Positions 1 to 64,000 of a DNA stretch of 64,000 nucleotides are shown piece after piece. Position 1 is the first letter of the stretch. The number at the start of each line of letters is the position of its first letter. The position numbers were made by a program, and so were the translations under genes. The notes under the pieces were generated by a model. The model saw nothing but the letters and a program-made list of their open reading frames with translations, searched no databases and was not told the origin of the DNA. Source of the DNA: Sulfuricella sp. (GTDB lineage Bacteria > Pseudomonadota > Gammaproteobacteria > Burkholderiales > Sulfuricellaceae); assembly GCA_023266195.1 (NCBI GenBank), contig JAHFRP010000001.1, positions 248,001 to 312,000 of the forward strand. The letters are read 5' to 3'.

Positions 1-87
1 GCCAACGGCTGGAAATTCGCCTTGCCGGAAATGGCGGCGGATACGCGCCTACCGCTGACGGTGGAAGCGCGCAAACTGGGAGAATGA
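1..87 (+). CDS. 3' end of an unidentified gene (partial)
   Basis: Only the last 28 codons are in the window; the reading frame runs from base 1 to a TGA at 85-87. The tail ends in VEARKLGE and shows no motif that I recognise. Its stop overlaps the start of the SIR2-like gene (ATGA, 84-87), so the two are probably translationally coupled and in one operon. Function cannot be assigned from this fragment. Confidence 0.6.
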   Translation, partial: ANGWKFALPEMAADTRLPLTVEARKLGE

Positions 88-926
88 GCATGGACGCCAC
101 TCTGCATGAAATCGCCGCGGCCCTGGGCGCGGGCAAGGTCGTGCCCTATCTCGGGCCGGAGCTGCTGGAGCAGGGCGGCGAGCCTATCGTTCCCGCCACG
201 TTCGAGGCGCTGGCGAGCCGGCTTTCCGCCCGTGTGACGGTGCCGTTCAAGATCCGCACCAACATGACGGCGGCGGCGCAGTATATCGAAAACTTCAAGC
301 ACCGCAAGACGCTGGTTGCGGTGATGAAGGAGATTTTTCAGCCGACGGTCGCGCCTTCCGCCTTGCACCTCTACTTCGCCTCGTTGCCGAATCTGCCGCT
401 CCTGGTGGACACCTGGTACGATGCCGCCGCTTCGTTCGCGCTGCTGGGGCGCCCGAGCTGGGGCCAGATCCAGGGTGTGAGCCGCGCCGAGCACCGCGAT
501 GTCTGGGTGAAATACTACGACGCCGACGGCGCCGAAAGCGGCGAATCCCAGGCGGAAAAATGGGGAACCGTGCTTTACAAGCCGTTCGGCTCGATTGCGC
601 CGGCGGCCAATTTCATCGTTTCCGATTCGGATTTCGTCGAAGTGCTGACCGAGATCGACATCCAGACGCCCATCCCGCCGCAGGTGCAGGCATTGCGCGG
701 CGGCCGCCGCTTCTTGTTCGTCGGCTGCCACTTCCGCAACCAGCTCGAACGCGCCTATGCCCGCCAGATCATCAAGCGCTCCGGCGACGGCCCGCACTGG
801 GCGGTGCTGCCGGGCGAGCTCACCAAAAACGAGGTCAAGTTCCTGGAAGAGCAGAATATCCAGCGCCTCGACATGACCCCAGCGGATTTTTTCGTCGCGC
901 TTTACGGCTTGCAGGCCGCGGCCTGA
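84..926 (+). CDS. SIR2-like domain protein
   Basis: A 280-residue protein with no signal peptide or membrane segment. Near the N-terminus it has the stretch GAGKVVPYLGPELL (residues 15-28), which resembles the nucleotide-binding start of the SIR2-like/Rossmann family. A second fold-like stretch (RRFLFVGCHF, about residues 208-217) matches the later part of SIR2-like domains. True sirtuins deacylate proteins using NAD; SIR2-like proteins of this kind often have unknown or NADase roles. The start at 84 overlaps the preceding stop; an ATG at 90 is an alternative. It lies upstream of the mod, dra and nif genes, but nothing in the sequence ties it directly to nitrogen fixation. The family call is from motif impression only. 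Confidence 0.55.
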   Translation: MSMDATLHEIAAALGAGKVVPYLGPELLEQGGEPIVPATFEALASRLSARVTVPFKIRTNMTAAAQYIENFKHRKTLVAVMKEIFQPTVAPSALHLYFASLPNLPLLVDTWYDAAASFALLGRPSWGQIQGVSRAEHRDVWVKYYDADGAESGESQAEKWGTVLYKPFGSIAPAANFIVSDSDFVEVLTEIDIQTPIPPQVQALRGGRRFLFVGCHFRNQLERAYARQIIKRSGDGPHWAVLPGELTKNEVKFLEEQNIQRLDMTPADFFVALYGLQAAA

Positions 927-956
927 CCAAAGAAGTAGCCGGTTTTAAGGACCCGA

Positions 957-1406
957 ATGCACACCTGCCGAATCATCGAGGCGACAGCCGCCGACATCCC
1001 GGCGCTGGTGCCGCTGCTCTCCCAGCTTTTTACCCTGGAAAGCGATTTCCAGCCCGACCCCGCCAAACAGGCCGCCGGCCTGCGCCTGATCGTCGAGAAT
1101 CCGGCGCGGGGCAGTATTTTCGTGCTGCGCAGCGACGAGCAAATCATCGGCATGGCCAACGCGCTGATCACCATCAGCACCGCCGAAGGCGGTCCGGTGC
1201 TGATCCTGGAGGATGTGATCGTGGCGGTATCCCATCGCGGCAAAGGCCTGGGCCGGATGCTGGTGAATCATGTGCTGGACTGGGCGAAGCAACAAGGCAT
1301 GCCGCGGGTTACGTTGCTGGCGGACCGGGACAACCTCCCGGCGCTGCGTTTCTACGAGAAACTCGGCTTCCGCGCTTCGGCCATGAAGGTTTACCGCCAT
1401 TCATGA
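957..1406 (+). CDS. GNAT-family N-acetyltransferase
   Basis: A 149-residue single-domain protein of normal GNAT length. The acetyl-CoA-binding motif A is visible as VSHRGKGLGRMLVNHVLDWA (about residues 86-105), preceded by the strand LILEDVIV and followed by motif B with FYEKLGFRASAMKVYR near the C-terminus. These enzymes transfer acetyl from acetyl-CoA to an amine; the substrate cannot be predicted. It starts 30 bp after the SIR2-like gene and could be co-transcribed with it. The GNAT call is secure; the role is not. Confidence 0.85.
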   Translation: MHTCRIIEATAADIPALVPLLSQLFTLESDFQPDPAKQAAGLRLIVENPARGSIFVLRSDEQIIGMANALITISTAEGGPVLILEDVIVAVSHRGKGLGRMLVNHVLDWAKQQGMPRVTLLADRDNLPALRFYEKLGFRASAMKVYRHS

Positions 1407-1483
1407 GGCTCACCGCCGTTGCCGGGTGTTGTAGAATCGACCCTGAAGCGGCTCCTGCCCCGGAGCCGACCAAGGGGGATAAC

Positions 1484-1852
1484 ATGAAAACACGCATGTC
1501 GGTTTTTTTCACCGGTTTGTTCATGGCCGTCTCGGCTCTGGCCCAGGCGCCCGTGGAGGAGCATGGCTTGCACAGTAGCCCGGTGGAGCAGGCGCAGCAC
1601 CAGGAAAGCTTCGCCGTCAAACAGCTGGAGCAGAGCGAAGCGCAGGTCAGAGCCGCCCAGCAGGACGTTGCCGAGGCGAAAAACGCCTATCAGCAGGCCA
1701 GGAAACAGGCGGATGACGCCCGCCACCGGCTGGACGATGCGGAACGCGCGCTGAAGGCCGCCAGGTCCCGGCAGGATGAAGCGCAACGCCGCGAGCAGGC
1801 CGCTTCCGCCACCGTGCAGAAAGCCTGGGAGAAAGACGGCAGCCGGCGCTGA
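1484..1852 (+). CDS. small exported coiled-coil protein
   Basis: A 122-residue protein starting at ATG 1484, behind an AGGGGGA ribosome-binding site. The N-terminus is a typical signal peptide (MKTRMSVFFTGLFMAVSALA, cleavage likely after AQA). The mature part, from about residue 45 to the end, is an uninterrupted alanine-, glutamine- and charge-rich helix with heptad-like spacing (QVRAAQQDVAEAKNAYQQAR), so it should form a periplasmic coiled coil. A longer frame begins at 560 but overlaps the two preceding genes, so the ATG at 1484 is preferred. No family is recognised and no function is proposed. Confidence 0.7.
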   Translation: MKTRMSVFFTGLFMAVSALAQAPVEEHGLHSSPVEQAQHQESFAVKQLEQSEAQVRAAQQDVAEAKNAYQQARKQADDARHRLDDAERALKAARSRQDEAQRREQAASATVQKAWEKDGSRR

Positions 1853-1883
1853 AAATAGTATCCATCCACGTGCGGCCGCGCCC

Positions 1884-1944
1884 GTAGGTGCGAATTCATT
1901 CGCACAATAGCCGGCGCCGATCGTGCGAATGAATTCGCACCTAC
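1884..1944. repeat. intergenic palindrome, family A (copy 1)
   Basis: Imperfect 61-bp palindrome beginning GTAGGTGCGAATTCATTCG and ending in its reverse complement. A second near-identical full copy is at 14282-14339 and a half copy at 2562-2586. It lies between convergent-free genes, so it is not simply a terminator. Confidence 0.85.
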
Positions 1945-2112
1945 AACTCCCTCCGTTTCCGCCGGTCTTTGCCTTCCATGCGGCGTAATCCTCGCCACCC
2001 TTTTTCGACTCGCGCTTTCTGGAAAAAGCCGGGGCGTTGTCTACACTGAACGAATGCACCTACACCAGCGCGGCCGTGTCCTCTCCGGCCCGAAGTCTGA
2101 AGGAGAAATGCG

Positions 2113-2556
2113 ATGCGATTCATGATGATGGTCAAGGCCAACAAGGATTCCGAGGCTGGCGTACTTCCCAGCAAGGAACTCTTCGCCGCCATGGGCAAGT
2201 TCAACGAGGAAATGGCGAAAGCCGGCGTATTGCTTGCGGCCGAGGGGCTGCAGCCGAGCTCGAAGGGGGTTCGGGTCAGGGATTCCGGCGGCGAGCGTAC
2301 CGCCGTTCGCGGGCCATTCCACGATACCAAAGAGCTGGTTGCCGGCTACTGGATGATACAAACGAAATCGATCGAGGAGGCGATCGATTGGGCCATGCGC
2401 TGCCCCAATCCCATGGGCGAAGGCATGGACTCGGAAATCGAGATTCGCCCGATATACGAAGCGTCGGATTTTCCGCCCGACGTGTTTTCGCCCGAAGAGG
2501 CCGCGCGCGAGCAAAGGCTGCGCGACGAAATGGAGAGGAAAGCGGCGAAGCCGTAG
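2113..2556 (+). CDS. YciI-like (DGPF-domain) protein
   Basis: A 147-residue cytoplasmic protein. It opens with MRFMMMVKANKDSEAG, and the centre holds AVRGPFHDTKELVAGYWMI, the conserved GPF...E...G(Y/F) segment of YciI/YCII-related proteins, sometimes annotated as DGPF domain and sigma-factor-associated. The ferredoxin-like alpha-beta fold fits the length; the last 20 residues are a charged helix. Members are sometimes next to ECF sigma factors, but none is here. The biochemical role of the family is poorly known. Confidence 0.8.
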   Translation: MRFMMMVKANKDSEAGVLPSKELFAAMGKFNEEMAKAGVLLAAEGLQPSSKGVRVRDSGGERTAVRGPFHDTKELVAGYWMIQTKSIEEAIDWAMRCPNPMGEGMDSEIEIRPIYEASDFPPDVFSPEEAAREQRLRDEMERKAAKP

Positions 2557-2561
2557 CTTTT

Positions 2562-2586
2562 GTAGGCGCGAATTTATTCGCACCTG
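2562..2586. repeat. half copy of palindrome family A
   Basis: GTAGGCGCGAATTTATTCGC, a degenerate single arm of the family A palindrome, immediately downstream of the YciI-like gene. Confidence 0.65.
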
Positions 2587-2640
2587 CAAACTTGGTAGTC
2601 AGCCGCGGTGAATACCAGTGATGCGTCAAGGCCTGACCGC

Positions 2641-2664
2641 CTCCCCCTTTTTCAAAGGGGGGAA
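2641..2664. repeat. short C/G-run hairpin, family D
   Basis: CCCCCTTTTTCAAAGGGGGG hairpin. Related copies are near 33085-33107, 37516-37540 and 37730-37750. Here it lies between the convergent YciI-like gene and modC and could act as a terminator. Confidence 0.6.
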
Positions 2665-2679
2665 TACCCAGCTAATATC

Positions 2680-3750
2680 TCAAGCCAGCAGCGCCACGCT
2701 CTTCACCTGTGCGAACACCGCCATGCCGGGACTGAGCCCAAGCAGGGCGCAGGATTTGCGCGTGATCCGCGCCAGCAGCGGGGCGCCTGCCGCATCCAGC
2801 CGGACCATGACCTGGGCCGGGCTTTCGTCGGCGATTTCGGACACCGTGGCGGGCACGACGTTGAGGATGCTGGTGTCGCCATGCGGCGCGAGCGCCAGGC
2901 TCACGTCGCGGGCGTGGATGCGCAGCCGCACGCGGGCGCCGAGCGGGTGCGGCGTCTGGGCGACGCTGATGCTGCCGCCGGCGAAATCGAGCCGGGTGAG
3001 GTGGTAGGTTCCGTCGTGTCCGGCCGCGACCGTGTCGATCACCACGCCGGCCTCGTCGCCGTGCGCGAGCGGCAGGTCGAGCCGCGCCAGCATCTCCTTG
3101 AGCGGGCCGCTCGCCACGCTCTTCCCCTTCTCCATCAACACCATGAAATCGGCCAGCCGCGCCACTTCGTCCGGCGAGTGGCTGACATACAGCACCGGTA
3201 TCGAGAGATCGTCGTGCAGCCGTTCCAGGTAGGGCAGGATGTCGGCCTTGCTGGCCAGATCCAGCGCCGCCAGCGGCTCGTCCATCAGCAATAAATCGGG
3301 GCTGACCAGGAGGGCGCGGGCGATGGCGACGCGCTGGCGCTCGCCGCCAGACAGCCGCGCCGGATTGCGCCCCAGCAAATGGTCGATGCCGAGCAGCTCC
3401 ACCGCCCGGTCGAAGCCGACCCGGCGCTCGCCCGGCGGAATGCGCTTCCAGCCGTATTCCAGGTTGCGCCGCACGTCGAGGTGGGGAAACAGGCTGGCTT
3501 CCTGGAACACGTAGCCGAGGCGGCGGCGGTGAATGGGCAGGAAGGTATTTTCGTCCTGCCAGATTTCGCCGTTGACCGACAAACGGCCGTCCGGCGCGCG
3601 CTCCAGGCCGGCCAGGCAGCGCAGCAAAGTGGTCTTGCCCGAGCCTGAGTGGCCGAACAGCGCGGTCACGCCGCGGGCGGGGGCGTCGAACGCCGCGTCC
3701 AGCCGGAACTCGCCGAGGGCCAGGGTGAAGCGTGCCGAAATGCCGCTCAT
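2680..3750 (-). CDS. modC: molybdate ABC transporter ATP-binding protein ModC
   Basis: ATPase of the molybdate importer, 356 residues from the ATG at 3750. Walker A is GHSGSGKT (33-40), the ABC signature is [15 protein letters not shown], and Walker B is [12 protein letters not shown]. The C-terminal third is the TOBE/Mop-like molybdate-binding domain ([16 protein letters not shown]), which separates ModC from generic ABC ATPases. Its start overlaps the modB stop by 4 bp (ATGA), so the two are translationally coupled. The open frame continues upstream to 4506, but that extension only overlaps modB and is not coding. It supplies molybdenum for the nitrogenase encoded downstream. Confidence 0.95.
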
Positions 3751-4430
3751 GGCCGGTTCCCCAGTATCCGCTTGCCCGGTCCGTACAGCGCCAGCAGCAC
3801 CAGGAAGGAAAAGGCCAGCATGCCGCCCGCCAGCCAGTGCGCCTGGGCATATTCCATCGCCTCGACATGGTCGTAGATCGCCACCGACAGCACGCGGGTC
3901 GCGCCGGGAATGTTGCCGCCGATCATCAGCACCATGCCGAACTCGCCGACGGTGTGGGCAAAACCCAGCACGATCGCGGTGAGGAAACCGGGCCGGGCGA
4001 GCGGTACCGCCACGCTGAAAAAACGGTCCCACGGCCCGGCGCGCAGCGTGGCGGCGGCTTCCAGCGGGCGTTCGCCGAGCGCCTCGAAAGCGTTCTGGAT
4101 CGGCTGCACCACGAACGGTAGGGAATACAGCGTCGAACCCAGCACCAGGCCGGCAAAGGTGAACGGCAGCAAGCCGAGACCGAGCGCCTGGGTAAGCTGG
4201 CCGCCCGGCCCCTGCGGCCCGAGCAGCACCAGCAGGTAAAACCCCAGCACCGTCGGCGGCAGCACCAGCGGCAGCGCCACCGCCGCGCCTACCGGTCCTT
4301 TTAGCCAGGACCGGGTGCGGCTGAGCCACCACGCCAGCGGCGTGCCGACCAGCAGCAGAAGCAGGGTGGCGGCCGTGGCGAGGCGCAGGGTCAGCCAGAT
4401 CGGGGCGAAGTCGAAAGTGGTCGGTTCCAT
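3747..4430 (-). CDS. modB: molybdate ABC transporter permease ModB
   Basis: A 227-residue inner-membrane permease with about five hydrophobic helices, the usual size for ModB. The cytoplasmic EAA loop that docks to ModC is visible as [20 protein letters not shown] (about residues 134-153). It lies between modA and modC in a mop-modA-modB-modC order; the 114-bp gap to modA is filled by a palindromic repeat (family B). It forms the transmembrane channel for molybdate delivered by ModA. Confidence 0.94.
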
Positions 4431-4447
4431 GTGTTGGTTTATCTATC

Positions 4448-4522
4448 GTAGGTCGGGCACCCTGTGCCCGACAAATTACCGCGTCAGACCCTGAACCGTC
4501 GGGCACGGGGTGCCCGACCTAC
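4448..4522. repeat. intergenic palindrome, family B (copy 1), inside the mod operon
   Basis: Arms GTAGGTCGGGCACCCTGTG and CACGGGGTGCCCGACCTAC, each itself a hairpin, separated by about 20 bp. This is the REP-pair (BIME-like) arrangement seen around the RAYT gene at 17.3 kb. It lies between modA and modB and could dampen expression of modBC relative to modA. Confidence 0.85.
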
Positions 4523-4544
4523 AAGATGCACGGCGCACAACCCT

Positions 4545-5312
<768 letters not shown>

Positions 5313-5525
5313 TTATTCGGCCACGGCAAGGATGACGCTCGACGCCTTGATCAGGGCGTAGGCCGGCTTGCCGACCTGGAGTCCGAGGCCGGCCACGCTT
5401 TCGTTGGTGACGACGGCGACGATTTCGGTCTTGTCGTCCAGTTTGACAACTACTTCGGAGTTGACGGCGCCCTTGGTGATTGCGCTGACGGTGCCGAGGA
5501 ACTGATTTCTTGCACTGGTTTTCAT
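5313..5525 (-). CDS. mop: molbindin (Mop) molybdate-binding protein
   Basis: A 70-residue single Mop domain: MKTSARNQFLGTVSAITKG, a VVVKLDDKTEIVAVVTNES middle and a LIKASSVILAV end. Molbindins form hexamers that store or buffer molybdate in the cytoplasm. The domain is clearly related to each of the two C-terminal domains of ModE encoded divergently. As first gene of the mop-modABC operon, it should be under the ModE-like operator 20-40 bp upstream. Confidence 0.92.
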   Translation of the reverse strand: MKTSARNQFLGTVSAITKGAVNSEVVVKLDDKTEIVAVVTNESVAGLGLQVGKPAYALIKASSVILAVAE

Positions 5526-5543
5526 ATTCGCTCCTTGCTGGTT

Positions 5544-5567
5544 CGTTATGTTAGCAACAATATAACG
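5544..5567. promoter_or_regulatory. putative ModE operator upstream of mop
   Basis: Inverted repeat CGTTAT-N12-ATAACG. It resembles the ModE palindrome (CGNTATA ... TATANCG type) and sits 19 bp before the mop start, where ModE-molybdate would repress the transporter operon. Confidence 0.6.
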
Positions 5568-5657
5568 TATTGGCTAAACCTGTTTGTCGGAAAACTTACA
5601 CCCTGTGGCTGCTCCACTACTCTGTAAGTTGTTGCAGCAATATGTATGCCAACCGAA

Positions 5658-5677
5658 ATTATATGAATATATAACGA
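5658..5677. promoter_or_regulatory. putative second ModE operator near modE
   Basis: ATTATATGAATATATAACGA; the right half TATATAACGAT is an excellent match to the ModE half-site consensus. Position suggests autoregulation of modE or joint control of the divergent promoters. Confidence 0.55.
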
Positions 5678-5771
5678 TCGGTTCGGAAAGGTAGTGCCGC
5701 GACCGTGGCTCGTTGACATTCAGCGGTCATGCGGCCTACATTGGCGCATCGATCAAACGGCGGAAAACTTC

Positions 5772-6581
5772 ATGGGCGAACCTTCATCCCTCAAAATCAG
5801 CGGCCGTCTGTGGCTCAGCAAGGACGACCAGAATTTCGCCGGCCAGAGTCGCATCGACCTGCTGGAAAAGATCGACGAGTGCGGTTCCATCACCAAGGCG
5901 GCGAAGGCCGTGGAAATGAGCTACAAGGCGGCGTGGGACGCCATCGACATGATGAACAACCTGTCGGACGAGCCGATGGTGGCGACCGCCACCGGCGGCA
6001 AGGGCGGCGGCGGCACCCGGCTGACCGAGCAGGGGAAAAAGATGGTGCAGGTCTACCGCACCATGGAGCGGGAACACCAGAAATTTCTCGACGCCCTCGG
6101 CCAGGGCATCGACGACCTGGACAGCTACGTACACCTGCTCGGGCGGCTGTTCCTGCGCACCAGCGCGCGCAACCAGTTCTTCGGCAAGATCGTCTGCATC
6201 CGCACCGGGCCGGTCACGGCGGAAGTCGAACTCGCCATCGGCAAGGGCGACAAGATCGCCGCCGTGATCACCCGCGAAAGCGTGGAAAGTCTCGGCCTGA
6301 AAATCGGCACCGAAGCCTGGGCTTTGGTCAAGGCGCCTTGGGTCATCCTGACGGAGGAAGACGAGCCGCTCCGGACCAGCGCCCGCAACCGCCTGTGCGG
6401 CGTAGTGTCCAGAATCACCGACGGCGGCGTGGATACCGAAGTGGTGGTTCAGCTCGACGGCGGCAATACCCTCAGTTCGGTCATCACCCACGGCAGCGCG
6501 GCGGGACTCGAACTCGTTGAAGGCAAGCGCATCTGCGCCATTTTCAAGGCGTCCAGCGTGATTATCGGGCTGACGGCGTAG
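5772..6581 (+). CDS. modE: molybdate-responsive transcriptional regulator ModE
   Basis: A 269-residue protein from ATG 5772; a GTG-initiated frame from 5694 lacks homology-like sequence, so it is not preferred. The N-terminal winged helix (about residues 12-110) contains SITKAAKAVEMSYKAAWDAI, typical of ModE/LysR-type DNA-binding domains. It is followed by two Mop (TOBE) domains beginning RTSARNQFFGKIVC and RTSARNRLCGVVSR. Molybdate binding dimerises the C-terminal part and drives repression of mod genes. It ends only 9 bp from the end of convergent draG. Confidence 0.94.
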   Translation: MGEPSSLKISGRLWLSKDDQNFAGQSRIDLLEKIDECGSITKAAKAVEMSYKAAWDAIDMMNNLSDEPMVATATGGKGGGGTRLTEQGKKMVQVYRTMEREHQKFLDALGQGIDDLDSYVHLLGRLFLRTSARNQFFGKIVCIRTGPVTAEVELAIGKGDKIAAVITRESVESLGLKIGTEAWALVKAPWVILTEEDEPLRTSARNRLCGVVSRITDGGVDTEVVVQLDGGNTLSSVITHGSAAGLELVEGKRICAIFKASSVIIGLTA

Positions 6582-6590
6582 GCGCCTGAA

Positions 6591-7469
6591 TCACGAATCG
6601 CCGGAAAGCCTCAGCAGCCCCTCGACCTGTTCGCATATCCGCCGCACCACTTCCGGCTCCAGTTTTTCCAGCCAGCGTTTCGGGATTGCCTCCGCGCCGT
6701 ATAGGGCGCCCGCCAGCATGCCGGCCAGCGCGCCGGTGGTGTCGGCGTCTTCGCCGCGGTTGACGGTTTCCACCACGCAGCTTTCGAAATTGTCGGTGAA
6801 GAAGAAAAAGTGCACCGCCGTCTGCACCGTGTCCACGATGTAGCCGGAGGCGCGGCCGGGGTAGGGAATGAGGCGGAACTGGCGGTGCTGCGCGATCAGG
6901 CGGTTGGCGATGGCGCGGCATTCCTTGATGCCGCCGCCCTGGATCAGGGTTTGCGCCATGCGCCCGAGCGCCAGGGTGCCGGCGTCGGCCAGGGGATGGT
7001 GGTGGGTGATGCGGGCCTGCTCAAGGGTGCAGCGCTCGAACAGGGCGTCGTCGCCGAGAGTGAACAAGGCCACCGGCAGGTTGCGCATGGCGGCGCCGTT
7101 GCCGCCGTCGGAGTCCGATTCGGGGCCGTGGACGATGCCTTGCAGCATGTAGCGGCGGATGCCGCGGCGGCAAGTGGCGCCGACGTCCACCGGTTTGGAT
7201 TTGAGCCAGGCGGCGAAGGAATCGGCCACGGCGCCGAGGTTCCAGCCGGCGCTGTCGAGGATCGCCTGGCCGAGGTAAAGCGACATTTCCGTGTCGTCGG
7301 TGACGCGCCCCGGCTTGAGGCGCAGCCAGCCGCCGCCGACAATTTCGCGGTGGGTGCCGTATTGCGCCTTGATCTCGCGCGGCATGAGGAATTCCACCGT
7401 GGCGCCCAGCGCGTCCCCGCAGGCGAGTCCGAGGTAGGCGCCGAGGGCGCGGTTGCGGATGGGGTCCAT
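6591..7469 (-). CDS. draG: ADP-ribosyl-[dinitrogen reductase] hydrolase DraG
   Basis: A 292-residue ADP-ribosylglycohydrolase. The family signature is the N-terminal LGLACGDALGATVEF and the dinuclear manganese ligand cluster GRVTDDTEM (about 54-62), with the second cluster NRGEDADTTGALAGMLAG near residue 240. It removes ADP-ribose from the Arg of NifH and reactivates nitrogenase. The DraG rather than generic glycohydrolase call rests on length, sequence and the partner draT in the same operon (draT, unknown gene, draG), which diverges from nifH. Confidence 0.93.
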   Translation of the reverse strand: MDPIRNRALGAYLGLACGDALGATVEFLMPREIKAQYGTHREIVGGGWLRLKPGRVTDDTEMSLYLGQAILDSAGWNLGAVADSFAAWLKSKPVDVGATCRRGIRRYMLQGIVHGPESDSDGGNGAAMRNLPVALFTLGDDALFERCTLEQARITHHHPLADAGTLALGRMAQTLIQGGGIKECRAIANRLIAQHRQFRLIPYPGRASGYIVDTVQTAVHFFFFTDNFESCVVETVNRGEDADTTGALAGMLAGALYGAEAIPKRWLEKLEPEVVRRICEQVEGLLRLSGDS

Positions 7470-7489
7470 TTTGGTGGGGGGCGGGTAGC

Positions 7490-7567
7490 CAGTAGCTTGT
7501 AGCTTGTAGCGTTAGGGTGCGCGCGAGGCGCGCAATGTTTAGCTACCCGCTACCCGCTACCCGCTAC
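7490..7567. repeat. GTAGC-rich inverted repeat between the unknown gene and draG
   Basis: AGTAGCTTGTAGCTTGTAGC, then after a GC-rich centre the reverse-type units GCTACCCGCTACCCGCTACC. The same unit builds the long 7-bp tandem array at 19467-19539. The region is non-coding and lies inside the dra operon. Confidence 0.7.
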
Positions 7568-7575
7568 CAGCCCAC

Positions 7576-8145
7576 TCAAACCGGCCGGTTTTCGGCCACC
7601 TTGATCGGCCCCATTTCCGCCAGCGCCTGGGCGTAGGGTACGACCGCAAATTTGCCGTCGAACTGGGCGGCGGCGTTGGCGATGGCGTCGATCTTGCCTT
7701 CGCTGCTTACCCGCTTCAGCTCGCTTTTGTCGAGGTACAGGAGTTCGAGCAGTTCGTTGTAGACCGTGGCTTCGTCCAGCGGCAGGATGTGGAAGGGAAT
7801 GCCGTCGAGTTCGACGATGTATTTCTTCGCGATGTCCACGTTGCCGGCGAACAGGAAATACTTCCCGCCCGGCACCAGGGCTTTGCCCAGCACTTCCTTG
7901 ACCAGGTCGAGTTGGGCCAGCGAGTCCACATGGCAGGTGAAGAAGGGGAGGGTCTCGCCTTCGGCCGTGACGATGACCTGGTCGGCCTTGATTTCCGGCG
8001 GGCGCTTCTCGCCGGCGATGGTGGGCGCGAATTTCAGCGCCATTTCGCCGCGAAAGGAGAAGCGGCCGGGTTTGGTGGTGGCGCCCTTGAAGACCGGGGA
8101 ATAAAAGCGTTCGCCGAGGGAAAGGATGGGGTTGGTGTCGGACAT
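7576..8145 (-). CDS. conserved-looking protein encoded between draT and draG
   Basis: A 189-residue soluble protein without signal peptide or membrane segment. It begins MSDTNPILSLGERFYSPVFKG and has two mixed alpha-beta halves; the middle reads ETLPFFTCHVDSLAQLDLVK, with a single cysteine. I do not recognise a domain. Its place between draT and draG on the same strand makes a role in nitrogenase switch-off or in reading the energy or ammonium signal a reasonable guess, but nothing in the sequence proves it. It is separated from draT by a 77-bp palindrome (family C). Confidence 0.75.
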   Translation of the reverse strand: MSDTNPILSLGERFYSPVFKGATTKPGRFSFRGEMALKFAPTIAGEKRPPEIKADQVIVTAEGETLPFFTCHVDSLAQLDLVKEVLGKALVPGGKYFLFAGNVDIAKKYIVELDGIPFHILPLDEATVYNELLELLYLDKSELKRVSSEGKIDAIANAAAQFDGKFAVVPYAQALAEMGPIKVAENRPV

Positions 8146-8213
8146 TTTTTTAAGCTCCTGGTGGGTAAAAAATCATAAAGGGTAACTACTCAGGTAAGGT
8201 AATTCGCTCTTAT

Positions 8214-8290
8214 GTAGGTCGGTTCAAGCGTAGCGGAACCGACATGCCGCAAGCGAAATCGTCGGTTCCGCTACGCTTGAACCGACCTAC
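8214..8290. repeat. intergenic palindrome, family C (copy 1)
   Basis: Arms GTAGGTCGGTTCAAGCGTAG and its reverse complement around ACATGCCGCAAGCGAAATCG. Other full copies are at 28813-28889 and 36863-36938. It lies inside the dra operon. Confidence 0.88.
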
Positions 8291-8368
8291 CTCCTGGATT
8301 CCCGCCTTCGCGGGAATGACGGTATCTGCGTTAATCCGCGTTCATCGGCGGCTAATCTTTTTTCATCG

Positions 8369-9187
8369 CTAGAAATAACTCATCGAAACCTTGTAGTCGC
8401 CGCCGATCACCAGGTATTCGCCCTCGCCCTTGAGCGGGTGGCGGGTGAGCAGATCGTTGCAGAACAGGATTTTCGCGATCGGCACCTGGGCTTCCAGGAT
8501 GGTGTCGCCGAATTCGTCGGCGATCACCCGGTTGGCGGTGAACGAAACCAGGTTGTTCTGGCGGATCACGGCGGTACGTTTGTCGATGCGCTCGACGACA
8601 TGGTGCTCGTCGAAATTGTTGATGCCGCGGTAGAGGGTGAAGTGGCGCCGCCCCGGCGCCAGCCAGCGCGCCAGCATCCACTGGCAGAATTCGTACAGGA
8701 TGTCGAGCTGGGTGCTGATGCTGTTGTTGTGGAAACGGCTCGACATTTTTTCCTCGACGTAGGCGATCCAGGCGGGGGAGGGGAAACGCGCCAGCCGTTC
8801 CTTGTGGAACGTGGGCAGCAGGCCGAAACGGCTTTCCACCCAGCCTTTCAGTACCGCGCCCTCCGGGCCGTTGGAGTCGAACCCCCAGCCTTCCAGCAGG
8901 CGCCGGTAGCTGGAGCGGAAGCGCCGCTTGCCGGCGTTGTCGTCGCCGACCAGCGCGCTGCCGTCCAGTCCGAACAGCATGTTCATGTAGTTCTCGAAGA
9001 CTTCGCCCGCGCTGCCGGCGTCGGGCGCCTTGGCCAGCATCTCGAAGAACGGCCGGTTCATTTCCCGCACCCCCCCGATCGACAGCGGCATCGGGTAATC
9101 GTTGAACGCGGCGCTGGCGAGCAGGCCGGTGGGAATGCCCACCAGGTTGGTGCTGTGTCCTTTGAAATTGTCGGGTTTGTGTTCCAT
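8369..9187 (-). CDS. draT: NAD+-dinitrogen-reductase ADP-D-ribosyltransferase DraT
   Basis: A 272-residue protein from ATG 9187; a TTG-initiated frame extends to 9241 but adds a non-conserved leader. The N-terminal block STNLVGIPTGLLASAAFN is characteristic of DraT. The catalytic half contains HFTLYRGINNFDEH (the Arg of the NAD-binding pocket), the segment NNLVSFTANRVIADEFGD, and a late ILEAQVPIAKILF strand, the layout of arginine-specific ADP-ribosyltransferases. It transfers ADP-ribose from NAD to NifH, whose target motif GRGV is intact in this window. It is the first gene of the dra operon and divergent from nifH, 440 bp away. Confidence 0.93.
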   Translation of the reverse strand: MEHKPDNFKGHSTNLVGIPTGLLASAAFNDYPMPLSIGGVREMNRPFFEMLAKAPDAGSAGEVFENYMNMLFGLDGSALVGDDNAGKRRFRSSYRRLLEGWGFDSNGPEGAVLKGWVESRFGLLPTFHKERLARFPSPAWIAYVEEKMSSRFHNNSISTQLDILYEFCQWMLARWLAPGRRHFTLYRGINNFDEHHVVERIDKRTAVIRQNNLVSFTANRVIADEFGDTILEAQVPIAKILFCNDLLTRHPLKGEGEYLVIGGDYKVSMSYF

Positions 9188-9270
9188 TAGCGGTGTTACA
9201 GCAAGTTCTGTTCCCGTGTTGATGCTTACCTCTGTACGCAAAGGCGCGAAGAATAGCGATGCAGTTTTTC

Positions 9271-9415
9271 TCCCTTCTCCCGCAGGCGGGAGAAGGGCCG
9301 GGGATGAGGGTGTTTGTGTCGTGGCAAGCGTTCTCTATACGCAAAGTCCCTCTCCCCAACCCTCTCCCGCTCGCGGGCGAGGGAGCAATCGTCCATCTCC
9401 CGCAACGGGAGATGG
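9271..9415. repeat. composite palindromic element upstream of nifH (family E, copy 1)
   Basis: A run of hairpins: CCCTTCTCCCGCAGGCGGGA, then CCTCTCCCGCTCGCGGGCGA, then CATCTCCCGCAACGGGAGAT. Much of it recurs in inverted orientation at 36560-36663. Smaller relatives are at 10541-10583 and 12097-12165. It lies between draT and the nifH promoter. Confidence 0.7.
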
Positions 9416-9457
9416 GCTTGTTTTGGCTGGGCACCTTTCCGACATCCCCCTCCTGTA

Positions 9458-9473
9458 TGTAGGGTTTGCGACA
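9458..9473. promoter_or_regulatory. NifA upstream activator sequence for nifH
   Basis: TGT-N10-ACA (TGTAGGGTTTGCGACA), a perfect match to the NifA-binding consensus, 72 bp upstream of the -24 element. Being palindromic, it could also serve the divergent draT promoter, although no -24/-12 element is evident there. Confidence 0.85.
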
Positions 9474-9544
9474 TGGCTTGCGCGAACCTAAAAAAACACA
9501 ACAACAACAGTATAAACATAGAGTTAATGTTGTTATCCGGCACC

Positions 9545-9560
9545 TGGCACGGCGGTTGCA
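9545..9560 (+). promoter_or_regulatory. sigma-54 promoter of nifH
   Basis: TGGCACGGCGGTTGCA matches the consensus TGGCAC-N5-TTGC exactly. Expected transcription start is about 12 bp downstream, giving a leader of about 55 bp before the nifH ATG. Confidence 0.93.
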
Positions 9561-9564
9561 TTAG

Positions 9565-10497
<933 letters not shown>

Positions 10498-10501
10498 CTA
10501 T

Positions 10502-10583
10502 GTAGGTCGGGCACACCGTGCCCGACAAATCGAGAGTTTCCCTCTCCCCTAGCCCTCTCCCGCCTGCGGGAGAGGGGGACGAG
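10502..10583. repeat. repeat mosaic between nifH and nifD
   Basis: A half copy of palindrome family B (10502-10528), followed by a hairpin CCCTCTCCCGCCTGCGGGAG related to family E. The 128-bp nifH-nifD spacer consists mostly of these. Such hairpins could stabilise the nifH message or reduce read-through, giving the usual excess of NifH over NifDK. Confidence 0.7.
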
Positions 10584-10625
10584 GTCTCGCTTCGCGAGTT
10601 TCACGTTACACAAAGGAGTAACAAC

Positions 10626-12059
10626 ATGAGTTCAGACATAGTCGCCCAAAACAAGGCGCTGATCGAGGAAGTGCTCGCTGTCTATCCGGAAAAGGCTGCG
10701 AAAAAGCGTGCCAAGCACCTCAACGTGTACGAGGAAGGCAAGCCCGATTGCGGCGTCAAATCCAACATCAAGTCGCTGCCCGGCGTGATGACCATCCGCG
10801 GCTGCGCCTACGCCGGCGCCAAGGGCGTGGTGTGGGGCCCGATCAAGGACATGGTGCACGTGAGCCACGGTCCGGTCGGCTGCGGCCAGTATTCCTGGGG
10901 CACGCGGCGCAACTACGCCGGCGGCAAGAACGGCGTGGACAGCTGGGTCGGCATGCAGATCACGTCCGATTTCCAGGAAAAGGACATCGTGTTCGGCGGC
11001 GACAAGAAGCTGGACAAGATGCTCGACGAGATCAACACCCTGTTCCCGCTGTCGCGCGGCATCTCGATCATGTCGGAATGCCCGATCGGTCTGATCGGCG
11101 ACGACATCGAGGCGGTTGCCAAGAAGAAGGGCAAGGAATGCGGCAAGACCATCGTGCCGGTGCGCTGCGAAGGCTTCCGCGGCGTGTCTCAATCGCTCGG
11201 CCACCACATCGCCAACGACATGGTGCGCGACTGGGTGCTGGACAAGGGCAAGGCCACCCACGAAACCGGCCCGTATGACGTGGCCATCATCGGCGACTAC
11301 AACATCGGCGGCGACGCCTGGTCTTCCCGCATCCTGCTGGAAGAGATGGGCTTGCGCGTGGTGGCGCAGTGGTCCGGCGACGGCACCCTGGCGGAGATGG
11401 AGAAGACCCCCAAGGTCAAGCTCAACCTGCTGCACTGCTACCGTTCGATGAACTACATCTCGCGCCACATGGAAGAGAAGTACGGCATTCCCTGGGTCGA
11501 GTACAACTTCTTCGGCCCGAGCAAGATCGCCGCCAGCTTGCGCGAAATCGCCAGCCACTTCGACGACACCATCAAGGAAGGCGCCGAGCGCGTGATCGCC
11601 AAGTACCAGCCGATGGTGGATGCGGTGATCGCCAAGTTCAAGCCGCGCCTGGACAAGAAAACGGTGATGCTCTACGTCGGCGGCCTGCGTCCGCGCCACA
11701 CCATCGGCGCGTATGAAGACCTGGGCATGGAAGTGGTCGGCGTGGGCTACGAGTTCGCCCACAACGACGACTACCAGCGCACCGCCAAGGACATCAAGGA
11801 AGGCACGCTGATTTACGACGACGTCTCCGGCTTCGAGCTGGAAAAGTTCGCCGAAAAAATCCAGCCCGACCTGGTCGGCTCCGGCATCAAGGAAAAGTAC
11901 ATCTTCCAGAAGATGGGCATTCCCTTCCGCCAGATGCACTCCTGGGACTACTCCGGTCCGTATCACGGCTACGACGGCTTCGCCATCTTCGCCCGCGACA
12001 TGGACATGGCCATCAACAGCCCGGTGTGGAAAATGACCAAGGCGCCGTGGAACAAGTAA
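10626..12059 (+). CDS. nifD: nitrogenase molybdenum-iron protein alpha chain NifD
   Basis: A 477-residue subunit from ATG 10626, behind AAAGGAG; an open frame from 10518 extends into the repeat and is not coding. P-cluster ligands are Cys60 (RGCAYAG), Cys86 ([11 protein letters not shown]) and Cys152 ([11 protein letters not shown]). FeMo-cofactor ligands are Cys271 ([11 protein letters not shown]) and His438 ([13 protein letters not shown]). The His of [10 protein letters not shown] (about 193) matches the substrate-pocket histidine. All key residues are present, so the enzyme should be active. It belongs to the molybdenum type: no VnfG- or AnfG-like gene is adjacent. Confidence 0.99.
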
Positions 12060-12064
12060 GCACA

Positions 12065-12175
12065 TGTAGGGTGGGTTAGGCGCTGACCCTCATCCCAACC
12101 TTCTCCCAGAGGGAGAAGGGGCGATTGTCCCCTCTCCCGCTTGCGGGAGAGGGTTAGGGAGAGGGATGTTTGGCG
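12065..12175. repeat. repeat mosaic between nifD and nifK
   Basis: Contains GTAGGGTGGGTTAGG at the left, then ACCTTCTCCCAGAGGGAGAA and CCCCTCTCCCGCTTGCGGGA hairpins of the family E type. It fills most of the 177-bp nifD-nifK spacer, which in most diazotrophs is short and plain. Confidence 0.65.
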
Positions 12176-12236
12176 AACCCACCAAACCTGACGGGCAGAC
12201 GCAAGAGTCTAACCCGTCGACGAAAGGAGAATCATC

Positions 12237-13760
12237 ATGCCTCAGAATGCCGATAACATTCTCGACCATAACGAACTGTTCAACCAGCCGGAATACCTGG
12301 CGCTGCGCGAAGCCAAACGGGTCTTCGAGGACGCGCGCCCGGTGGCGGAAGTGAAGAACATCGAAGACTGGACCAAGAGCTGGGAATACCGCGAGATGAA
12401 TTTCAAGCGCGAAGCCCTCACCGTCAACCCGGCCAAAGCCTGCCAGCCGCTCGGCGCGGTGCTGTGCGCGGCCGGTTTCGAGGGCACGCTGCCCTACGGC
12501 CATGGCTCGCAAGGCTGCATCGCCTACTTCCGCAGCCACTTCAACCGCCACTTCAAGGAGCCCAGCTCCTGCGTGTCCGACTCGATGACCGAAGACGCCG
12601 CGGTGTTCGGCGGCCTCAACAACATGGTGGACGGCCTGGCCAACGCCTACAATCTGTACAAGCCGAAGATGATCGCGGTTTCCACCACCTGCATGGCGGA
12701 AGTGATCGGCGACGACCTGGACAGCTTCATCAAGACCGCCAAGACCAAGGGCTCCATCCCGGAAGACTTCTCGGTGCCGTTCGCCCACACCCCGTCGTTC
12801 GTCGGCAGCCATGTAACCGGCTACGACAACATGATGAAGGGCGTGCTCACCCACTTCTGGGAAGGCCAGGAGCGCAAGGAAGGCGCCGGCATCAACGTGA
12901 TGGGCGGCTTCGACGGCTACTGCGTCGGCAACAACCGCGAAATCAAGCGCATGCTGGGCCTGATGGGCGTGGAGTACACCCTGCTGTCCGATCCGTCCGA
13001 CGTGTTCGACACCCCTGCCAACGGCGAATTCCAGATGTTCAACGGCGGCACCAAGCTCGACGACGTCAAGGCCGCGCTCAACGCCAAGGCGACCGTCTCG
13101 CTGCAAGGCTACAGCACCGACAAGAGCTGCGACTACGCCGCCGCCAAGGGCCAGGAAGTGGTCAAGCTGCACTGCCCGATCGGCATCACCGCCACCGACA
13201 AATTCCTGATGGAAGTGTCGCGCATCACCGGCAAGGCGATTCCCGCCGAACTGGAACTGGAGCGCGGCCGCCTGGTGGACGCCCTGGCCGACTCGCAGGC
13301 TTACCTGCACGGCAAGAAATTCGCGGTGTACGGCGACCCCGACATGGTCTACGGCCTGACCGCGTTCCTGCTCGAAATCGGCGCCGAGCCGACCCACCTC
13401 CTGTGCAGCAGCGCGCCCAAGGGCTGGGAAGAGACCATGCAGGCCCTGCTCGACAGCTCGCCGTTCGGCAAGGAAGCCAAGCTCTATCCGGGCAAGGACC
13501 TGTGGCACATGCGTTCGCTGCTCGCCACCGAGCCGGCCGACTTTGTCTTCGGCAACACCCACGGCAAGCAGCTGGAGCAGGACACCGGCGTACCGCTGAT
13601 CCGGGTCGGCTTCCCGATCTTCGACCGGCACCATCACCATCGCTACCCGATCTGGGGCTATCAGGGCAGCCTCAACGTGCTGGTGAAAGTGCTCGACAAG
13701 ATATTCGACGAACTCGACCGCAACAGCATCAACGGCGTCAGCTTCGAATTTGTTCGGTAA
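12237..13760 (+). CDS. nifK: nitrogenase molybdenum-iron protein beta chain NifK
   Basis: A 507-residue subunit with a good AAAGGAG site before ATG 12237. P-cluster ligands are Cys69 ([10 protein letters not shown]), Cys94 (GSQGCIAYF) and Cys152 ([12 protein letters not shown]). The length is close to the group I NifK with its N-terminal extension (residues 1-50 wrap around NifD). The C-terminal motif [20 protein letters not shown] is normal. It pairs with NifD to form the MoFe protein. Confidence 0.99.
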
Positions 13761-13763
13761 CGG

Positions 13764-13852
13764 CAGGGAGGAGTGAAGAGAGAGGAGTGAGGGGCAAAAC
13801 CTTCTCCTCGCTCCCAGCTTCTCACGCCTAACTCTTCACTCTTTACCCAAGG
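13764..13852. repeat. polypurine/polypyrimidine hairpin between nifK and the ferredoxin gene (family F)
   Basis: GGAGGAGTGAAGAGAGAGGA on the left and CTAACTCTTCACTCTTTACC on the right form a long imperfect inverted repeat. The same design recurs between nifE and nifN (25042-25108) and between yeaH and prkA (21066-21126). Confidence 0.7.
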
Positions 13853-13859
13853 AATTCCA

Positions 13860-14207
13860 ATGGCAAACATTACCTTCACCTCCCCGGCGATGAAGAAAGA
13901 CGTGACCGTGTACGCCGTGGCCGGCGACCGCCGCACGCTGCTTGCCGTGGCCAAGGAGCACGACATTCCGATTCACCACGAGTGCGGGGACGGCGAGTGC
14001 GGTTCATGCGCTGTGCAGGTCACCTCGCTCGGCGCGAATGGCCCGAAGGGCGCGCATCTCACGGAAAAAGAGAAAATCGTCCTGATCCTGGCCGGCAAGC
14101 TCACCAAGCAGGAAATCGAACGCATCGAAGTCACCGATGTCGCGCCCGCATGGCGGATGGCTTGCCAGTTCATGGTGCAGGACGGGGATATCCTGGTACG
14201 GTTTTGA
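13860..14207 (+). CDS. 2Fe-2S ferredoxin of the nifHDK operon
   Basis: A 115-residue plant/bacterial-type ferredoxin. The cluster ligands are Cys42, Cys47 and Cys50 (HECGDGECGSCAVQV) with a distant Cys102 (WRMACQF), the C-x4-C-x2-C...C pattern. It follows nifK by 100 bp on the same strand, behind AAGGA, so it is likely co-transcribed and may donate electrons to NifH or act in cluster assembly. Between the second and fourth ligands is a helical insert (LTEKEKIVLILAGKLTKQEI), longer than in photosynthetic ferredoxins. Confidence 0.9.
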   Translation: MANITFTSPAMKKDVTVYAVAGDRRTLLAVAKEHDIPIHHECGDGECGSCAVQVTSLGANGPKGAHLTEKEKIVLILAGKLTKQEIERIEVTDVAPAWRMACQFMVQDGDILVRF

Positions 14208-14281
14208 CGGGGCGGTTTGGAGCGAAGCGAAGCCCATCGGGTGACCGGTGGGTTTTTTTTGCCTGGAAATGCAGCCGGGGA

Positions 14282-14339
14282 GTAGGTGCGAATTCATTCG
14301 CACAAGACGCGCCAATCGTGCGAATGAATTCGCACCTAC
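14282..14339. repeat. intergenic palindrome, family A (copy 2)
   Basis: 58 bp, GTAGGTGCGAATTCATTCG ... CGAATGAATTCGCACCTAC. It is near-identical in the arms to copy 1 at 1884-1944 and differs mainly in the loop. It is the only clear structure in the 435-bp gap between the ferredoxin gene and the GGDEF gene; the rest of that gap (14340-14642) shows nothing that I can support. Confidence 0.85.
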
Positions 14340-14642
14340 CGGCCTGCATTGCGCATGTTGCCATGCCATCGCGCTACGGAAGGTGAATTGACAGCCCAGG
14401 ATGACTAAGGTCTAATTCGGGGAGATTACTAGGTGTCCGTTAAGGGTAAACCCGCGCGAAAGCCGGGGGCGCAAAGTTCCATTCTAAGGGCCTTGGCCTA
14501 TGAATGCGGGATTGCCGGGATAAGCAGTTCACTCTCGAAAAAAACAATTCCTTATTTTGCCTTGCCCATTATTCAATTCTGCCGCCTCGAAATTCCCGTT
14601 CCTGCGGGTAAACCCCGATTTGTTCGTCGCTGAACCGGGGAA

Positions 14643-17237
14643 ATGCCTTCGCCGCGAAGCTTTTCATCGGCAACTCCGATGACAGCTGTTCCGCCCGATA
14701 AAAGCGGTCTGATCTGGTCAACCGGCTTGCTCCTGGCCGCCGCCTACGTGGTCAGCGGGAAGCTGAGCCTGCTGCTGGCGCTCCCGCCGGGCTACGCGTC
14801 CGCCATCTTTCCCCCGGCCGGAATCGCGGTCGCGGCCGCACTGATCGGCGGCGGGCGCACCTTGCCCTGGATCTTTCTCGGTTCCCTATCGCTCAACGCG
14901 TGGGTCGGCTATTCGGCGAGCGGACAGGTCGGCCCGACCGGGCTGGTCGTGGCGTCGGTCATCGCGATGGCCTCCATGCTGCAGGCCGCTGCTGGCGGAT
15001 GGTGGCTGCGCCGCATGGTCGGCTATCCGGTACCGCTCGACGATAGCCGCGACATATTGCGCTTCCTGCTGTCCGCTCCGCTCATTTGCCTGGTCAGCGC
15101 GAGCCTTTCCGTGAGCGGCCTCTTTGCTTTCGGAATGGTCGGCAGCGCGGGCTTCGCGGTGAGCTGGGCCACCTGGTGGGTCGGCGACACGCTCGGCGTC
15201 GTGGTGATGCTGCCGCTGGTCATGGTCGTCGCCGGCGAGCCGCGCGCCTTGTGGCGCGGCCGTTTGCGCACGGTCGCCCTGCCGATGGTGCTGGTGTTCG
15301 CGTTCATCGTCGTGATTTTCTTCAGGGTTAACCAGTGGGAGCGCGATGAAATGCAGCTCGTTTCCCATGCCCGGTCGCAATCGTCCGCCGAACCGGCCGA
15401 CGGCGGCCAATACCGGAGCTGGCAGAGCTGGAGCGTGCTTTCCGCCGGCATCCTCGGCACCGGGCTGCTCGGCGCGCTGCTTCTCCTGGGCACCGGCCAT
15501 GCCGCCCGCGTCGAGGCGGAAGTGAAAGCGCGCACCCGCGAGCTGAAAGAAAACCAGGACCAGCTGCATGAAATCACCGCCAACCTGGGAGAGGGCGTGT
15601 ATGTCATGAACGCCGAGGGTCGAATCACCTTCACCAATCCCGAGGCTCAACGTCTGCTGGGCTGGACCGAAGACGAACTGATCGGCCAGGACGCCCACCG
15701 GCTGTTTCATTACCTAAGGGCGGATCATGCACCCCATCCGGTCGAGGAATGCCGCATCGTCGGGGTGATGCGCTCGGGCGAAACGTACCGTTCGGACGCC
15801 GAGCTGTTCTGGCGCAAGGACGGGACGCCGCTGCCGGTGGAGGTGTGTTCTTCCCCGATCGGGCGGGACGGCGGGCTCGCCGGTTCGGTTACGGTTTTCC
15901 GGGACATTACCGAGCGCAAGCGGGCGGACGAGGCCTTGCGCGAACAGAAGGAATTCCTGAACACCATTCTGGAGAGCGAGCCCGAGTGCGTCAAAGTCGT
16001 CGCGGTCGGCGGCCGGCTGCTGCAGATGAACCGCGCCGGCCTGGCGATGCTTGAGGTCGATACGCTGGAAGAAGCGCAGCAGCTGGGGTTGAGCGCCTTC
16101 ATTCTTCCCGGATACCGCGATGCCTTTTTGGGGTTGATCCAGCGCGTCTTCAAAGGCGAAACTGGCGTGCTGGAGTTTCCCATCCAGGGAAAGCGCGGCA
16201 CGCCGCGCTGGCTGGAAACGCATGCCACGCCCCTGCGCGACGCGTACGGCAGGATCGTCGCCCTGGTCGGCGTGACGCGCGACATCACCGAGCACAAGCG
16301 GGCCGCAGAGGCGCTGCGCGAAAGCGAGGCGCGTTTTCGCGACACCCTGGAATACGCCCCGATCGGCATGGCCATCGTGTCGCTGGACGGGCGCTTCCTG
16401 CAGGTCAACCGCGCGCTGTGCAACATTGTCGGGTATGAAAAAACCGAGCTGGAACAGCTGACCGCCGAGGACATCACCTATCCCGAAGATATGAAGGCTT
16501 CCCTCGCCAACATGCGGTGCGTGGAGGACGGCGAGGCTAAATCCTTCAAGCTGGAAGAACGTTATTTCCACAAGGACGGCCGGATCGTGTGGATTCAGCT
16601 TTCCTCTTCCCTGCTGCGGGACGCGGCCGGTGCGCCCTTGTATTTCATCGCCCAGATCGAGGACATCAGCGAGCGCAAGTCCAGCCACGAGCGGATTCAT
16701 CACCTTGCCTACTACGACATTCTCACCGACCTGCCCAACCGCCGCCTGCTGATGGACCGGCTCAACCAGGCCATCGCCCAGGCGCAACGCTACAAAAGAT
16801 CCCTCGCGGTGATGTTTCTCGACCTGGACCATTTCAAGGAAATCAACGATCGGCTGGGCCACGACGTCGGCGACGAGCTCCTCAAGGTGGTCGCCGCCCG
16901 GCTAAGCGCCTGCGTGCGCAGCGCGGACACCCTTTCCCGGCAGGGAGGCGACGAGTTCGTCATCGTCCTGGCGGAAATGACGCAGCCAAAAGATGCCGAA
17001 CTGGTGGCGGATAAAATCCTGAAAACCCTGGCTGACCCGATTGCCGTCAGGGATCATCAGCTGCGCGTCACCACCAGCATCGGCATCGCCGTTTACTCCG
17101 CGGATCGTCCGGAAGATGCGCAAGAGCTGATGAAAAAGGCGGATATGGCGATGTACGCGGCGAAAGAGGCGGGAAGAAACCAATATCGGTTTTGCCGTTG
17201 CCCCAACGGATACTCGGGCACGAGATGTCGCGTGTAG
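14643..17237 (+). CDS. MASE1-PAS-GGDEF diguanylate cyclase
   Basis: An 864-residue inner-membrane signalling protein. The N-terminal 290 residues hold about eight hydrophobic segments with the MASE1-like stretch SAIFPPAGIAVAAALIGG. Three PAS domains follow (about 300-420, 425-550 and 555-680; the first contains YVMNAEGRITFTNPEAQRLL). A GGDEF domain (about 690-850) carries the intact active-site motif RQGGDEFVIVL and the metal-binding segment FLDLDHFKEIND. It should synthesise c-di-GMP in response to an unknown cue. No EAL domain follows. An alternative start is ATG 14679. The stop codon TAG (17235-17237) lies inside a family B repeat, so the last residues (CRCPNGYSGTRCRV) look like a non-native tail. 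Confidence 0.92.
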   Translation: MPSPRSFSSATPMTAVPPDKSGLIWSTGLLLAAAYVVSGKLSLLLALPPGYASAIFPPAGIAVAAALIGGGRTLPWIFLGSLSLNAWVGYSASGQVGPTGLVVASVIAMASMLQAAAGGWWLRRMVGYPVPLDDSRDILRFLLSAPLICLVSASLSVSGLFAFGMVGSAGFAVSWATWWVGDTLGVVVMLPLVMVVAGEPRALWRGRLRTVALPMVLVFAFIVVIFFRVNQWERDEMQLVSHARSQSSAEPADGGQYRSWQSWSVLSAGILGTGLLGALLLLGTGHAARVEAEVKARTRELKENQDQLHEITANLGEGVYVMNAEGRITFTNPEAQRLLGWTEDELIGQDAHRLFHYLRADHAPHPVEECRIVGVMRSGETYRSDAELFWRKDGTPLPVEVCSSPIGRDGGLAGSVTVFRDITERKRADEALREQKEFLNTILESEPECVKVVAVGGRLLQMNRAGLAMLEVDTLEEAQQLGLSAFILPGYRDAFLGLIQRVFKGETGVLEFPIQGKRGTPRWLETHATPLRDAYGRIVALVGVTRDITEHKRAAEALRESEARFRDTLEYAPIGMAIVSLDGRFLQVNRALCNIVGYEKTELEQLTAEDITYPEDMKASLANMRCVEDGEAKSFKLEERYFHKDGRIVWIQLSSSLLRDAAGAPLYFIAQIEDISERKSSHERIHHLAYYDILTDLPNRRLLMDRLNQAIAQAQRYKRSLAVMFLDLDHFKEINDRLGHDVGDELLKVVAARLSACVRSADTLSRQGGDEFVIVLAEMTQPKDAELVADKILKTLADPIAVRDHQLRVTTSIGIAVYSADRPEDAQELMKKADMAMYAAKEAGRNQYRFCRCPNGYSGTRCRV

Positions 17238-17325
17238 GTCGGGCACCCCGTGCCCGACAAATCTACCCCCCCCCAATCGACTTTCAAATCAACCCAAACC
17301 GTCGGGCACGGGGTGCCCGACCTAC
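17234..17325. repeat. REP pair, family B (copy at 3' side of RAYT)
   Basis: Arms GTAGGTCGGGCACCCCGTG and CACGGGGTGCCCGACCTAC, about 50 bp apart. It holds the stop codon of the GGDEF gene in its left arm and the stop codon of the RAYT gene in its right arm. Confidence 0.9.
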
Positions 17326-17789
17326 GCGTTGGCCGGACCGCACCAATCGGGCGGGTACACGCCGCGCGCGACGAAACGCTGAAAGGTCGAATGCGGCCAT
17401 GCGGCCGGGGTGTCGGCATAACCGTGCTTGACCGGGTTCCAATGAATGTAATCGCAATGTTGCTGAAAATCCGCTTCGTCGCGAATGCAATGCTCCCAGA
17501 AACGGTGTTGCCACACCGCCTGCTCGCGCTTGGCGCGGCGTGCGTCGGAAATGATGGCCTTGTGTTCGGGTGCGCAATGGCGGGTGAATTCGCGCTTAAT
17601 GGACATCCAGCGGGTGGAAAAATCGTCGTCGCCCTCGGGCAGCGTCCAAAGGCAATGCAGATGATCGGGCAATAACACCAGGGCATCGAGCGCGAAACGG
17701 CGCCGCGTCTTGATTTCGCGTAATATCCCGCCCAGCAGTGCCACATTGGCGTCGTGGGCGAACAAAGGCCGCCGCTCGAATGTGACCAC
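17322..17789 (-). CDS. REP-associated tyrosine transposase (RAYT), N-terminus frameshifted
   Basis: A Y1/HUH transposase of the TnpA-REP type, 155 residues if the GTG at 17789 is used. The HUH motif is DHLHCLW (His43, His45), and the C-terminal block DYIHWNPVKHGY carries the likely catalytic Tyr114. RAYTs nick and move REP palindromes, and this gene is framed by two family B REP pairs. Upstream of the GTG the same frame still encodes RAYT-like ARRGATYFFTVVT, but without a start codon. The natural start MEYRR (ATG at 17838) is one base out of frame. One extra base near 17825 would explain this, so the gene is either recently inactivated or started unusually. Confidence 0.85.
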   Translation of the reverse strand: MVTFERRPLFAHDANVALLGGILREIKTRRRFALDALVLLPDHLHCLWTLPEGDDDFSTRWMSIKREFTRHCAPEHKAIISDARRAKREQAVWQHRFWEHCIRDEADFQQHCDYIHWNPVKHGYADTPAAWPHSTFQRFVARGVYPPDWCGPANA

Positions 17790-17847
17790 GGTGAAAAAAT
17801 AAGTCGCCCCCCTTCGGGCGAAGCCGCCGATATTCCATTCGGCTATT

Positions 17848-17936
17848 GTAGGTCGGGCACTCCGTGCCCGACAAATTTAAATCCTCAGCCGGTTCCAAAC
17901 CAACCAGAACCGTCGGGCACGGGGTGCCCGACCTAC
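17848..17936. repeat. REP pair, family B (copy at 5' side of RAYT)
   Basis: Arms GTAGGTCGGGCACTCCGTG and CACGGGGTGCCCGACCTAC. The right arm contains the stop codon of spoVR (CTA at 17933-17935 on the + strand). Together with 17234-17325 it brackets the transposase. Confidence 0.9.
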
Positions 17937-19450
17937 CTGGACAGCTTTCTTTTTTCTATCGGCGTTTCGTGGGTCAGTTCGACCTTGCCGTCCTCGGATA
18001 CCGTTTCCATCCGCACCGTGAAGCCCCACAGGCGGCCGAGGTGCTTCATCACTTCGTCCATCGATTCGCCGAGCGGACGCCGCTGGTATTGCGTGTGGCG
18101 CAGGGTCAGGGAGCGGTCGCCGCCGCGGTCGACGTGGTAGACCTGGATGTTCGGCTCGCGGCTGCCCAGGTTGTACTGGTCGGCCAGGGCCTGGCGGATG
18201 TAGCGGTAGCCTTTTTCCTCGTGGATGGCGGTGATCTCCATCTTGTCCCTGGTGTCGTCGTCGAGCACGGCGAATAGTTTCAGGTCGCGGATCACCTTGG
18301 GCGACAGGTATTGCGAGATGAAGCTCTCGTCCTTGAAATTGCGCATGGCGAAGTCGAGCGAGGAGACCCAGTCGGTATCCGCCAGTTGCGGGAACCAGTA
18401 GCGGTCTTCCTCGGTCGGGTTTTCGCACATGCGGCGGATGTCGCTGTAGACGGCGAAGCCCAGCGTGTAGGGGTTGATGCCCGAATAGTATTTGCTGAAA
18501 TAGGGCGGCTGCGCCAGCACGTTGCTGTGCGACTGGAGAAACTCGATCATGAAGCCGTCCGACAGCTTGCCTTCGTCGTACAGGGTGTTGAGGATGGTGT
18601 AATGCCAGAACGATGCCCAGCCTTCGTTCATCACCTGGGTCTGGCGCTGCGGGTAGAAGTACTGGCCGATTTTCCGCACGATGCGCACGATTTCGCGCTG
18701 CCACGGCTCCAGCAGCGGCGAATGCTTCTCGATGAAATACAGCAGGTTTTCCTGCGGCTCGGCGGGGAAGCGGCCGTTGGCGGCGCTGTCCGTTGCCCGG
18801 TTGGAGGCGGGCAGGGTGCGCCACAGATCGTTGATCTGCGACTGGCGGTAGTCTTCGCGCTCTTTCTGGCGCTGCTGTTCCTGGCGCAGGGACAGGCGCG
18901 ACGGGCGCTTGTAGCGGTCCACGCCCTGGTTCATCAGCGCATGGCACGAATCCAGGGTCAGCTCGACTTCCTCGTGGCCGTAGCGGCGCTCGCAGTCCTC
19001 GATGAAATTGCGGGCGAACACCAGGTAGTCGATGATCGAGTCGGCATTGGTCCAGGTCTGGAACAGGTAGTTGTTCTTGAAAAACGAGTTGTGGCCGTAG
19101 GCGGCGTGGGCGATCACCAGCGCCTGCATCATCATGGTGTTCTCTTCCATCAGATAGGCGATGCAGGGGTTGGAATTGATCACGATTTCATAGGCCAGGC
19201 CCATCTGGCCGCGCCGGTAGCGCTTCTCGGTGTTGAGGAATTCCTTGCCGAACGACCAGTGGTGGTAGCCCACCGGCAGGCCGACCGAGGAATAGGCGTC
19301 CATCATCTGCTCCGACGAGATCACCTCGATCTGGTTGGGGTAGGTGGACAGCCGGTACTGCCCGGCCACGCGCGCGATTTCGGTGTGGTAGCGTTCGATC
19401 AGGTCGAAGGTCCACTCCGAGCTGGTGGAGATTACTTTGCGTTTTTTCAT
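17933..19450 (-). CDS. SpoVR family protein (YcgB-like)
   Basis: A 505-residue cytoplasmic protein, the usual SpoVR/YcgB length, starting MKKRKVISTSSEWTFDLIER at ATG 19450. An upstream in-frame extension only translates a 7-bp tandem repeat. Family-typical stretches include HHWSFGKEFLNTE, VINSNPCIAYLMEEN and NEGWASFWHYTILNTLYD. It is the third gene of the prkA-yeaH-spoVR operon, known from E. coli (yeaG-yeaH-ycgB) as a stationary-phase/nitrogen-starvation module; the biochemical function is unsettled. The stop codon is donated by a REP repeat, so the C-terminus may have been altered. Confidence 0.93.
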   Translation of the reverse strand: MKKRKVISTSSEWTFDLIERYHTEIARVAGQYRLSTYPNQIEVISSEQMMDAYSSVGLPVGYHHWSFGKEFLNTEKRYRRGQMGLAYEIVINSNPCIAYLMEENTMMMQALVIAHAAYGHNSFFKNNYLFQTWTNADSIIDYLVFARNFIEDCERRYGHEEVELTLDSCHALMNQGVDRYKRPSRLSLRQEQQRQKEREDYRQSQINDLWRTLPASNRATDSAANGRFPAEPQENLLYFIEKHSPLLEPWQREIVRIVRKIGQYFYPQRQTQVMNEGWASFWHYTILNTLYDEGKLSDGFMIEFLQSHSNVLAQPPYFSKYYSGINPYTLGFAVYSDIRRMCENPTEEDRYWFPQLADTDWVSSLDFAMRNFKDESFISQYLSPKVIRDLKLFAVLDDDTRDKMEITAIHEEKGYRYIRQALADQYNLGSREPNIQVYHVDRGGDRSLTLRHTQYQRRPLGESMDEVMKHLGRLWGFTVRMETVSEDGKVELTHETPIEKRKLSR

Positions 19451-19466
19451 CCTCAATACCTTGTTG

Positions 19467-19539
19467 AGCTTGTAGCTTGTAGCTTGTAGCTTGTAGCTTG
19501 TAGCTTGTAGCTTGTAGCTTGTAGCTTGTAGCTTGTAGC
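19467..19539. repeat. 7-bp tandem array (AGCTTGT) n about 10 upstream of spoVR
   Basis: About ten perfect head-to-tail copies of AGCTTGT end 17 bp before the spoVR start codon, between yeaH and spoVR. The array is followed by inverted GTAGC/GCTAC units (19541-19592). Because it is long, perfect and in a leader, its copy number is likely to vary between cells or strains and could tune spoVR translation. Confidence 0.9.
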
Positions 19540-19582
19540 GCGTAGCTGGTAGCAAAAACGGCTACAAGCTACCAGCTACCGG

Positions 19583-20848
19583 CTACGCGCTATTAGCCTT
19601 CTTGAACAAATCGCGGAACACCGGATAGATGTCCGCCGGGGTCTGGATCTCGCGCATGGCGAAGTTCGGGTAGGTCTCCTTTACGTTCTCGTATTCCCGC
19701 CACAGGCTCTGGCGCATGTCCGCCGTGATTTCGATGTAGGCGAAGTACTGGACGCAGGGCATGATGCGGTCGATCAGCAGGTCGCGGCAGAGCGGCGAAT
19801 CGTCGCTCCAGTTGTCGCCGTCGGAGGCCTGGGCGGCGTAGATGTTCCAGTCCGACGTGGGGTAGCGTTCCTGGATGATCCCGTACATCAGCTCCAGCGC
19901 GCTGGACACCACCGTGCCGCCGGTTTCGCGCGAGTGGAAAAAGTCGTCCTCGTCTACCTCCATGGCGATGGTGTGATGGCGGATGAACACCAGGCTGATT
20001 TTTTCGTAGGTGCGGGTCAGAAACAGGTAGAGCAGGATGAAAAAGCGCTTGGCGATATCCTTGCGCGCCTGGTCCATCGAGCCGGAAACGTCCATCAGGC
20101 AGAACATCACCGCCTGGGTGGTGGGCTTTGGCTGCCGGATACGGTTGTTGAAGCGCAAGTCGAAGGTATCGATGAACGGGATCGCCTCGATCTTCTTTTC
20201 CAGCCGTTCGATTTCCTCTTTCAGCTCGACTGCCCGCGGGGTGTCGCCCCGGCCGGTCTTCTGCAGGGCTTCCAGCTCGATTCTGGCTTCCTGCAATTTC
20301 ATCCGGTGCGGCGCGGACAGCGCGATGCGGCGGCCCTGCGCGCCGCGCAGCGAGCGGATGATGTTGATGTTGGACGGCGTGCCGTCGGAGGTGTAGCCGG
20401 CGCGCACCATCTTGTGCTGCACCAGGGTGGTGAGCTGGGTCTTGACCAGGTTCGGCAGCGCCAGGTCCTCGAAAAAGAAATTGAGGAACTCCTCGCGCGA
20501 GATTTCGAAGGCGAAGTCGTCCGTGCCCTCGCCGCTGTTGCTCGCCTTGCCGCCGCTGCCCTTGCCGCCGCCTTCCGGCCTGTCAACCTGGTCGCCGGAG
20601 ATGAATTCCTTGTTGCCCGGATGCACCGCCTCCCGCGTTCCGCCGCGCCCGTGGCTGAATACCGGCTCGGAGATGTCCTTGGACGGGATAGTGATCTTCT
20701 CGCCGTTGTCGATGTCGGTGATGCTGCGCCCGGCGATGGCGTCCCCCACCGCCTTCTTGATCTGGCCTTTGAAGCGCTGGAGGAAGCGCTGGCGGTTGAC
20801 CGCGCTTTTGTTCCTGCCGTTGAGTCGTCTGTCGATGATGTGTGCCAT
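19583..20848 (-). CDS. yeaH: YeaH/YhbH family protein (DUF444, VWA-like)
   Basis: A 421-residue protein. Its N-terminal part ([20 protein letters not shown]) and the disordered basic-glycine region around residues 75-110 are typical. A von Willebrand A-like domain in the C-terminal half carries the metal site DVSGSMD (about 254-260). It is the partner of the PrkA kinase in the prkA-yeaH-spoVR operon and is thought to act with it in adaptation to sustained nitrogen starvation or stress. The start is supported by its match to the family N-terminus. Confidence 0.92.
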
Positions 20849-20887
20849 AAAAACCCGTTAGGAGTTGAGAGCCAAGGGTGAGGAGCA

Positions 20888-21013
20888 TGTAGGTTGGGTT
20901 AGCGGCTTTATCGCGTAATCCAACAAACCCAATCTTCCTTAAAAATGTTGGTTTTGAAGTTTGGGTTTGTTGGGTTACGGCGCAAAATGCCGCGCCTAAC
21001 CCAACCTACATGC
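20888..21013. repeat. long inverted repeat between yeaH and prkA (family G)
   Basis: Left arm GTAGGTTGGGTTAGCGGC..., right arm ...CGCCTAACCCAACCTACATG, with inner arms TAATCCAACAAACCCAA and TTGGGTTTGTTGGGTTAC. It has the same GTAGG...CCTAC ends as families A-C. Followed at 21066-21126 by a family F hairpin (GGAGTGAG / CTCACTCC). Confidence 0.85.
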
Positions 21014-21132
21014 TACATGCAAGACCTGTCGATAATGTGTGCCATAAGCATCCGTCAGCAGTTGAGCCTGAGGAGTGAGAACAGCAGGGGTGGGTTTACT
21101 CCTCACTCCCGACTCCTCACTCCTCCCCGTAC

Positions 21133-23055
21133 TCAAGAAGATTTCCGCACGCGCAAATACCATTCGGAAAGCAGCCGCACCTGCTTCGCGGTGTAGCCTT
21201 TCTTTACCATGCGGTTGACGAAATCCTGGTGCTTCTTCTGGTCGTCGGCGGAGGCCTTGGCGTTGAAGGAAATCACCGGCAGCAGGTCTTCGGTGTTGGA
21301 GAACATCTTCTTCTCGATCACCGAGCGCAGCTTTTCGTAGCTGGTCCACGACGGGTTCTTGCCGTGGTTGTGGGCGCGGGCGCGCAGCACGAAGTTGACG
21401 ATTTCGTTGCGGAAATCCTTCGGGTTGCTGATGCCGGCCGGCTTCTCGATCTTTTCCAGTTCCTCGTTGAGCGAGGCGCGGTTGAACACTTCGCCGGTGT
21501 CCTGGTCGCGGTATTCCTGATCCTGGATCCAGAAGTCGGCGTAGGTCACATAGCGGTCGAAAATGTTCTGGCCGTATTCGGAATAGGATTCGAGGTATGC
21601 GGTCTGGATTTCCTTGCCGATGAACTCGACATACTCGGTGGCGAGGAAGCCCTTGATGTAGGACAGGTATTTATCCTCGACTTCGGGCGCGAACTGCTCG
21701 CGCGCGACCTGCTGCTCCAGCACGTAGAGCAGGTGCACCGGGTTGGCGGCGATCTCGCTGTTGTCGAAGTTGAACACCCGCGACAGGATCTTGAAGGCGA
21801 AGCGGGTGGAAAGCCCGGTCATGCCTTCGTCCACCCCGGCATAGTCGCGGTATTCCTGGTACGACTTCGCTTTGGGGTCGGTGTCCTTGAGGTTGTCGCC
21901 GTCGTAGACCCGTTCCTTGGAATAGATGTTGGAATTCTCCGGCTCTTTCAGGCGCGACAGCACCGCGAACTGCGCCATCATCTTCAGCGTGTCGGGCGCG
22001 CACGGAGCGGCCGACAGCGAGCTGTTGGCGAGCAGCTTTTCGTAGATTTTGATTTCTTCCGACACGCGCAGGCAATACGGCACCTTGACGATGTAAATGC
22101 GGTCGAGGAAAGCCTCGTTGTTGCGGTTGGTCTTGAACGCCTGCCACTCCGATTCGTTGGAGTGGGCCAGGATGACGCCGGAAAACGGCATCGCGCCGAA
22201 GCCTTCGGTGCCCTTGTAGTTGCCCTCCTGGGTGGCGGTGAGCAGGGGGTGCAGCACCTTGATCGGCGCCTTGAACATTTCGACGAATTCGAGCATGCCC
22301 TGGTTGGACAGGCACAGGCCGCCGGAAAAGGAATAGGCGTCGGGGTCGTCCTGCGCAAAGGCTTCCAGCTTGCGGATATCGACCTTGCCCACCAGCGAGG
22401 AAATGTCCTGGTTGTTCTCGTCGCCCGGCTCTGTCTTCGACACCGCGACCTGGCGCAGCACCGACGGATAGAGCTTGACCACCTTGAACTTGGTGATGTC
22501 GCCGTTGAATTCGTGCAGCCGCTTCACCGCCCACGGCGACATGATGGTGTTGAGGTAGCGCCGGGGGATGCCGAAATCCTCTTCCAGGATCGGGCCGTCC
22601 TCCTCCGCCGAGAACAGGCCGAGCGGCGACTCGTGCACCGGCGAACCCTTGATCGCGTAGAACGGCACCTTTTCCATCAGGGCCTTAAGCTTTTCCGCCA
22701 GCGAAGATTTGCCGCCGCCCACCGGGCCGAGCAGGTAAAGGATTTGCTTCTTCTCCTCCAGCCCCTGCGCGGCATGCTTGAAATAGGACACGATCTGCTC
22801 GATCGAATCCTCCATGCCGTAGAAATCCTTGAACGCGGGATAGATCTTGATCACCTTGTTGGCGAAGATGCGGGAGAGGCGCGGAGCCTTGCGCGTATCC
22901 AGCAGCTCCGGTTCGCCGATGGCCATCAACATCCGTTCCGAGGCGGTGGCATAGGCGGAGGGATCCTGTTTGCACAGATCCAGATACTCCTGGATGGTGT
23001 ACTCGTCTTCCTTGCTCTCTTCGTAGCGGGACATGTAATGGCTGAACAAATTCAT
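21133..23055 (-). CDS. prkA: PrkA family serine protein kinase
   Basis: A 640-residue protein starting at ATG 23055 (MNLFSHYMSRYEESKEDEYT, the standard PrkA beginning); the frame extending to 23178 is not conserved-looking. The N-terminal AAA+ module has Walker A LGPVGGGKSS (109-118) and the ISSLVGKVDIRKLE segment. The C-terminal PrkA kinase-like domain contains NEELEKIEKPAGISNPKDFR. E. coli YeaG is the homologue and is implicated in nitrogen-starvation survival. First gene of prkA-yeaH-spoVR. Its presence between two nif operons fits a nitrogen-stress theme but may be coincidence. Confidence 0.95.
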   Translation of the reverse strand: MNLFSHYMSRYEESKEDEYTIQEYLDLCKQDPSAYATASERMLMAIGEPELLDTRKAPRLSRIFANKVIKIYPAFKDFYGMEDSIEQIVSYFKHAAQGLEEKKQILYLLGPVGGGKSSLAEKLKALMEKVPFYAIKGSPVHESPLGLFSAEEDGPILEEDFGIPRRYLNTIMSPWAVKRLHEFNGDITKFKVVKLYPSVLRQVAVSKTEPGDENNQDISSLVGKVDIRKLEAFAQDDPDAYSFSGGLCLSNQGMLEFVEMFKAPIKVLHPLLTATQEGNYKGTEGFGAMPFSGVILAHSNESEWQAFKTNRNNEAFLDRIYIVKVPYCLRVSEEIKIYEKLLANSSLSAAPCAPDTLKMMAQFAVLSRLKEPENSNIYSKERVYDGDNLKDTDPKAKSYQEYRDYAGVDEGMTGLSTRFAFKILSRVFNFDNSEIAANPVHLLYVLEQQVAREQFAPEVEDKYLSYIKGFLATEYVEFIGKEIQTAYLESYSEYGQNIFDRYVTYADFWIQDQEYRDQDTGEVFNRASLNEELEKIEKPAGISNPKDFRNEIVNFVLRARAHNHGKNPSWTSYEKLRSVIEKKMFSNTEDLLPVISFNAKASADDQKKHQDFVNRMVKKGYTAKQVRLLSEWYLRVRKSS

Positions 23056-23260
23056 GGTGTTTACCTCGTATAGGGCTGGGTGCATGGATGGTCTGCCGCT
23101 CCGTGCCTGCCTGGCGAGGCGACCTGTCGCTGGGGGCCGGCATTGAATACCTGATAATGAGACTTGGGTGAGAGGCAATTGTTCCCGCGCCGTAGGGGGT
23201 TTTCTTAGGGAGGGCAGAAGCCCCTCTGATGGAACTACTAGCCATTCGACTAGCGACTAG

Positions 23261-23421
23261 GAGCCTGTCGGACTTGAAGAATCGAAGCGAAAAATTCGGC
23301 TGGGCGAGGACAGATTTTGCCGGTTTTGCCGGTCAATAATCATTCTATTGACCAAAAAAGCGGCGAAATATGGACCGGTCAGGCGGATTTGCAGCCGATT
23401 TCCTTTAAGTCAGACAGGCTC
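23261..23421. mobile_element. 161-bp MITE with CTAG target duplication, upstream of nifE
   Basis: Terminal inverted repeats GAGCCTGTCGGACTT (23261-23275) and the reverse complement of GAGCCTGTCTGACTT (ending 23421; 14 of 15 match), directly flanked by CTAG at 23257-23260 and 23422-23425. No coding frame is inside. These are the marks of a miniature inverted-repeat element; the parent transposon is not in the window. It ends about 80 bp before the NifA site of nifE. Confidence 0.8.
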
Positions 23422-23498
23422 CTAGGCTGGAAAGCTACGCCAGCCTGGTCGCTGGTTATCCCGCAGGCGGGAGAGAGGTTGGGGGAGAGGAAGATTGT

Positions 23499-23514
23499 TG
23501 TCGCGAACCCGACA
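23499..23514. promoter_or_regulatory. NifA upstream activator sequence for nifE
   Basis: TGT-N10-ACA (TGTCGCGAACCCGACA), perfect consensus, 85 bp upstream of the -24 element. Its spacer differs from the nifV site by one base (CGCGAACCCG against CGCTAACCCG). Confidence 0.87.
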
Positions 23515-23599
23515 TTACGTCCCGAACAAATCCGACATCGTCCCCTGCGGAGTGTTGCAACCATTTGTATCTGCGTCGTTTTTCGTTGTCTGTACTGAG

Positions 23600-23615
23600 T
23601 GGCACGGAGCTTGCG
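23600..23615 (+). promoter_or_regulatory. sigma-54 promoter of nifE
   Basis: TGGCACGGAGCTTGCG matches TGGCAC-N5-TTGC exactly; 41 bp separate the -12 element from the nifE start codon, so the leader is short. Confidence 0.93.
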
Positions 23616-23655
23616 TGGGGAAGGGCAAGCAAGGATTTTGTCGGAGGTTGTCGAG

Positions 23656-25050
23656 ATGGGCGCGTTGAAGGAAAAGATCATCCGCGTGATGGAAGAGCCG
23701 GCCTGCCCCACCAACCAGGGCAAGTCGGACAAGGAGCGCAAGAAGGGCTGCGGCAAGCAGCTCACGCCCGGCGCCGCGGCGGGCGGCTGCGCTTTCGACG
23801 GCGCCAAGATCGCATTGCAGCCGATCGTCGATGTGGCGCACCTGGTGCACGGCCCGATCGCCTGCGAGGGCAACGCCTGGGACAACCGCCATGCCGCGTC
23901 GAGCGGGCCGAAGCTGTACCGCACCGGCTTCACCACCGACATCGGCGAGCTGGACGTGATCTACGGCGCGGAAAAACGCCTGTTCAAGGCGATCCGCGAA
24001 ATCATCGAGAAATACGACCCGCCCGCCGTGTTCGTCTACCAGACCTGCGTCACCGCGCTGATCGGCGACGACATCGAGGTGGTGTGCAAGCGCGCGGCGG
24101 AGAAGTTCGGCAAGCCGGTGATTCCGGTCAACGCGCCGGGCTTCGCCGGCAGCAAGAACCTGGGCAACAAGCTCGGCGGCGAGGCGCTGCTCGACTACGT
24201 GATCGGCACCGAAGAGCCCGAATTCACCACGCCCTGCGACATCAACATCTACGGCGAATACAACCTGGCGGGCGAGTTGTGGCAGGTCACGCCGCTGCTC
24301 GAACACCTCGGCATCCGCATCCTCGCCAACATCTCCGGCGACGCGCGCTACCACGACGTCGCCTGCGCCCACCGCGCCCGCATCGGCATGATGGTGTGCT
24401 CGCGCGCCCTGGTCAACCTGGCGCGCAAGATGGAAGAGCGCTACGCGATTCCCTGGTTCGAAGGCTCGTTCTACGGCATCGGCGACACCAGCGAGAGCCT
24501 GCGCAAGATCGCGCAAATGCTGGTGGAACGCGGTGCGCCGGCGGATTTGCCGGCCCGCACCGGAGCCCTGATCGCCCGCGAGGAAGCCCGCGCCTGGGCG
24601 CGCCTCGAACCCTACAAGCAACGGCTGCAAGGCAAGCGGGTGCTGCTTTTCACCGGCGGGGTGAAATCCTGGTCGGTGGTGTCGGCGCTGCAGGAAGTCG
24701 GCATGGTGATCACCGGCACCAGCACCAAGAAATCCACCGCCGAGGACAAGACGCGGATCAAGGAAATCATGGGCGACGACGCCCACATGTTCGACGAACT
24801 GCCGCCGCGCGAAATGTACCGCATCCTCAAGGACGCCCAGGCCGACATCATGCTTTCCGGCGGCCGCTCGCAGTTCGTCGCGCTGAAAGCCAAGACGCCC
24901 TGGCTCGACATCAACCAGGAACGTCACCACGCCTACGCCGGCTACGAGGGCATGGTCGAGCTGGTGAAACAGATCGACAAGGCGATTTACAACCCGATCT
25001 GGGAACAGGTGCGTCGTTCAGCTCCGTGGGAGCTGAACGGTGAGGAGTGA
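23656..25050 (+). CDS. nifE: nitrogenase FeMo-cofactor scaffold NifE
   Basis: A 464-residue NifD-like scaffold subunit from ATG 23656, behind GGAGG; the frame extending to 23599 overlaps the promoter. Conserved cysteines are Cys32 and Cys45 ([20 protein letters not shown]), Cys70 ([13 protein letters not shown]) and Cys131 ([12 protein letters not shown]). It lacks the His that binds FeMo-co in NifD, as expected. NifEN receives the NifB cofactor and completes FeMo-co with molybdenum and homocitrate. First gene of nifE-N-X and downstream genes. Confidence 0.98.
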
Positions 25051-25108
25051 AGAGTGAGGAGTGAAGAGTGGAAGCGGGGTTTTTACTCCTCACTCCTGAC
25101 TCCTCATT
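25042..25108. repeat. polypurine/polypyrimidine hairpin between nifE and nifN (family F)
   Basis: GAGGAGTGAAGAGTGAGGAG on the left, ACTCCTCACTCCTGACTCCT on the right; long imperfect stem over a GCGGGGT loop. It occupies essentially the whole nifE-nifN spacer, and its first bases overlap the nifE stop. Confidence 0.75.
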
Positions 25109-25119
25109 AAGGAAAAGAA

Positions 25120-26484
25120 ATGGCAACCGTCACCACATCGAAAAAAGCCTGCGCGGTCAACCCGCTCAAGATGAGCCAGCCGATCGGCGCGGCGCTGGCC
25201 TTTCTCGGCCTGGACAAGTGCATGCCGCTGCTGCACGGCTCGCAGGGCTGCACCGCGTTCGGCCTGGTGCTGTTCGTGCGCCATTTCCGCGAGACCATTC
25301 CGCTCCAGACCACGGCGATGAACGAGGTCACCACCATCCTCGGCGGCATGGACAACATCGAGCAGGCCATCGTCAACATCTACAACCGCGCCCAGCCGGA
25401 CATCATTGGCATCTGCTCCACCGGCCTGACCGAAACCAAGGGCGACGATGTGGACGGCTTCCTCAAGCTGATCCGCCGGAAGCATCCCGAGCTGGCCGAC
25501 ACGGCCCTGGTCTACGTGCCGACGCCGGACTACCTGGGCGCGTTCCAGGACGGCTGGGCCAAGGCGGTGACGGCCATGGTCGAGACGGTGTGCGAGCCGG
25601 CGCCGAAAACCTGCTGGCAGGTCAACATCCTGCCGGGCTGCCACCTGAGCGTGGCAGACATCGAGGAACTGCGCGAGATCGTCGAGTCGTTCGGGCTGCT
25701 GCCGATCGTCGCGCCCGACCTGTCCGGCTCGCTCGACGGCCATATCCCGGAAACCTTCCTGCCCACCACGCTGGGCGGCACGAAGGTTTCCCAGATCAAA
25801 CAGATGGGCGGCTCGGCGATGACACTCGCCATCGGCGAGCAGATGCGGCCCGCGGCGGAAGCCCTGGAAGCCAAAACCGGCGTGCCTTACCGGCTGTTCG
25901 ACCGGCTCACCGGGCTGGCCGCCAACGACGCATTGCTGGATTTCCTGTCCGAATTGTCCGGCACGCCGGTGCCGACCAAGTACCGCCGCCAGCGCAGCCA
26001 GCTGGTGGACGCGATGCTGGACGGGCATTTCTTCTTTGGCGGCAAGAAGGTCGCCGTCGGCGCCGAGCCGGATTTGCTGTGGCAGATCGGCTCGTGGCTG
26101 GCCGAGATGGGCTGCGAGATCGAAGCGGCGGTCACTACCACGCATTCGCCGCTGCTTGAAAAAATGCCCGCGGCGGAAGTGCTGATCGGCGACCTGGAAG
26201 ACCTGGAGAACCGCGCCGCCGGCTGCGATCTGCTGGTGACCCATTCCCATGGCCGGCAGGCCGCCGCGCGCCTCGACATTCCTTTCGTCAGGATGGGTTT
26301 GCCGCTGTTCGACCGGCTCGGCGCGGCGCACAAGCTCAGTATCGGCTACCGCGGCACGCGCGACCTGGTGTTCGAAATCGGCAACCTGTTCATCGACCAC
26401 CTGCCGGAACACCATCCCGATTCCTGGCCTTTAACGAGGGAACCGGCGGGGGAGCGCCATGCGCAGGCTGACACTTGTCACTAA
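25120..26484 (+). CDS. nifN: nitrogenase FeMo-cofactor scaffold NifN
   Basis: A 454-residue NifK-like partner of NifE. Start ATG 25120 follows AAGGAAAAG. Visible conserved parts are KACAVNPLKMSQPIGAALAF, HGSQGCTAFGLVLFVRHF (the P-cluster-like Cys) and GICSTGLTETKGDDV. The C-terminus after PLFDRLGAAHKLSIGYRGTR is a low-conservation tail. It ends 22 bp before the preferred nifX start. With NifE it forms the assembly scaffold for FeMo-co. Confidence 0.97.
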   Translation: MATVTTSKKACAVNPLKMSQPIGAALAFLGLDKCMPLLHGSQGCTAFGLVLFVRHFRETIPLQTTAMNEVTTILGGMDNIEQAIVNIYNRAQPDIIGICSTGLTETKGDDVDGFLKLIRRKHPELADTALVYVPTPDYLGAFQDGWAKAVTAMVETVCEPAPKTCWQVNILPGCHLSVADIEELREIVESFGLLPIVAPDLSGSLDGHIPETFLPTTLGGTKVSQIKQMGGSAMTLAIGEQMRPAAEALEAKTGVPYRLFDRLTGLAANDALLDFLSELSGTPVPTKYRRQRSQLVDAMLDGHFFFGGKKVAVGAEPDLLWQIGSWLAEMGCEIEAAVTTTHSPLLEKMPAAEVLIGDLEDLENRAAGCDLLVTHSHGRQAAARLDIPFVRMGLPLFDRLGAAHKLSIGYRGTRDLVFEIGNLFIDHLPEHHPDSWPLTREPAGERHAQADTCH

Positions 26485-26506
26485 TCACCAACCAGGAGCG
26501 AACAGC

Positions 26507-26923
26507 ATGAAAGTCGCCTTTACCACCCAGGACATGAAGCATGTCGATGCCCACTTCGGCTGGGCGAAGAACATCGCCGTCTACGAAGTCTCGCCCGAGG
26601 GCCACGGCTTCCTCGAAGTCATCCAGTTCGACGGCAACCTCAAGGAAGACGGCAACGAGGACAAGCTCGCCGTCAAGATCGACGCCATCCGCGATTGCGC
26701 CATCGTCTACGTCGCCGCCATCGGCGGTTCGGCGGCGGCCAAGGTGGTGCGGGCCGGCGTGCATCCGGTGAAGGTGGCCGAAAGCACGCCGATTCCCAGG
26801 CTGCTCGACCGCATGCAGGTGGTGCTGCAAGGCACGCCGCCGCCCTGGCTGCGCAAGGCGCTGGAAAAGGGCAAGGAAAAAACATTCGATTTCGAGGAAG
26901 ACGAGGAGAACGATCATGTCTGA
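26507..26923 (+). CDS. nifX: nitrogen fixation protein NifX
   Basis: A 138-residue FeMo-co/NifB-co carrier protein. It starts [20 protein letters not shown], the standard NifX N-terminus, at ATG 26507 behind AGGAG. An upstream ATG at 26459 would overlap nifN and add 16 unconserved residues. The dinitrogenase iron-molybdenum cofactor fold continues with [20 protein letters not shown]. The end is acidic (FEEDEEND). It overlaps the next gene by 8 bp. Confidence 0.95.
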
Positions 26924-27389
26924 AGCCGCATTGCTCAACCCGCCGTTCGATTTGAAAAGCTCGCTGTTCATGGCCGAGCTGATCAAGCTCTGGCGCGCGC
27001 AGGACGCCTACGGCACGTGGGAGGGCAAGAGCGACGCCGAGCTGCTCGAACCCTACGTGGTCGATAAGGAAAAGCGCAAGGGAATCCCCATCATCGGCGA
27101 CCCCGATCCCGAAATGCTGTGGCGGCTGGAGCTGTACTACGGCGCCATCGGCCTCGCCATCGAGCGCCAGACCGGCAACATGGTCACGCCGATGATGAAA
27201 ATGCACCACGAAGGATTCGGCCGCATCGTGCTGATCGCCGGCCGCCTGATCGTGGTCAACAAGCAGCTGCGCGACGTGCACCGCTTCGGCTTTCTCACCC
27301 TGGAGAAACTGGCGGAGGAAGGTGAAAAACTGGTGAACGCCGGCGTGGAGATGATCCGCAAATATCCGGACGTGGCGAACTACGGGTGA
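26916..27389 (+). CDS. NifX-associated nitrogen fixation protein (DUF269)
   Basis: A 157-residue soluble protein beginning [20 protein letters not shown], with [19 protein letters not shown] and the family-typical [19 protein letters not shown]. Proteins of this family are almost always encoded directly after nifX, as here, with an 8-bp overlap that implies translational coupling. The exact biochemical job is not established; cofactor trafficking is the usual suggestion. Confidence 0.93.
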
Positions 27390-27403
27390 TTTATAGGGTG
27401 TGG

Positions 27404-27449
27404 GTCAGGCTTTAGCCTGACATGTCAGGCTAAAGCCTGACCCACATGA
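27404..27449. repeat. perfect-armed palindrome between the NifX-associated gene and the next small gene (family H)
   Basis: GTGGGTCAGGCTTTAGCCTG, then ACATGTCAGGC..., ending CAGGCTAAAGCCTGACCCAC: a nearly perfect 46-bp palindrome with internal symmetry. Confidence 0.85.
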
Positions 27450-27461
27450 GAAGGAGTGACC

Positions 27462-27650
27462 ATGAACGAAGAAGAACTGAAAGCGCAGGTCAAAAAGCTC
27501 AACGCCCAGGCGACGCAGCTCAAAATGGACCTGCACGATTTATCCGAGGAGCTGCCGCTCGGCTGGGAAAAGATTCCCGAGCTGGCCGCCAAAACTTTTG
27601 AAGCCTACAAGGCGCTGACCGAAGCGCGTCTAAAACTCAAAGGAGCGTAA
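27462..27650 (+). CDS. small nif-associated protein (CCE_0567-like)
   Basis: A 62-residue helical protein, [20 protein letters not shown], then [20 protein letters not shown]. It resembles the CCE_0567-type metalloprotein family found between the NifX-associated gene and the ferredoxin gene in many diazotrophs, and the order here agrees. Start ATG 27462 is preceded by AAGGAG; a GTG at 27456 is an alternative. It ends 2 bp before fdxB. The role is unknown; a two-helix hairpin is expected. Confidence 0.85.
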
Positions 27651-27652
27651 AA

Positions 27653-27958
27653 ATGTCGTTTGCAAGCGTAACGTTGCCCAACGGGCGGGTCTGGACGCCC
27701 AGGTTCGTGTCCGGGATCGACAAGGAAAAATGCATCGGCTGCGGCCGCTGCTTCAAGGTGTGCAGCCACGACGTGCTGCAGCTGATGGGTCTGGACGACG
27801 AGGGCGAACTGATCATGGTCGATCCCGACGACGATGACGACGGCGAATACGAGAAGAAAGTGATGACGGTGGCCAACGAAACCAACTGCATCGGCTGCGA
27901 GGCCTGCTCGAAGATTTGCCCGAAGAAATGCTACAGCCACGCGGCGATGGCGGCTTGA
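27653..27958 (+). CDS. fdxB: nif-specific ferredoxin III (FdxB)
   Basis: A 101-residue ferredoxin with two 4Fe-4S sites. The first is Cys27, 30, 33, 37 ([15 protein letters not shown]) and the second Cys79, 82, 85, 89 ([16 protein letters not shown]). An acidic stretch [13 protein letters not shown] separates them, as is typical of nif-linked ferredoxin III. It probably supplies electrons for nitrogenase or cofactor assembly. Lies 2 bp after the preceding gene, so it is coupled to nifE-N-X expression. Confidence 0.95.
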
Positions 27959-27964
27959 TCGACT

Positions 27965-28043
27965 GATGTAGGGTGCAATAAGCGCAGCGCATTGCACCAC
28001 TTCCGCCAAATCGGTGCAATGCCCGTTGGTTATTGCACCCTAC
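27965..28043. repeat. GTAGGGTGCAATAAGCG palindrome between fdxB and the next small gene (family I)
   Basis: Arms GTAGGGTGCAATAAGCGCAG and TTGGTTATTGCACCCTAC, with inner arms GCATTGCACC and GGTGCAATGC. Same end design (GTAGG...CCTAC) as families A, B, C and G. Confidence 0.82.
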
Positions 28044-28079
28044 GGCTTTTTGATTTGTTTTACGATAAGGAAGCCGCAA

Positions 28080-28253
28080 ATGGACGAAACCATCGGTTAC
28101 ATCAACTTCGCCAGTGCCGAGGATGTGGCGCTGAACGCACTCAAATTCGCCCGCGATCCGGCGAGCCATGCCAAGCTGATCCAGCTGGTCTACGAGCTGA
28201 TGAAACAGCCGGAGCCGGGCAAGGCCGAGGTCGAGCAATTGCTGGGGCGGTAG
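28080..28253 (+). CDS. small nif-operon protein, unrecognised
   Basis: A 57-residue protein, MDETIGYINFASAEDVALNA ... LIQLVYELMKQPEPGKAEVE. The ATG at 28080 is preceded by GGAAG. Start is chosen because the longer frame from 28014 translates the palindrome. It has no Cys or His cluster and is probably a small helical protein. It lies 4 bp before nifQ, so it is very likely a real co-expressed gene; similar short genes sit beside nifQ or fdxB in other diazotrophs, but I cannot name the family. Confidence 0.7.
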   Translation: MDETIGYINFASAEDVALNALKFARDPASHAKLIQLVYELMKQPEPGKAEVEQLLGR

Positions 28254-28257
28254 ACAA

Positions 28258-28809
28258 ATGGGCGCGCTGCAAAGCAAGCTGATGCTCGCCGCACATGACC
28301 CGGCCGACCTGGTCACCCGCGCTTTCGCCGGCGCGCTGGAAACCTCGTGGGGCGCGCTGCCCATGGCGCGTCCGCTGGGCCTGGACAGAGTTTCGTTCCA
28401 GGCGCTGCTGATGCGCTACTTCCCGGCCGCGAACGATCTGTCGGCGCTGGCCGAAACCGCGCCCGCCGGCTGCGAGGCTCTGCGCGCAGACGAGTACGAC
28501 GACTTGCTGCAACTTTTGCTCGATCACCGCGGCGACGCGGGCGACGAAACCCGCTGGTTGGCCGGCGCGGTGGCTGCGGCCTGTCTCGGCGGCAACCATT
28601 TGTGGCAGGATCTGGGGCTGGCCAATCGGGCCGAACTCACGGACCTGATGAAAACCCGCTTTCCCGCGCTTTACGCCCGCAACAGCGGCAACATGAAGTG
28701 GAAGAAGTTTTTCTACAAACAGCTGTGCGGCCGCGCCGGCATCAATGCCTGCCGCGCGCCGAGCTGCCAGGTGTGCGCCGATCATGCGGTTTGTTTCGGG
28801 CCGGAATGA
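28258..28809 (+). CDS. nifQ: nitrogen fixation protein NifQ
   Basis: A 183-residue protein with the diagnostic C-terminal cysteine cluster Cys165, Cys170, Cys173 and Cys179 (CRAPSCQVCADHAVC), the C-x4-C-x2-C-x5-C motif of NifQ. The helical N-terminal part includes WLAGAVAAACLGGNHLWQDLGL. NifQ carries an Fe-S-Mo cluster and gives molybdenum to NifEN, linking the ModABC importer to cofactor synthesis. Likely the last gene of the nifE operon, since a family C palindrome and an opposite-strand gene follow. Confidence 0.96.
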   Translation: MGALQSKLMLAAHDPADLVTRAFAGALETSWGALPMARPLGLDRVSFQALLMRYFPAANDLSALAETAPAGCEALRADEYDDLLQLLLDHRGDAGDETRWLAGAVAAACLGGNHLWQDLGLANRAELTDLMKTRFPALYARNSGNMKWKKFFYKQLCGRAGINACRAPSCQVCADHAVCFGPE

Positions 28810-28812
28810 CGG

Positions 28813-28889
28813 GTAGGTCGGTTCAAGCGCAGCGGAACCGACATGCCGCGAGCGAAATCGTCGGTTCCGCTGCGCTTGAACCGACCTAC
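28813..28889. repeat. intergenic palindrome, family C (copy 2)
   Basis: GTAGGTCGGTTCAAGCGCAG ... reverse complement, 3 bp after the nifQ stop. It probably also forms the 3' end of the nifE-nifQ transcript. Confidence 0.88.
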
Positions 28890-28961
28890 ATGTGTCTCGT
28901 TTCAGCAGGGGTAGATGCGGTTCACCAAGCTCACCGCATCCCACCCGGGAGGCGCCTCGGT

Positions 28962-30128
28962 TCAGCTAGGCACCAGCGGAAAAACCCGCAGATCCGTGAC
29001 GATGCCGCCTTCCGCCGGGGTTCTGGTCAGCCGTTCCAGCTCCGGCGGTGTCAGCGGTTTTATCCTGGCCCGATCGCGCGATCGGCTGAAAACCCCGTTC
29101 CGCCACTGGAACACTTCGTCCAGCTTCTCCTTGAAGGTGTAGGAGTGCCCGTTGTCGTTGTAGTAATCGTCGAATCTGCCGCGGCCCAGGTAGATCGCGT
29201 TGGACCCCTCATACCCGGTTTTCTTGCGGGTGACCGGGTCGGTATTGAGGAAATACATCCAGTCGCCGGGGACGAAATTCTTCGGCGCGACGCCGTAGCG
29301 GATAGTCAGAATCTTTCCGGGGCGCCCGCGCTCCTTGGGGTCGAAATCCGTCTCGAAGTCCCACATTTTCCCCGGTTCGATGCCGACCAGGGGCTCGCGG
29401 TCGGCCAGGAGACGATCTTCCACCTGCTTCGTTTGCGCCCGATCGCGCTTGATGCGGCGAAAATAATCCAGTACGCCCTGGAGCATGGCGAGTTTGGTTG
29501 CTGTGTAGCAGCCGATCGAATATTTGTCCTGGCGCAGGAAAACGTCGGCCACGGCGACATGCAGCGGAACTCCGCGCCGGGGCGTGCCGCGTTTCCAGTA
29601 CTTCTTGTTCCATGTCGCCGAATTTCCGTCCGGCCAGCCCCACTCCAGGTTTTCCGCCCATGCCACGATATTTTGTCGGATGCCGACATGGTCCTTGAGC
29701 ACTTCGATATCGCAATCGGCACCCTTGAATTCCGTCAGGCGGCCGTGTTGAAGCAGCGCCAGCAGGATTTCCTTCTTCGATACGGTGCTGACTTTGCGGG
29801 TTTTTCCGTTTGGCGCGGGGAGGAGGTATGCGATATGTTCCCGGATTCCCAATTCGGGCCGGTCTTTGAGGTCGAGGGTGTTGGTGTCTTCCCGCGGCGT
29901 GTTCAGGGTGTAGACCAGGGTATTCGCTGCCCGAACCGCTTTCTTGACCACCCAGGCGGAGTCGATGTCGAGCGACGCGAGGTACGGCTCCATCCCGACC
30001 TCGATTTTTTCGAGTTGGCTTGGCGGGCAGGCAAAGCGAATGCCCTCGTCGCCCGGCGCATCGGCGCCGGCTGCGGCGGGCATGCCCAGAAGCATAACGG
30101 CTGCAAGCAGCCATATTCGCCAACCCAC
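28962..30128 (-). CDS. secreted protein resembling Bacillus-type (Tgl) transglutaminase
   Basis: A 388-residue exported protein. The GTG at 30128 follows GGGGGA and gives a clean signal peptide (MGWRIWLLAAVMLLGMPAAA); a GTG at 30185 would add 19 polar residues. The second half resembles B. subtilis Tgl: a Cys in a helix start (KYSIGCYTATKLAML, Cys207, compare ECATAIVIIYY), then VPGDWMYFLNTDP (288-299, compare LGDCLYFKNPEFDP), GSNAIYLGRGRF, and a His in DNGHSYTF (His328). This is the Cys...His spacing of the NlpC/papain-like fold. If correct, it would crosslink or modify protein or peptidoglycan in the periplasm. The similarity is from memory of the family and not from a search, so an unrelated secreted protein is possible. 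Confidence 0.55.
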   Translation of the reverse strand: MGWRIWLLAAVMLLGMPAAAGADAPGDEGIRFACPPSQLEKIEVGMEPYLASLDIDSAWVVKKAVRAANTLVYTLNTPREDTNTLDLKDRPELGIREHIAYLLPAPNGKTRKVSTVSKKEILLALLQHGRLTEFKGADCDIEVLKDHVGIRQNIVAWAENLEWGWPDGNSATWNKKYWKRGTPRRGVPLHVAVADVFLRQDKYSIGCYTATKLAMLQGVLDYFRRIKRDRAQTKQVEDRLLADREPLVGIEPGKMWDFETDFDPKERGRPGKILTIRYGVAPKNFVPGDWMYFLNTDPVTRKKTGYEGSNAIYLGRGRFDDYYNDNGHSYTFKEKLDEVFQWRNGVFSRSRDRARIKPLTPPELERLTRTPAEGGIVTDLRVFPLVPS

Positions 30129-30243
30129 GATATTCGTCCCCCGTCGATCCCGATCAATTTCACTATAGGGTATCTGGCGGGCCACCTTGGCGAGGGGTGC
30201 GCAAGGAGGAGGGGAGCCTTGTGGGCCCGGCTTAAGCCGTGCA

Positions 30244-30314
30244 TGTCGGGCACCCCGTGCCCGACGATTTGATGACGGTGGCGGGATTTGTCGGGCACGG
30301 GGTGCCCGACCTAC
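30244..30314. repeat. REP pair, family B (copy 5)
   Basis: GTCGGGCACCCCGTGCCCGA and TCGGGCACGGGGTGCCCGAC, ending CCTAC 1 bp before the stop codon of the downstream-strand lipoprotein gene at 30315. Confidence 0.85.
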
Positions 30315-31376
30315 TTAGCCGGGAGGCACTGCCGGCGGCATCAGCAGGAGCCTGCCCAGCGCCTCCGTCCGCTCGGCCTTGGGCAGATGCGCGAGCGCCT
30401 CCACGCGCCGGTAGAAGCGCGGCAGGTCATGGTCTTCCTGTTCGAGCAGGGCTTCGAAGGCCGGGGCCAGCCGCGTGTACAGGGCCAGCGCGGCGATCCT
30501 GGCGTTGTTGAAATCCGGGTCGAACCACTTGTCGTAGCCGGCGTCGCCGCCCCAGGCGGCTTTCAGGGCGGCATAATCCCGCGCCATCTCCGCCAGGGTT
30601 TCCCGCTTGGCGCGCCGTTTTTCCTCGTCCGGCAGCGGCGCGGCATACAGCGCGCGCAGTTTGTCGCGATAGGTTTCCACCAGCCGCAGGAACTCCACCT
30701 TGCGCTGCCGGCGCGCGGCGAATGCCCCCTGCTGTGCGGGATCGACGTTGCGGGCGAGCCAGCGTCGCAGCCCTTCGCTCTCGACCGCGGCGGCGAAGGA
30801 TTCGTTGAATACCGTGTCGTCCTTGACGTACAAGCGCTGGTGGGCCAGTTCGTGGAAGACGGTGCGGGCGACCTCGGCGTTGCCCAGGCGCAGGAAGGTG
30901 TTGAGCACCGGGTCGTCGAACAGGCCGAGGGTGGAATAGGCGGTGATGCCGCCGACGAAGGTGTCGAGGCCCTGGCGCCGGAGCTCGTCGGCATAGCGGT
31001 CGGCGTCGGCGCGGTCGTAGTAGCCGCGGTAATTGACGCAGCCGACGAACGGCATGCACCATTTTTCCGGCTCGACCGAGAACTCCGGCGCGGCGAATAC
31101 GTTCCACACCACGTAGGGCCGCCCGAGATCGGCATAGGCGCGGTAGCTGTTGTTGTCGGGCAGGGCGAGTTCGCGGCTGGCGAATTCGCGGATGGCAGAG
31201 ACTTCCTCCAGTTTCCGCTTGAGGTCGGGATCGGTGGAAGGGGCTTGCAGCAAGTCCCCGATCGGGTGGGCGGTGTTCATCACGCGCAGGTGGCCGCCGA
31301 CCGCCTGGGAATAATAGGCGAGATTGGCGCAGCCGGCCAGGAGCAGGGCCGAGGCAACGACGAGCGCTTTAATCAT
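30315..31376 (-). CDS. lipoprotein zinc aminopeptidase (predicted)
   Basis: A 353-residue lipoprotein: the lipobox LLAGC puts the lipidated residue at Cys16. The zinc-protease motif HELAH is at residues 175-179 (TVFHELAHQRLYVKDD), followed by FNESFAAAVESEG, whose glutamates are the probable further ligand. This is the pattern of the COG4324 predicted aminopeptidase family. It should act in the periplasm, anchored to a membrane. Its start codon overlaps the end of the next upstream gene (alpha/beta hydrolase) by 8 bp, so they form an operon with the DUF2789 gene. Confidence 0.85.
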   Translation of the reverse strand: MIKALVVASALLLAGCANLAYYSQAVGGHLRVMNTAHPIGDLLQAPSTDPDLKRKLEEVSAIREFASRELALPDNNSYRAYADLGRPYVVWNVFAAPEFSVEPEKWCMPFVGCVNYRGYYDRADADRYADELRRQGLDTFVGGITAYSTLGLFDDPVLNTFLRLGNAEVARTVFHELAHQRLYVKDDTVFNESFAAAVESEGLRRWLARNVDPAQQGAFAARRQRKVEFLRLVETYRDKLRALYAAPLPDEEKRRAKRETLAEMARDYAALKAAWGGDAGYDKWFDPDFNNARIAALALYTRLAPAFEALLEQEDHDLPRFYRRVEALAHLPKAERTEALGRLLLMPPAVPPG

Positions 31377-32022
31377 GAACGAAACCGCCGGTGCGAAGAA
31401 ATGCGGCGACCTGGTCGGCGCAGGCCCGCGACACCAGCATTTCTGAATGGCTGACGCCGAGGGTGACGAAATCCCCCGCTTCGGGCAGGCGGGTTTCCGC
31501 CACGGCGACTACGCCGTCGTTGGGGCGCGGCAACCCCGGAATCAGGCGGCCGAGGCCCAGGCTGCGGCTGCCGGCGATGACGCCGATCTTGGTCGACGCG
31601 GGCAGCCGGGGGCGGGGCAGGGCGAGCCAGTCCTTCAGCGAACGGCCGAGCAGCGCCGAAAGTCCGGGGATATGAGCCAGGACCGAGGCACAATGGCAGC
31701 CCGCGGCAGGCGATCCCATCAGCACGGCCCGGCGCAGGCGAAGGTCGGCATGCCGCGCCAGCACGGTCAAGACCACCAGTCCGCCCAGGCTATGGCCGAC
31801 CAGGTGGATGCGGGCGCCGGCGGTGCCGGACACGAACTGGGCCAGCGCCTGTGCGTTCCGCGCCAAGCTGCCGCGCATGGACGGGTAGGAGAACAAGCGC
31901 ACGGCGAATCCGCGCCGGATCAGCCGGTAGCGCAGGGGCAATAATACGAAGGGCGGCATCCACAGTCCGTGGACCAGGATGACGGTGTCTTTCGCCTGCG
32001 CCAAATCCCGTTCATCGGACAT
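31369..32022 (-). CDS. alpha/beta hydrolase (lipase-like)
   Basis: A 217-residue alpha/beta-hydrolase. The oxyanion strand VILVHGLWMPP (14-24) and the nucleophile elbow GHSLGG with Ser78 are clear; the late GVSHSEMLVS supplies a candidate catalytic His. No signal peptide. Substrate unknown. It overlaps the DUF2789 gene upstream and the lipoprotein gene downstream, a tight three-gene operon. Confidence 0.87.
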   Translation of the reverse strand: MSDERDLAQAKDTVILVHGLWMPPFVLLPLRYRLIRRGFAVRLFSYPSMRGSLARNAQALAQFVSGTAGARIHLVGHSLGGLVVLTVLARHADLRLRRAVLMGSPAAGCHCASVLAHIPGLSALLGRSLKDWLALPRPRLPASTKIGVIAGSRSLGLGRLIPGLPRPNDGVVAVAETRLPEAGDFVTLGVSHSEMLVSRACADQVAAFLRTGGFVHD

Positions 32023-32245
32023 GCAGTTGCGCGTTCAGTTCGTCGACCACCTCGGCCCAATCTGCGTCCTCCAGGATTTCATCGTGCAGGAAAGCGGCTT
32101 GCGCCGGCGTCCAGAACGGCGCCTCGTGCAGGGCGCTGGTCGCCAGGGGCCGGTGGGTCTCGATGAAATGTTCGATGGCCGCCTGATCCGACGGCAAGCC
32201 GAGCTGGGCGAACAGATTCGTCATGCGGTGTATCGGCGTTTCCAC
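32012..32245 (-). CDS. DUF2789 family protein
   Basis: A 77-residue protein, METPIHRMTNLFAQLGLPSD ... FWTPAQAAFLHDEILEDADW. This is the DUF2789 pattern: a small helical protein common in proteobacteria and of unknown function. It starts the operon with the hydrolase and the lipoprotein peptidase. Overlaps the next gene by 11 bp. Confidence 0.88.
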   Translation of the reverse strand: METPIHRMTNLFAQLGLPSDQAAIEHFIETHRPLATSALHEAPFWTPAQAAFLHDEILEDADWAEVVDELNAQLHVR

Positions 32246-32321
32246 GATTTACCTCCTTAGTGCCTCTTAGCCTCATTTTAGCTTGGAAGGGCGGCGCCGA
32301 AGTTCGGCCCGGGCCGGTTGG

Positions 32322-33020
32322 CTATTCGCGGTAATCGTCGGCCAGGACTTTCGGCGCGCGGTCGATCCGGTACAGGACGGCGATCAGCAGCAAGGTGGCG
32401 ATCACCATGAAGTGGGGGCCGAACAGCCAGAACACCAGCGGCACCGACAAATAATAGGCGCGCATCCCGATGTAATAGTAGTTGCCGCCGCGGTTCAGGT
32501 GCAAGGCGACATGCCGGGGCGAAATGACTTTGTGGTCGAGGCTGTACGGGACATTGATCATGTAGCCGACATGATTGTAGATGCGCACCGCCATGGAAAA
32601 GCTGAAAAACGCCACGAAGAAATCGAGCAGCAACAGCAGCAGTTTGACCAGCCAGAGCTGGGTGTGTTTGGCGCCGTAGGCATTCAACACGTGCCAGGTG
32701 CTTTCGAGATTGTTGCTTTGTCCGCTCAGCGTGAGCACGCCCATGATGAGCAGGACGGCGGTGGAGGCGAGGAACGTCGCCGCCATGGTGGAATTGCGCA
32801 ACGTCTGCACCGGAATCACGTCCGGCTTTCCGGCTTTCATCATGACTTCCACCCAGACCGTCCGCGCCAGGATGTTGACTGCCTGCACCGTATAGGTCGG
32901 GTTCTTGCTGACTTTGTATCTCAGATAGGCGTGGTACAGGGCGAGCAGGGACAGGCTCAGGATAAAGCTGAAAAAATCGTTGCTGAACTCATTTGCCAGC
33001 CAGGAAAAAGCGTCGTTCAT
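32322..33020 (-). CDS. DUF599 family membrane protein
   Basis: A 232-residue inner-membrane protein with about four hydrophobic segments (FSFILSLSLLALYHAYL, ATFLASTAVLLIMGVLTL, LLLLLLDFFVAFFSFSMAV, LVFWLFGPHFMVIATLLLIA). The loop RNSTMAATFLASTAVLLIMG and the HRKVI-like FSFSMAVRIYNHVGYMI fit the DUF599 family. Start is ATG 33020; the longer frame translates a family D hairpin. Function unknown. Confidence 0.85.
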   Translation of the reverse strand: MNDAFSWLANEFSNDFFSFILSLSLLALYHAYLRYKVSKNPTYTVQAVNILARTVWVEVMMKAGKPDVIPVQTLRNSTMAATFLASTAVLLIMGVLTLSGQSNNLESTWHVLNAYGAKHTQLWLVKLLLLLLDFFVAFFSFSMAVRIYNHVGYMINVPYSLDHKVISPRHVALHLNRGGNYYYIGMRAYYLSVPLVFWLFGPHFMVIATLLLIAVLYRIDRAPKVLADDYRE

Positions 33021-33054
33021 GGTTTTTGGTCTTTGTATTGAGAATTGAGATAGC

Positions 33055-33108
33055 ACTTTGTCAGACTTGGCTGACGGTAATGTTCCCCCTTTTTCAAAGG
33101 GGGAAGAC
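33055..33108. repeat. family D hairpin with conserved flank
   Basis: ACTTTGTCAGACTTGGCTGA followed by CCCCCTTTTTCAAAGGGGG. The same flank and hairpin occur in inverted orientation at 37730-37780. Confidence 0.75.
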
Positions 33109-33165
33109 AATTTTATAACATCATGAAATATCGGCGTTTATTGGCGGCTAAATAAGTTTTTAAGG

Positions 33166-34311
33166 TTAAATCTTCGCCCGGACGATATTCCACCAGTGGC
33201 GCAGCCAGCCCGCTTTTTCCGCCGGCTGCATCGCCACCAGGGGCACGCGGGCGACTTCCCGGCTGCCGTCGCTCAGGATCAGCGTGCCGACGGCTTGGCC
33301 GCGCGTCAGCGGTAGGGAGAGCTGTGCCGGCAGGCTCAGGCTCGGCTTGAGCTGGGCGCCGCCGCCGATGGGCACGGTGATCCAGACGTCGCCGGCGGGG
33401 CCGAGCGGCACCTGGGCGGGATTCGCCCAGTTGTCGCGCGCCGTGCCGACCACCTGGCCGGCCTTGTATACGCGCCGTGTTTCGAAAAAGCGGTAGCCGT
33501 AATCCAGCAGGGCCTCGGCCGCCTTGGCGCTGCCGTTGCGCGTGGAGGCGCCGAGCACCACCGCGACCAGCCGGCGGCCGTTGCGCGTCGCCGTGGCGTC
33601 GAGGCAGTAGCCGGCTTCGTCGGTGTGGCCGGTTTTCATTCCGGTCACCGACGAATCGGTGAACACCAGCGGGTTCCAGTTGCGCTGTGTGACCCGGTTG
33701 TAGGTGAAGGTCTGCTCGCCGAAATAGTGCAGGTATTGAGGATACGCGCGAATGATGGCCTCGGTCAGGATGCCGATGTCCCGCGCGCTGACCAAGTGGA
33801 TCGGCGTGGGCAGCCCGTCCACATTGTCGAAGTGGCTGCGGGTCATGCCCAGTTGGCGCGCCGCGGCGTTCATCATCTGCACGAAGCTGCCGGTGTTGCC
33901 GGCGATGGCCTCGGCCAGCGCCACCGCCGCATCGTTGCCGGAGACGATCACCATGCCGCGGATCATCTGTTCCACCGTCACCGGCAGGTTGGGTTCGAGG
34001 AACATGGTCGAGCCGCCCGCTTTCCACGCCGCCACGCTGACCGGGGGCGTCTGGTCGAGCTTGATGCTGCCGTGCGCCAGAGCCTGGAAGGTCAGGTAGG
34101 CCGTCATCAGTTTGGTGAGACTGGCCGGGGGCGCCGGCTGATCCGGGCTGCGCGCGGCCAGGGTCTGGCCGGAAGCCGGGTCGATCAGCACATAACTGCG
34201 CGCGTCCACATTGGGCGCATCGGGGATGGCCGGCATGGGCTCGGCCTGGATAGTCCCATCGCACAGGGCGACGAGCAGCAACGCGCACAGCGCGCGCGAC
34301 GGAATCGGCAT
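33166..34311 (-). CDS. dacC: D-alanyl-D-alanine carboxypeptidase (PBP5/6 type)
   Basis: A 381-residue penicillin-binding protein with signal peptide (MPIPSRALCALLLVALCDGT), from ATG 34311. The three active-site motifs are present: SLTK (Ser64, Lys67, in PPASLTKLM), SGN (VSGNDAAVAL) and KTG (GMKTGHTDEAGYC). The C-terminal end (GWLRHWWNIVRAKI) is an amphipathic membrane anchor, as in DacA/DacC. It trims the terminal D-Ala from peptidoglycan pentapeptides. The symbol dacC is by family; dacA would be equally defensible. Confidence 0.93.
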   Translation of the reverse strand: MPIPSRALCALLLVALCDGTIQAEPMPAIPDAPNVDARSYVLIDPASGQTLAARSPDQPAPPASLTKLMTAYLTFQALAHGSIKLDQTPPVSVAAWKAGGSTMFLEPNLPVTVEQMIRGMVIVSGNDAAVALAEAIAGNTGSFVQMMNAAARQLGMTRSHFDNVDGLPTPIHLVSARDIGILTEAIIRAYPQYLHYFGEQTFTYNRVTQRNWNPLVFTDSSVTGMKTGHTDEAGYCLDATATRNGRRLVAVVLGASTRNGSAKAAEALLDYGYRFFETRRVYKAGQVVGTARDNWANPAQVPLGPAGDVWITVPIGGGAQLKPSLSLPAQLSLPLTRGQAVGTLILSDGSREVARVPLVAMQPAEKAGWLRHWWNIVRAKI

Positions 34312-34549
34312 GGATAACTCCTTGGAATCTGGGGAATCGGGCAACGCGCCGGCGGCGCGTGGCGTGCGGTCGCTGGGTGTGATGGCGCTGCCGGGGAAAA
34401 GTTCCCGGACGGTGGCAGGAAGAGGAGATACGACTATGTAAGGTTAATCGGGCGATTGCACTCCCCGGCGGGCGAGCTTCTCGCGCGGCAAGCTGCGCTC
34501 CTGCGCGGCGCGCATTTTCATCGTCAGGGGCGGCAATTCGCCATGACCG

Positions 34550-34665
34550 TCAGGGAAGCGCTGACTTACTCCGATTTCGCCATTCCCGCGCAGGCGGAAA
34601 TCCAATGTCGATTAAGGCCCCTGGATTCCGGGTCAAGCTCGGAATGCCGACATTTTATGGCCGAA
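34550..34665. repeat. IS5-end-like fragment plus dispersed palindrome
   Basis: GGGAAGCGCTGACTTACTCC resembles the terminal repeat of the IS5-family element at 42814-44003; it is followed by TTTCGCCATTCCCGCGCAGG and an ATTCCGGGTCAAGCTCGGAA palindrome. A similar piece is at 54109-54150. Rest of the dacC-nifV gap before the NifA site shows nothing else. Confidence 0.5.
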
Positions 34666-34792
34666 TCAACAACGATCGGCCATTCCATGATTCGCGGTTC
34701 TATGCGCATGCCTGCATGATGAAAACAACCCGAAAAATATCGTTGGCAGCAAACGGAGTATCTGCAGGCAGCCAGTGCTTCTTCGTTCTTCT

Positions 34793-34808
34793 TGTCGCTA
34801 ACCCGACA
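34793..34808. promoter_or_regulatory. NifA upstream activator sequence for nifV
   Basis: TGT-N10-ACA (TGTCGCTAACCCGACA), perfect consensus, 96 bp upstream of the -24 element. Confidence 0.85.
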
Positions 34809-34904
34809 AACCGTCTTTAAATGTCGGTTTTCAGACGCCGGAGTTTTTCGGAAGCTAAATTCGTATCTATAGGAAAAATAAACAATAACTTATTTGTGCG
34901 CCGG

Positions 34905-34920
34905 TGGCACGCGGCTTGCG
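34905..34920 (+). promoter_or_regulatory. sigma-54 promoter of nifV
   Basis: TGGCACGCGGCTTGCG matches TGGCAC-N5-TTGC exactly, 44 bp before the nifV start codon. Confidence 0.93.
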
Positions 34921-34963
34921 TTATCCCATTCAGGCAAATTATTCCGAGCGGGATGGAGGCAGC

Positions 34964-36100
34964 ATGGTGACCGTTAACGACACGACTTTGCGCGACGGCG
35001 AGCAGACCGCCGGGGTGGCATTTTCCGCCGAGGAGAAGATCGCCATCGCCCAGGCGTTATCCGCCGCCGGTGTTCCCGAGCTGGAAATCGGCATCCCGGC
35101 GATGGGGGCGGAGGAGCGCGAGTCGATCCGCGCCATCGCGCGGCTGGGTCTGCTGGCGCGCTTCATGGTGTGGGGCCGCATGCAGGAGGACGACCTGAAA
35201 GCGGCGGCGCAGTGCCGGGTGGACATGGTCAACCTGTCGATCCCGGTGTCGGATCTGCAAATCGAACATAAGCTCAAGCGCGACCGCGAGTGGGTGCTGG
35301 GCGCCATCCGCCGGTTCGTGCCGGCCGCGCTGGATCTGGGCATGGAGGTGAGCGTCGGCGCCGAAGACGCGTCGCGCGCCGATCTCGATTTTCTGCTGAA
35401 AGCGGCGGAAACGGCCGAGCACGCCGGTGCGCGCCGCATCCGCTTCGCCGATACGCTGGGAGTGCTGGACCCGTTCGCCACTTATGAAGTCGTGCGCACG
35501 CTGCGGGTCACCGTGGACATGGAAGTGGAAATGCACGCCCACAACGACCTCGGCCTGGCCACCGCCAACACCCTGGCGGCGGTGAAGGCGGGGGCGACGC
35601 ACATCAATACCACCGTCAACGGCCTGGGCGAGCGCGCCGGCAACGCGCCGCTGGAAGAGGCGGTGATGGCGCTGCGCCATTTGCACGGCATCGAAAGCGG
35701 CATCGACAGCCATCGCTTCCCGGAGATTTCGCGGCTGGTGGCGCTGGCGTCCGGACGGCCGGTGCCGGCCAACAAGAGCATCGTCGGGGAGGGGGTGTTT
35801 ACCCATGAATCCGGCATCCACGTCGATGGCCTGATCAAGCATCCGTCCAATTACCAGAGTTTCGACCCCGAAGAAGTGGGGCGCAACCACCGCCTGGTGC
35901 TCGGCAAGCATTCGGGGTGCAGTTCGGTGATCCAGGCTTACGCGGATTTGGGAATTTTGCTCGACGAAATGCAGGCCGGCACGATCCTGGCGCGCATCCG
36001 CCGCTATGCCGGTTCGGTCAAGCACGCGCCCGGCGTCGAAGAACTGAAGCTGTTTTACCTGGAAACCGCGACGCGGCACCCAGCCCATTTTGAAGTCTGA
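34964..36100 (+). CDS. nifV: homocitrate synthase NifV
   Basis: A 378-residue enzyme of the homocitrate/isopropylmalate synthase family, from ATG 34964 behind GGAGG; a longer frame from 34904 overlaps the promoter. The N-terminal [20 protein letters not shown] carries the catalytic metal Asp and Arg, and [20 protein letters not shown] carries the HxH metal ligands. No LeuA regulatory C-terminal domain is present, which supports NifV. It condenses acetyl-CoA and 2-oxoglutarate to homocitrate, the organic ligand of FeMo-co. Own NifA/sigma-54 promoter, followed by nifW 16 bp later. Confidence 0.96.
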
Positions 36101-36116
36101 TCGCGGGAGAAACGAC

Positions 36117-36458
36117 ATGGAAATACTGATGCAAGCCCTGAAAAACCTTTCCACCGCGGAAGAGTTTCTTAATTTTTTCGCTATCGAATACCAGCCCGCG
36201 TTGGTTCACGTCAACCGCCTGCACATCCTGCAACGCTTTCATCAGTACCTGCGGCAGTCGCCGCTGCCCGCCAATTGCGGCGAGGGCGAGGCGATACTGG
36301 CGTGCCGCGCGATGCTGGAACGGGCTTACCAGGATTTCGTCCATTCCAGCTCGATCAAGGAGAAAGTTTTCAAAGTGTTCCGCGATGCCGAGGGGGTGAG
36401 AACCGTGTCGGTGGACAATGTACGCGCTGCGCTGTCCGGCAGGCAGAAAGCCGCTTAG
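36117..36458 (+). CDS. nifW: nitrogenase stabilising/protective protein NifW
   Basis: A 113-residue protein, MEILMQALKNLSTAEEFLNF, with PALVHVNRLHILQRFHQYL and SSIKEKVFKVFRDAEGVRTV, the standard NifW layout. ATG 36117 follows GGGAGA and is 16 bp after nifV. NifW associates with the MoFe protein during maturation and oxygen protection. Confidence 0.94.
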   Translation: MEILMQALKNLSTAEEFLNFFAIEYQPALVHVNRLHILQRFHQYLRQSPLPANCGEGEAILACRAMLERAYQDFVHSSSIKEKVFKVFRDAEGVRTVSVDNVRAALSGRQKAA

Positions 36459-36559
36459 GAGGTAACTACATAGCCCTACGCGAAAATGCCATATGAAGCC
36501 CCTCGCCCGCATACGACTCCGCACGGGCTTTAGCCCGTAGCGGATCGGAGTCCTTTAGG

Positions 36560-36663
36560 GCAGGCGGGAGAGGGGTTGGGGAGAGGGGCTTTGCGCATAG
36601 ATAACGTCTGCCTTGACGCAAACACCCTCATCCCCGGCCCTTCTCCCGCCTGCGGGAGAAGGG
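36560..36663. repeat. composite palindromic element, family E (copy 2, inverted)
   Basis: GGCGGGAGAGGGGTTGGGGA and, further on, CCGGCCCTTCTCCCGCCTGC. In inverted orientation both blocks and their order match the element upstream of nifH (9271-9415). It lies between nifW and the small ferredoxin-like gene. Confidence 0.7.
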
Positions 36664-36697
36664 AGACAACCGCTGTGTAGTCACCTTAGGAGGAATC

Positions 36698-36850
36698 ATG
36701 CCGAAACCGTTAAAACACATATTCATCTGCACCCAGAACCGCGGCCCCGGCCACCCGCGCGGCTCGTGCAACCAGAACGGCTGCGGCGCGGTGCTCGACG
36801 AATTCATGTTCGAGTTCCAGAAGCTCAGCGTGCCGGCGGAAATCTGGTAA
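36698..36850 (+). CDS. shortened thioredoxin-like 2Fe-2S ferredoxin
   Basis: A 50-residue frame starting at ATG 36698 behind TTAGGAGGAAT, a very strong site. The N-terminus MPKPLKHIFICTQNRGPGHP and RGSCNQNGCG are the start of nif-linked thioredoxin-like 2Fe-2S ferredoxins (first ligand in ICTQ, second in GSC). It then ends abruptly in SVPAEIW, which resembles the extreme C-terminus of the full-length proteins. Full-length members are about 100 residues, with two more cysteines in between. So this is probably an in-frame internal deletion leaving a 50-residue remnant, or a genuinely minimal protein. It follows nifW and may be in the nifV operon. Confidence 0.6.
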   Translation: MPKPLKHIFICTQNRGPGHPRGSCNQNGCGAVLDEFMFEFQKLSVPAEIW

Positions 36851-36862
36851 AGGATACGCGTG

Positions 36863-36938
36863 GTAGGTCGGTTCAAGCGCAGCGGAACCGACATGCGGCA
36901 TGAGGGGTGTCGGTTCCGCTGCGCTTGAACCGACCTAC
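36863..36938. repeat. intergenic palindrome, family C (copy 3)
   Basis: GTAGGTCGGTTCAAGCGCAG ... CTGCGCTTGAACCGACCTAC, between the ferredoxin-like gene and convergent queD. The loop (ACATGCGGCATGAGGGGTG) is shorter than in the other two copies. Confidence 0.88.
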
Positions 36939-36955
36939 GGTTGACGTAGTCTGCG

Positions 36956-37405
36956 TCAGACTTCCCCTCTGACCGCGTCCGCCCAGTTGTTGGGCGTCTC
37001 GAACAGGCGCACCCGTTCCAGGCGCAGGTTGTTGCCGTAGACGTCGTTGTAGGCCATGTCGAGGATCTGGAACGCCTTGGCGGCGAGGTTTTCGGCGGTG
37101 GGGATGCAGTCGAGTACGACGGTCTTGTGGTCTTCCAGCGTTTTCAGGAAATCGGCTACCACGGTGTCGCCGGCGTACACCAGGAAGGCGTGATCCCACG
37201 GCGCCACCACGTATTTCTGGGCGACCGCCTTGACGTCCGAATAATCCATCACCATGCCTTCCTCCGGCGCGCCGGGCGCGACGATGATGCTGCCCGACAG
37301 CGTGACCTCGATGGCATAGCGATGGCCGTGCAGATGGCGGCACTGGCTTTTGTGCTGCGGAATGCGATGGCCGGCGTCGAATTCGAGTCTGCGTGTGATG
37401 AGCAT
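36956..37405 (-). CDS. queD: 6-carboxy-tetrahydropterin synthase (QueD / PTPS family)
   Basis: A 149-residue enzyme. Zinc ligands His13, His26 and His28 and catalytic Cys22 are in DAGHRIPQHKSQCRHLHGHR. The motif PTAENLAAKAFQIL is the usual second conserved block. It converts dihydroneopterin triphosphate to 6-carboxy-tetrahydropterin for queuosine synthesis. Start ATG 37405 gives the canonical MLITRRLEFDAGH. Confidence 0.92.
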   Translation of the reverse strand: MLITRRLEFDAGHRIPQHKSQCRHLHGHRYAIEVTLSGSIIVAPGAPEEGMVMDYSDVKAVAQKYVVAPWDHAFLVYAGDTVVADFLKTLEDHKTVVLDCIPTAENLAAKAFQILDMAYNDVYGNNLRLERVRLFETPNNWADAVRGEV

Positions 37406-37453
37406 ATTTTTTGGGCGGGACGAGACGGAAGAATCAATGCGGATTATAGCATT

Positions 37454-37790
37454 GCACTAAGCCTATTTCGGTAGATTTCAGCCGGATGAAATTTACCGAG
37501 ATAGGCTTACGCATAGTGCCTTCCCCCTTTGAAAAAGGGGGATTGAGGGGGATTTAAAAATGCCGGCAGGTCGTGGTGCCGCTTTAAATCCCCCCTCTCA
37601 AGAAATACCATGCAACCCATTGCTTCTGTGGGGGTGCGCCGTGCACACCAGTGGCCGCAATGGTGCGCACGGCGCACCCTGCAGTGGTTCTTCGGCGCGA
37701 TTTGCGGCAAAGGGCCGATTACTCCGCTACCCCCTCTTTTCAAAGGGGGAATATTACCGTCGGCCAAGTCTGACAAAGTAGAACTAATAT
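37454..37790. repeat. repeat-filled intergenic region between queD and the radical SAM gene
   Basis: Three stacked inverted repeats: (i) 37454-37518, arms GCACTAAGCCTATTTCGGTA and TACCGAGATAGGCTTACGCA; (ii) 37516-37612, family D hairpin with ATTGAGGGGGATTTAAA and TTTAAATCCCCCCTCTCAAG; (iii) 37629-37683, GGGTGCGCCGTGCACAC and GCGCACGGCGCACCC. A further family D copy is at 37730-37780. No coding frame is convincing here. Confidence 0.75.
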
Positions 37791-37829
37791 ATTGGCGCAT
37801 CTGCCGGCGAGGCCGTAAAATCGGCCGAT

Positions 37830-38681
37830 ATGTCCGAAGTGCTGAATGTCCACGACCACGACCGCGCCAGCGCGGGGCTGACTTACGTCTACCCGGTGAT
37901 TTCGCGCCGCGCGGGCGGCGTTTCGGTGGGCGTCAACCTCAATCCCAACAATGCCTGCAACTGGCGCTGCGTTTATTGCCAAGTGCCCGATCTCAAGCGC
38001 GGCAGCGCACCGGCGGTCGATCTGGAAAAACTGGCGGGTGAACTGCGCGGCTTTCTGCGCGAATTGCTGCATGGCGATTTCATGGAGCGGCGCGTGCCGG
38101 CCGAGGCGCGGCGGCTCAACGATATTGCCCTGTCGGGCAACGGCGAGCCGACCAGCGCGCCGGAGTTCGACCGGGTCGTTGCGCTGATCGGCACGATCAT
38201 GGCCGAGTTTGGCCTGATCGGGAAGGTCCGGCTGGTGTTGATCACCAACGGCAGCCTGATCCAGCGCCCCCAGGTCCAGGCGGGGCTGCGCCAAATGGCC
38301 GGCTTGGGCGGGGAGGTGTGGTTCAAGCTGGACAGCGCGACGCCCGGCGGCATGTTGCGGATCAATGACAGTCGCCGGCCGGTGCGGAAGGCGCAGGACA
38401 ATTTGCGCACGGCGGCGTCATTGTGCCCGACCTGGCTGCAAACCTGTGCTTTTGCCTGCGATGGGCAGCCGCCCACAAAAGCGGAGCGGGAGGCCTACCT
38501 GGCTCTCATCGGTCGTCTGCGCGAGGAGAAGGTGCCGCTGTGCGGCGTCCTGCTCTACGGCCTGGCGCGCCCGTCGATGCAAGCCGAAGCGGCTCGCTTG
38601 GCGGCCTTGCCGCAATCGTGGATGGCGGACTTCGCCGCATCGGTCGAGGCTCAGGGTTTCGCGGTTAAATTGAGTGCTTAG
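37830..38681 (+). CDS. radical SAM protein
   Basis: A 283-residue radical SAM enzyme with the cluster motif Cys43-x3-Cys47-x2-Cys50 (NACNWRCVYCQVP). The glycine-rich SAM-binding strand is visible as DIALSGNGEPTSAPEF. It resembles the COG0731 group of small Fe-S oxidoreductases. The neighbouring queD is also a pterin/queuosine enzyme, but queE is usually smaller, and this sequence lacks features that would let me assign it as QueE. Reaction unknown. Confidence 0.85.
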   Translation: MSEVLNVHDHDRASAGLTYVYPVISRRAGGVSVGVNLNPNNACNWRCVYCQVPDLKRGSAPAVDLEKLAGELRGFLRELLHGDFMERRVPAEARRLNDIALSGNGEPTSAPEFDRVVALIGTIMAEFGLIGKVRLVLITNGSLIQRPQVQAGLRQMAGLGGEVWFKLDSATPGGMLRINDSRRPVRKAQDNLRTAASLCPTWLQTCAFACDGQPPTKAEREAYLALIGRLREEKVPLCGVLLYGLARPSMQAEAARLAALPQSWMADFAASVEAQGFAVKLSA

Positions 38682-38692
38682 GATCCTGGCGC

Positions 38693-38995
38693 TCAAGCCG
38701 TCGCGGCGGGCTTCTTGCTGCGGACGGCTTTTTTCAGGCTTTTATACAGGTCTGGGTGTTCAGCCTTCAATACGTCGACAATTTCGAAGTCGCTTTTCTT
38801 GACCCGGGTCAAGTCGAGCTGCTCCACATGAACCAAGCGCAGCAATTCCCGCACCGGCTTGGGCATGTTGCGGCCGCTTTCATAGCGCGAACCGCCGCTC
38901 TGCGTTACACCGATCTGGGTCCAGAACTCCTGCTGGTTCAGGCCGAGCTTACGCCGGATTTCCCGTGGATTTATGATTTTTTCGAAAAGTTTCAT
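38693..38995 (-). CDS. helix-turn-helix (Xre-type) regulator
   Basis: A 100-residue protein from ATG 38995: MKLFEKIINPREIRRKLGLN, then QQEFWTQIGVTQSGGSRYES as the helix-turn-helix, and a basic C-terminal tail (KKAVRSKKPAATA). It resembles small Xre-like regulators common in betaproteobacteria. An in-frame start at 39082 would add 29 residues. It converges with the radical SAM gene. Targets unknown. Confidence 0.8.
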   Translation of the reverse strand: MKLFEKIINPREIRRKLGLNQQEFWTQIGVTQSGGSRYESGRNMPKPVRELLRLVHVEQLDLTRVKKSDFEIVDVLKAEHPDLYKSLKKAVRSKKPAATA

Positions 38996-39245
38996 GGCAT
39001 TATCCCTTTCAAGTGGGAGTCTGGTTGAGTTGCGAGTCGATATTAAATAAGGTAATTCCTTAGTGATTCTAAGGGAAAACACTAAAACCTATGCAGGATT
39101 CTATCACGATTGGTTATGTTGTAAACATTTTTAGATGACAATGAAGTTTGGTGCCTGATAAATTTCTCCCGCCGCATCGGTCAATGTCTCGTCTTCTGGC
39201 CTTAATTCCATTAAAATTATCCTTTTAGCTGATGTAGGTGTTGAA

Positions 39246-40472
39246 ATGGCATTGATAGTACAAAAATACGGCGGTACTTCTGTCGGCAGTCCCGAACGTA
39301 TTAAAAACGTAGCCCAGCGCGTCGCCAAATTCAAGATGCTCGGCCACCAGGTTGTCGTGGTGGTTTCTGCCATGAGCGGCGAAACCAATCGGCTGGTCGC
39401 TCTCGCCAAGGAAGTTCAACCCAACCCCGATCTGCGCGAGATGGATGTACTGCTCTCCACCGGCGAGCAGGTGACGATCGCGTTGCTATCCATGGCGTTG
39501 ATGGAACTGGGGCTGAAAGCCAGGAGCTATACCGGCGCGCAAGTCAAGATCGTCACCGACAGCGCCTTCAGCAAGGCGCGCATCCTCGACATCGAGGAAC
39601 AGAACATGCGAGCCGATCTGGATGCGGGCCACGTGGTCGTGGTGGCGGGATTCCAGGGCGTGGACGAAAAAGGCAATATCACCACCTTGGGCCGCGGCGG
39701 CTCGGATACCACCGGGGTGGCCCTGGCGGCGGCTCTGAAGGCCGACGAGTGCCAGATTTACACCGATGTGGACGGCGTCTACACCACCGATCCGCGCGTC
39801 GTGTCGGAAGCGCGGCGCCTCAAGACCGTCACCTTCGAGGAAATGCTGGAAATGGCCAGCCTCGGCTCCAAGGTATTGCAAATCCGCTCGGTGGAATTCG
39901 CCGGCAAGTACAAGGTCAAGTTGCGCGTGCTCTCCAGCTTCGATGACGAAGGGGAAGGCACGCTGATCACCTTTGAGGAAGAAGACAAAATGGAACAAGC
40001 GATTATTTCGGGTATTGCATTCAACCGCGACGAAGCGAAAATCACCGTGCTGGGCGTGCCCGACCGTCCCGGCATCGCGTACCAGATCCTCGGCCCGGTG
40101 GGCGATGCCAACATCGACGTCGATATGATCATCCAGAACGTCGGCGCGGACGGCACCACCGACTTCACCTTTACCGTCCACCGCAACGAATACAAGAAAG
40201 CGCTGGAAGTCCTGAAAGGCGTGCAGGCCCACATCGGCGCCCGCGAAATCACCGGCGACGACCGCATCGCCAAGGTTTCCGTGGTCGGCGTCGGCATGCG
40301 CTCCCACGCCGGCATCGCCAGCACCATGTTCCGCACCCTGGCGGAAGAGGGAATCAACATCCAGATGATTTCCACCTCCGAAATCAAGATTTCCGTGGTG
40401 ATCGACGAGAAGTACCTGGAGCTCGCGGTTCGCGTGCTGCACAAGGCATTCGCACTGGACCAGGAGGCCTGA
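39246..40472 (+). CDS. lysC: aspartate kinase
   Basis: A 408-residue monofunctional aspartokinase. The kinase domain starts [20 protein letters not shown] and contains [18 protein letters not shown] and the [16 protein letters not shown] segment. Two ACT domains follow (about 265-405), with [14 protein letters not shown] and [15 protein letters not shown] as effector-binding loops. It phosphorylates aspartate, the first step to lysine, threonine and methionine, with feedback control by lysine/threonine. It is directly followed by tRNA-Ser. Confidence 0.97.
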
Positions 40473-40516
40473 TCGGTTTGACCTTTCGGGCCTAAACCGG
40501 TATCCTTGCGCACTTC

Positions 40517-40609
40517 GGAGAGATGGCCGAGTGGTCGAAGGTACTCCCCTGCTAAGGGAGCGTAGGGTTTATAGCCTTACCGAGGGTTCGAATCCCTCTC
40601 TCTCCGCCA
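40517..40609 (+). tRNA. tRNA-Ser (anticodon GCU)
   Basis: Acceptor GGAGAGA pairs with TCTCTCC; the anticodon loop CTGCTAA carries GCT at 40551-40553. A long variable arm (GCGTAGGGTTTATAGCCTTA) is typical of tRNA-Ser. TTCGAAT T-loop and encoded CCA are present. Confidence 0.97.
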
Positions 40610-40655
40610 TTGCTTGATTGCCGTATTTGTATTAGAATGCGGCCTTTCGTAAAAC

Positions 40656-40732
40656 GCGCCCGTAGCTCAGCTGGATAGAGTACTTGGCTACGAACCAAGG
40701 GGTCAGGAGTTCGAATCTCTTCGGGCGCGCCA
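40656..40732 (+). tRNA. tRNA-Arg (anticodon ACG), integration target
   Basis: Acceptor GCGCCCG pairs with CGGGCGC; anticodon ACG at 40690-40692 in GGCTACGAACC; encoded CCA. Its 3' 49 bp are repeated exactly at 50856-50904, so this is the attachment gene of the downstream integrative element, which leaves the tRNA intact. Confidence 0.97.
40684..40732 (+). repeat. attL of the integrative element (49-bp direct repeat)
   Basis: Identical to 50856-50904, from TTGGCTACGAACCAAGG to CTTCGGGCGCGCCA. Begins in the anticodon stem and runs to the CCA end of tRNA-Arg. Confidence 0.95.
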
Positions 40733-40740
40733 GATAAAAC

Positions 40741-40776
40741 AAGGGCTTGCAGAAATGCAGGCCCTTAGTTTTTTCA
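40741..40776 (+). terminator. terminator after tRNA-Arg
   Basis: AAGGGCTTGCA-gaaa-TGCAGGCCCTT followed by AGTTTTTT. The analogous hairpin after attR (50913-50942) has related but different stem bases. Between this and 41045 the element shows no gene. Confidence 0.8.
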
Positions 40777-41044
40777 GCGGGCTAACGCCGGGCTAACATC
40801 AAAATCAAATCTCAAGATGGCTGGAAGGGGGCTATAGGGCCTAGTGTGCCGGGTAGGCGTGGCGCGGTAGCCGAGATGGTCATAAAATTATCTTTGGTGG
40901 TATCGCTGTTGCTTGGTAGTGGTTGCTCTCGTGCCTGATTGGCGTACATAAAGCCGATTATCGGTTAGCGTATGCTCACCAAGCAAGTTGAATTCCACCC
41001 AAACAAATTCTATTCAGTGGTAGGCTACCGCGCTCGGATGTGCG

Positions 41045-41071
41045 CAAAAAACCCGGCGTGAAGCCGGGTTA
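41045..41071 (-). terminator. terminator of the element's left - strand operon
   Basis: On the - strand AACCCGGC-ttca-cGCCGGGTT is followed by TTTTTTGC, a rho-independent terminator 33 bp after the last gene. Confidence 0.85.
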
Positions 41072-41103
41072 GCCATGGAACCACGTGCAAAAACGTATCT
41101 ACA

Positions 41104-41718
41104 TCAGCATTCCAAACCTGACGCGGCCAAACGCCGTAACAGCGCCGCTTCCTCGATCTTCCCAAGGTTATTGTCAAAAGCCCACAACGGGGTATCGAAG
41201 CCTCCCTTCAGTCCGGGGATTTTTCTGGCATTCACCTGGTAATCAATAGCCCGAATCCTCCACAATGCTTTTTTGTCGAATCGTTCGCCGGCAGCCCTAG
41301 CGCCAGTCATGCGGGACACAGCCTCCCGCATCATGTCGAGTGCCTTGGTATAGAGCACCTCGCCCGCCTCAAACTCGGCAGCGCACACGGTAGCGGCTTC
41401 ATGAAACTGTTCGTCCTCCATGGCGGACAGATCGGCAGCAGCGCCGTCAATCCGCTTTTCCAAAATTTCGGCAGCCGCACGGGCGGCAGTCGCTTCCTTT
41501 TCGTGTTTTTCAATACGCTCGTCAATGGCTGCCGTATCAAGGGTACGTTTTCCAAGGAAGGAGGCCCCCAATTCCCCTTGCTTCTCCTGGCGCAGACTAT
41601 CCAGCGTTACATCGGCGGCGGCAATACTCACTCGGCAGCGTTCCAGATCGGACTGGAGTTTTGCAATTTCCAGGCGCTGGGACGTGATATTTTGGGTCGA
41701 TTTTTCAAGCTGTTTCAT
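41104..41718 (-). CDS. element-encoded coiled-coil protein
   Basis: A 204-residue protein from ATG 41718 (GGAGAG eight bases upstream); an ATG at 41733 would add five residues. The first 120 residues form a long charged coiled coil (LEIAKLQSDLERCRVSIAAA; EKEATAARAAAEILEKRIDG). The C-terminal part is compact and ends LRRLAASGLEC. The gene overlaps the end of the RuvC-like gene, so the two are coupled. No family is recognised; position as the last gene of a left-end operon suggests an accessory element function. Confidence 0.65.
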   Translation of the reverse strand: MKQLEKSTQNITSQRLEIAKLQSDLERCRVSIAAADVTLDSLRQEKQGELGASFLGKRTLDTAAIDERIEKHEKEATAARAAAEILEKRIDGAAADLSAMEDEQFHEAATVCAAEFEAGEVLYTKALDMMREAVSRMTGARAAGERFDKKALWRIRAIDYQVNARKIPGLKGGFDTPLWAFDNNLGKIEEAALLRRLAASGLEC

Positions 41719-42160
41719 GTTGAAGCTCTCCATTGGTTTGGCTTTTCAGCCGGTGTTGAGCGGCGGATGCCGCAAAATCTAGTGACGCCCTATCTGCCAG
41801 CATTAAAGCCATGTGCCTGGATCGCCATTCAATACAATTGGCAGGGGTGCGCGGGTGTCGATAACGAAACTGTGCGGGCGCGGATGCCTTGAGTAATTCC
41901 TTTTTTGGAATGGCGGCACAGGGAATATCCATTTCCGCCAGAGCGGCGCAGCAATCCGCGCGATACCCCACTCCGCTTCTGGCGGGCTGACCGGCAATAG
42001 CCGCACATCGGATATGCTTCCTGTGCGGTGTAATCAATCGAAGCACCCCGCCTAAATCATTCGGTATGTCCACCAGCAAGACGACAACTCCGTCAGCATT
42101 GGTTAGCGCCACTGCGCCATTTGGCCCAGGGGTAATGCCAAGGAATAATTGGCGGCTCAT
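41705..42160 (-). CDS. RuvC-like fold protein of the element
   Basis: A 151-residue protein. Its start LFLGITPGPNGAVALTNADG, with the next strand VVVLLVDIPND, has the shape of the RNase H/RuvC fold, in which the first strand normally reads IDPG with a catalytic Asp. Here that residue is Thr, so catalysis may be lost or the resemblance may be superficial. It overlaps the upstream DNA-binding gene by 4 bp (ATGA). Confidence 0.5.
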   Translation of the reverse strand: MSRQLFLGITPGPNGAVALTNADGVVVLLVDIPNDLGGVLRLITPHRKHIRCAAIAGQPARSGVGYRADCCAALAEMDIPCAAIPKKELLKASAPAQFRYRHPRTPANCIEWRSRHMALMLADRASLDFAASAAQHRLKSQTNGELQHETA

Positions 42161-42768
42161 TTCAACAAGTCCTTTGACGCAAGCTCGGCTGTGATCTCAG
42201 GAAAACAGTCCGGAAATTCGTCGCGGTACGCTGGTTTTTTGGTTTTCTCCGCCGCTACCATGTCTTGTTGATCCATTGCCGCGGACGCCAGAGCCTCAAC
42301 CAGGGCGGCGAAGTCACTCGCGCTATTGGTCTGACGCAGCGCCGCCTCGTTCTCCAAGATGGCCTTCTGATACAGTTCAAAAACCGATTCCAGCCAGTCA
42401 TAAGCCTCTTCACTTTCCGCCAGGTATTGGCGCTCTTTGGTCAGATCGGCTTCGAGTTGCGCCATGCGCTTGCGCAGCGAACCAACATCTTCGACCGCGC
42501 CCTTCAGCACCCGCGCTCGAAGGCGGGACGGGTCGCTGTTGTTGATAACCTGTTTCGCGGCACGATTGGGGTCAAGCTTGCCGTCCGGGCCAAGCGTCAC
42601 TTTCCCGTGCTGTATCCATTGCGAAACGGTCTGCTTCGTAACGCCCACCATCCGCGCAAAATCTGCCGGGCGAACCCGCACGGCCATCAAATCGGCCACG
42701 TCGAACGGCAATGTTGACGATGCCCCGGTTTGGAGGTGGTTGTCGGTGGGTTTTTCTGGTGTGGTCAT
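42157..42768 (-). CDS. DNA-binding protein with N-terminal HTH (Nu1/terminase-small-like)
   Basis: A 203-residue protein. Residues 30-60 contain RPADFARMVGVTKQTVSQWI followed by HGKVTLGPDGKLDP, the helix-turn-helix and wing seen in Nu1-like/small terminase DNA-binding proteins. A coiled coil (GSLRKRMAQLEADLTKERQY) follows, then an acidic helical region. It probably binds element DNA; packaging by a helper phage is a possibility but not shown. Confidence 0.6.
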   Translation of the reverse strand: MTTPEKPTDNHLQTGASSTLPFDVADLMAVRVRPADFARMVGVTKQTVSQWIQHGKVTLGPDGKLDPNRAAKQVINNSDPSRLRARVLKGAVEDVGSLRKRMAQLEADLTKERQYLAESEEAYDWLESVFELYQKAILENEAALRQTNSASDFAALVEALASAAMDQQDMVAAEKTKKPAYRDEFPDCFPEITAELASKDLLK

Positions 42769-42813
42769 GCCGTAAATCCTTGAGTCAGGTCAATTTAAAA
42801 AAATTTCGCCTAG

Positions 42814-44003
42814 GGAAACGCTGATTTATTCCAGAAACGCGGTCACATCGTCCTAAATTTGAGAAAATAGAGCCTGTCAGGTGGTTGATTGATCGGGAGT
42901 GAGTGTGCAAAAGAGTTTTTCTGAATTGGAATACACGTCGAAGAAGAAGCTGACGCGGCGAGATCGGTTTCTGGCCCAGATTGAGGCGGTGACTCCGTGG
43001 GCGATTCTGGAGCAGACGATCGCGCCGTTCTATCCGAGCCGTGGTGGTCGTGGGCGACCGCCGATAGGTCTGGGTCGAATGCTGCGGATGTATGTGGCGC
43101 AGCAATGCTTTGGACTCTCGGACGAAGGGATTGAAGATGCCCTTTACGACAGTCAGGCCATTCGGCGTTTTGTGGGTATTGATCTGGGTCGAGAATCGGC
43201 GCCGGACGCCACGACCCTCCTGGGCTTCCGCCACCTTCTGGAAAAGCATCAACTGACGGAATCGATCTTCAACGCCATCAACGGCCATCTGGCGGAGAAA
43301 GGGCTGTTTCTTCGGGAAGGCACGATTGTTGATGCAACGCTGATTGCGGCCCCGCCCTCGACAAAGAACGAGGCTGGGAAGCGTGACCCGGAGATGCACC
43401 AGAGCAAGAAGGGCAATCAGTGGTACTTCGGCATGAAGGCGCATATTGGTGTTGATGCGCACACCGGGTTGGTGCATACGGTGATTGGCACGGCAGGCAA
43501 CGTCAGCGATATTTCGCAGGCTCAAGCGCTGCTCCATGGTGAAGAGCAGGCGGCGTTTGGTGATGCGGGCTATCAGGGCGTGGAGAAGCGCCCGGAGAGC
43601 GCAGGCGCAACCGTAGTATGGCATGTTGCGGAAAAGCGGAGCAAGGTCAAAGCCCTGGCCGGAACGGCCTTGGGGGATCTGGTCGCTCAGGTTGAGCACG
43701 CCAAGGCGAGCATTCGCTCGAAGGTCGAGCATCCTTTCCATGTGGTGAAGAATCTCTTTAAGCACCGCAAGACCCGCTACAAGGGACTGGTCAAGAATAC
43801 GGCCCAGTTCCTGACCCTGTTCGGCTTGGCCAATCTTGTGCTGGCTCGCCGCTGGTTATTGGCGGCTGACGGGAAAGTTGCGTCTTGAGGGGCAAAAATC
43901 GCTCAGAAAGGACCATTTAACCCATGAAAAACACCGATTCCTTCGAGTCCAACCCAAAAAACCTGGCCATCGCACTTGGCAAGGTTAATTGATCAGCGCT
44001 TCC
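42814..44003. mobile_element. IS5-family insertion sequence, 1190 bp, complete
   Basis: Flanked by a 4-bp target duplication CTAG (42810-42813, 44004-44007). The left end GGAAACGCTGATTTATTCC and the right end (reverse complement) GGAAGCGCTGATCAATTAACC form imperfect terminal repeats. It carries one intact transposase. It sits between the HTH gene and the AAA+ gene of the integrative element without breaking a visible gene. Confidence 0.9.
42899..43888 (+). CDS. IS5-family transposase
   Basis: A 329-residue DDE transposase. The first DDE Asp is in IVDATLIAAPPSTKN, the second in FGDAGYQGVEKRPE and the Glu in HAKASIRSKVEHPFHVVKNL (the conserved Y/R...VE...F region). Full length with no internal stop, so probably active. 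The ORF starts at a GTG/ATG region 42899-42904 (MQKSFSELEYTSKKKLTRRD is typical of the IS5 group). Confidence 0.94.
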   Translation: MSVQKSFSELEYTSKKKLTRRDRFLAQIEAVTPWAILEQTIAPFYPSRGGRGRPPIGLGRMLRMYVAQQCFGLSDEGIEDALYDSQAIRRFVGIDLGRESAPDATTLLGFRHLLEKHQLTESIFNAINGHLAEKGLFLREGTIVDATLIAAPPSTKNEAGKRDPEMHQSKKGNQWYFGMKAHIGVDAHTGLVHTVIGTAGNVSDISQAQALLHGEEQAAFGDAGYQGVEKRPESAGATVVWHVAEKRSKVKALAGTALGDLVAQVEHAKASIRSKVEHPFHVVKNLFKHRKTRYKGLVKNTAQFLTLFGLANLVLARRWLLAADGKVAS

Positions 44004-44102
44004 CTAGCGGTATCACGGGGCTTGAATTACCCGCAGTTGAAAGAAGGCTGGGAAGTACCTTTTGCTGTTGGGCTGGTCGGGGTTGTTCTCTTGGCGAAAT
44101 GC

Positions 44103-44216
44103 GGCGGGGTCAGCGGGGTCTGGCGGGGTGGTCTCTACCCCATATATATTTTTTGTCATCCGACATTTTTCATGGGGGGATATAGAGTGACCCCGCCAGA
44201 ACCCGCTGACCCCGCC
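44103..44216. repeat. 27-bp inverted repeat next to the AAA+ gene (candidate origin or regulator)
   Basis: Left arm 44103-44129 (GGCGGGGTCAGCGGGGTCTG...), right arm 44190-44216 (...CCCGCTGACCCCGCC), nearly perfect. Each arm holds repeated GCGGGGT units, and the AT-rich 60-bp centre contains ATATATATTTTTTG. The arrangement of iteron-like units around an AT-rich core beside a replication-type ATPase gene suggests an origin; a transcription terminator for the AAA+ gene is the plainer alternative. Confidence 0.6.
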
Positions 44217-44218
44217 GT

Positions 44219-45802
44219 TCATCCGGTGATTTTCCACTTGGCAACCTTCGCTTTGGCATCGATACCGGCTCGAACCAGTCGTAGCCCGTCCACAATCCGG
44301 TTTTGCCGGAAACGTAGCCAATTGCCCAGACGGCGGGCGTTCGGCTTCTCAGCGCAGGCCACTTGCAAGGAATCAAAAAGGTCGGCATTGACCGTATTGC
44401 CTGACATTGGGGCCCTGTCCATCCCGGCTTCAATGACTGCCGCCACGGTGACCGCATTATCCTGAAACAGCTCACGCCAGGCGGCAAACAGGGCGCGCAT
44501 GGTGGACAACTCGGGGTCTTCGTCGCGAAGGGCTTCTGACGCCAGCATCGGGTCGGGCAGGCCCAGCCATACCAGCGGGCGGCGCACCATCCTGTCGAAA
44601 TGCTCGAAACTGCCTAGCGGCGCCAACCCGTCGATCGATGGCGCGCCCGCCCTGAGATACGCCATAGGGATGGTCAGCGCTGCGCGGATCAGTTCGCCGC
44701 GGCGGGCATAAACATCTTCCAGGTGGTTACGTTCAAAGCGGCGTTGCTCAGGGCGTTCCACTTGCGCGTCAAGGCACACCAGCATGGCACGGCGCTTGAG
44801 GTCGCCCACGATGGCGAGGTTGTTTCCGGTGGCCAACAGCAAGGCGTGGGTCGGCACGGACACCACGCCACTGGTTCCAAGAGGTCTTAACCTGACGGAT
44901 GGCTGGGTGGTAATCTGGCACAGCAGATCACCACCCAATGGGCGCTCGATGTTGTCCAGCAGTATGCAGGCGTCACCGGCCAGCAACACCCCGCCCAGGC
45001 GCTTCTCTGCCTCGGCATCATCATGACCCAGGGAAAGCACGCTGGCGCGGCGTCCGGTGGCAATAACGCTAGGCGTTTCCGCCAACATGGTCTTGCCGGT
45101 GCCCGGTGTTGGTGCGGTAATCGCCAGCATGGGCGCGGATGGCAGGCTGCGCCGCACCAGCGCGGTGATGATGCCGGCCAGCACAGCGGCGCGGTCGGCA
45201 TCGGAGACGCAAGGGAAAGTCTCGATCAGTGCCAGCAGCAGATCGGCGGCGGTAGCGGCCTGACTCTTGCTCGGCTTCTTCGGTGCCGGCTCGTATCCTG
45301 GGATTGGGTCAAAGGCGAGGAACAGCCCGGTTTGCTTGTCGTAGCCCGGTTGATCCAGCAGACGGCCATCCAGATCAATGGTGGGCGCTTCGACAAAACC
45401 CGTCAGGGCGGGAAGCTCAGGCCAATGCCCGCGGGCGAGATAGGCGTCAGCTACACGCCGTGGACAATCGACTGCCTTGTATTTTTCGCCGCGCGCGTCG
45501 TATCGTTCATGCACGGCGGCGCGGGTGCCCAGCTCAGATAGATGCGCGGCATCAACCGGGTGGACGATTAGCGCGCCCTTTGGTCGGTGGATGCCGCCGG
45601 AAGTGCCTCCTGGTGCAGGATAAACACGTACCAGACGGCCGGCGTAAGTGAACAAATCGGCGTTCAGTTCGGATAGCGCCAACCCGAATTGATCCAGAAT
45701 TTCAGGCAGCTTTCCGCCCTCGTGCCGAAGACAGCGTACACCATCAGACGTGTAGAGCGCAGCGGTTTGGGCCGGGTTGGCCGGCTCGTATTCAGCCGTC
45801 AT
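44219..45802 (-). CDS. element-encoded AAA+ ATPase (replication-type, DUF3987/primase-helicase-like)
   Basis: A 527-residue protein. Walker A is TAPTPGTGKTML (about 230-241), Walker B is GDACILLDNIERP (about 274-286), and sensor 1 is HALLLATGNN. The helicase-like core resembles the ATPases that integrative elements carry in place of a P4-like primase. The N-terminal 180 residues show no primase zinc finger. It probably acts in element replication or stabilisation. It overlaps the upstream gene by 11 bp. Confidence 0.7.
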   Translation of the reverse strand: MTAEYEPANPAQTAALYTSDGVRCLRHEGGKLPEILDQFGLALSELNADLFTYAGRLVRVYPAPGGTSGGIHRPKGALIVHPVDAAHLSELGTRAAVHERYDARGEKYKAVDCPRRVADAYLARGHWPELPALTGFVEAPTIDLDGRLLDQPGYDKQTGLFLAFDPIPGYEPAPKKPSKSQAATAADLLLALIETFPCVSDADRAAVLAGIITALVRRSLPSAPMLAITAPTPGTGKTMLAETPSVIATGRRASVLSLGHDDAEAEKRLGGVLLAGDACILLDNIERPLGGDLLCQITTQPSVRLRPLGTSGVVSVPTHALLLATGNNLAIVGDLKRRAMLVCLDAQVERPEQRRFERNHLEDVYARRGELIRAALTIPMAYLRAGAPSIDGLAPLGSFEHFDRMVRRPLVWLGLPDPMLASEALRDEDPELSTMRALFAAWRELFQDNAVTVAAVIEAGMDRAPMSGNTVNADLFDSLQVACAEKPNARRLGNWLRFRQNRIVDGLRLVRAGIDAKAKVAKWKITG

Positions 45803-46604
45803 TGTTAGTGCTCCAGTTGAGATAACCGCCGTCCTGGCCGGCTGTTGCCATGTCCATATCGAAGGATTTGATCGCGGTGGCCTTGGCGTTATGCAGCGCC
45901 TTTACCAACCGCTCAACCTTCAGGCGGTCAACGGTTCGGTGCATCACGAAGATTTCCAGGCCGGCCACGAAATGCCAGTCGAGTGCATCCGGGTCGTACT
46001 CGGGCGGAACAACAACTACGGGAAAATCCGGCGCGCAGTCCGGGCGCCACTCGAAAGTCACCACAATGTGGCCCAAACTATGGCGCTTTGGCACCAGACC
46101 TCTACGGCGTGCATCCGCCAGCGGCCTGGCATAAGCTGGGAGACGTTTTTTCAAGGGGGGCGCCGCAGCTTCGGGTGAATTGAGCCCGACCAGACGGCCA
46201 TCCTCAAGCACGATGGTTTCCAGTTCGTCGGGCAGATCATCAACGGCGCCACCGGTGGCCAAGTGGACGGCGGCATCGTTCACCCGCCAAGCCGCGTCAA
46301 GAAGTCGGCGGGCGGCTTCGGCCAGTGCGGCGCGGTGGTGGTCGTCCGGGAGCTTTGGCGCCTTGGCGTCGGCAATCAGCCTGACCAACTCATCAACGGA
46401 TAGATTTCGCGCCGGCGCTGGGTCAGCGCCGGTAGCAAGCCGGTACAGATCGTCGCCGGCGTTGTAAAATCGGTCAAATAGTTGATTTGCGTCCGCCCGC
46501 TGGCCTTGCATGGCGTATCCCCACTGACGTAATGTGCGGCTGGCGCAAGCCAGCAGTTCGGCCATTTCCAGATAGGTGTCGCATTCGATAAAGTCGGCGG
46601 TCAT
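45792..46604 (-). CDS. element-encoded protein, unrecognised
   Basis: A 270-residue protein from ATG 46604 with GGAGG six bases upstream; an open frame to 46676 extends further. It begins MTADFIECDTYLEMAELLAC, is helical and acidic in the first half, and has a C-terminal beta-rich part (HIVVTFEWRPDCAPDFPVVV). No motif that I can name. Overlaps the AAA+ gene, so it probably works with it. Confidence 0.65.
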   Translation of the reverse strand: MTADFIECDTYLEMAELLACASRTLRQWGYAMQGQRADANQLFDRFYNAGDDLYRLATGADPAPARNLSVDELVRLIADAKAPKLPDDHHRAALAEAARRLLDAAWRVNDAAVHLATGGAVDDLPDELETIVLEDGRLVGLNSPEAAAPPLKKRLPAYARPLADARRRGLVPKRHSLGHIVVTFEWRPDCAPDFPVVVVPPEYDPDALDWHFVAGLEIFVMHRTVDRLKVERLVKALHNAKATAIKSFDMDMATAGQDGGYLNWSTNNDG

Positions 46605-46697
46605 GGCGCCTCCGACGACTGCGAGCGTAGAACACGCAACAGCCATTCCGTGAAGCTGCCAGGCAACAAGCCCCATACACAGGCATACGGAATGATT

Positions 46698-46940
46698 TTA
46701 CGCATGGCCGGCGATCCCGCTGGTGCCGGTGCGAGCCGCCAGCCAGTTCTCAATATCGGCGCGGCGATAGGCGATTTTTCTGCCGATTTTGATTGTTAAG
46801 TCCCGTCAGCCGTAGCGGTTGGTACATTTCCACACGCGTTGCGTCGTTATGGGGATTTGATACTCGGTTGCTACTTGGTCGGGGGTGATGATGTCCGACT
46901 TGGACTTGATAATTGGGGATATTGCGGTTTGAGGCTTCAT
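46698..46940 (-). pseudogene. AlpA-like excisionase/regulator with an in-frame UGA
   Basis: The frame from ATG 46940 reads MKPQTAISPIIKSKSDIITP, DQVATEYQIPITTQRVWKCT, NRYG, then TGA (46806-46808). It continues in the same frame with RDLTIKIGRKIAYRRADIEN WLAA and stops at 46698. Together they make a standard 80-residue MerR/AlpA-type helix-turn-helix protein, and the stop falls where Trp (TGG) is common in this family (NRYGW). So a single G to A change has produced a nonsense codon. Unless UGA is read through, the element lacks a functional AlpA and may not excise. Confidence 0.8.
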
Positions 46941-47069
46941 CGCTGTTACCTTCCATGAAAATCCGTAAAGCACTATCGCTTTCCGTTATGGTTGAAACAA
47001 TAATGAAGTGCCGCTGGTATTGCGGGTAACAGCCAAAACCAATTGGCTGTTACCAGATGGGGGTAAGAT

Positions 47070-47741
47070 TTATTTGGAGTTTTGGGGGGTAAGTTCGTTT
47101 ATTTTTTTCACGGCACCGGCAATTTTTTTGCGTAGCGAGTCAACACCAATGCCGTTTGTATCGACCTTGAGTTCTCCAGCCAATTCCACAACGGCAGCGG
47201 CAATGGTTGAGGCGTTTGGCTTGTCGCTTTTCTTGTATCTAGCGTTTTTTTCAGCCAGCATTATCGCCAGCAGTCCCAGCGCCTTCATGGTGTTTTCTTC
47301 TTCTTTCTTGGATAAGGCGGGGGCAGCTTGCTTGGGCTGCTCGATGGGGATATATATCCTGTTCGCCCAATTCATGGCGTAGTCATTTTGCGGCGTGGCA
47401 CCTGAGCGTCCAGAATCATCCGCATGGGCGGATTGGTATGAGACAAATTTCGGGTTTGAGTCGCCATCGCTTAAAAAACTGCGAAGCTGGCGCATAAGAT
47501 CGTGATCGTCTGACAGGCGGCCAAACTCTCCCGCTGGATTTGGCTGATAGGCCGCCAGTTCCCCGTTGTTGATTTGTTGCGCTATGCGGCTCAAGGCCCC
47601 CTTCCGGGCGGCGGTTTGTGCGGTGCCCATTGCCCGTAAAGCCACCTTTTCCGGCAGGCCAGCAGCGGCAGCAGCCCCGGCCTTAGCCGCCTCCATTCCG
47701 ACGATGTTATTGATAGTGTCTAACGGCGGCAGGTTTTCCAC
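47070..47741 (-). CDS. element-encoded protein, unrecognised
   Basis: A 223-residue protein, MENLPPLDTINNIVGMEAAK, alanine-rich helices at the N-terminus and a charged C-terminal half with EKNARYKKSDKPNASTIAAA. No membrane segment and no recognised domain. Weak similarity in style to mobile-element accessory proteins only. It lies between the AlpA remnant and the RadC-like gene on the same strand. Confidence 0.6.
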   Translation of the reverse strand: MENLPPLDTINNIVGMEAAKAGAAAAAGLPEKVALRAMGTAQTAARKGALSRIAQQINNGELAAYQPNPAGEFGRLSDDHDLMRQLRSFLSDGDSNPKFVSYQSAHADDSGRSGATPQNDYAMNWANRIYIPIEQPKQAAPALSKKEEENTMKALGLLAIMLAEKNARYKKSDKPNASTIAAAVVELAGELKVDTNGIGVDSLRKKIAGAVKKINELTPQNSK

Positions 47742-47850
47742 GTTACATCCCTTCCATGCACTCCCTCAATAAGGATGTCGCGCCAGCCAGGTGAAGGGTG
47801 CCCGGTTTTCGCCTTTGGGGATCAGTCTCGGGCTAGGCGCGGCAAAACGG

Positions 47851-48261
47851 TTACAGTAGACCGCGCTGCGCGAACGACACGGCAGCCATGCCGCCCACGA
47901 TGAAATGATCGTGCGTTCTGACATCCACCATGGCCAGCGCATTCTTGAGCGCTTGCGTCAAATCTCGGTCAGCCAAGCTCGGTTCCGCTATCCCGCTGGG
48001 ATGGTTGTGAGCAAAGATAGCCCCGGCCGCGTTATACGCCAGCGCCTGCTTGACCACTTCACGCGGAAACACGGCGGTTTGTGTCAGGGTGCTATGAAAT
48101 AGCGGTTCGGCGGCAATAACCCGATTTTGCGCGTCCAGGTACAAGACCATGAAAACTTCCCGCTCTTCCTCGGCCAGCAGCAATACCAGATAGTTGCGCA
48201 CAGCGGAGGGGCTGTTCATTGCTTCCCCCGGTTCGCGGAGTCTGGTCTTGATGATTTTCAA
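47851..48261 (-). CDS. RadC-like JAB/MPN domain protein
   Basis: A 136-residue protein if translation starts at TTG 48261. The JAMM metal site is [14 protein letters not shown] (His-x-His...Asp) and the C-terminal HDHFIVGG is typical of RadC. Mobile elements of this type commonly carry a short RadC. Family-like sequence ([11 protein letters not shown]) continues upstream in frame without a start codon, while an ATG a few codons further up (MQS) is one base out of frame. So the N-terminus may be frameshifted. Confidence 0.85.
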
Positions 48262-48443
48262 GGCGCGGTAAATCGCCTTGTCTTCTCTTGCTCTGCATAG
48301 AATCGGCCTCAGCCATGATGCATACCCCTTTGGTAGGTTGCGTTGTGGTTAGGCGGTTCGGGTGTTCGTGCACCCTTGCCGCCGCTCCAATTTCCGGCGA
48401 TAGTCCGCGCCGGATCGGGTAAAAATTCAATGGTGGGGCATGT

Positions 48444-48725
48444 TCACTTTCCGCCCAGCAGAAAAACCAGCAGCACCACTACCACCAGCAGCAGCCACAG
48501 ACCAAGCCGCGCCGGCTGCCTATCGGCGGGGCGATCCCCGTCCGTGGTGCTGGTGGTGCTGTAGCTTATCCCGGTGCCGGGTATGCCTGCCGTGGTGCGC
48601 GTCTTGCCCCGTCCGACATTCACGGTCAGCCCCTTGCCGCCCAGGGATGCGCTGACGCCCGATTTGCTCAGGTTCAGACTTATGCCGGGGGCAATCTTGA
48701 TGCGTTTGCGGAAGCGGAAGCCCAT
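48444..48725 (-). CDS. DUF4236 family protein with C-terminal membrane segment
   Basis: A 93-residue protein. The first 52 residues (MGFRFRKRIKIAPGISLNLS, KSGVSASLGGKGLTVNVGRG, TTAGIPGTGISYS) are a classic DUF4236 domain. The end is a single hydrophobic helix (LGLWLLLVVVVLLVFLLGGK). Function unknown; found often on phages and mobile elements. Confidence 0.9.
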   Translation of the reverse strand: MGFRFRKRIKIAPGISLNLSKSGVSASLGGKGLTVNVGRGKTRTTAGIPGTGISYSTTSTTDGDRPADRQPARLGLWLLLVVVVLLVFLLGGK

Positions 48726-48799
48726 TGATTTATCCAGGATTCAGTAATCGTACGGTTGTTTATTGTTACTGCATATCGGCAAGATAATCTGGAATGGCA

Positions 48800-49129
48800 T
48801 TATTTCTTGCGCAGCGCTGCCGCCACCCGTTCCACCAGCTTGGGCGTTACCTTGTCCTGGTTTTCCACCTTGCTGATGTAAGCTTGGGTAACGCCCATGA
48901 GCTGCGCCAATCCTTCCTGTGTCACACGTGCCTTGATGCGGGCCAGCGCTACGGGGTTATCCACGTAATTTTCCACCTCGAACGGGATGTAATCATCCTC
49001 CTTGCCCGCTGATGCTTCCAATCCCGCCAGTTTGTCCTCGATGGCATCTTGCAGGGCACGAAATACCGCTACCGGCAGCAAGACATATTCATCCCTGCCG
49101 TCCAGGGATTTGATGGTTTGCAGGGTCAT
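48800..49129 (-). CDS. Xre-type antitoxin of a RelE/Xre toxin-antitoxin pair
   Basis: A 109-residue protein with a C-terminal helix-turn-helix (TQEGLAQLMGVTQAYISKVE) and an N-terminal part with EYVLLPVAVFRALQDAIEDK. It overlaps the toxin gene upstream by 4 bp; the order toxin then antitoxin is that of HigBA-like systems. It should neutralise the toxin and repress the operon. Confidence 0.88.
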   Translation of the reverse strand: MTLQTIKSLDGRDEYVLLPVAVFRALQDAIEDKLAGLEASAGKEDDYIPFEVENYVDNPVALARIKARVTQEGLAQLMGVTQAYISKVENQDKVTPKLVERVAAALRKK

Positions 49130-49386
49130 TTGTAAACATCTCCACGCGGTTTGATCTTTTCAATTGCGATAATCTTCAAGCTGTCCTGCCGGTCGAAGAT
49201 TACACGCCACCCGCCCACACGAAGCCGGAAATAGGGCTCACCTTCCAGCGGCTTGACATCAAGCTCGGAGCTGTCCGGGTCGTTCGCCAGCAGCAGGATT
49301 TTTTCCGTTAACCGGGTACGTTCCGGCCTGCTCAGGCGGCTTAACACCCGGTCGGCCTGCCGCTTGATTTTTAACGTGTAGGGCAT
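49126..49386 (-). CDS. RelE/ParE-family toxin
   Basis: An 86-residue toxin: MPYTLKIKRQADRVLSRLSR, then LEGEPYFRLRVGGWRVIFDR as the RelE core strands, and a basic end (IKPRGDVYK). Such toxins cleave mRNA or inhibit gyrase. First gene of the pair, on the integrative element next to the integrase, where it probably stabilises the element. Confidence 0.9.
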   Translation of the reverse strand: MPYTLKIKRQADRVLSRLSRPERTRLTEKILLLANDPDSSELDVKPLEGEPYFRLRVGGWRVIFDRQDSLKIIAIEKIKPRGDVYK

Positions 49387-49431
49387 GGTTATAGTATGGA
49401 GTTATATTTGGTTATATTCAAGTTTTGTTTT

Positions 49432-50700
49432 CTATGCTTTCTTGCGGTTGAGCTTCACCACGTCGGCGGGTTGTTTCAGCCCCGCCGCGCCAAGCATGGC
49501 GGCGGTGGCCTTCTCCATGGAATCGCGCACCGGGTCGATATGCAAGCGGGCATAGATCATCGTCGCGTCAACCGACTTGTGGCCCAGGCTCTTGCCGATG
49601 ACGGCCAAACTTGCGCCGGTTATCGCCTGCCAGCTTCCCATTGTGCGGCGCAGATCGTGAATGCGTAGATCGGCCAGCCCCGCCCGCTCCATTAACGCAG
49701 CCCAGCGTTTTTTCGGCGGCGTCATGTAGCCGGTGGCAGATTCCGCCGGGAACACAAAAGGGCTGGCGCCAACCGCATCCTTTCGCGTGTTCAATATCTC
49801 AATGGCTTCCTTGGAAAGCGGTATCGTGATCGGTTCGCCGTTCTTGGAGGTATTATCAGGCACGCGCCACACGGCACGCTCAAAACTCACTTGATCCCAG
49901 CGCATACCCAGGACGTTATCGCGACGCGCGCCGGTCAACAGGGACAACAGCACGAACGCCTTGAACGCTTCGTTAGCGTCGGCGGCCAAAGCTTCCAGGA
50001 ATTTAGGGAATTCTTCGGGTTGCATGAAGCGGTCGCGCTTCGTCTCGCTGAACGCCCGCACACCCTTTGTCGGATTCTCGCCTTTGTACCCCCATTCGAT
50101 GGCTCGATTGTAGATAGTGCTGACCATCTCAACCACGCGGTTGCTCATCGTCGAATGGGTGGCGCCGATGGCGGAATGCAAAGCGCGAATATCCGTAGTC
50201 TCGATTTTTTCCAGTTTCCGGTTTTGCCAGTTGACGCCGGCTGGGTGCTTGGTGCGCTTTTTGCCGTGTTTCTTCGCGGGCAAATCAGGCAGATAACCAA
50301 GGCAACGCTCCCACAGTGCGCGCATGTCGTCGGTGCGCTTCACGCCACGCGGCGCGGCATATTCGCGCATATAGCGCTCGAAGGCTTCACCCAATGTCAT
50401 AGCGGCCTTTTCCTTGCGTTTCCGCTCTACCGGGTTATTCCCCTGTGCAAATTCACCCAGCACTTTCTCAGCACCTTTGCGGGCATTCTCAACGGTCATT
50501 TCGGGGAATGATCCCAACTTTAACCATGCCACACCCGATTCGGTTCGTTTGACGACGTAGAAAGTCCGGCTCCCTGCCGACGTAATTCGGACGGCTAACC
50601 GTCGCACTTTTTCGTCGTAAAAGGTGGATCGCTGGCCTTGCGGCGGAACCGGTAGAGCTTCAATCGCCGTCTTGGAAAAAAGCAGTCGATTCGACATCAT
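49432..50700 (-). CDS. int: P4-type tyrosine integrase of the element
   Basis: A 422-residue site-specific recombinase. The N-terminal DUF4102 arm-binding region includes YDEKVRRLAVRITSAGSRTF, followed by a SAM-like core-binding domain and the catalytic domain. Catalytic residues: Arg in TGARRDNVLG, Lys in NTSKNGEP, HDLRRT, GHKS and Tyr in ATMIYARLH. The gene lies 155 bp inside attR and reads away from it, the usual arrangement. It should catalyse integration at tRNA-Arg. Confidence 0.96.
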   Translation of the reverse strand: MMSNRLLFSKTAIEALPVPPQGQRSTFYDEKVRRLAVRITSAGSRTFYVVKRTESGVAWLKLGSFPEMTVENARKGAEKVLGEFAQGNNPVERKRKEKAAMTLGEAFERYMREYAAPRGVKRTDDMRALWERCLGYLPDLPAKKHGKKRTKHPAGVNWQNRKLEKIETTDIRALHSAIGATHSTMSNRVVEMVSTIYNRAIEWGYKGENPTKGVRAFSETKRDRFMQPEEFPKFLEALAADANEAFKAFVLLSLLTGARRDNVLGMRWDQVSFERAVWRVPDNTSKNGEPITIPLSKEAIEILNTRKDAVGASPFVFPAESATGYMTPPKKRWAALMERAGLADLRIHDLRRTMGSWQAITGASLAVIGKSLGHKSVDATMIYARLHIDPVRDSMEKATAAMLGAAGLKQPADVVKLNRKKA

Positions 50701-50718
50701 TTGACCCCTTGGTTTTTT

Positions 50719-50776
50719 CGGGCTAACGCCGGGCTAACATAGGCTAACAATTTCTGTTAAGTTTTATGTTAGCCCG
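50719..50776. promoter_or_regulatory. candidate integrase arm-binding repeats near attR
   Basis: CGGGCTAACGCCGGGCTAAC (extended by AT) repeats exactly at 40778-40799 near attL; AGGCTAACA and the inverted ATGTTAGCCCG (50766-50776) are further copies. They overlap the integrase promoter region, so they could also serve autoregulation. Confidence 0.6.
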
Positions 50777-50855
50777 TTAAGGTCGATGATGCAATAACTG
50801 TTTGTTTGATAGATGCTTGTTATGCTGTGTTAACACCTGTAAAGGTGTCTACTCT

Positions 50856-50904
50856 TTGGCTACGAACCAAGGGGTCAGGAGTTCGAATCTCTTCGGGCGC
50901 GCCA
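50856..50904 (+). repeat. attR of the integrative element (49-bp direct repeat)
   Basis: Exact repeat of 40684-40732. It contains only the 3' half of tRNA-Arg and is therefore not a tRNA gene. A terminator-like hairpin AAGGGTCTACA-gaag-TGTAGGCCCTT follows (50913-50939). From 50943 to about 51160 I see no gene. Confidence 0.95.
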
Positions 50905-51199
50905 AATTCGACAAGGGTCTACAGAAGTGTAGGCCCTTTTCATTTTGTGGCACATAGCTCCAACGTAGCTATATCCGCCGACTCATTCCCGACTACCTTC
51001 AATCCGGACAGGCGATCCGGATATTCGCTCGATTGGTGAGCATGCTTGTCCGAGCCGCGAGCCGGTAAATTACAGTTGCACCCCGGATATAACACGAAGA
51101 TTCATTTGCCATTTTGCAATCATCAGGAAAATAACCCGAAATTGTGAAGACCTGTTTAGGGTGCTATTATTGGTTCATATAAACGGGTTGGAGGCTATC

Positions 51200-51454
51200 A
51201 TGGCACATGTAATTTTGGCGGAAACCACAGCAAGCGTTTCCGAGTTGAAGAAAAATCCAATGGGTACTGTTGCTGCCGGAGAGGGCTTCCCGGTTGCAAT
51301 TCTCAACCGCAACGAGCCGGCTTTTTACTGTGTTCCGGCGAGAGCCTACGAGGCGCTTATGGACAAGCTGGAAGACTTCGAGCTGAACGCCATCGCCGAT
51401 GTCCGCTTGAATGATGGAAAGGCGACGGTGAGAGTGACGCTGGATGAGTTATGA
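51200..51454 (+). CDS. Phd/YefM-type antitoxin
   Basis: An 84-residue protein from ATG 51200 behind TTGGAGG. It begins MAHVILAETTASVSELKKNP, with GTVAAGEGFPVAILNRNEPA and FYCVPARAYEALMDKLED, the standard Phd/YefM fold. It overlaps the toxin start by 11 bp. Outside the integrative element, on the chromosome side of attR. Confidence 0.9.
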   Translation: MAHVILAETTASVSELKKNPMGTVAAGEGFPVAILNRNEPAFYCVPARAYEALMDKLEDFELNAIADVRLNDGKATVRVTLDEL

Positions 51455-51725
51455 ACTGAACTTTCATCCTGATGCTTTGGAAGAGTGGCGGAAACTGGAT
51501 AATTCAGTACGAGACCAGTTCAAAAAGAAACTGGCGGAGCGTTTGCAAAATCCGCGTGTTCCGGCTTCACAATTGTCCGGGCAGAAAGACCGATACAAGA
51601 TCAAAACCAGGAGTGTCGGCTACCGTTTGGTGTATGAAGTCCGTGATACGGAGATCGTTGTGGTTGTCGTCGCAGTTGGGAAACGTGAACGAAACGCGGT
51701 TTATAAAGCGGCAGTGAGGCGGTAA
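51444..51725 (+). CDS. RelE-family toxin
   Basis: A 93-residue toxin, MSYELNFHPDALEEWRKLDN, with SGQKDRYKIKTRSVGYRLVY and VVVVVAVGKRERNAVYKAAV. The basic and aromatic C-terminal strand is typical of mRNA interferases such as RelE. The frame overlaps the antitoxin gene, so the operon is intact. Confidence 0.92.
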   Translation: MSYELNFHPDALEEWRKLDNSVRDQFKKKLAERLQNPRVPASQLSGQKDRYKIKTRSVGYRLVYEVRDTEIVVVVVAVGKRERNAVYKAAVRR

Positions 51726-51744
51726 GAAACTGCATGGCAATGTC

Positions 51745-52041
51745 CTATGCGGCAATAGGCATGATGGTTTCCAGCATCGGCGCCAATTGTTCGCGGGTTA
51801 CTTGCAAGTCATAGAGCCCTTGCAGGTTCATCCAGTATTCATCCGACAGGCCAAAGAAACGAGACAGCCGCAGAGCAGTATCCGCCGTGATGGCGCGTTT
51901 GCAATGGACGATTTCATTGATGCGGCGAGCCGGTACGTTGATAGCCTTGGCAAGCCGATATTGGGATACCCCCATCGGTTCCAGAAAGTCGTGCATCAGA
52001 ATTTCCCCCGGATGAACCGGCGCGAAGTCTCGTTTTCCCAT
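51745..52041 (-). CDS. higA: HigA-type antitoxin (orphaned)
   Basis: A 98-residue Xre-family antitoxin, MGKRDFAPVHPGEILMHDFL, with the helix-turn-helix YRLAKAINVPARRINEIVH and the family phrase FGLSDEYWMNLQGLYDL. The partner toxin gene immediately upstream survives only as its 3' tail (52054-52110), so this antitoxin is an orphan. Confidence 0.93.
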   Translation of the reverse strand: MGKRDFAPVHPGEILMHDFLEPMGVSQYRLAKAINVPARRINEIVHCKRAITADTALRLSRFFGLSDEYWMNLQGLYDLQVTREQLAPMLETIMPIAA

Positions 52042-52053
52042 GATAAAAGCCCT

Positions 52054-52110
52054 CTAGTGATAGTCCACGATCTCTACCGCCTCCGCGCCGGCTTCTGTCC
52101 AGATGAAACA
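52054..52110 (-). pseudogene. 3' remnant of a higB toxin gene
   Basis: The - strand reads CFIWTEAGAEAVEIVDYH and then TAG, 13 bp before the higA start. The ending VEIVDYH is characteristic of HigB toxins. The upstream part is replaced by an IS3-type remnant; the junction is near 52110. Confidence 0.8.
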
Positions 52111-52489
52111 GATAGCCGCTGACGCTGACATCCAGCACGGCACACAGCTCGACAAGTTCGAAGTCACGGCGCTGCGCATCAATCCAGGCGTACTTCACAG
52201 CGCATCCTTCGCGAAGTACGCCGCCGTTTTTTTTTAGGATTTCGCACTCCCGGACATTCTCCGCCCGCAGCCGGGAAAGCTCCATCTGCTCCGGCGTCAC
52301 CGGCTTTGCGCCCGCCCCATTGAGCTTGCACGATTCCGCCGCTTTCACCCAGTTCCGCAGCGTCTGTTCATTCAGCCCCAATTCCTTGGCCGCCGCACCG
52401 GCTGTCAGACCTTCCTTGACCCGCTTGCTGTTGGATACATGGTTCAGGCAGCCCTCGTGCTTGGTTCCGTGCGATAATATGACAAACAA
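52111..52489 (-). pseudogene. IS3-family transposase remnant (OrfA plus start of OrfB)
   Basis: Translates as KEGLTAGAAAKELGLNEQTL, RNWVKAAESCKLNGAG, SRLRAENVRECEILKKNGGV and then AWIDAQRRDFELVELCAVLD. These are the HTH and leucine-zipper parts of an IS3 OrfA joined to the beginning of OrfB (DVSVSGY). The catalytic DDE part is absent, and the frame runs out of homology into the higB tail. A poly-A/T run (52229-52237) lies where OrfA/OrfB frameshifting normally occurs. Confidence 0.75.
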
Positions 52490-52536
52490 CCGTTTTGCTC
52501 GATGCGGACTACTGAAATAATGCTTGGAGATCAGGT

Positions 52537-53811
52537 ATGAATGTGAAGTTGTTTTTGCTGGCTCTTTTCGTGTTACTTGCCGGTGCCCAACTGGGGGCTG
52601 CCCAGGCCGATCCGGTCAAGGTAACGCAGGCCGAGGAAAAACCCGTCATCATGTTTCCGGAAGGAGGGCAGGGTAGGCCGGCCTATCTCAAGACTCAGAA
52701 GGCCCGCTTTGAAACGCCGAACGTAAAGATAGGCGAGCTGCAAAAGGGCTGGCTGTGCGCGCCGGGCGGGAACATCGTGTGGAGTCCCAAGCTCTACAGT
52801 ATATTCAAGGACAGGCTTGCCAAGGTGTTCCGCACGGAACTGGAGAAAGCACATTATCCGGTGCCCAAGATTTCCGATGCGATTTTCGACGAGCCCCAGG
52901 ACAGGGTGAAGTCCAACGCGGAATTGCAGGTCGGCATGCTGATCAAGGATGTAACTGCGAACCTTTGTCTCAAGAGCGATGGCGCATTGGGCGGCGTGTA
53001 CATGAAGGTCTTCTGGCAAATATACTCCCCGGAGGCACAGAAGGTGGTTTTCGAAGCAACGACCGAGGGTACATATCAGCCGGATGGGTTGGAGAAGGTG
53101 CTGGCGGATATATTTTTCGACAGAGCCTTCGCCATGGCGGCGAGAAACTTCCTGGCTGAGCAGGGCTTCTATGATGTTGTAACGGGCGCAGCCCCGATGG
53201 ATGCCAAGGCCGCCAAGGACACGCTCAAGCTGAAAGGCGCCAAACCGTCCAGCGAGCCGCTCTCAAAGAACATTACCACTCTGCGGTCCGCGGTGGCCAC
53301 AATTGTCGGCGACACGGGATCGGGTAGCGGGTTCTTCGTGAGCCAGGACGGCTACCTCCTGACCAACCAGCATGTGGTTGGCCAGGCCAGGTTCGTGAAG
53401 GTGATGCTGCCCACCGGACGCGAGCTCGTGGGTGAGATTGTTCGCTCTGACAAAGGGCGGGATGTGGCACTTGTGAAGACCGAGCCGATTGCGGTTCAGC
53501 CGATTGCGCTCAGGGGCAGCGAGCCAAACGTCGGGGAAGATGTCTATGCATTGGGCTCACCCCTTGGCGACAAGTTCAACACCACGCTGACCCGGGGCGT
53601 CCTCAGCGGTTATCGCACTCTGGAGAACAACCGCTACCTGCAGAGCGATGTGGCTATTCTTCCGGGAAACAGCGGTGGTCCACTGCTCGACGCCAAGGGG
53701 GTCGTGGTGGGCATCACGGTAGCCGGACTAGGCGCCAAAGGGCTCGCAGGGATGAATTTTTTCATTCCGATCGCTGACGTCCTGACCAAGTTGGGCATCG
53801 AGCTGAATTAA
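52537..53811 (+). CDS. exported trypsin-like serine protease (S1C, HtrA-like without PDZ)
   Basis: A 424-residue protein with signal peptide (MNVKLFLLALFVLLAGAQLG, cleavage near AQA). Residues 40-220 form an uncharacterised N-terminal domain. The protease domain (about 245-420) has the full triad: His in LLTNQHVVG, Asp in GRDVALVKTE and Ser in ILPGNSGGPLLD. No PDZ domain follows, so it is not a complete DegP/DegS. Probably periplasmic. It lies among insertion remnants and may itself be acquired. ATG 52537 follows GGAGAT. Confidence 0.9.
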   Translation: MNVKLFLLALFVLLAGAQLGAAQADPVKVTQAEEKPVIMFPEGGQGRPAYLKTQKARFETPNVKIGELQKGWLCAPGGNIVWSPKLYSIFKDRLAKVFRTELEKAHYPVPKISDAIFDEPQDRVKSNAELQVGMLIKDVTANLCLKSDGALGGVYMKVFWQIYSPEAQKVVFEATTEGTYQPDGLEKVLADIFFDRAFAMAARNFLAEQGFYDVVTGAAPMDAKAAKDTLKLKGAKPSSEPLSKNITTLRSAVATIVGDTGSGSGFFVSQDGYLLTNQHVVGQARFVKVMLPTGRELVGEIVRSDKGRDVALVKTEPIAVQPIALRGSEPNVGEDVYALGSPLGDKFNTTLTRGVLSGYRTLENNRYLQSDVAILPGNSGGPLLDAKGVVVGITVAGLGAKGLAGMNFFIPIADVLTKLGIELN

Positions 53812-53847
53812 ACCCAAATTATCCATTAGACGAAAATCGGGCAAAAA

Positions 53848-53887
53848 GCCGTTCGTGGCGAGATTGTCGAGCCATGAACGGCCCTTT
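53848..53887 (+). terminator. terminator after the S1C protease gene
   Basis: GCCGTTCGTGG-N12-CCATGAACGGC followed by CCTTTT; a strong 11-bp stem with one mismatch. Confidence 0.75.
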
Positions 53888-54108
53888 TACATGCCAATGG
53901 TTCCGGGGCTAATGGATTTTTTGGTTAAATTCAAAGAGCGATGTGCATCTTCACGTGCCCGGCTACCCTCCCATTCGTAGCGCCGATCGGGCGAACCGAA
54001 AATTCGCGCTTACCCTGAAACATGGCGATTTTTACAGGACGGACCAACGGCCTTTTCCAGGCTCGACTAGTAGTTAGCTCCATTAATATATTTACAAATG
54101 TGCCGTTA

Positions 54109-54150
54109 AGGAAGCGCTGATTTATTCCGATTTCGCCATTCCCGCGCAAT
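54109..54150. repeat. IS5-end-like fragment
   Basis: GGAAGCGCTGATTTATTCCG resembles both ends of the IS at 42814-44003 and is followed by the same ATTTCGCCATTCCCGCG as at 34575-34593. No second end is nearby. The surrounding 53888-54181 shows no convincing gene. Confidence 0.55.
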
Positions 54151-54181
54151 CTGTAATCCTGTATTTTCAGTGGCATACAGC

Positions 54182-54328
54182 TTCCCTCTCGCGCGGGAAG
54201 CGGCCTGGAACAAGGCCGCCAGCAACGGAGGCGTGGCGGGAGTGGACAGGCGAAGCATCGAACGGTTTGCGGCGAAGAGCGAAAAGTACCTGAGCGAGCT
54301 GTCAGAGACGCTCGGGGCTAAAAGCTAG
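54182..54328 (+). pseudogene. fragment of a group II intron reverse transcriptase
   Basis: 49 codons reading AWNKAASNGGVAGVDRRSIE and RFAAKSEKYLSELSETL, then a stop. This is the start of the RT domain of LtrA-like maturases (typical AW..V..N.GA.GVD...I..F). Nothing of the polymerase core follows, so it is a dead scrap. Confidence 0.75.
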
Positions 54329-54373
54329 CCCTCTCCTGCCAGGGGGACGGTGGCTCGCTTCGCGAGTTTCACG

Positions 54374-55429
54374 CTACCCATCCAGATGCGAGTGATAAAT
54401 CGCGCTGAATTTCTCCGCGCAGTTGCGGAAAGTATTCAGTACCTCCGGGTCGAATTGCTCCGGCCGCGTGCGTTCGTCGCCCTGGATGATGATCCGCACC
54501 GCGGTGGCGTGGTCGAGTGCCGGCTTGTAGGGGCGCTGGCTGCGTAGCGCGTCGTACACGTCGCAGATGGTCATGATGCGGGCGGCGAGCGGGATTTCCT
54601 CGCCCTTGAGGCCGTTCGGGTAGCCGCCGCCGTTCCAGCGCTCGTGGTGGCCGAGGGCGATGTCCCGGCCCATCTTCAGGTACGGCGAGTGGCCGGCGCC
54701 AAGGATTTCCGCTCCCAGCACCGAATGGGTCTTCATGATCTCGAATTCCCTGGCGCTGTGCCGCCCTGGCTTGAGCAGGATGTGGTCGGGAATGCCGATT
54801 TTGCCGATGTCGTGCATCGGGCTGGCATAGAAGATCGTGTCGTTGAAACCGTTGTCCATGCCCATTTCCTGTGCCAGTTCCAGGCAATAATGGCTGATGC
54901 GCTTGATATGCAGGCCGGTGCCCTTGTCCTTGCGCTCGGAGGCGCGCGTCATGGTGAAGATGGTTTCGATGTGGCTTTCGCGCAGCTCCGCGGTGCGCTC
55001 CTGCACCTGCTGGTTGAGGATGCGGTTGTGATGGGCGAGAAAGTCGCTGTATTCCTTCAGGCGCAACAGGTTGCGCACGCGCACCTTCAGCTCGGCCGAG
55101 TTGACCGGCTTGGAGATGAATTCCTCTGCGCCCATATTGAGCGCGTTGAGTATGGAGTGGCGGTCTTCCAGCGCGGTGACCATGATGATCGGGATTTGCC
55201 GGGTGGCAGGGTCGGCCTTGATTTTGCCTGCCACCTGGAAGCCGTTCATTCCCGACATTATCACGTCGAGAAGCACCAGATCGGGCAGTTCCTGCTTCAT
55301 CGCGGCGAGTCCCTGTTCGCCGCTATAAGCGATGCGGGTCTGGTACCCCTCGTGTGACAGCAGGGTTTCCAGCAGCTTACAGTTGCGCGGTTCGTCATCC
55401 ACAATCAGGATTTTATTGGGTGATTCCAT
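54374..55429 (-). CDS. response regulator with HD-GYP phosphodiesterase domain
   Basis: A 351-residue two-domain protein. The receiver (1-125) has the acceptor Asp in PDLVLLDVIMSGMNGF. The HD-GYP domain (about 155-340) has the metal motif MHDIGKIGIPDHILLKPG and the signature HHERWNGGGYPNGLKGEEIP. It should hydrolyse c-di-GMP when phosphorylated. It is the last gene of a three-gene signalling operon with a single-domain receiver and a hybrid kinase, and it counters the GGDEF protein encoded at 14.6 kb. Confidence 0.95.
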   Translation of the reverse strand: MESPNKILIVDDEPRNCKLLETLLSHEGYQTRIAYSGEQGLAAMKQELPDLVLLDVIMSGMNGFQVAGKIKADPATRQIPIIMVTALEDRHSILNALNMGAEEFISKPVNSAELKVRVRNLLRLKEYSDFLAHHNRILNQQVQERTAELRESHIETIFTMTRASERKDKGTGLHIKRISHYCLELAQEMGMDNGFNDTIFYASPMHDIGKIGIPDHILLKPGRHSAREFEIMKTHSVLGAEILGAGHSPYLKMGRDIALGHHERWNGGGYPNGLKGEEIPLAARIMTICDVYDALRSQRPYKPALDHATAVRIIIQGDERTRPEQFDPEVLNTFRNCAEKFSAIYHSHLDG

Positions 55430-55438
55430 TTCGTTTCC

Positions 55439-55834
55439 TTACGTGGAGGGAGGGTTTTCAGAAATATTTTTCCTCGCCAAATGGGATTCGATTTCGGACA
55501 GGAATTTTTTGTGGCGGATCGGTTTGGCGATGTAGCCATCGCAGCCTGCGGCGCGGATGTTTTCCTCGTCGCCCTTCATGGCGAAAGCGGTCAGGGCGAC
55601 GATTTTGATGCCGGCGGTGGCCGCATCGCTCTTCAAAATCCGGGTCGCGGTCAGGCCGTCCATGCCGGGCAACTGGATGTCCATCAGGATTAGGTCGGGA
55701 TGCTCGGCGCGGGCCAGGGCCAGGCCGGTTTCCGCCTCTCTTGCCTGGAGCACGGCGTAGCCGGCTTTTTCCAGCACGAGCGCCGCCAGTTTCATGTTGG
55801 CGGGATTGTCCTCGATCACCAGCACGCTGGCCAT
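55439..55834 (-). CDS. single-domain response regulator
   Basis: A 131-residue receiver domain, MASVLVIEDNPANMKLAALV, with acceptor Asp in PDLILMDIQLPGMDGL, the switch Thr in VALTAFAM and Lys in GYIAKPIRHKKFL. No output domain, so it acts as a phosphorelay or DivK/CheY-like partner. It starts 2 bp from the end of the hybrid kinase gene. Confidence 0.95.
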   Translation of the reverse strand: MASVLVIEDNPANMKLAALVLEKAGYAVLQAREAETGLALARAEHPDLILMDIQLPGMDGLTATRILKSDAATAGIKIVALTAFAMKGDEENIRAAGCDGYIAKPIRHKKFLSEIESHLARKNISENPPST

Positions 55835-55835
55835 G

Positions 55836-58205
55836 TCATTGTCCTGCGCGTTGGGGCAAACGTGCGCCCACTGCGCGTTTTACTTCGTTCAGGAAATGTT
55901 CGGGGCTGAACTCGGTTTTTTCCATGACGCGCTGTACGTGGCCGCTCAACGCAGCCCGGTCGGCAGCCGAGATTTGCTTGGCGGTCACCACCACGATCGG
56001 GATCGTAGCGGTAAGGGGAGAATCCTTGAGCGCCTCGACGACGTCGAAGCCGCTCACCTCCGGCATCATCAGGTCGAGCACTAGCAGGTCTGGATGCAGG
56101 CGCTGCGCCATGTCGATGCCGTCGCGGCCGCCGTAGGCCCGCAACACGTGATAGCCGCCACTGTCGAGGTAGGTGCCGAGCAATTGCACCGCCATGGGGT
56201 CGTCGTCCACCACCAGCACCGTTGCGGGCTTCCCTTTTCCGATCTTGAAACCGATGGCGTTCAACGCCCGGTCCAGCTCTTCGCGCCGGATGGGTTTTTG
56301 CAGCACACTGGCGGCGCCGAGCGAGAGGCCGCGCTGAATGTCGGAAAGGATGGTCTCGATCACCACCGGAATGTCGGTCAGCGCGGGGTCGCGCTTGATG
56401 CGTTCGAGGAATTCCCAGCCGCTCATGCCGGGCAGCAGGATATCCAGCGTGATCACGGCCGGCTTCTCGCTCGCCGCCAGTTTCAGGCCGAGCTCCGCCG
56501 TCGCCGCGCGGGCCACGCGGAAGCCGTTGCCTTCCAGCAGCATGCGCAGCAGGTTGGCCGCCATGTCGTCGTTTTCCACCACCAGTGCCAGCGGTCGGGT
56601 GCCCGCAGGGATTGCCTCGACCGAGGCGGGTTTCATGATGGCGACGTCGTCCACGGGGGCGGCCGGCGAGGCAACGGACTCCTGTTCTTCTCCGTTCGCG
56701 CTGTCGCGCCAGGGCAGCCATACCGTGAAGGTGGAGCCCTTGCCTTTTTCGCTTTGCACCTCCACCGCACCGCCATGCAGTTCGGCGAGCTTCTTCACCA
56801 TCACCAGCCCCATCCCGGTGCCTTCGTAGCGGCGGGAAAGCGAGCTGTCGATCTGGGAGAACGGCTGGAACAGCAGTACCTTGTCCTCCTCGGCGATGCC
56901 GATGCCGGTGTCCCTCACCGCCAGCTCCAGGAACTTGCCGTAGTTGGAGCCCTTCACCGGTGCGCTTTCGACCTGGCGCGCTGCGATGCGCACTTCGCCG
57001 CCATCCAGGGTGAACTTGACAGCGTTGGCCAGCAGGTTGTACAGGATCTGCTTGCATTTGCGCGCATCCACCCACACCTCGCCCAGCTCCTGCGCAACCT
57101 CGGCCGAGATCTTCAGCTGGCGTTCCTGCGCCCTCTCCTTGACCACCGTCATGCTTGCCGCCACCAGTCCGGCCACGTCCACCGGTTCGAGCTCCAGCTG
57201 CATCTTGCCGGCCTCCACCTTGGACAGGTCGAGGATGTCGTTGATCAGCGACAGGAGGTGTTCGCCGCTGGCTAGAATGTCGGCGACAGATCCCTTCTGT
57301 TCGGTGTCCAGCTCACCCATCAGGCCATCCAGCAGCACCTCGGAAAAACCGATGATGGCGTTGAGCGGCGTGCGCAGTTCGTGCGACATGCTGGTGAGGA
57401 AGCGGTCCTTGGCAAGATTGGCGTTTTCCAGCTCAATGTTTTTCTCGTGCAGGGTATGCTCGATGCGTTTGCGTTCGGTAATGTCGCGGATCGCGCTCAT
57501 CACCAGTGTGCCTTCCTCGGTCGCCAGCGGGCTGAGGCTGATCTCAACCGGGAATTCCCGACCGTCCTTGTGCAGGCCATAGAGTTCCAGGCCCACGCCC
57601 ATCGCCCTGATGCGCGGCTGCTCGTAATAGCTTGTCCGATGCCCCACATGGCCGACACGAAAGCGGCCCGGCATCAAGGTCTCGATGACTTGGCCGAGCA
57701 GTTCCCCGGGCGGGTAGCCGAACAGGTTTTCCGCCTGCGTATTGACCAGCACAATGCGGCCGGACGAGTTGACCATGACGATCGCGTCGGGGGCCGATTC
57801 CAGCAGGTTGCGGAACTTGACCTCGACCAGCTTGGCATCGCGCAGGACTTTCAGCAGCGTCACGTCCTTCTTGCTGAACAGGATAAAATCGACCGTGCCA
57901 GCTACGCCGTAGATGGCCTTGCTCGACACATCGACATAAATCAGCGAGCCATCTTTCCTGCGGCGCAGGGATTCATAGCTCGCAAATCCCTCCGCCAGCG
58001 TTTTTTCTAGAACGGCGCGCTCATCGCTGTCTTCCTTTTTCGGCGCGATCAGCTCCCTCAGCGAGCGGCCCACGGCATCGGCGGCGGAGTAGCCGAAAAC
58101 CGTTTCGGCCCCCTTGGTCCAATGGACGATTTTCCCATCCGGGGCCGTGACGATGACGCCGTCGGGCATTTCATCCAGAACCAGCTTGTCGAAATCTGTA
58201 GACAT
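55836..58205 (-). CDS. hybrid sensor histidine kinase (PAS-PAS-HisKA-HATPase-REC-REC)
   Basis: A 789-residue cytoplasmic kinase without membrane segments. Two PAS domains (about 8-125 and 130-255). HisKA has phospho-acceptor His in [16 protein letters not shown]. The ATPase domain contains the N box [14 protein letters not shown] and G boxes [11 protein letters not shown] and [12 protein letters not shown]. Two receiver domains follow (about 545-660, [12 protein letters not shown]; and 670-785, [16 protein letters not shown]). It probably phosphorylates the two response regulators encoded directly downstream. The signal is unknown. Confidence 0.95.
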
Positions 58206-58455
58206 GCACCCCCCTCACCGGGCGACATCCCGCTTGATCGTGTGGCACGGGCGAGTGCTGATCTGCCGGCGGGGCAAGCAAAGCCCGACTGTTTTGCTAT
58301 GGGTTAGCTAAACGATTTGATGGGATTGACGGTAATTCGTTCCGTCACGCAGTGAATGGCGCGAGGGCTTGGAGGCGAAGAACAGTCAAGGGAGCGGCTG
58401 ATTAACCCAATTCCGGTTTTGTCGTCCCTGCGTGCGGCAAGTTTCGGCGCAGACG

Positions 58456-58968
58456 CTACTTTTTCTCGAACAGCTTGCGGTATTCGCCGTAGCCTTCCTT
58501 TTCCAGGTCTTCCTTCGGGATGAAGCGCAGCGACGCAGAATTCATGCAATAGCGTTTGCCGGTGGGGACGGGGCCGTCGTCGAAGAGGTGTCCCAGGTGC
58601 GAGTTGCCGAGCGTGCTGCGCACCTCGACGCGCGACATGTGATAGGAACGGTCTTCGCGCACGGTTACGTTGGCGGGTTCCAGCGGCTTGGTGAAACTGG
58701 GCCAGCCGGTGCCGGAATCGAATTTGTCGAGGGAGCTGAACAGCGGCTCGCCCGAGACGACATCGACGTAGATGCCGTCCTTCTTGTTGTTCCAATAACC
58801 ATTATGGAACGCCGGCTCCGTCCCGTTTTCCTGGGTGACCTGGTATTGCTGGGCATTGAGCCTCTTTTTCAGTTCGCCCGCGTCCGGTTTGTGGAATCCG
58901 CCAGCGTTCCAGGCCATCGCCTGCCCTCCTAAAATAATTCCGACCACGAACATCGCCAAGTGCTTCAT
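58456..58968 (-). CDS. msrB: peptide-methionine (R)-S-oxide reductase MsrB, exported, single-cysteine form
   Basis: A 170-residue enzyme from ATG 58968 with signal peptide [19 protein letters not shown], so it is probably periplasmic. MsrB motifs: [31 protein letters not shown] (catalytic Cys) and SASLRFIP. It has only that one cysteine. Both zinc-binding CxxC pairs and the usual resolving Cys are missing, so it must be regenerated by an external reductant or form a mixed disulfide. Reduces methionine-R-sulfoxide in proteins. Confidence 0.93.
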
Positions 58969-59078
58969 CGCATTTCCCTTCGAGCCTGTCACTGTCAAGA
59001 CAGCGGAACCCGGCTAAAGTTTAATGCATCGAAATGTTGCCGCTCCCACACCGAAACGTTGTGGCTAACCGGGAGAAG

Positions 59079-59312
59079 CTACAAGCCGATCAGCTCGGCA
59101 TGAACACCCCGCGCAGTGACCTGCTTCAGAATCGCCTGATTGTCGAGGCGGGCGGGGTTGTACTCCACGATCATCAAATGCGGCCGGTTGTCCGGGCGGC
59201 TGACGCAAACGATGCCATCCAGTTCGCGCAACTCATCCTCGATTTTGTCCAGCTGCGCGCGATCCAGGGTTTCATCGATGTGAATGGTGACGTCTACGAG
59301 GTCGATTTGCAT
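59079..59312 (-). CDS. small ferredoxin-fold (HMA-like) protein
   Basis: A 77-residue protein, MQIDLVDVTIHIDETLDRAQ, then VCVSRPDNRPHLMIVEYNPA. The beta-alpha-beta-beta-alpha-beta rhythm and length match a heavy-metal-associated-like or ACT-like domain, but the CxxC metal motif is missing. ATG 59312 lies 8 bases after an AGGGCG-like site. Function unknown. Confidence 0.75.
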   Translation of the reverse strand: MQIDLVDVTIHIDETLDRAQLDKIEDELRELDGIVCVSRPDNRPHLMIVEYNPARLDNQAILKQVTARGVHAELIGL

Positions 59313-59570
59313 GGCGGCGCCCTCTTCAAGTTAAAGCCATACTTTCAATATAGCATTCGGTTGCCATGCGGGATGCACCGACGAGACCTTCAGAGCCTGT
59401 AAAAAAATGGAGCGCCTATCGCAAAGGCGCCAAAGGTGCATGAAGAAAAGTCAATACAGTAGGTCTTCCTTGCGCATTCTCGGCGCAGTCGCGGATTTGC
59501 GGTGGATTTTGAATCTTTTGCAAGCTATCAGGCGTTTTTGCCGTGAAAAGCCCGGACCGGGGGGCAGTCC

Positions 59571-60119
59571 CTATCCGCGCATGGGTTCCAGGCTTGCGTC
59601 CAGGTTCAGCTCGTCGCAGTAATCGAGGAAATCGCTACGCAGGGTGGGGATGTGGGCTTCACCCGGAATGCCTACCGTCATGGACACCGAAAACATCGGC
59701 GTCCCGGTGTGGGGGGCGGGGTAGGTGCTGGTATGGAGTTCTTCGATGTTGATGCCGTTCCTGGAGAAAAAACCGGCCAGGCTGCGCACGATGCCCGGAT
59801 GGTCCATGGCCACGACCTCGACCTGGTAGGGCACCACCGGCTGCGAGCGCTCCCGTTGCCGGGTCCGTTTATGGACGATGGTGAGCTCCAGCTGTTTCCC
59901 CAGCGATTCCAGCTGTCCTTCGAACTTGGACAGCGCGTTCCACGGGCCGGACAGCAGCATGAGCAGCGCGAACTGGCCGCCCAACACGGCCATCCGGCTT
60001 TCCTCGATATTGCAGCCGCTGTCGGTGATTTTGCCCGAAAACTGATCGACCAGGCCGACCTTGTCCTCGCCCGAAGCGGTGATTACCAAGTAATTATTAT
60101 TCTGAGTTTCCGTGTTCAT
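59571..60119 (-). CDS. double ACT-domain regulator (GcvR-like)
   Basis: A 182-residue protein of two ACT domains: YLVITASGEDKVGLVDQFSG (about 10-90) and YQVEVVAMDHPGIVRSLAGF (about 97-180). It starts at ATG 60119; a longer frame to 60179 is not conserved-looking. This is the architecture of GcvR, the repressor partner of GcvA in glycine cleavage control, though glycine genes are not nearby, and other amino-acid-sensing roles are possible. Confidence 0.87.
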   Translation of the reverse strand: MNTETQNNNYLVITASGEDKVGLVDQFSGKITDSGCNIEESRMAVLGGQFALLMLLSGPWNALSKFEGQLESLGKQLELTIVHKRTRQRERSQPVVPYQVEVVAMDHPGIVRSLAGFFSRNGINIEELHTSTYPAPHTGTPMFSVSMTVGIPGEAHIPTLRSDFLDYCDELNLDASLEPMRG

Positions 60120-60199
60120 GGATTGCCGAAATGTAAGGGTGATGGGCGTTAGTGTAATACCCATACCCATGGGGCACAAGGGGCTGCGGTGTGCCCGTA

Positions 60200-60264
60200 C
60201 CGATCCGGAGTGGCACGCCGTTATGCTCGTATTTGCGGGGTTTACGGGCGTTTCTCCGGATCGG
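60200..60264. repeat. inverted repeat between rpoS and the ACT-domain gene
   Basis: Perfect 11-bp arms CCGATCCGGAG (60200-60210) and CTCCGGATCGG (60254-60264), with an inner pair CCCGTA/TACGGG-like. Lies at the 3' end of rpoS and may form its terminator or processing site. Confidence 0.7.
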
Positions 60265-60292
60265 GCTCGGCGGATTTATTGCCACACTTCGG

Positions 60293-61246
60293 TCAGAACA
60301 GCGCTTCTTTCGACAGCCCCTTGCGCTTCAGGTGCAGGCGCAGCAGTTGCAGGGCTTCGACCTGGATCTGGCGCACCCGCTCCCGAGTGATGTCGAGCGT
60401 ATTGGCTACTTCTTCCAGGGTGTGGATATCGTAGCCGCTCAGGCCGAAGCGGCGCTCCACTACGCAACGCTGCTTGTCGCCCAGTTCGTCCAGCCAGTGC
60501 TGCACCAGTACTTCGAGTTCCGCGTTCTGCAGGAGCACATCGGGCGGCGTGATGCTTTCGTCGGGAATGGCGTCGCCCAGGGACAGAGAAGGATCGATGT
60601 CCAGCGGCGTGTCGAGCGAGGCGATGCGTTCGTTCAGGTTCAATACATAGCGCACGTTGTCCACCGGCTTGTCCAGCAGTTGCGCCACTTCCTCCGCGCT
60701 GGGTTCGTCGCCCTTGCAGGCCTCCAGGCGCCGGAAACCCTGCAGGCAAGAATTCATTTCACGGATGACATGGACGGGAATGCGGATGGTGCGCGACTGG
60801 TTCATGATGGCCCGCTCGATGTTCTGGCGGATCCACCAGGTCGCATAGGTGGAAAAACGGAATCCGCGCTCTGGGTCGAATTTTTCCAGGGCATGGATCA
60901 GGCCGAGATTACCTTCCTCGATCAGGTCGAGCAGCACCAGGCCGCGATTGTTGTAATGCTTCGCGATGCTGACAACCAGCCGGAGGTTGCATTTGATCAT
61001 GCGCTGCCGCGCCTCGAAATCTCCCTGTCTCACCAGGCAGGCGAGACGATACTCCTCCTTGGCCGACAGCAGGGCGTTCTGGCCGATTTCGTTGAGATAG
61101 GTGAGGGTGACGTCGATCTGGAAATCACTGAGTTGGGCTTCGGCCTCGATTGACGCCTCGGCGGGATCGTCGGTCTGTCTGGAAGATTCCTCTTCCAAAA
61201 TAACGTCGTCTTCATGATAATTGTGGATGAGCGCATTTTGTAACAT
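60293..61246 (-). CDS. rpoS: RNA polymerase sigma factor RpoS
   Basis: A 317-residue sigma-70 family member of RpoS size. Region 1.2/2 includes TLTYLNEIGQNALLSAKEEY and DLIEEGNLGLIHALEKFDPE; region 2.4 is YATWWIRQNIERAI. Region 3 has RIPVHVIREMNS, and region 4 has the helix-turn-helix EEVANTLDITRERVRQIQVE. It directs general stress and stationary-phase transcription, and would be expected to feed the prkA-yeaH-spoVR operon. Unlike the usual proteobacterial order, no nlpD lies upstream; instead there is a 450-bp AT-rich gap and a divergent ROK kinase gene. Confidence 0.95.
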   Translation of the reverse strand: MLQNALIHNYHEDDVILEEESSRQTDDPAEASIEAEAQLSDFQIDVTLTYLNEIGQNALLSAKEEYRLACLVRQGDFEARQRMIKCNLRLVVSIAKHYNNRGLVLLDLIEEGNLGLIHALEKFDPERGFRFSTYATWWIRQNIERAIMNQSRTIRIPVHVIREMNSCLQGFRRLEACKGDEPSAEEVAQLLDKPVDNVRYVLNLNERIASLDTPLDIDPSLSLGDAIPDESITPPDVLLQNAELEVLVQHWLDELGDKQRCVVERRFGLSGYDIHTLEEVANTLDITRERVRQIQVEALQLLRLHLKRKGLSKEALF

Positions 61247-61316
61247 GTCATTGCCTTTCTTTAGCAGTAACTGCCTAGTTGGTTATTGGCGCGTCATCCA
61301 GTAACGCGGCGGCGCC

Positions 61317-61600
61317 GGCAATATACGACAACATATTGATAGTTATGTGACAATTGTGAGACATTCAATGCTTGTGTTTTTCTGGGCATACGTTTCATAG
61401 TCTATATAGACTGGCGTTGGCCGAGAATAGGCAGAACATTCAATTATCATTAGGGATAATCTTTAATAAATTGCATGATTGTTGTCTAAATTATTTTATT
61501 ACAAATAAAATCATGTAGTTATCGTGAAATATTCAATTGTTTCAGATTTGATACAGTTTAAAAATATTTACATTATTTAACTAAACTAAGAACAAATTGC
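61317..61600. promoter_or_regulatory. AT-rich intergenic region upstream of rpoS and the ROK gene
   Basis: About 280 bp of strikingly AT-rich DNA (for example TTAAAAATATTTACATTATT) in an otherwise GC-rich window. It should contain the divergent promoters of rpoS and the ROK kinase gene and is a likely H-NS/MvaT-like or IHF target. I cannot single out a specific -35/-10 pair with confidence. Confidence 0.5.
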
Positions 61601-61694
61601 CTTGGCTGTTGATATGCGTTGTTTTGCCCATCGCGAGAGGCGCGTCTGGCACCGCGGCGGCACGCGTGGCAGTGAGGGCCGGGAGGAAATTGAA

Positions 61695-62597
61695 GTGCGG
61701 GTGAAATTGGGTGTCGATCTGGGTGGTACCAAGATTGAAATCATCGCTCTGGACGACCGGGGCGGCGAACTGATGCGCCGGCGCGTCGCCACGCCCCAAG
61801 GCGATTATCCCGGTGCGCTGCGGGCGATTGCCGACTTGGTGCGCATGACGGAGGCGGGGCTCGGCCTGCGCGGAACGTTGGGCGTCGCCACGCCGGGCGC
61901 CATTTCCCGCGCCACCGGGCTGCTCAAGAACTCCAATTCGACCCATCTCAACGGCCGGCCGATCCGGCAAGACCTGGAAGCGCTGCTGCAGCGCGAGGTG
62001 CGCATCGCCAACGACGCCAACTGTTTCGCGCTGTCCGAAGCAACGGACGGGGCGGCTGCCGGCGCGGCGGTGGTGTTCGGCGCGATTCTCGGCACCGGCA
62101 CCGGCGCCGGCATCGTCGTCAACGGCCACGTGCTGACCGGCCCCAATGCCATTGCCGGCGAGTGGGGGCACAATCCCATGCCCTGGCCGGAACAGGGCGA
62201 GCGTTCCGGGCCGCCCTGCTATTGCGGCCGTAGCGGCTGCATCGAAACCTATCTGTCCGGACCGGGCATGGCGCGGGACCACGAGCGCGCCGGGGGCGAA
62301 AAGCTGGGCGCCGAGGCTATCGCGGCGCGCGCGGCGGCCGGCGACGCGACATGCGAGGCGACCTTGCGGCGCCATGAAGACCGTCTGGCGCGCTCGCTGG
62401 CGCATGTCGTCAACATCCTCGATCCGGACGTCATCGTGCTGGGCGGCGGCATGTCGAATATCGGACGGTTGTATGAGAACGTCCCCCGATTGTGGGGGCG
62501 CTTCGTGTTTTCCGATCGGGTGGACACCCGGCTGGTGCGCAACCGCTTCGGCGATTCCAGCGGCGTGCGCGGCGCGGCGTGGCTGTGGGAGTCATGA
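61695..62597 (+). CDS. ROK-family sugar kinase
   Basis: A 300-residue ROK kinase. The GTG at 61695 follows GGAGG and directly precedes the canonical VKLGVDLGGTKIEIIALDD; a longer frame to 61602 is not conserved-looking. ATP-binding loop ILGTGTGAGIVVNG; zinc-binding ROK signature CYCGRSGCIETYLSGPGMAR; the catalytic Asp is in RIANDANCFALSEA. It phosphorylates a hexose, probably fructose or N-acetylglucosamine (NagK-like). Divergent from rpoS. Confidence 0.93.
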   Translation: MRVKLGVDLGGTKIEIIALDDRGGELMRRRVATPQGDYPGALRAIADLVRMTEAGLGLRGTLGVATPGAISRATGLLKNSNSTHLNGRPIRQDLEALLQREVRIANDANCFALSEATDGAAAGAAVVFGAILGTGTGAGIVVNGHVLTGPNAIAGEWGHNPMPWPEQGERSGPPCYCGRSGCIETYLSGPGMARDHERAGGEKLGAEAIAARAAAGDATCEATLRRHEDRLARSLAHVVNILDPDVIVLGGGMSNIGRLYENVPRLWGRFVFSDRVDTRLVRNRFGDSSGVRGAAWLWES

Positions 62598-62688
62598 GCG
62601 GCGATTCGGCGAGGGCTCGTCACAAAGCTGTAACAGCCATTATCTAGAATCCGCGGTTCCTGAAAAACCACCCCCGATTTAGATAGCG

Positions 62689-63849
62689 ATGGCGAATCGC
62701 CCCCTTCGTTTAACCTCAAAGCACGCAGCGTGTCGGCTCTGGCTGTCGATTGCCATTTTATTCTCCAGCCTTTTCGCCGTCCCATCGTTCGCCGCCGGGC
62801 GGGATATCGTCATCGGCCAGTCCATCGACCTGTCCGGCCCGCAGGGCGATATCGGCAAGGATTATCTGGCGGGTGCCAAGGTGTATTTCGATTTCGTCAA
62901 CGCGAACGGCGGCATTGCCGGCCGCAAAATCGTTCATCGCGCGGTGGACAATCGAGGTTCCGCCGAAAGGTCGGCCCAGATCACCGCGGATTTTCTCGGC
63001 AGGGACCGGGTCGATGCATTGTTCGGCTATTTCGGCCAGGGCTGCGTGGAAAGCCTGCAGCACAGCGACGAGTTCCGGCGTTCCAGGCTGCCGCTGGTCG
63101 CGCCGCTATCAGGCGTGGGCGTGGAGCCGGGAATGGAGAACATGTTTTTCATTCGGCCGAGCTACGCGACTGAAGCCAAGAAACTGGTCGGTTACTTCCT
63201 CGCCCAGGGGATCGGCAAATTCACCGCGGTCTATGCTGCCGATGCTTACGGCAAGGCCTCTTTGGCCGCCGTGGAGAACGAACTCAAGAGCCGGCGTTTG
63301 AGCCTGAAGGGCAGGCATGTCGTCGGCAGCGACGGCGCGGAAATCGAAGCGGTGGCCCGTGCCATCAACGCGGATAAACCCCAGGCCATCATCGTCATCC
63401 TGGAAACATTGCCCGCGGCGCAGTTTGTCAAGGCGTACCGCAAGCTGGATATCACCGCTTACATCCTGGGGCTTTCCCTGATCGATCACGTCACCCTGTT
63501 CGAACTCGCCGGTCAGGAAGCCGCCGGAACCATGTTGACCCAGGTCGTGCCCCATCCCCACAACTGGGATGTGCCGGTCGTCATGGAGCATGACAAAATC
63601 ATGAAGATATACCGTGACGAAGCGCCTTCCCATCTCAGCGTGGAAGGCTTCATCGCCGCAAAGCTGCTGGTCGCCGCACTCAAGGCGGCCGGCAAGGATG
63701 CCTCGCCCGACAGCCTCACGGCGGTGCTGCGGGAGACCAGGAACCTGGACGTGGGCGGCTACACGCTGGATTTCTCCCGCGCCAAAAACCGCGGCTCCAG
63801 CTACGTTGATATCAATATCGTCACCCGGAAAGGCGGGTTGATGCATTGA
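62689..63849 (+). CDS. branched-chain amino acid-type ABC transporter substrate-binding protein
   Basis: A 386-residue exported protein: a long signal peptide (hydrophobic LWLSIAILFSSLFAVPSFAA), then GRDIVIGQSIDLSGPQGDIG and YLAGAKVYFDFVNANGGIAG, the hallmark of the Peripla_BP_6 (LivJ-like) family. The C-terminal VGGYTLDFSRAKNRGSSYVD fits. No permease or ATPase gene is adjacent, so it may serve a distant transporter or act as a sensory binding protein. Ligand unknown. Confidence 0.9.
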   Translation: MANRPLRLTSKHAACRLWLSIAILFSSLFAVPSFAAGRDIVIGQSIDLSGPQGDIGKDYLAGAKVYFDFVNANGGIAGRKIVHRAVDNRGSAERSAQITADFLGRDRVDALFGYFGQGCVESLQHSDEFRRSRLPLVAPLSGVGVEPGMENMFFIRPSYATEAKKLVGYFLAQGIGKFTAVYAADAYGKASLAAVENELKSRRLSLKGRHVVGSDGAEIEAVARAINADKPQAIIVILETLPAAQFVKAYRKLDITAYILGLSLIDHVTLFELAGQEAAGTMLTQVVPHPHNWDVPVVMEHDKIMKIYRDEAPSHLSVEGFIAAKLLVAALKAAGKDASPDSLTAVLRETRNLDVGGYTLDFSRAKNRGSSYVDINIVTRKGGLMH

Positions 63850-63893
63850 TGTTTGCCGCCGGCCATGCCCGCATGCCCGGCAGGATGTGGTTC

Positions 63894-64000
63894 TCAGGTG
63901 CTTTCCAGGCGCTCGAAGCCCGCATACTCGCCGCTGCCGGCGCCGATCTCGACGCGATCGACCCGCGCCGACGCCGGACCTTTTTTGGCCCACTCGACGA
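63894..64000 (-). CDS. acyP: acylphosphatase, 3' part (partial)
   Basis: The window ends inside this gene. The visible end reads VEWAKKGPASARVDRVEIGA and GSGEYAGFERLEST, matching the C-terminal half of acylphosphatases (W...GP..ARV..VE......F..F). The catalytic Arg/Asn part lies outside. It would hydrolyse acyl phosphates. Confidence 0.75.
   Translation of the reverse strand, partial: VEWAKKGPASARVDRVEIGAGSGEYAGFERLEST

Follow-up and report, generated by a model that had tools for sequence, protein, structure and literature searches.

IS200/IS605 elements such as IS608 use a tyrosine transposase related to the REP-associated tyrosine transposases (RAYTs), carry hairpin ends and choose their cleavage site under the guidance of a tetranucleotide. 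RAYTs themselves are described as always flanked by two inverted REPs, and in many cases the flanking REP directly follows the stop codon of the RAYT or lies a very short way from it (Nunvar et al, 2010; PMC2817692). RAYTs are reported to cleave at CT or CA close to the REP, and GTAG acts as the guide (PMC8266576). GTAG termini of REPs often provide the TAG stop of flanking ORFs (Di Nocera et al, 2013; PMC3733652), REPs that lie no more than 15 nt from stop codons in E. coli are reported as possible regulators of translation (PMC12306157), and the diversity of REPs has been described (PMC3686654). The parts of PMC12306157 and PMC3686654 that we drew on contain no orthologue test of REP-supplied stops, and we recognised no published one in the material covered by our literature search.

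The window, by which we mean the whole analysed stretch of 64,000 nucleotides of Sulfuricella sp. DNA, contains a RAYT gene framed by two inverted REP pairs. A sequence-only reading had proposed this arrangement and had placed the stop codons of the GGDEF gene, the RAYT and spoVR in the TAG of the repeat ends; direct reading of the two pairs bears out both statements.

17234-17325: inverted REP pair 1 (BIME/REPIN-like), with a GTAG head, two hairpins and a CTAC end, read from the sequence
17848-17936: inverted REP pair 2, in the same orientation as pair 1, read from the sequence
14727-17237, plus strand: MASE1-PAS-GGDEF gene; start as called by our script, longest ORF from 14643
17235-17237, plus strand: TAG stop of the MASE1-PAS-GGDEF gene, within the left GTAG of pair 1
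17322-17789, minus strand: body of the RAYT gene, from the NF047646 match and the reading of its frame
17322-17324, minus strand: TAG stop of the RAYT (CTA), within the right end of pair 1
17933-19489, minus strand: spoVR gene, start uncertain
17933-17935, minus strand: TAG stop of spoVR (CTA), within the right end of pair 2

By direct reading, all four outer ends of the pairs but one are gene stops; the remaining end (17848) lies on the 5' side of the RAYT and supplies none. Read inwards, a REP end presents TAG in one of the three frames. The RAYT matches profile NF047646 with 159.2 bits in the window (cut-off 80) and with 188.5 bits as an open frame in the genome, which holds eight RAYT-profile matches, five of them above the cut-off. 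Like the window copy, the RAYTs of genomes G007 and G004 are flanked by inverted REPs of their own kind. Both are unbroken in a single frame, whereas in the window the N-terminal part, with an ATG near 17838, is out of frame with the body. The break falls at 17795-17838 (minus strand), near a run of six C at 17807-17812, and may be real or an assembly error. The G007 RAYT ends at the same position and likewise stops in its REP; that of G004 has a TGA stop just ahead of the REP. Upstream of spoVR (about 19460-19555, minus strand) lie in-frame tandem repeats reading YKLQATS, which the genome has again at C8 and C15. A search of 11 same-genus genomes found no SpoVR, and of 10 other genomes of the family one has it (G014, 84%); several of these genomes are incomplete. 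From this distribution, the gene may have been acquired or may be frequently lost.

The repeat consists of a GTAG head and a short imperfect palindrome, and its 13-mer GTAGGTCGGGCAC occurs in 131 exact copies in the genome (control reading, 0). We took 64 stretches round repeats of this genome, called genes with our own hexamer script and searched for elements by a 19-base core with up to three mismatches. The units form 85 groups, 63 with at least two units and 22 with one (83 groups under looser joining), and the inverted orientation of the pairs is read from their opposed GTAG and CTAC ends. Sixty-one ends face gene starts and 102 face the 3' end of a gene. The TAG of the repeat end is the stop codon in 29 of these 102, while 71 lie past the stop and two are read through out of frame; 60 of the 102 are located at the stop or at most 12 bases past it. 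The eight upstream positions from -10 to -3 together hold 29 ends, and the exact stop position alone holds 29 (Poisson ~6e-17). In stretches of five related genomes, the repeat end is the stop in 11 of 42 cases (excluding one unit that lay at a contig end). The strong enrichment of repeat ends at gene stops, beyond chance, is thereby confirmed, as the earlier reading had expected. No element lies within a gene in the strict count of the 64 stretches, and a looser count finds 10 element-like GTAG ends inside called genes.

TAG belongs to the repeat consensus and the genes were called by our own script, which might suggest coincidence or a gene-calling artefact. The counts in the genome and in its relatives refute this, and repeat-ended genes such as dnaE, rsmI, uup and those for fructose-bisphosphate aldolase and polyphosphate:AMP phosphotransferase have NCBIfam matches that extend to or close to the last positions, so that the probability left to an artefact is negligible.

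We favour an explanation in which the repeats come to lie on stops that were already there, and give it as a whole an even chance. The REP pairs with their GTAG heads, which a RAYT like the window copy presumably uses as substrates, settle outside coding interiors, often just beyond or exactly at the 3' ends of genes. RAYT-driven insertion would land on a pre-existing (Y)GTAG, and this GTAG would fall on the native stop, that is, on the third base of the last codon plus the stop codon. The repeat would then abut or take over the native stop and leave the protein almost unchanged, and copies that alter proteins would be removed by selection.

Protein lengths argue for such a landing site. An element lies at the stop of 33 of 533 genes, and 18 of the 33 could be paired in the stretches taken from the nearest relative, G001; three pairs were dropped since G001 itself has the element at that stop, which leaves 15. 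Eleven of the 15 proteins are as long as in G001 and 14 are within one residue, compared with 120 and 131 of 147 control genes. The exception, RnfE, is by alignment six residues shorter than in G001 and one shorter than in G003 and G008. DnaE is longer by one residue, a gain that counts against the landing site. At the 3' end of dnaE in G001 (L176/L371), half a REP directly follows the native TAA; in the window's genome a full REP pair provides the stop, which falls one codon beyond the position of this TAA. Smaller, earlier comparisons with G001, based on fewer pairs, agreed on protein length and found GTAG less often (2/11 in one of them, after removal of three pairs with the element in G001 too).

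As a rule, the stop that a repeat supplies occupies the native position. On these lengths, the claim that insertion had reshaped the neighbouring proteins mostly does not hold, with the GGDEF protein as a possible exception. The sequence-only reading had named two findings that would speak against it: orthologues without the repeat do mostly end at the same residue (11/15), and the units are nonetheless enriched at gene ends. For the two window proteins whose ends it had suspected of alteration, the outcome is divided. SpoVR, ending in KRKLSR where the 84% relative in G014 ends in KRKLATP, is one residue shorter, and its end is variable anyway among the 95 relatives listed. For the GGDEF protein, a 1:1 orthologue was not found among 31 genomes and homologues were compared instead: the protein is 8 residues shorter than its paralogue in the same genome and 14 shorter than the G012 homologue, and the homologues of G004 and G014 end even earlier than it does. 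Its homologous Cys-rich tail is kept to about two residues before the stop. This short tail, C.CP.GY.G..C, follows the GGDEF domain and is common to the window protein, the paralogue and G012 (L386, L387). Judging from these alignments, only the GGDEF protein, out of GGDEF, RAYT and SpoVR, may be short by more than one residue.

The stop rate was set against two standards, the rate for ordinary GTAG and the outcome of random placement. Within 60 bp of gene ends, family repeat ends are stops in 34 of 81 cases and single-copy ordinary GTAG outside coding interiors in 35 of 62 (p=0.09, family lower), other repeated GTAG heads in 16 of 50 and heptamer arrays in 3 of 20. A first version of the ordinary-GTAG yardstick (37/88 versus 58/150 within 60 bp) was discarded as contaminated by other GTAG-headed repeat families, and the comparison given here was redone with these split off. 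Such families, namely GTAGGTCGGTTCAA, GTAGGATGCGGTGA, GTAGGTGCGAATTC, GTAGGAGCGGCCTC and heptamer arrays of GTAGCTTGTAGC, were seen at non-coding positions, in the window as well as in 75 stretches taken from its genome, and some of them likewise supply gene stops. Random placement was modelled as a GTAG-headed block set in the final one or two codons or up to 60 bp past the gene end. If no more than one residue may be lost, it yields stops in 2.5-5% of placements within 60 bp and 9-16.5% within 15 bp; if a loss of eight residues is tolerated, these values become 18.5% and 47%. The family rate, set beside those of ordinary GTAG and of random placement within 60 bp, argues for the landing site. 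It lies far above the random expectation for 60 bp but does not exceed the rate of ordinary GTAG close to gene ends, and repeat ends thus act as though they lay on pre-existing GTAG.

The same model bears on the mechanism that the sequence-only reading had in mind, in which insertion can take place at any point of the final codons, so that the repeat brings a new stop and reshapes the protein end, with the in-frame cases selected. The observed rate within 15 bp (37/67, looser count) resembles the 47% obtained when eight lost residues are tolerated, and out-of-frame read-through is almost absent (2/102). Further, the GGDEF protein ends 8-14 residues ahead of two homologues, and the glycosyltransferase gene of L141 stops in repeats at differing places in two species. 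However, a loss of eight residues did not occur in the proteins compared with G001, and with a loss of one residue at most, random placement reaches 16.5% over 15 bp and 4.8% over 60 bp. We therefore judge a donated stop of this kind to be improbable.

The corresponding stop codons in G001 speak on both sides of the landing-site explanation. At the 15 sites G001 has TAG seven times and TGA and TAA four times each. This share of TAG exceeds that of all controls (28/147, p=0.02) and is near that of genes with ordinary GTAG stops (12/20, p=0.51), which argues for a landing site. The full GTAG is found at just four of the 15 sites, compared with 10 of 20 ordinary-GTAG controls (p=0.30) and a background of 16 of 147 (p=0.09), and all four of these sites then carry what look like other repeats; together with the four TGA and four TAA, this argues against it. 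A strict native-GTAG target was consequently not accepted as proven from G001. A repeat-free GTAG empty site was seen at none of the 15 G001 sites, and clean two-sided empty sites were found in none of 16 cases, the intergenic DNA being too diverged or repeat-bearing. At the G001 partners of L123, L163, L139 and L125, other-looking repeats follow the GTAG stop at the same stop codons; by sequence, different kinds of repeat seem to occupy one site.

Such stops fit a landing site that drifted later in G001, and they also fit a swap of any stop for TAG. In the latter, whichever stop was native (TGA, TAA or TAG) would give way, in register, to the TAG of the repeat through a postulated exchange step. 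Among the eight G001 sites with TGA or TAA, protein length is unchanged in five, and the aldolase gene provides an example, with GGC TTGA in G001 and GGC GTAG in the window's genome. Leaving out the four repeat-bearing sites reduces TAG to 3/11 and GTAG to 0/11, which slightly raises the standing of the swap and slightly lowers that of the landing site. On the other hand, TAG is over-represented at the G001 sites taken together, and stops drift between these species, ordinary GTAG stops keeping TAG in 12 of 20 cases. No RAYT reaction is known to take bases out of its target, and this counts against a swap, which we hold to be unlikely, if a serious competitor. That insertion itself recognises or exchanges the stop tetranucleotide, turning TGA or TAA into TAG with the protein unaltered, so that the repeat would be homed to stops, appears more doubtful again.

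Features of the ends themselves argue for the landing-site explanation. Of 130 ends, 82% have C or T directly before GTAG, as do 26 of 37 stop ends. The in-frame stops comprise 16 G-ends (the GGTT side of the spacer), 9 A-ends (the AAATC side) and 4 unclassed ends, and nearby non-stop ends comprise 15, 26 and 3, respectively (p=0.04), as if one end of the pair were the landing end. A displaced native stop is likewise missing: in none of the 29 cases, 25 of which have elements of at least two units, does the flank past the element start with one base plus a stop codon. This result, which also speaks for a swap, disfavours simple insertion just before the native stop. Other observations argue against a landing site. 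One target supplies one GTAG, yet in three places (L125, L141 and the window) convergent genes both stop at the ends of one element. Moreover, published RAYT cleavage is at CT or CA rather than GTAG (PMC8266576), and with eight RAYT-profile matches in the genome the partner of this REP is presumed.

The original observation is correct and holds genome-wide, but the kind of effect has already been described. Its use of repeat ends as stops had been called unusual, and is already in print (Di Nocera et al, 2013; PMC3733652). What was a remark in the literature becomes a measured effect, gauged by ordinary GTAG and by random placement: repeat ends that supply a stop do so at the native position and leave protein length nearly constant, and near gene ends repeat ends are no likelier to be stops than ordinary GTAG is. 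This suggests G-TAG stops as natural, harmless landing sites of REPs and bears on how REPs choose their insertion sites. It also carries a warning: where a protein terminates in a REP, the end is in most cases the native one.

In comparison with known systems, the window locus resembles the RAYTs of Nunvar et al (PMC2817692) in lying between inverted REPs with a REP at the RAYT stop; unlike in their description, the stop is within the REP head, the frame is broken and each flank is an inverted pair. With IS200/IS605 elements such as IS608, the system shares a related tyrosine transposase, hairpin ends and, for RAYTs as described, a tetranucleotide guide (PMC8266576). In contrast to IS608, the repeats here carry no gene and their transposition is presumed, and the published role of GTAG is that of a guide, not a target. 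The family also resembles the GTAG-tagged REP families of PMC3733652, which have the GTAG head, palindromes, inverted dimers and a position adjoining gene 3' ends in common with it. Section 15 of that paper gives neither a rate relative to ordinary GTAG nor an orthologue test; both are provided here, for one family and in a genus other than those treated there.
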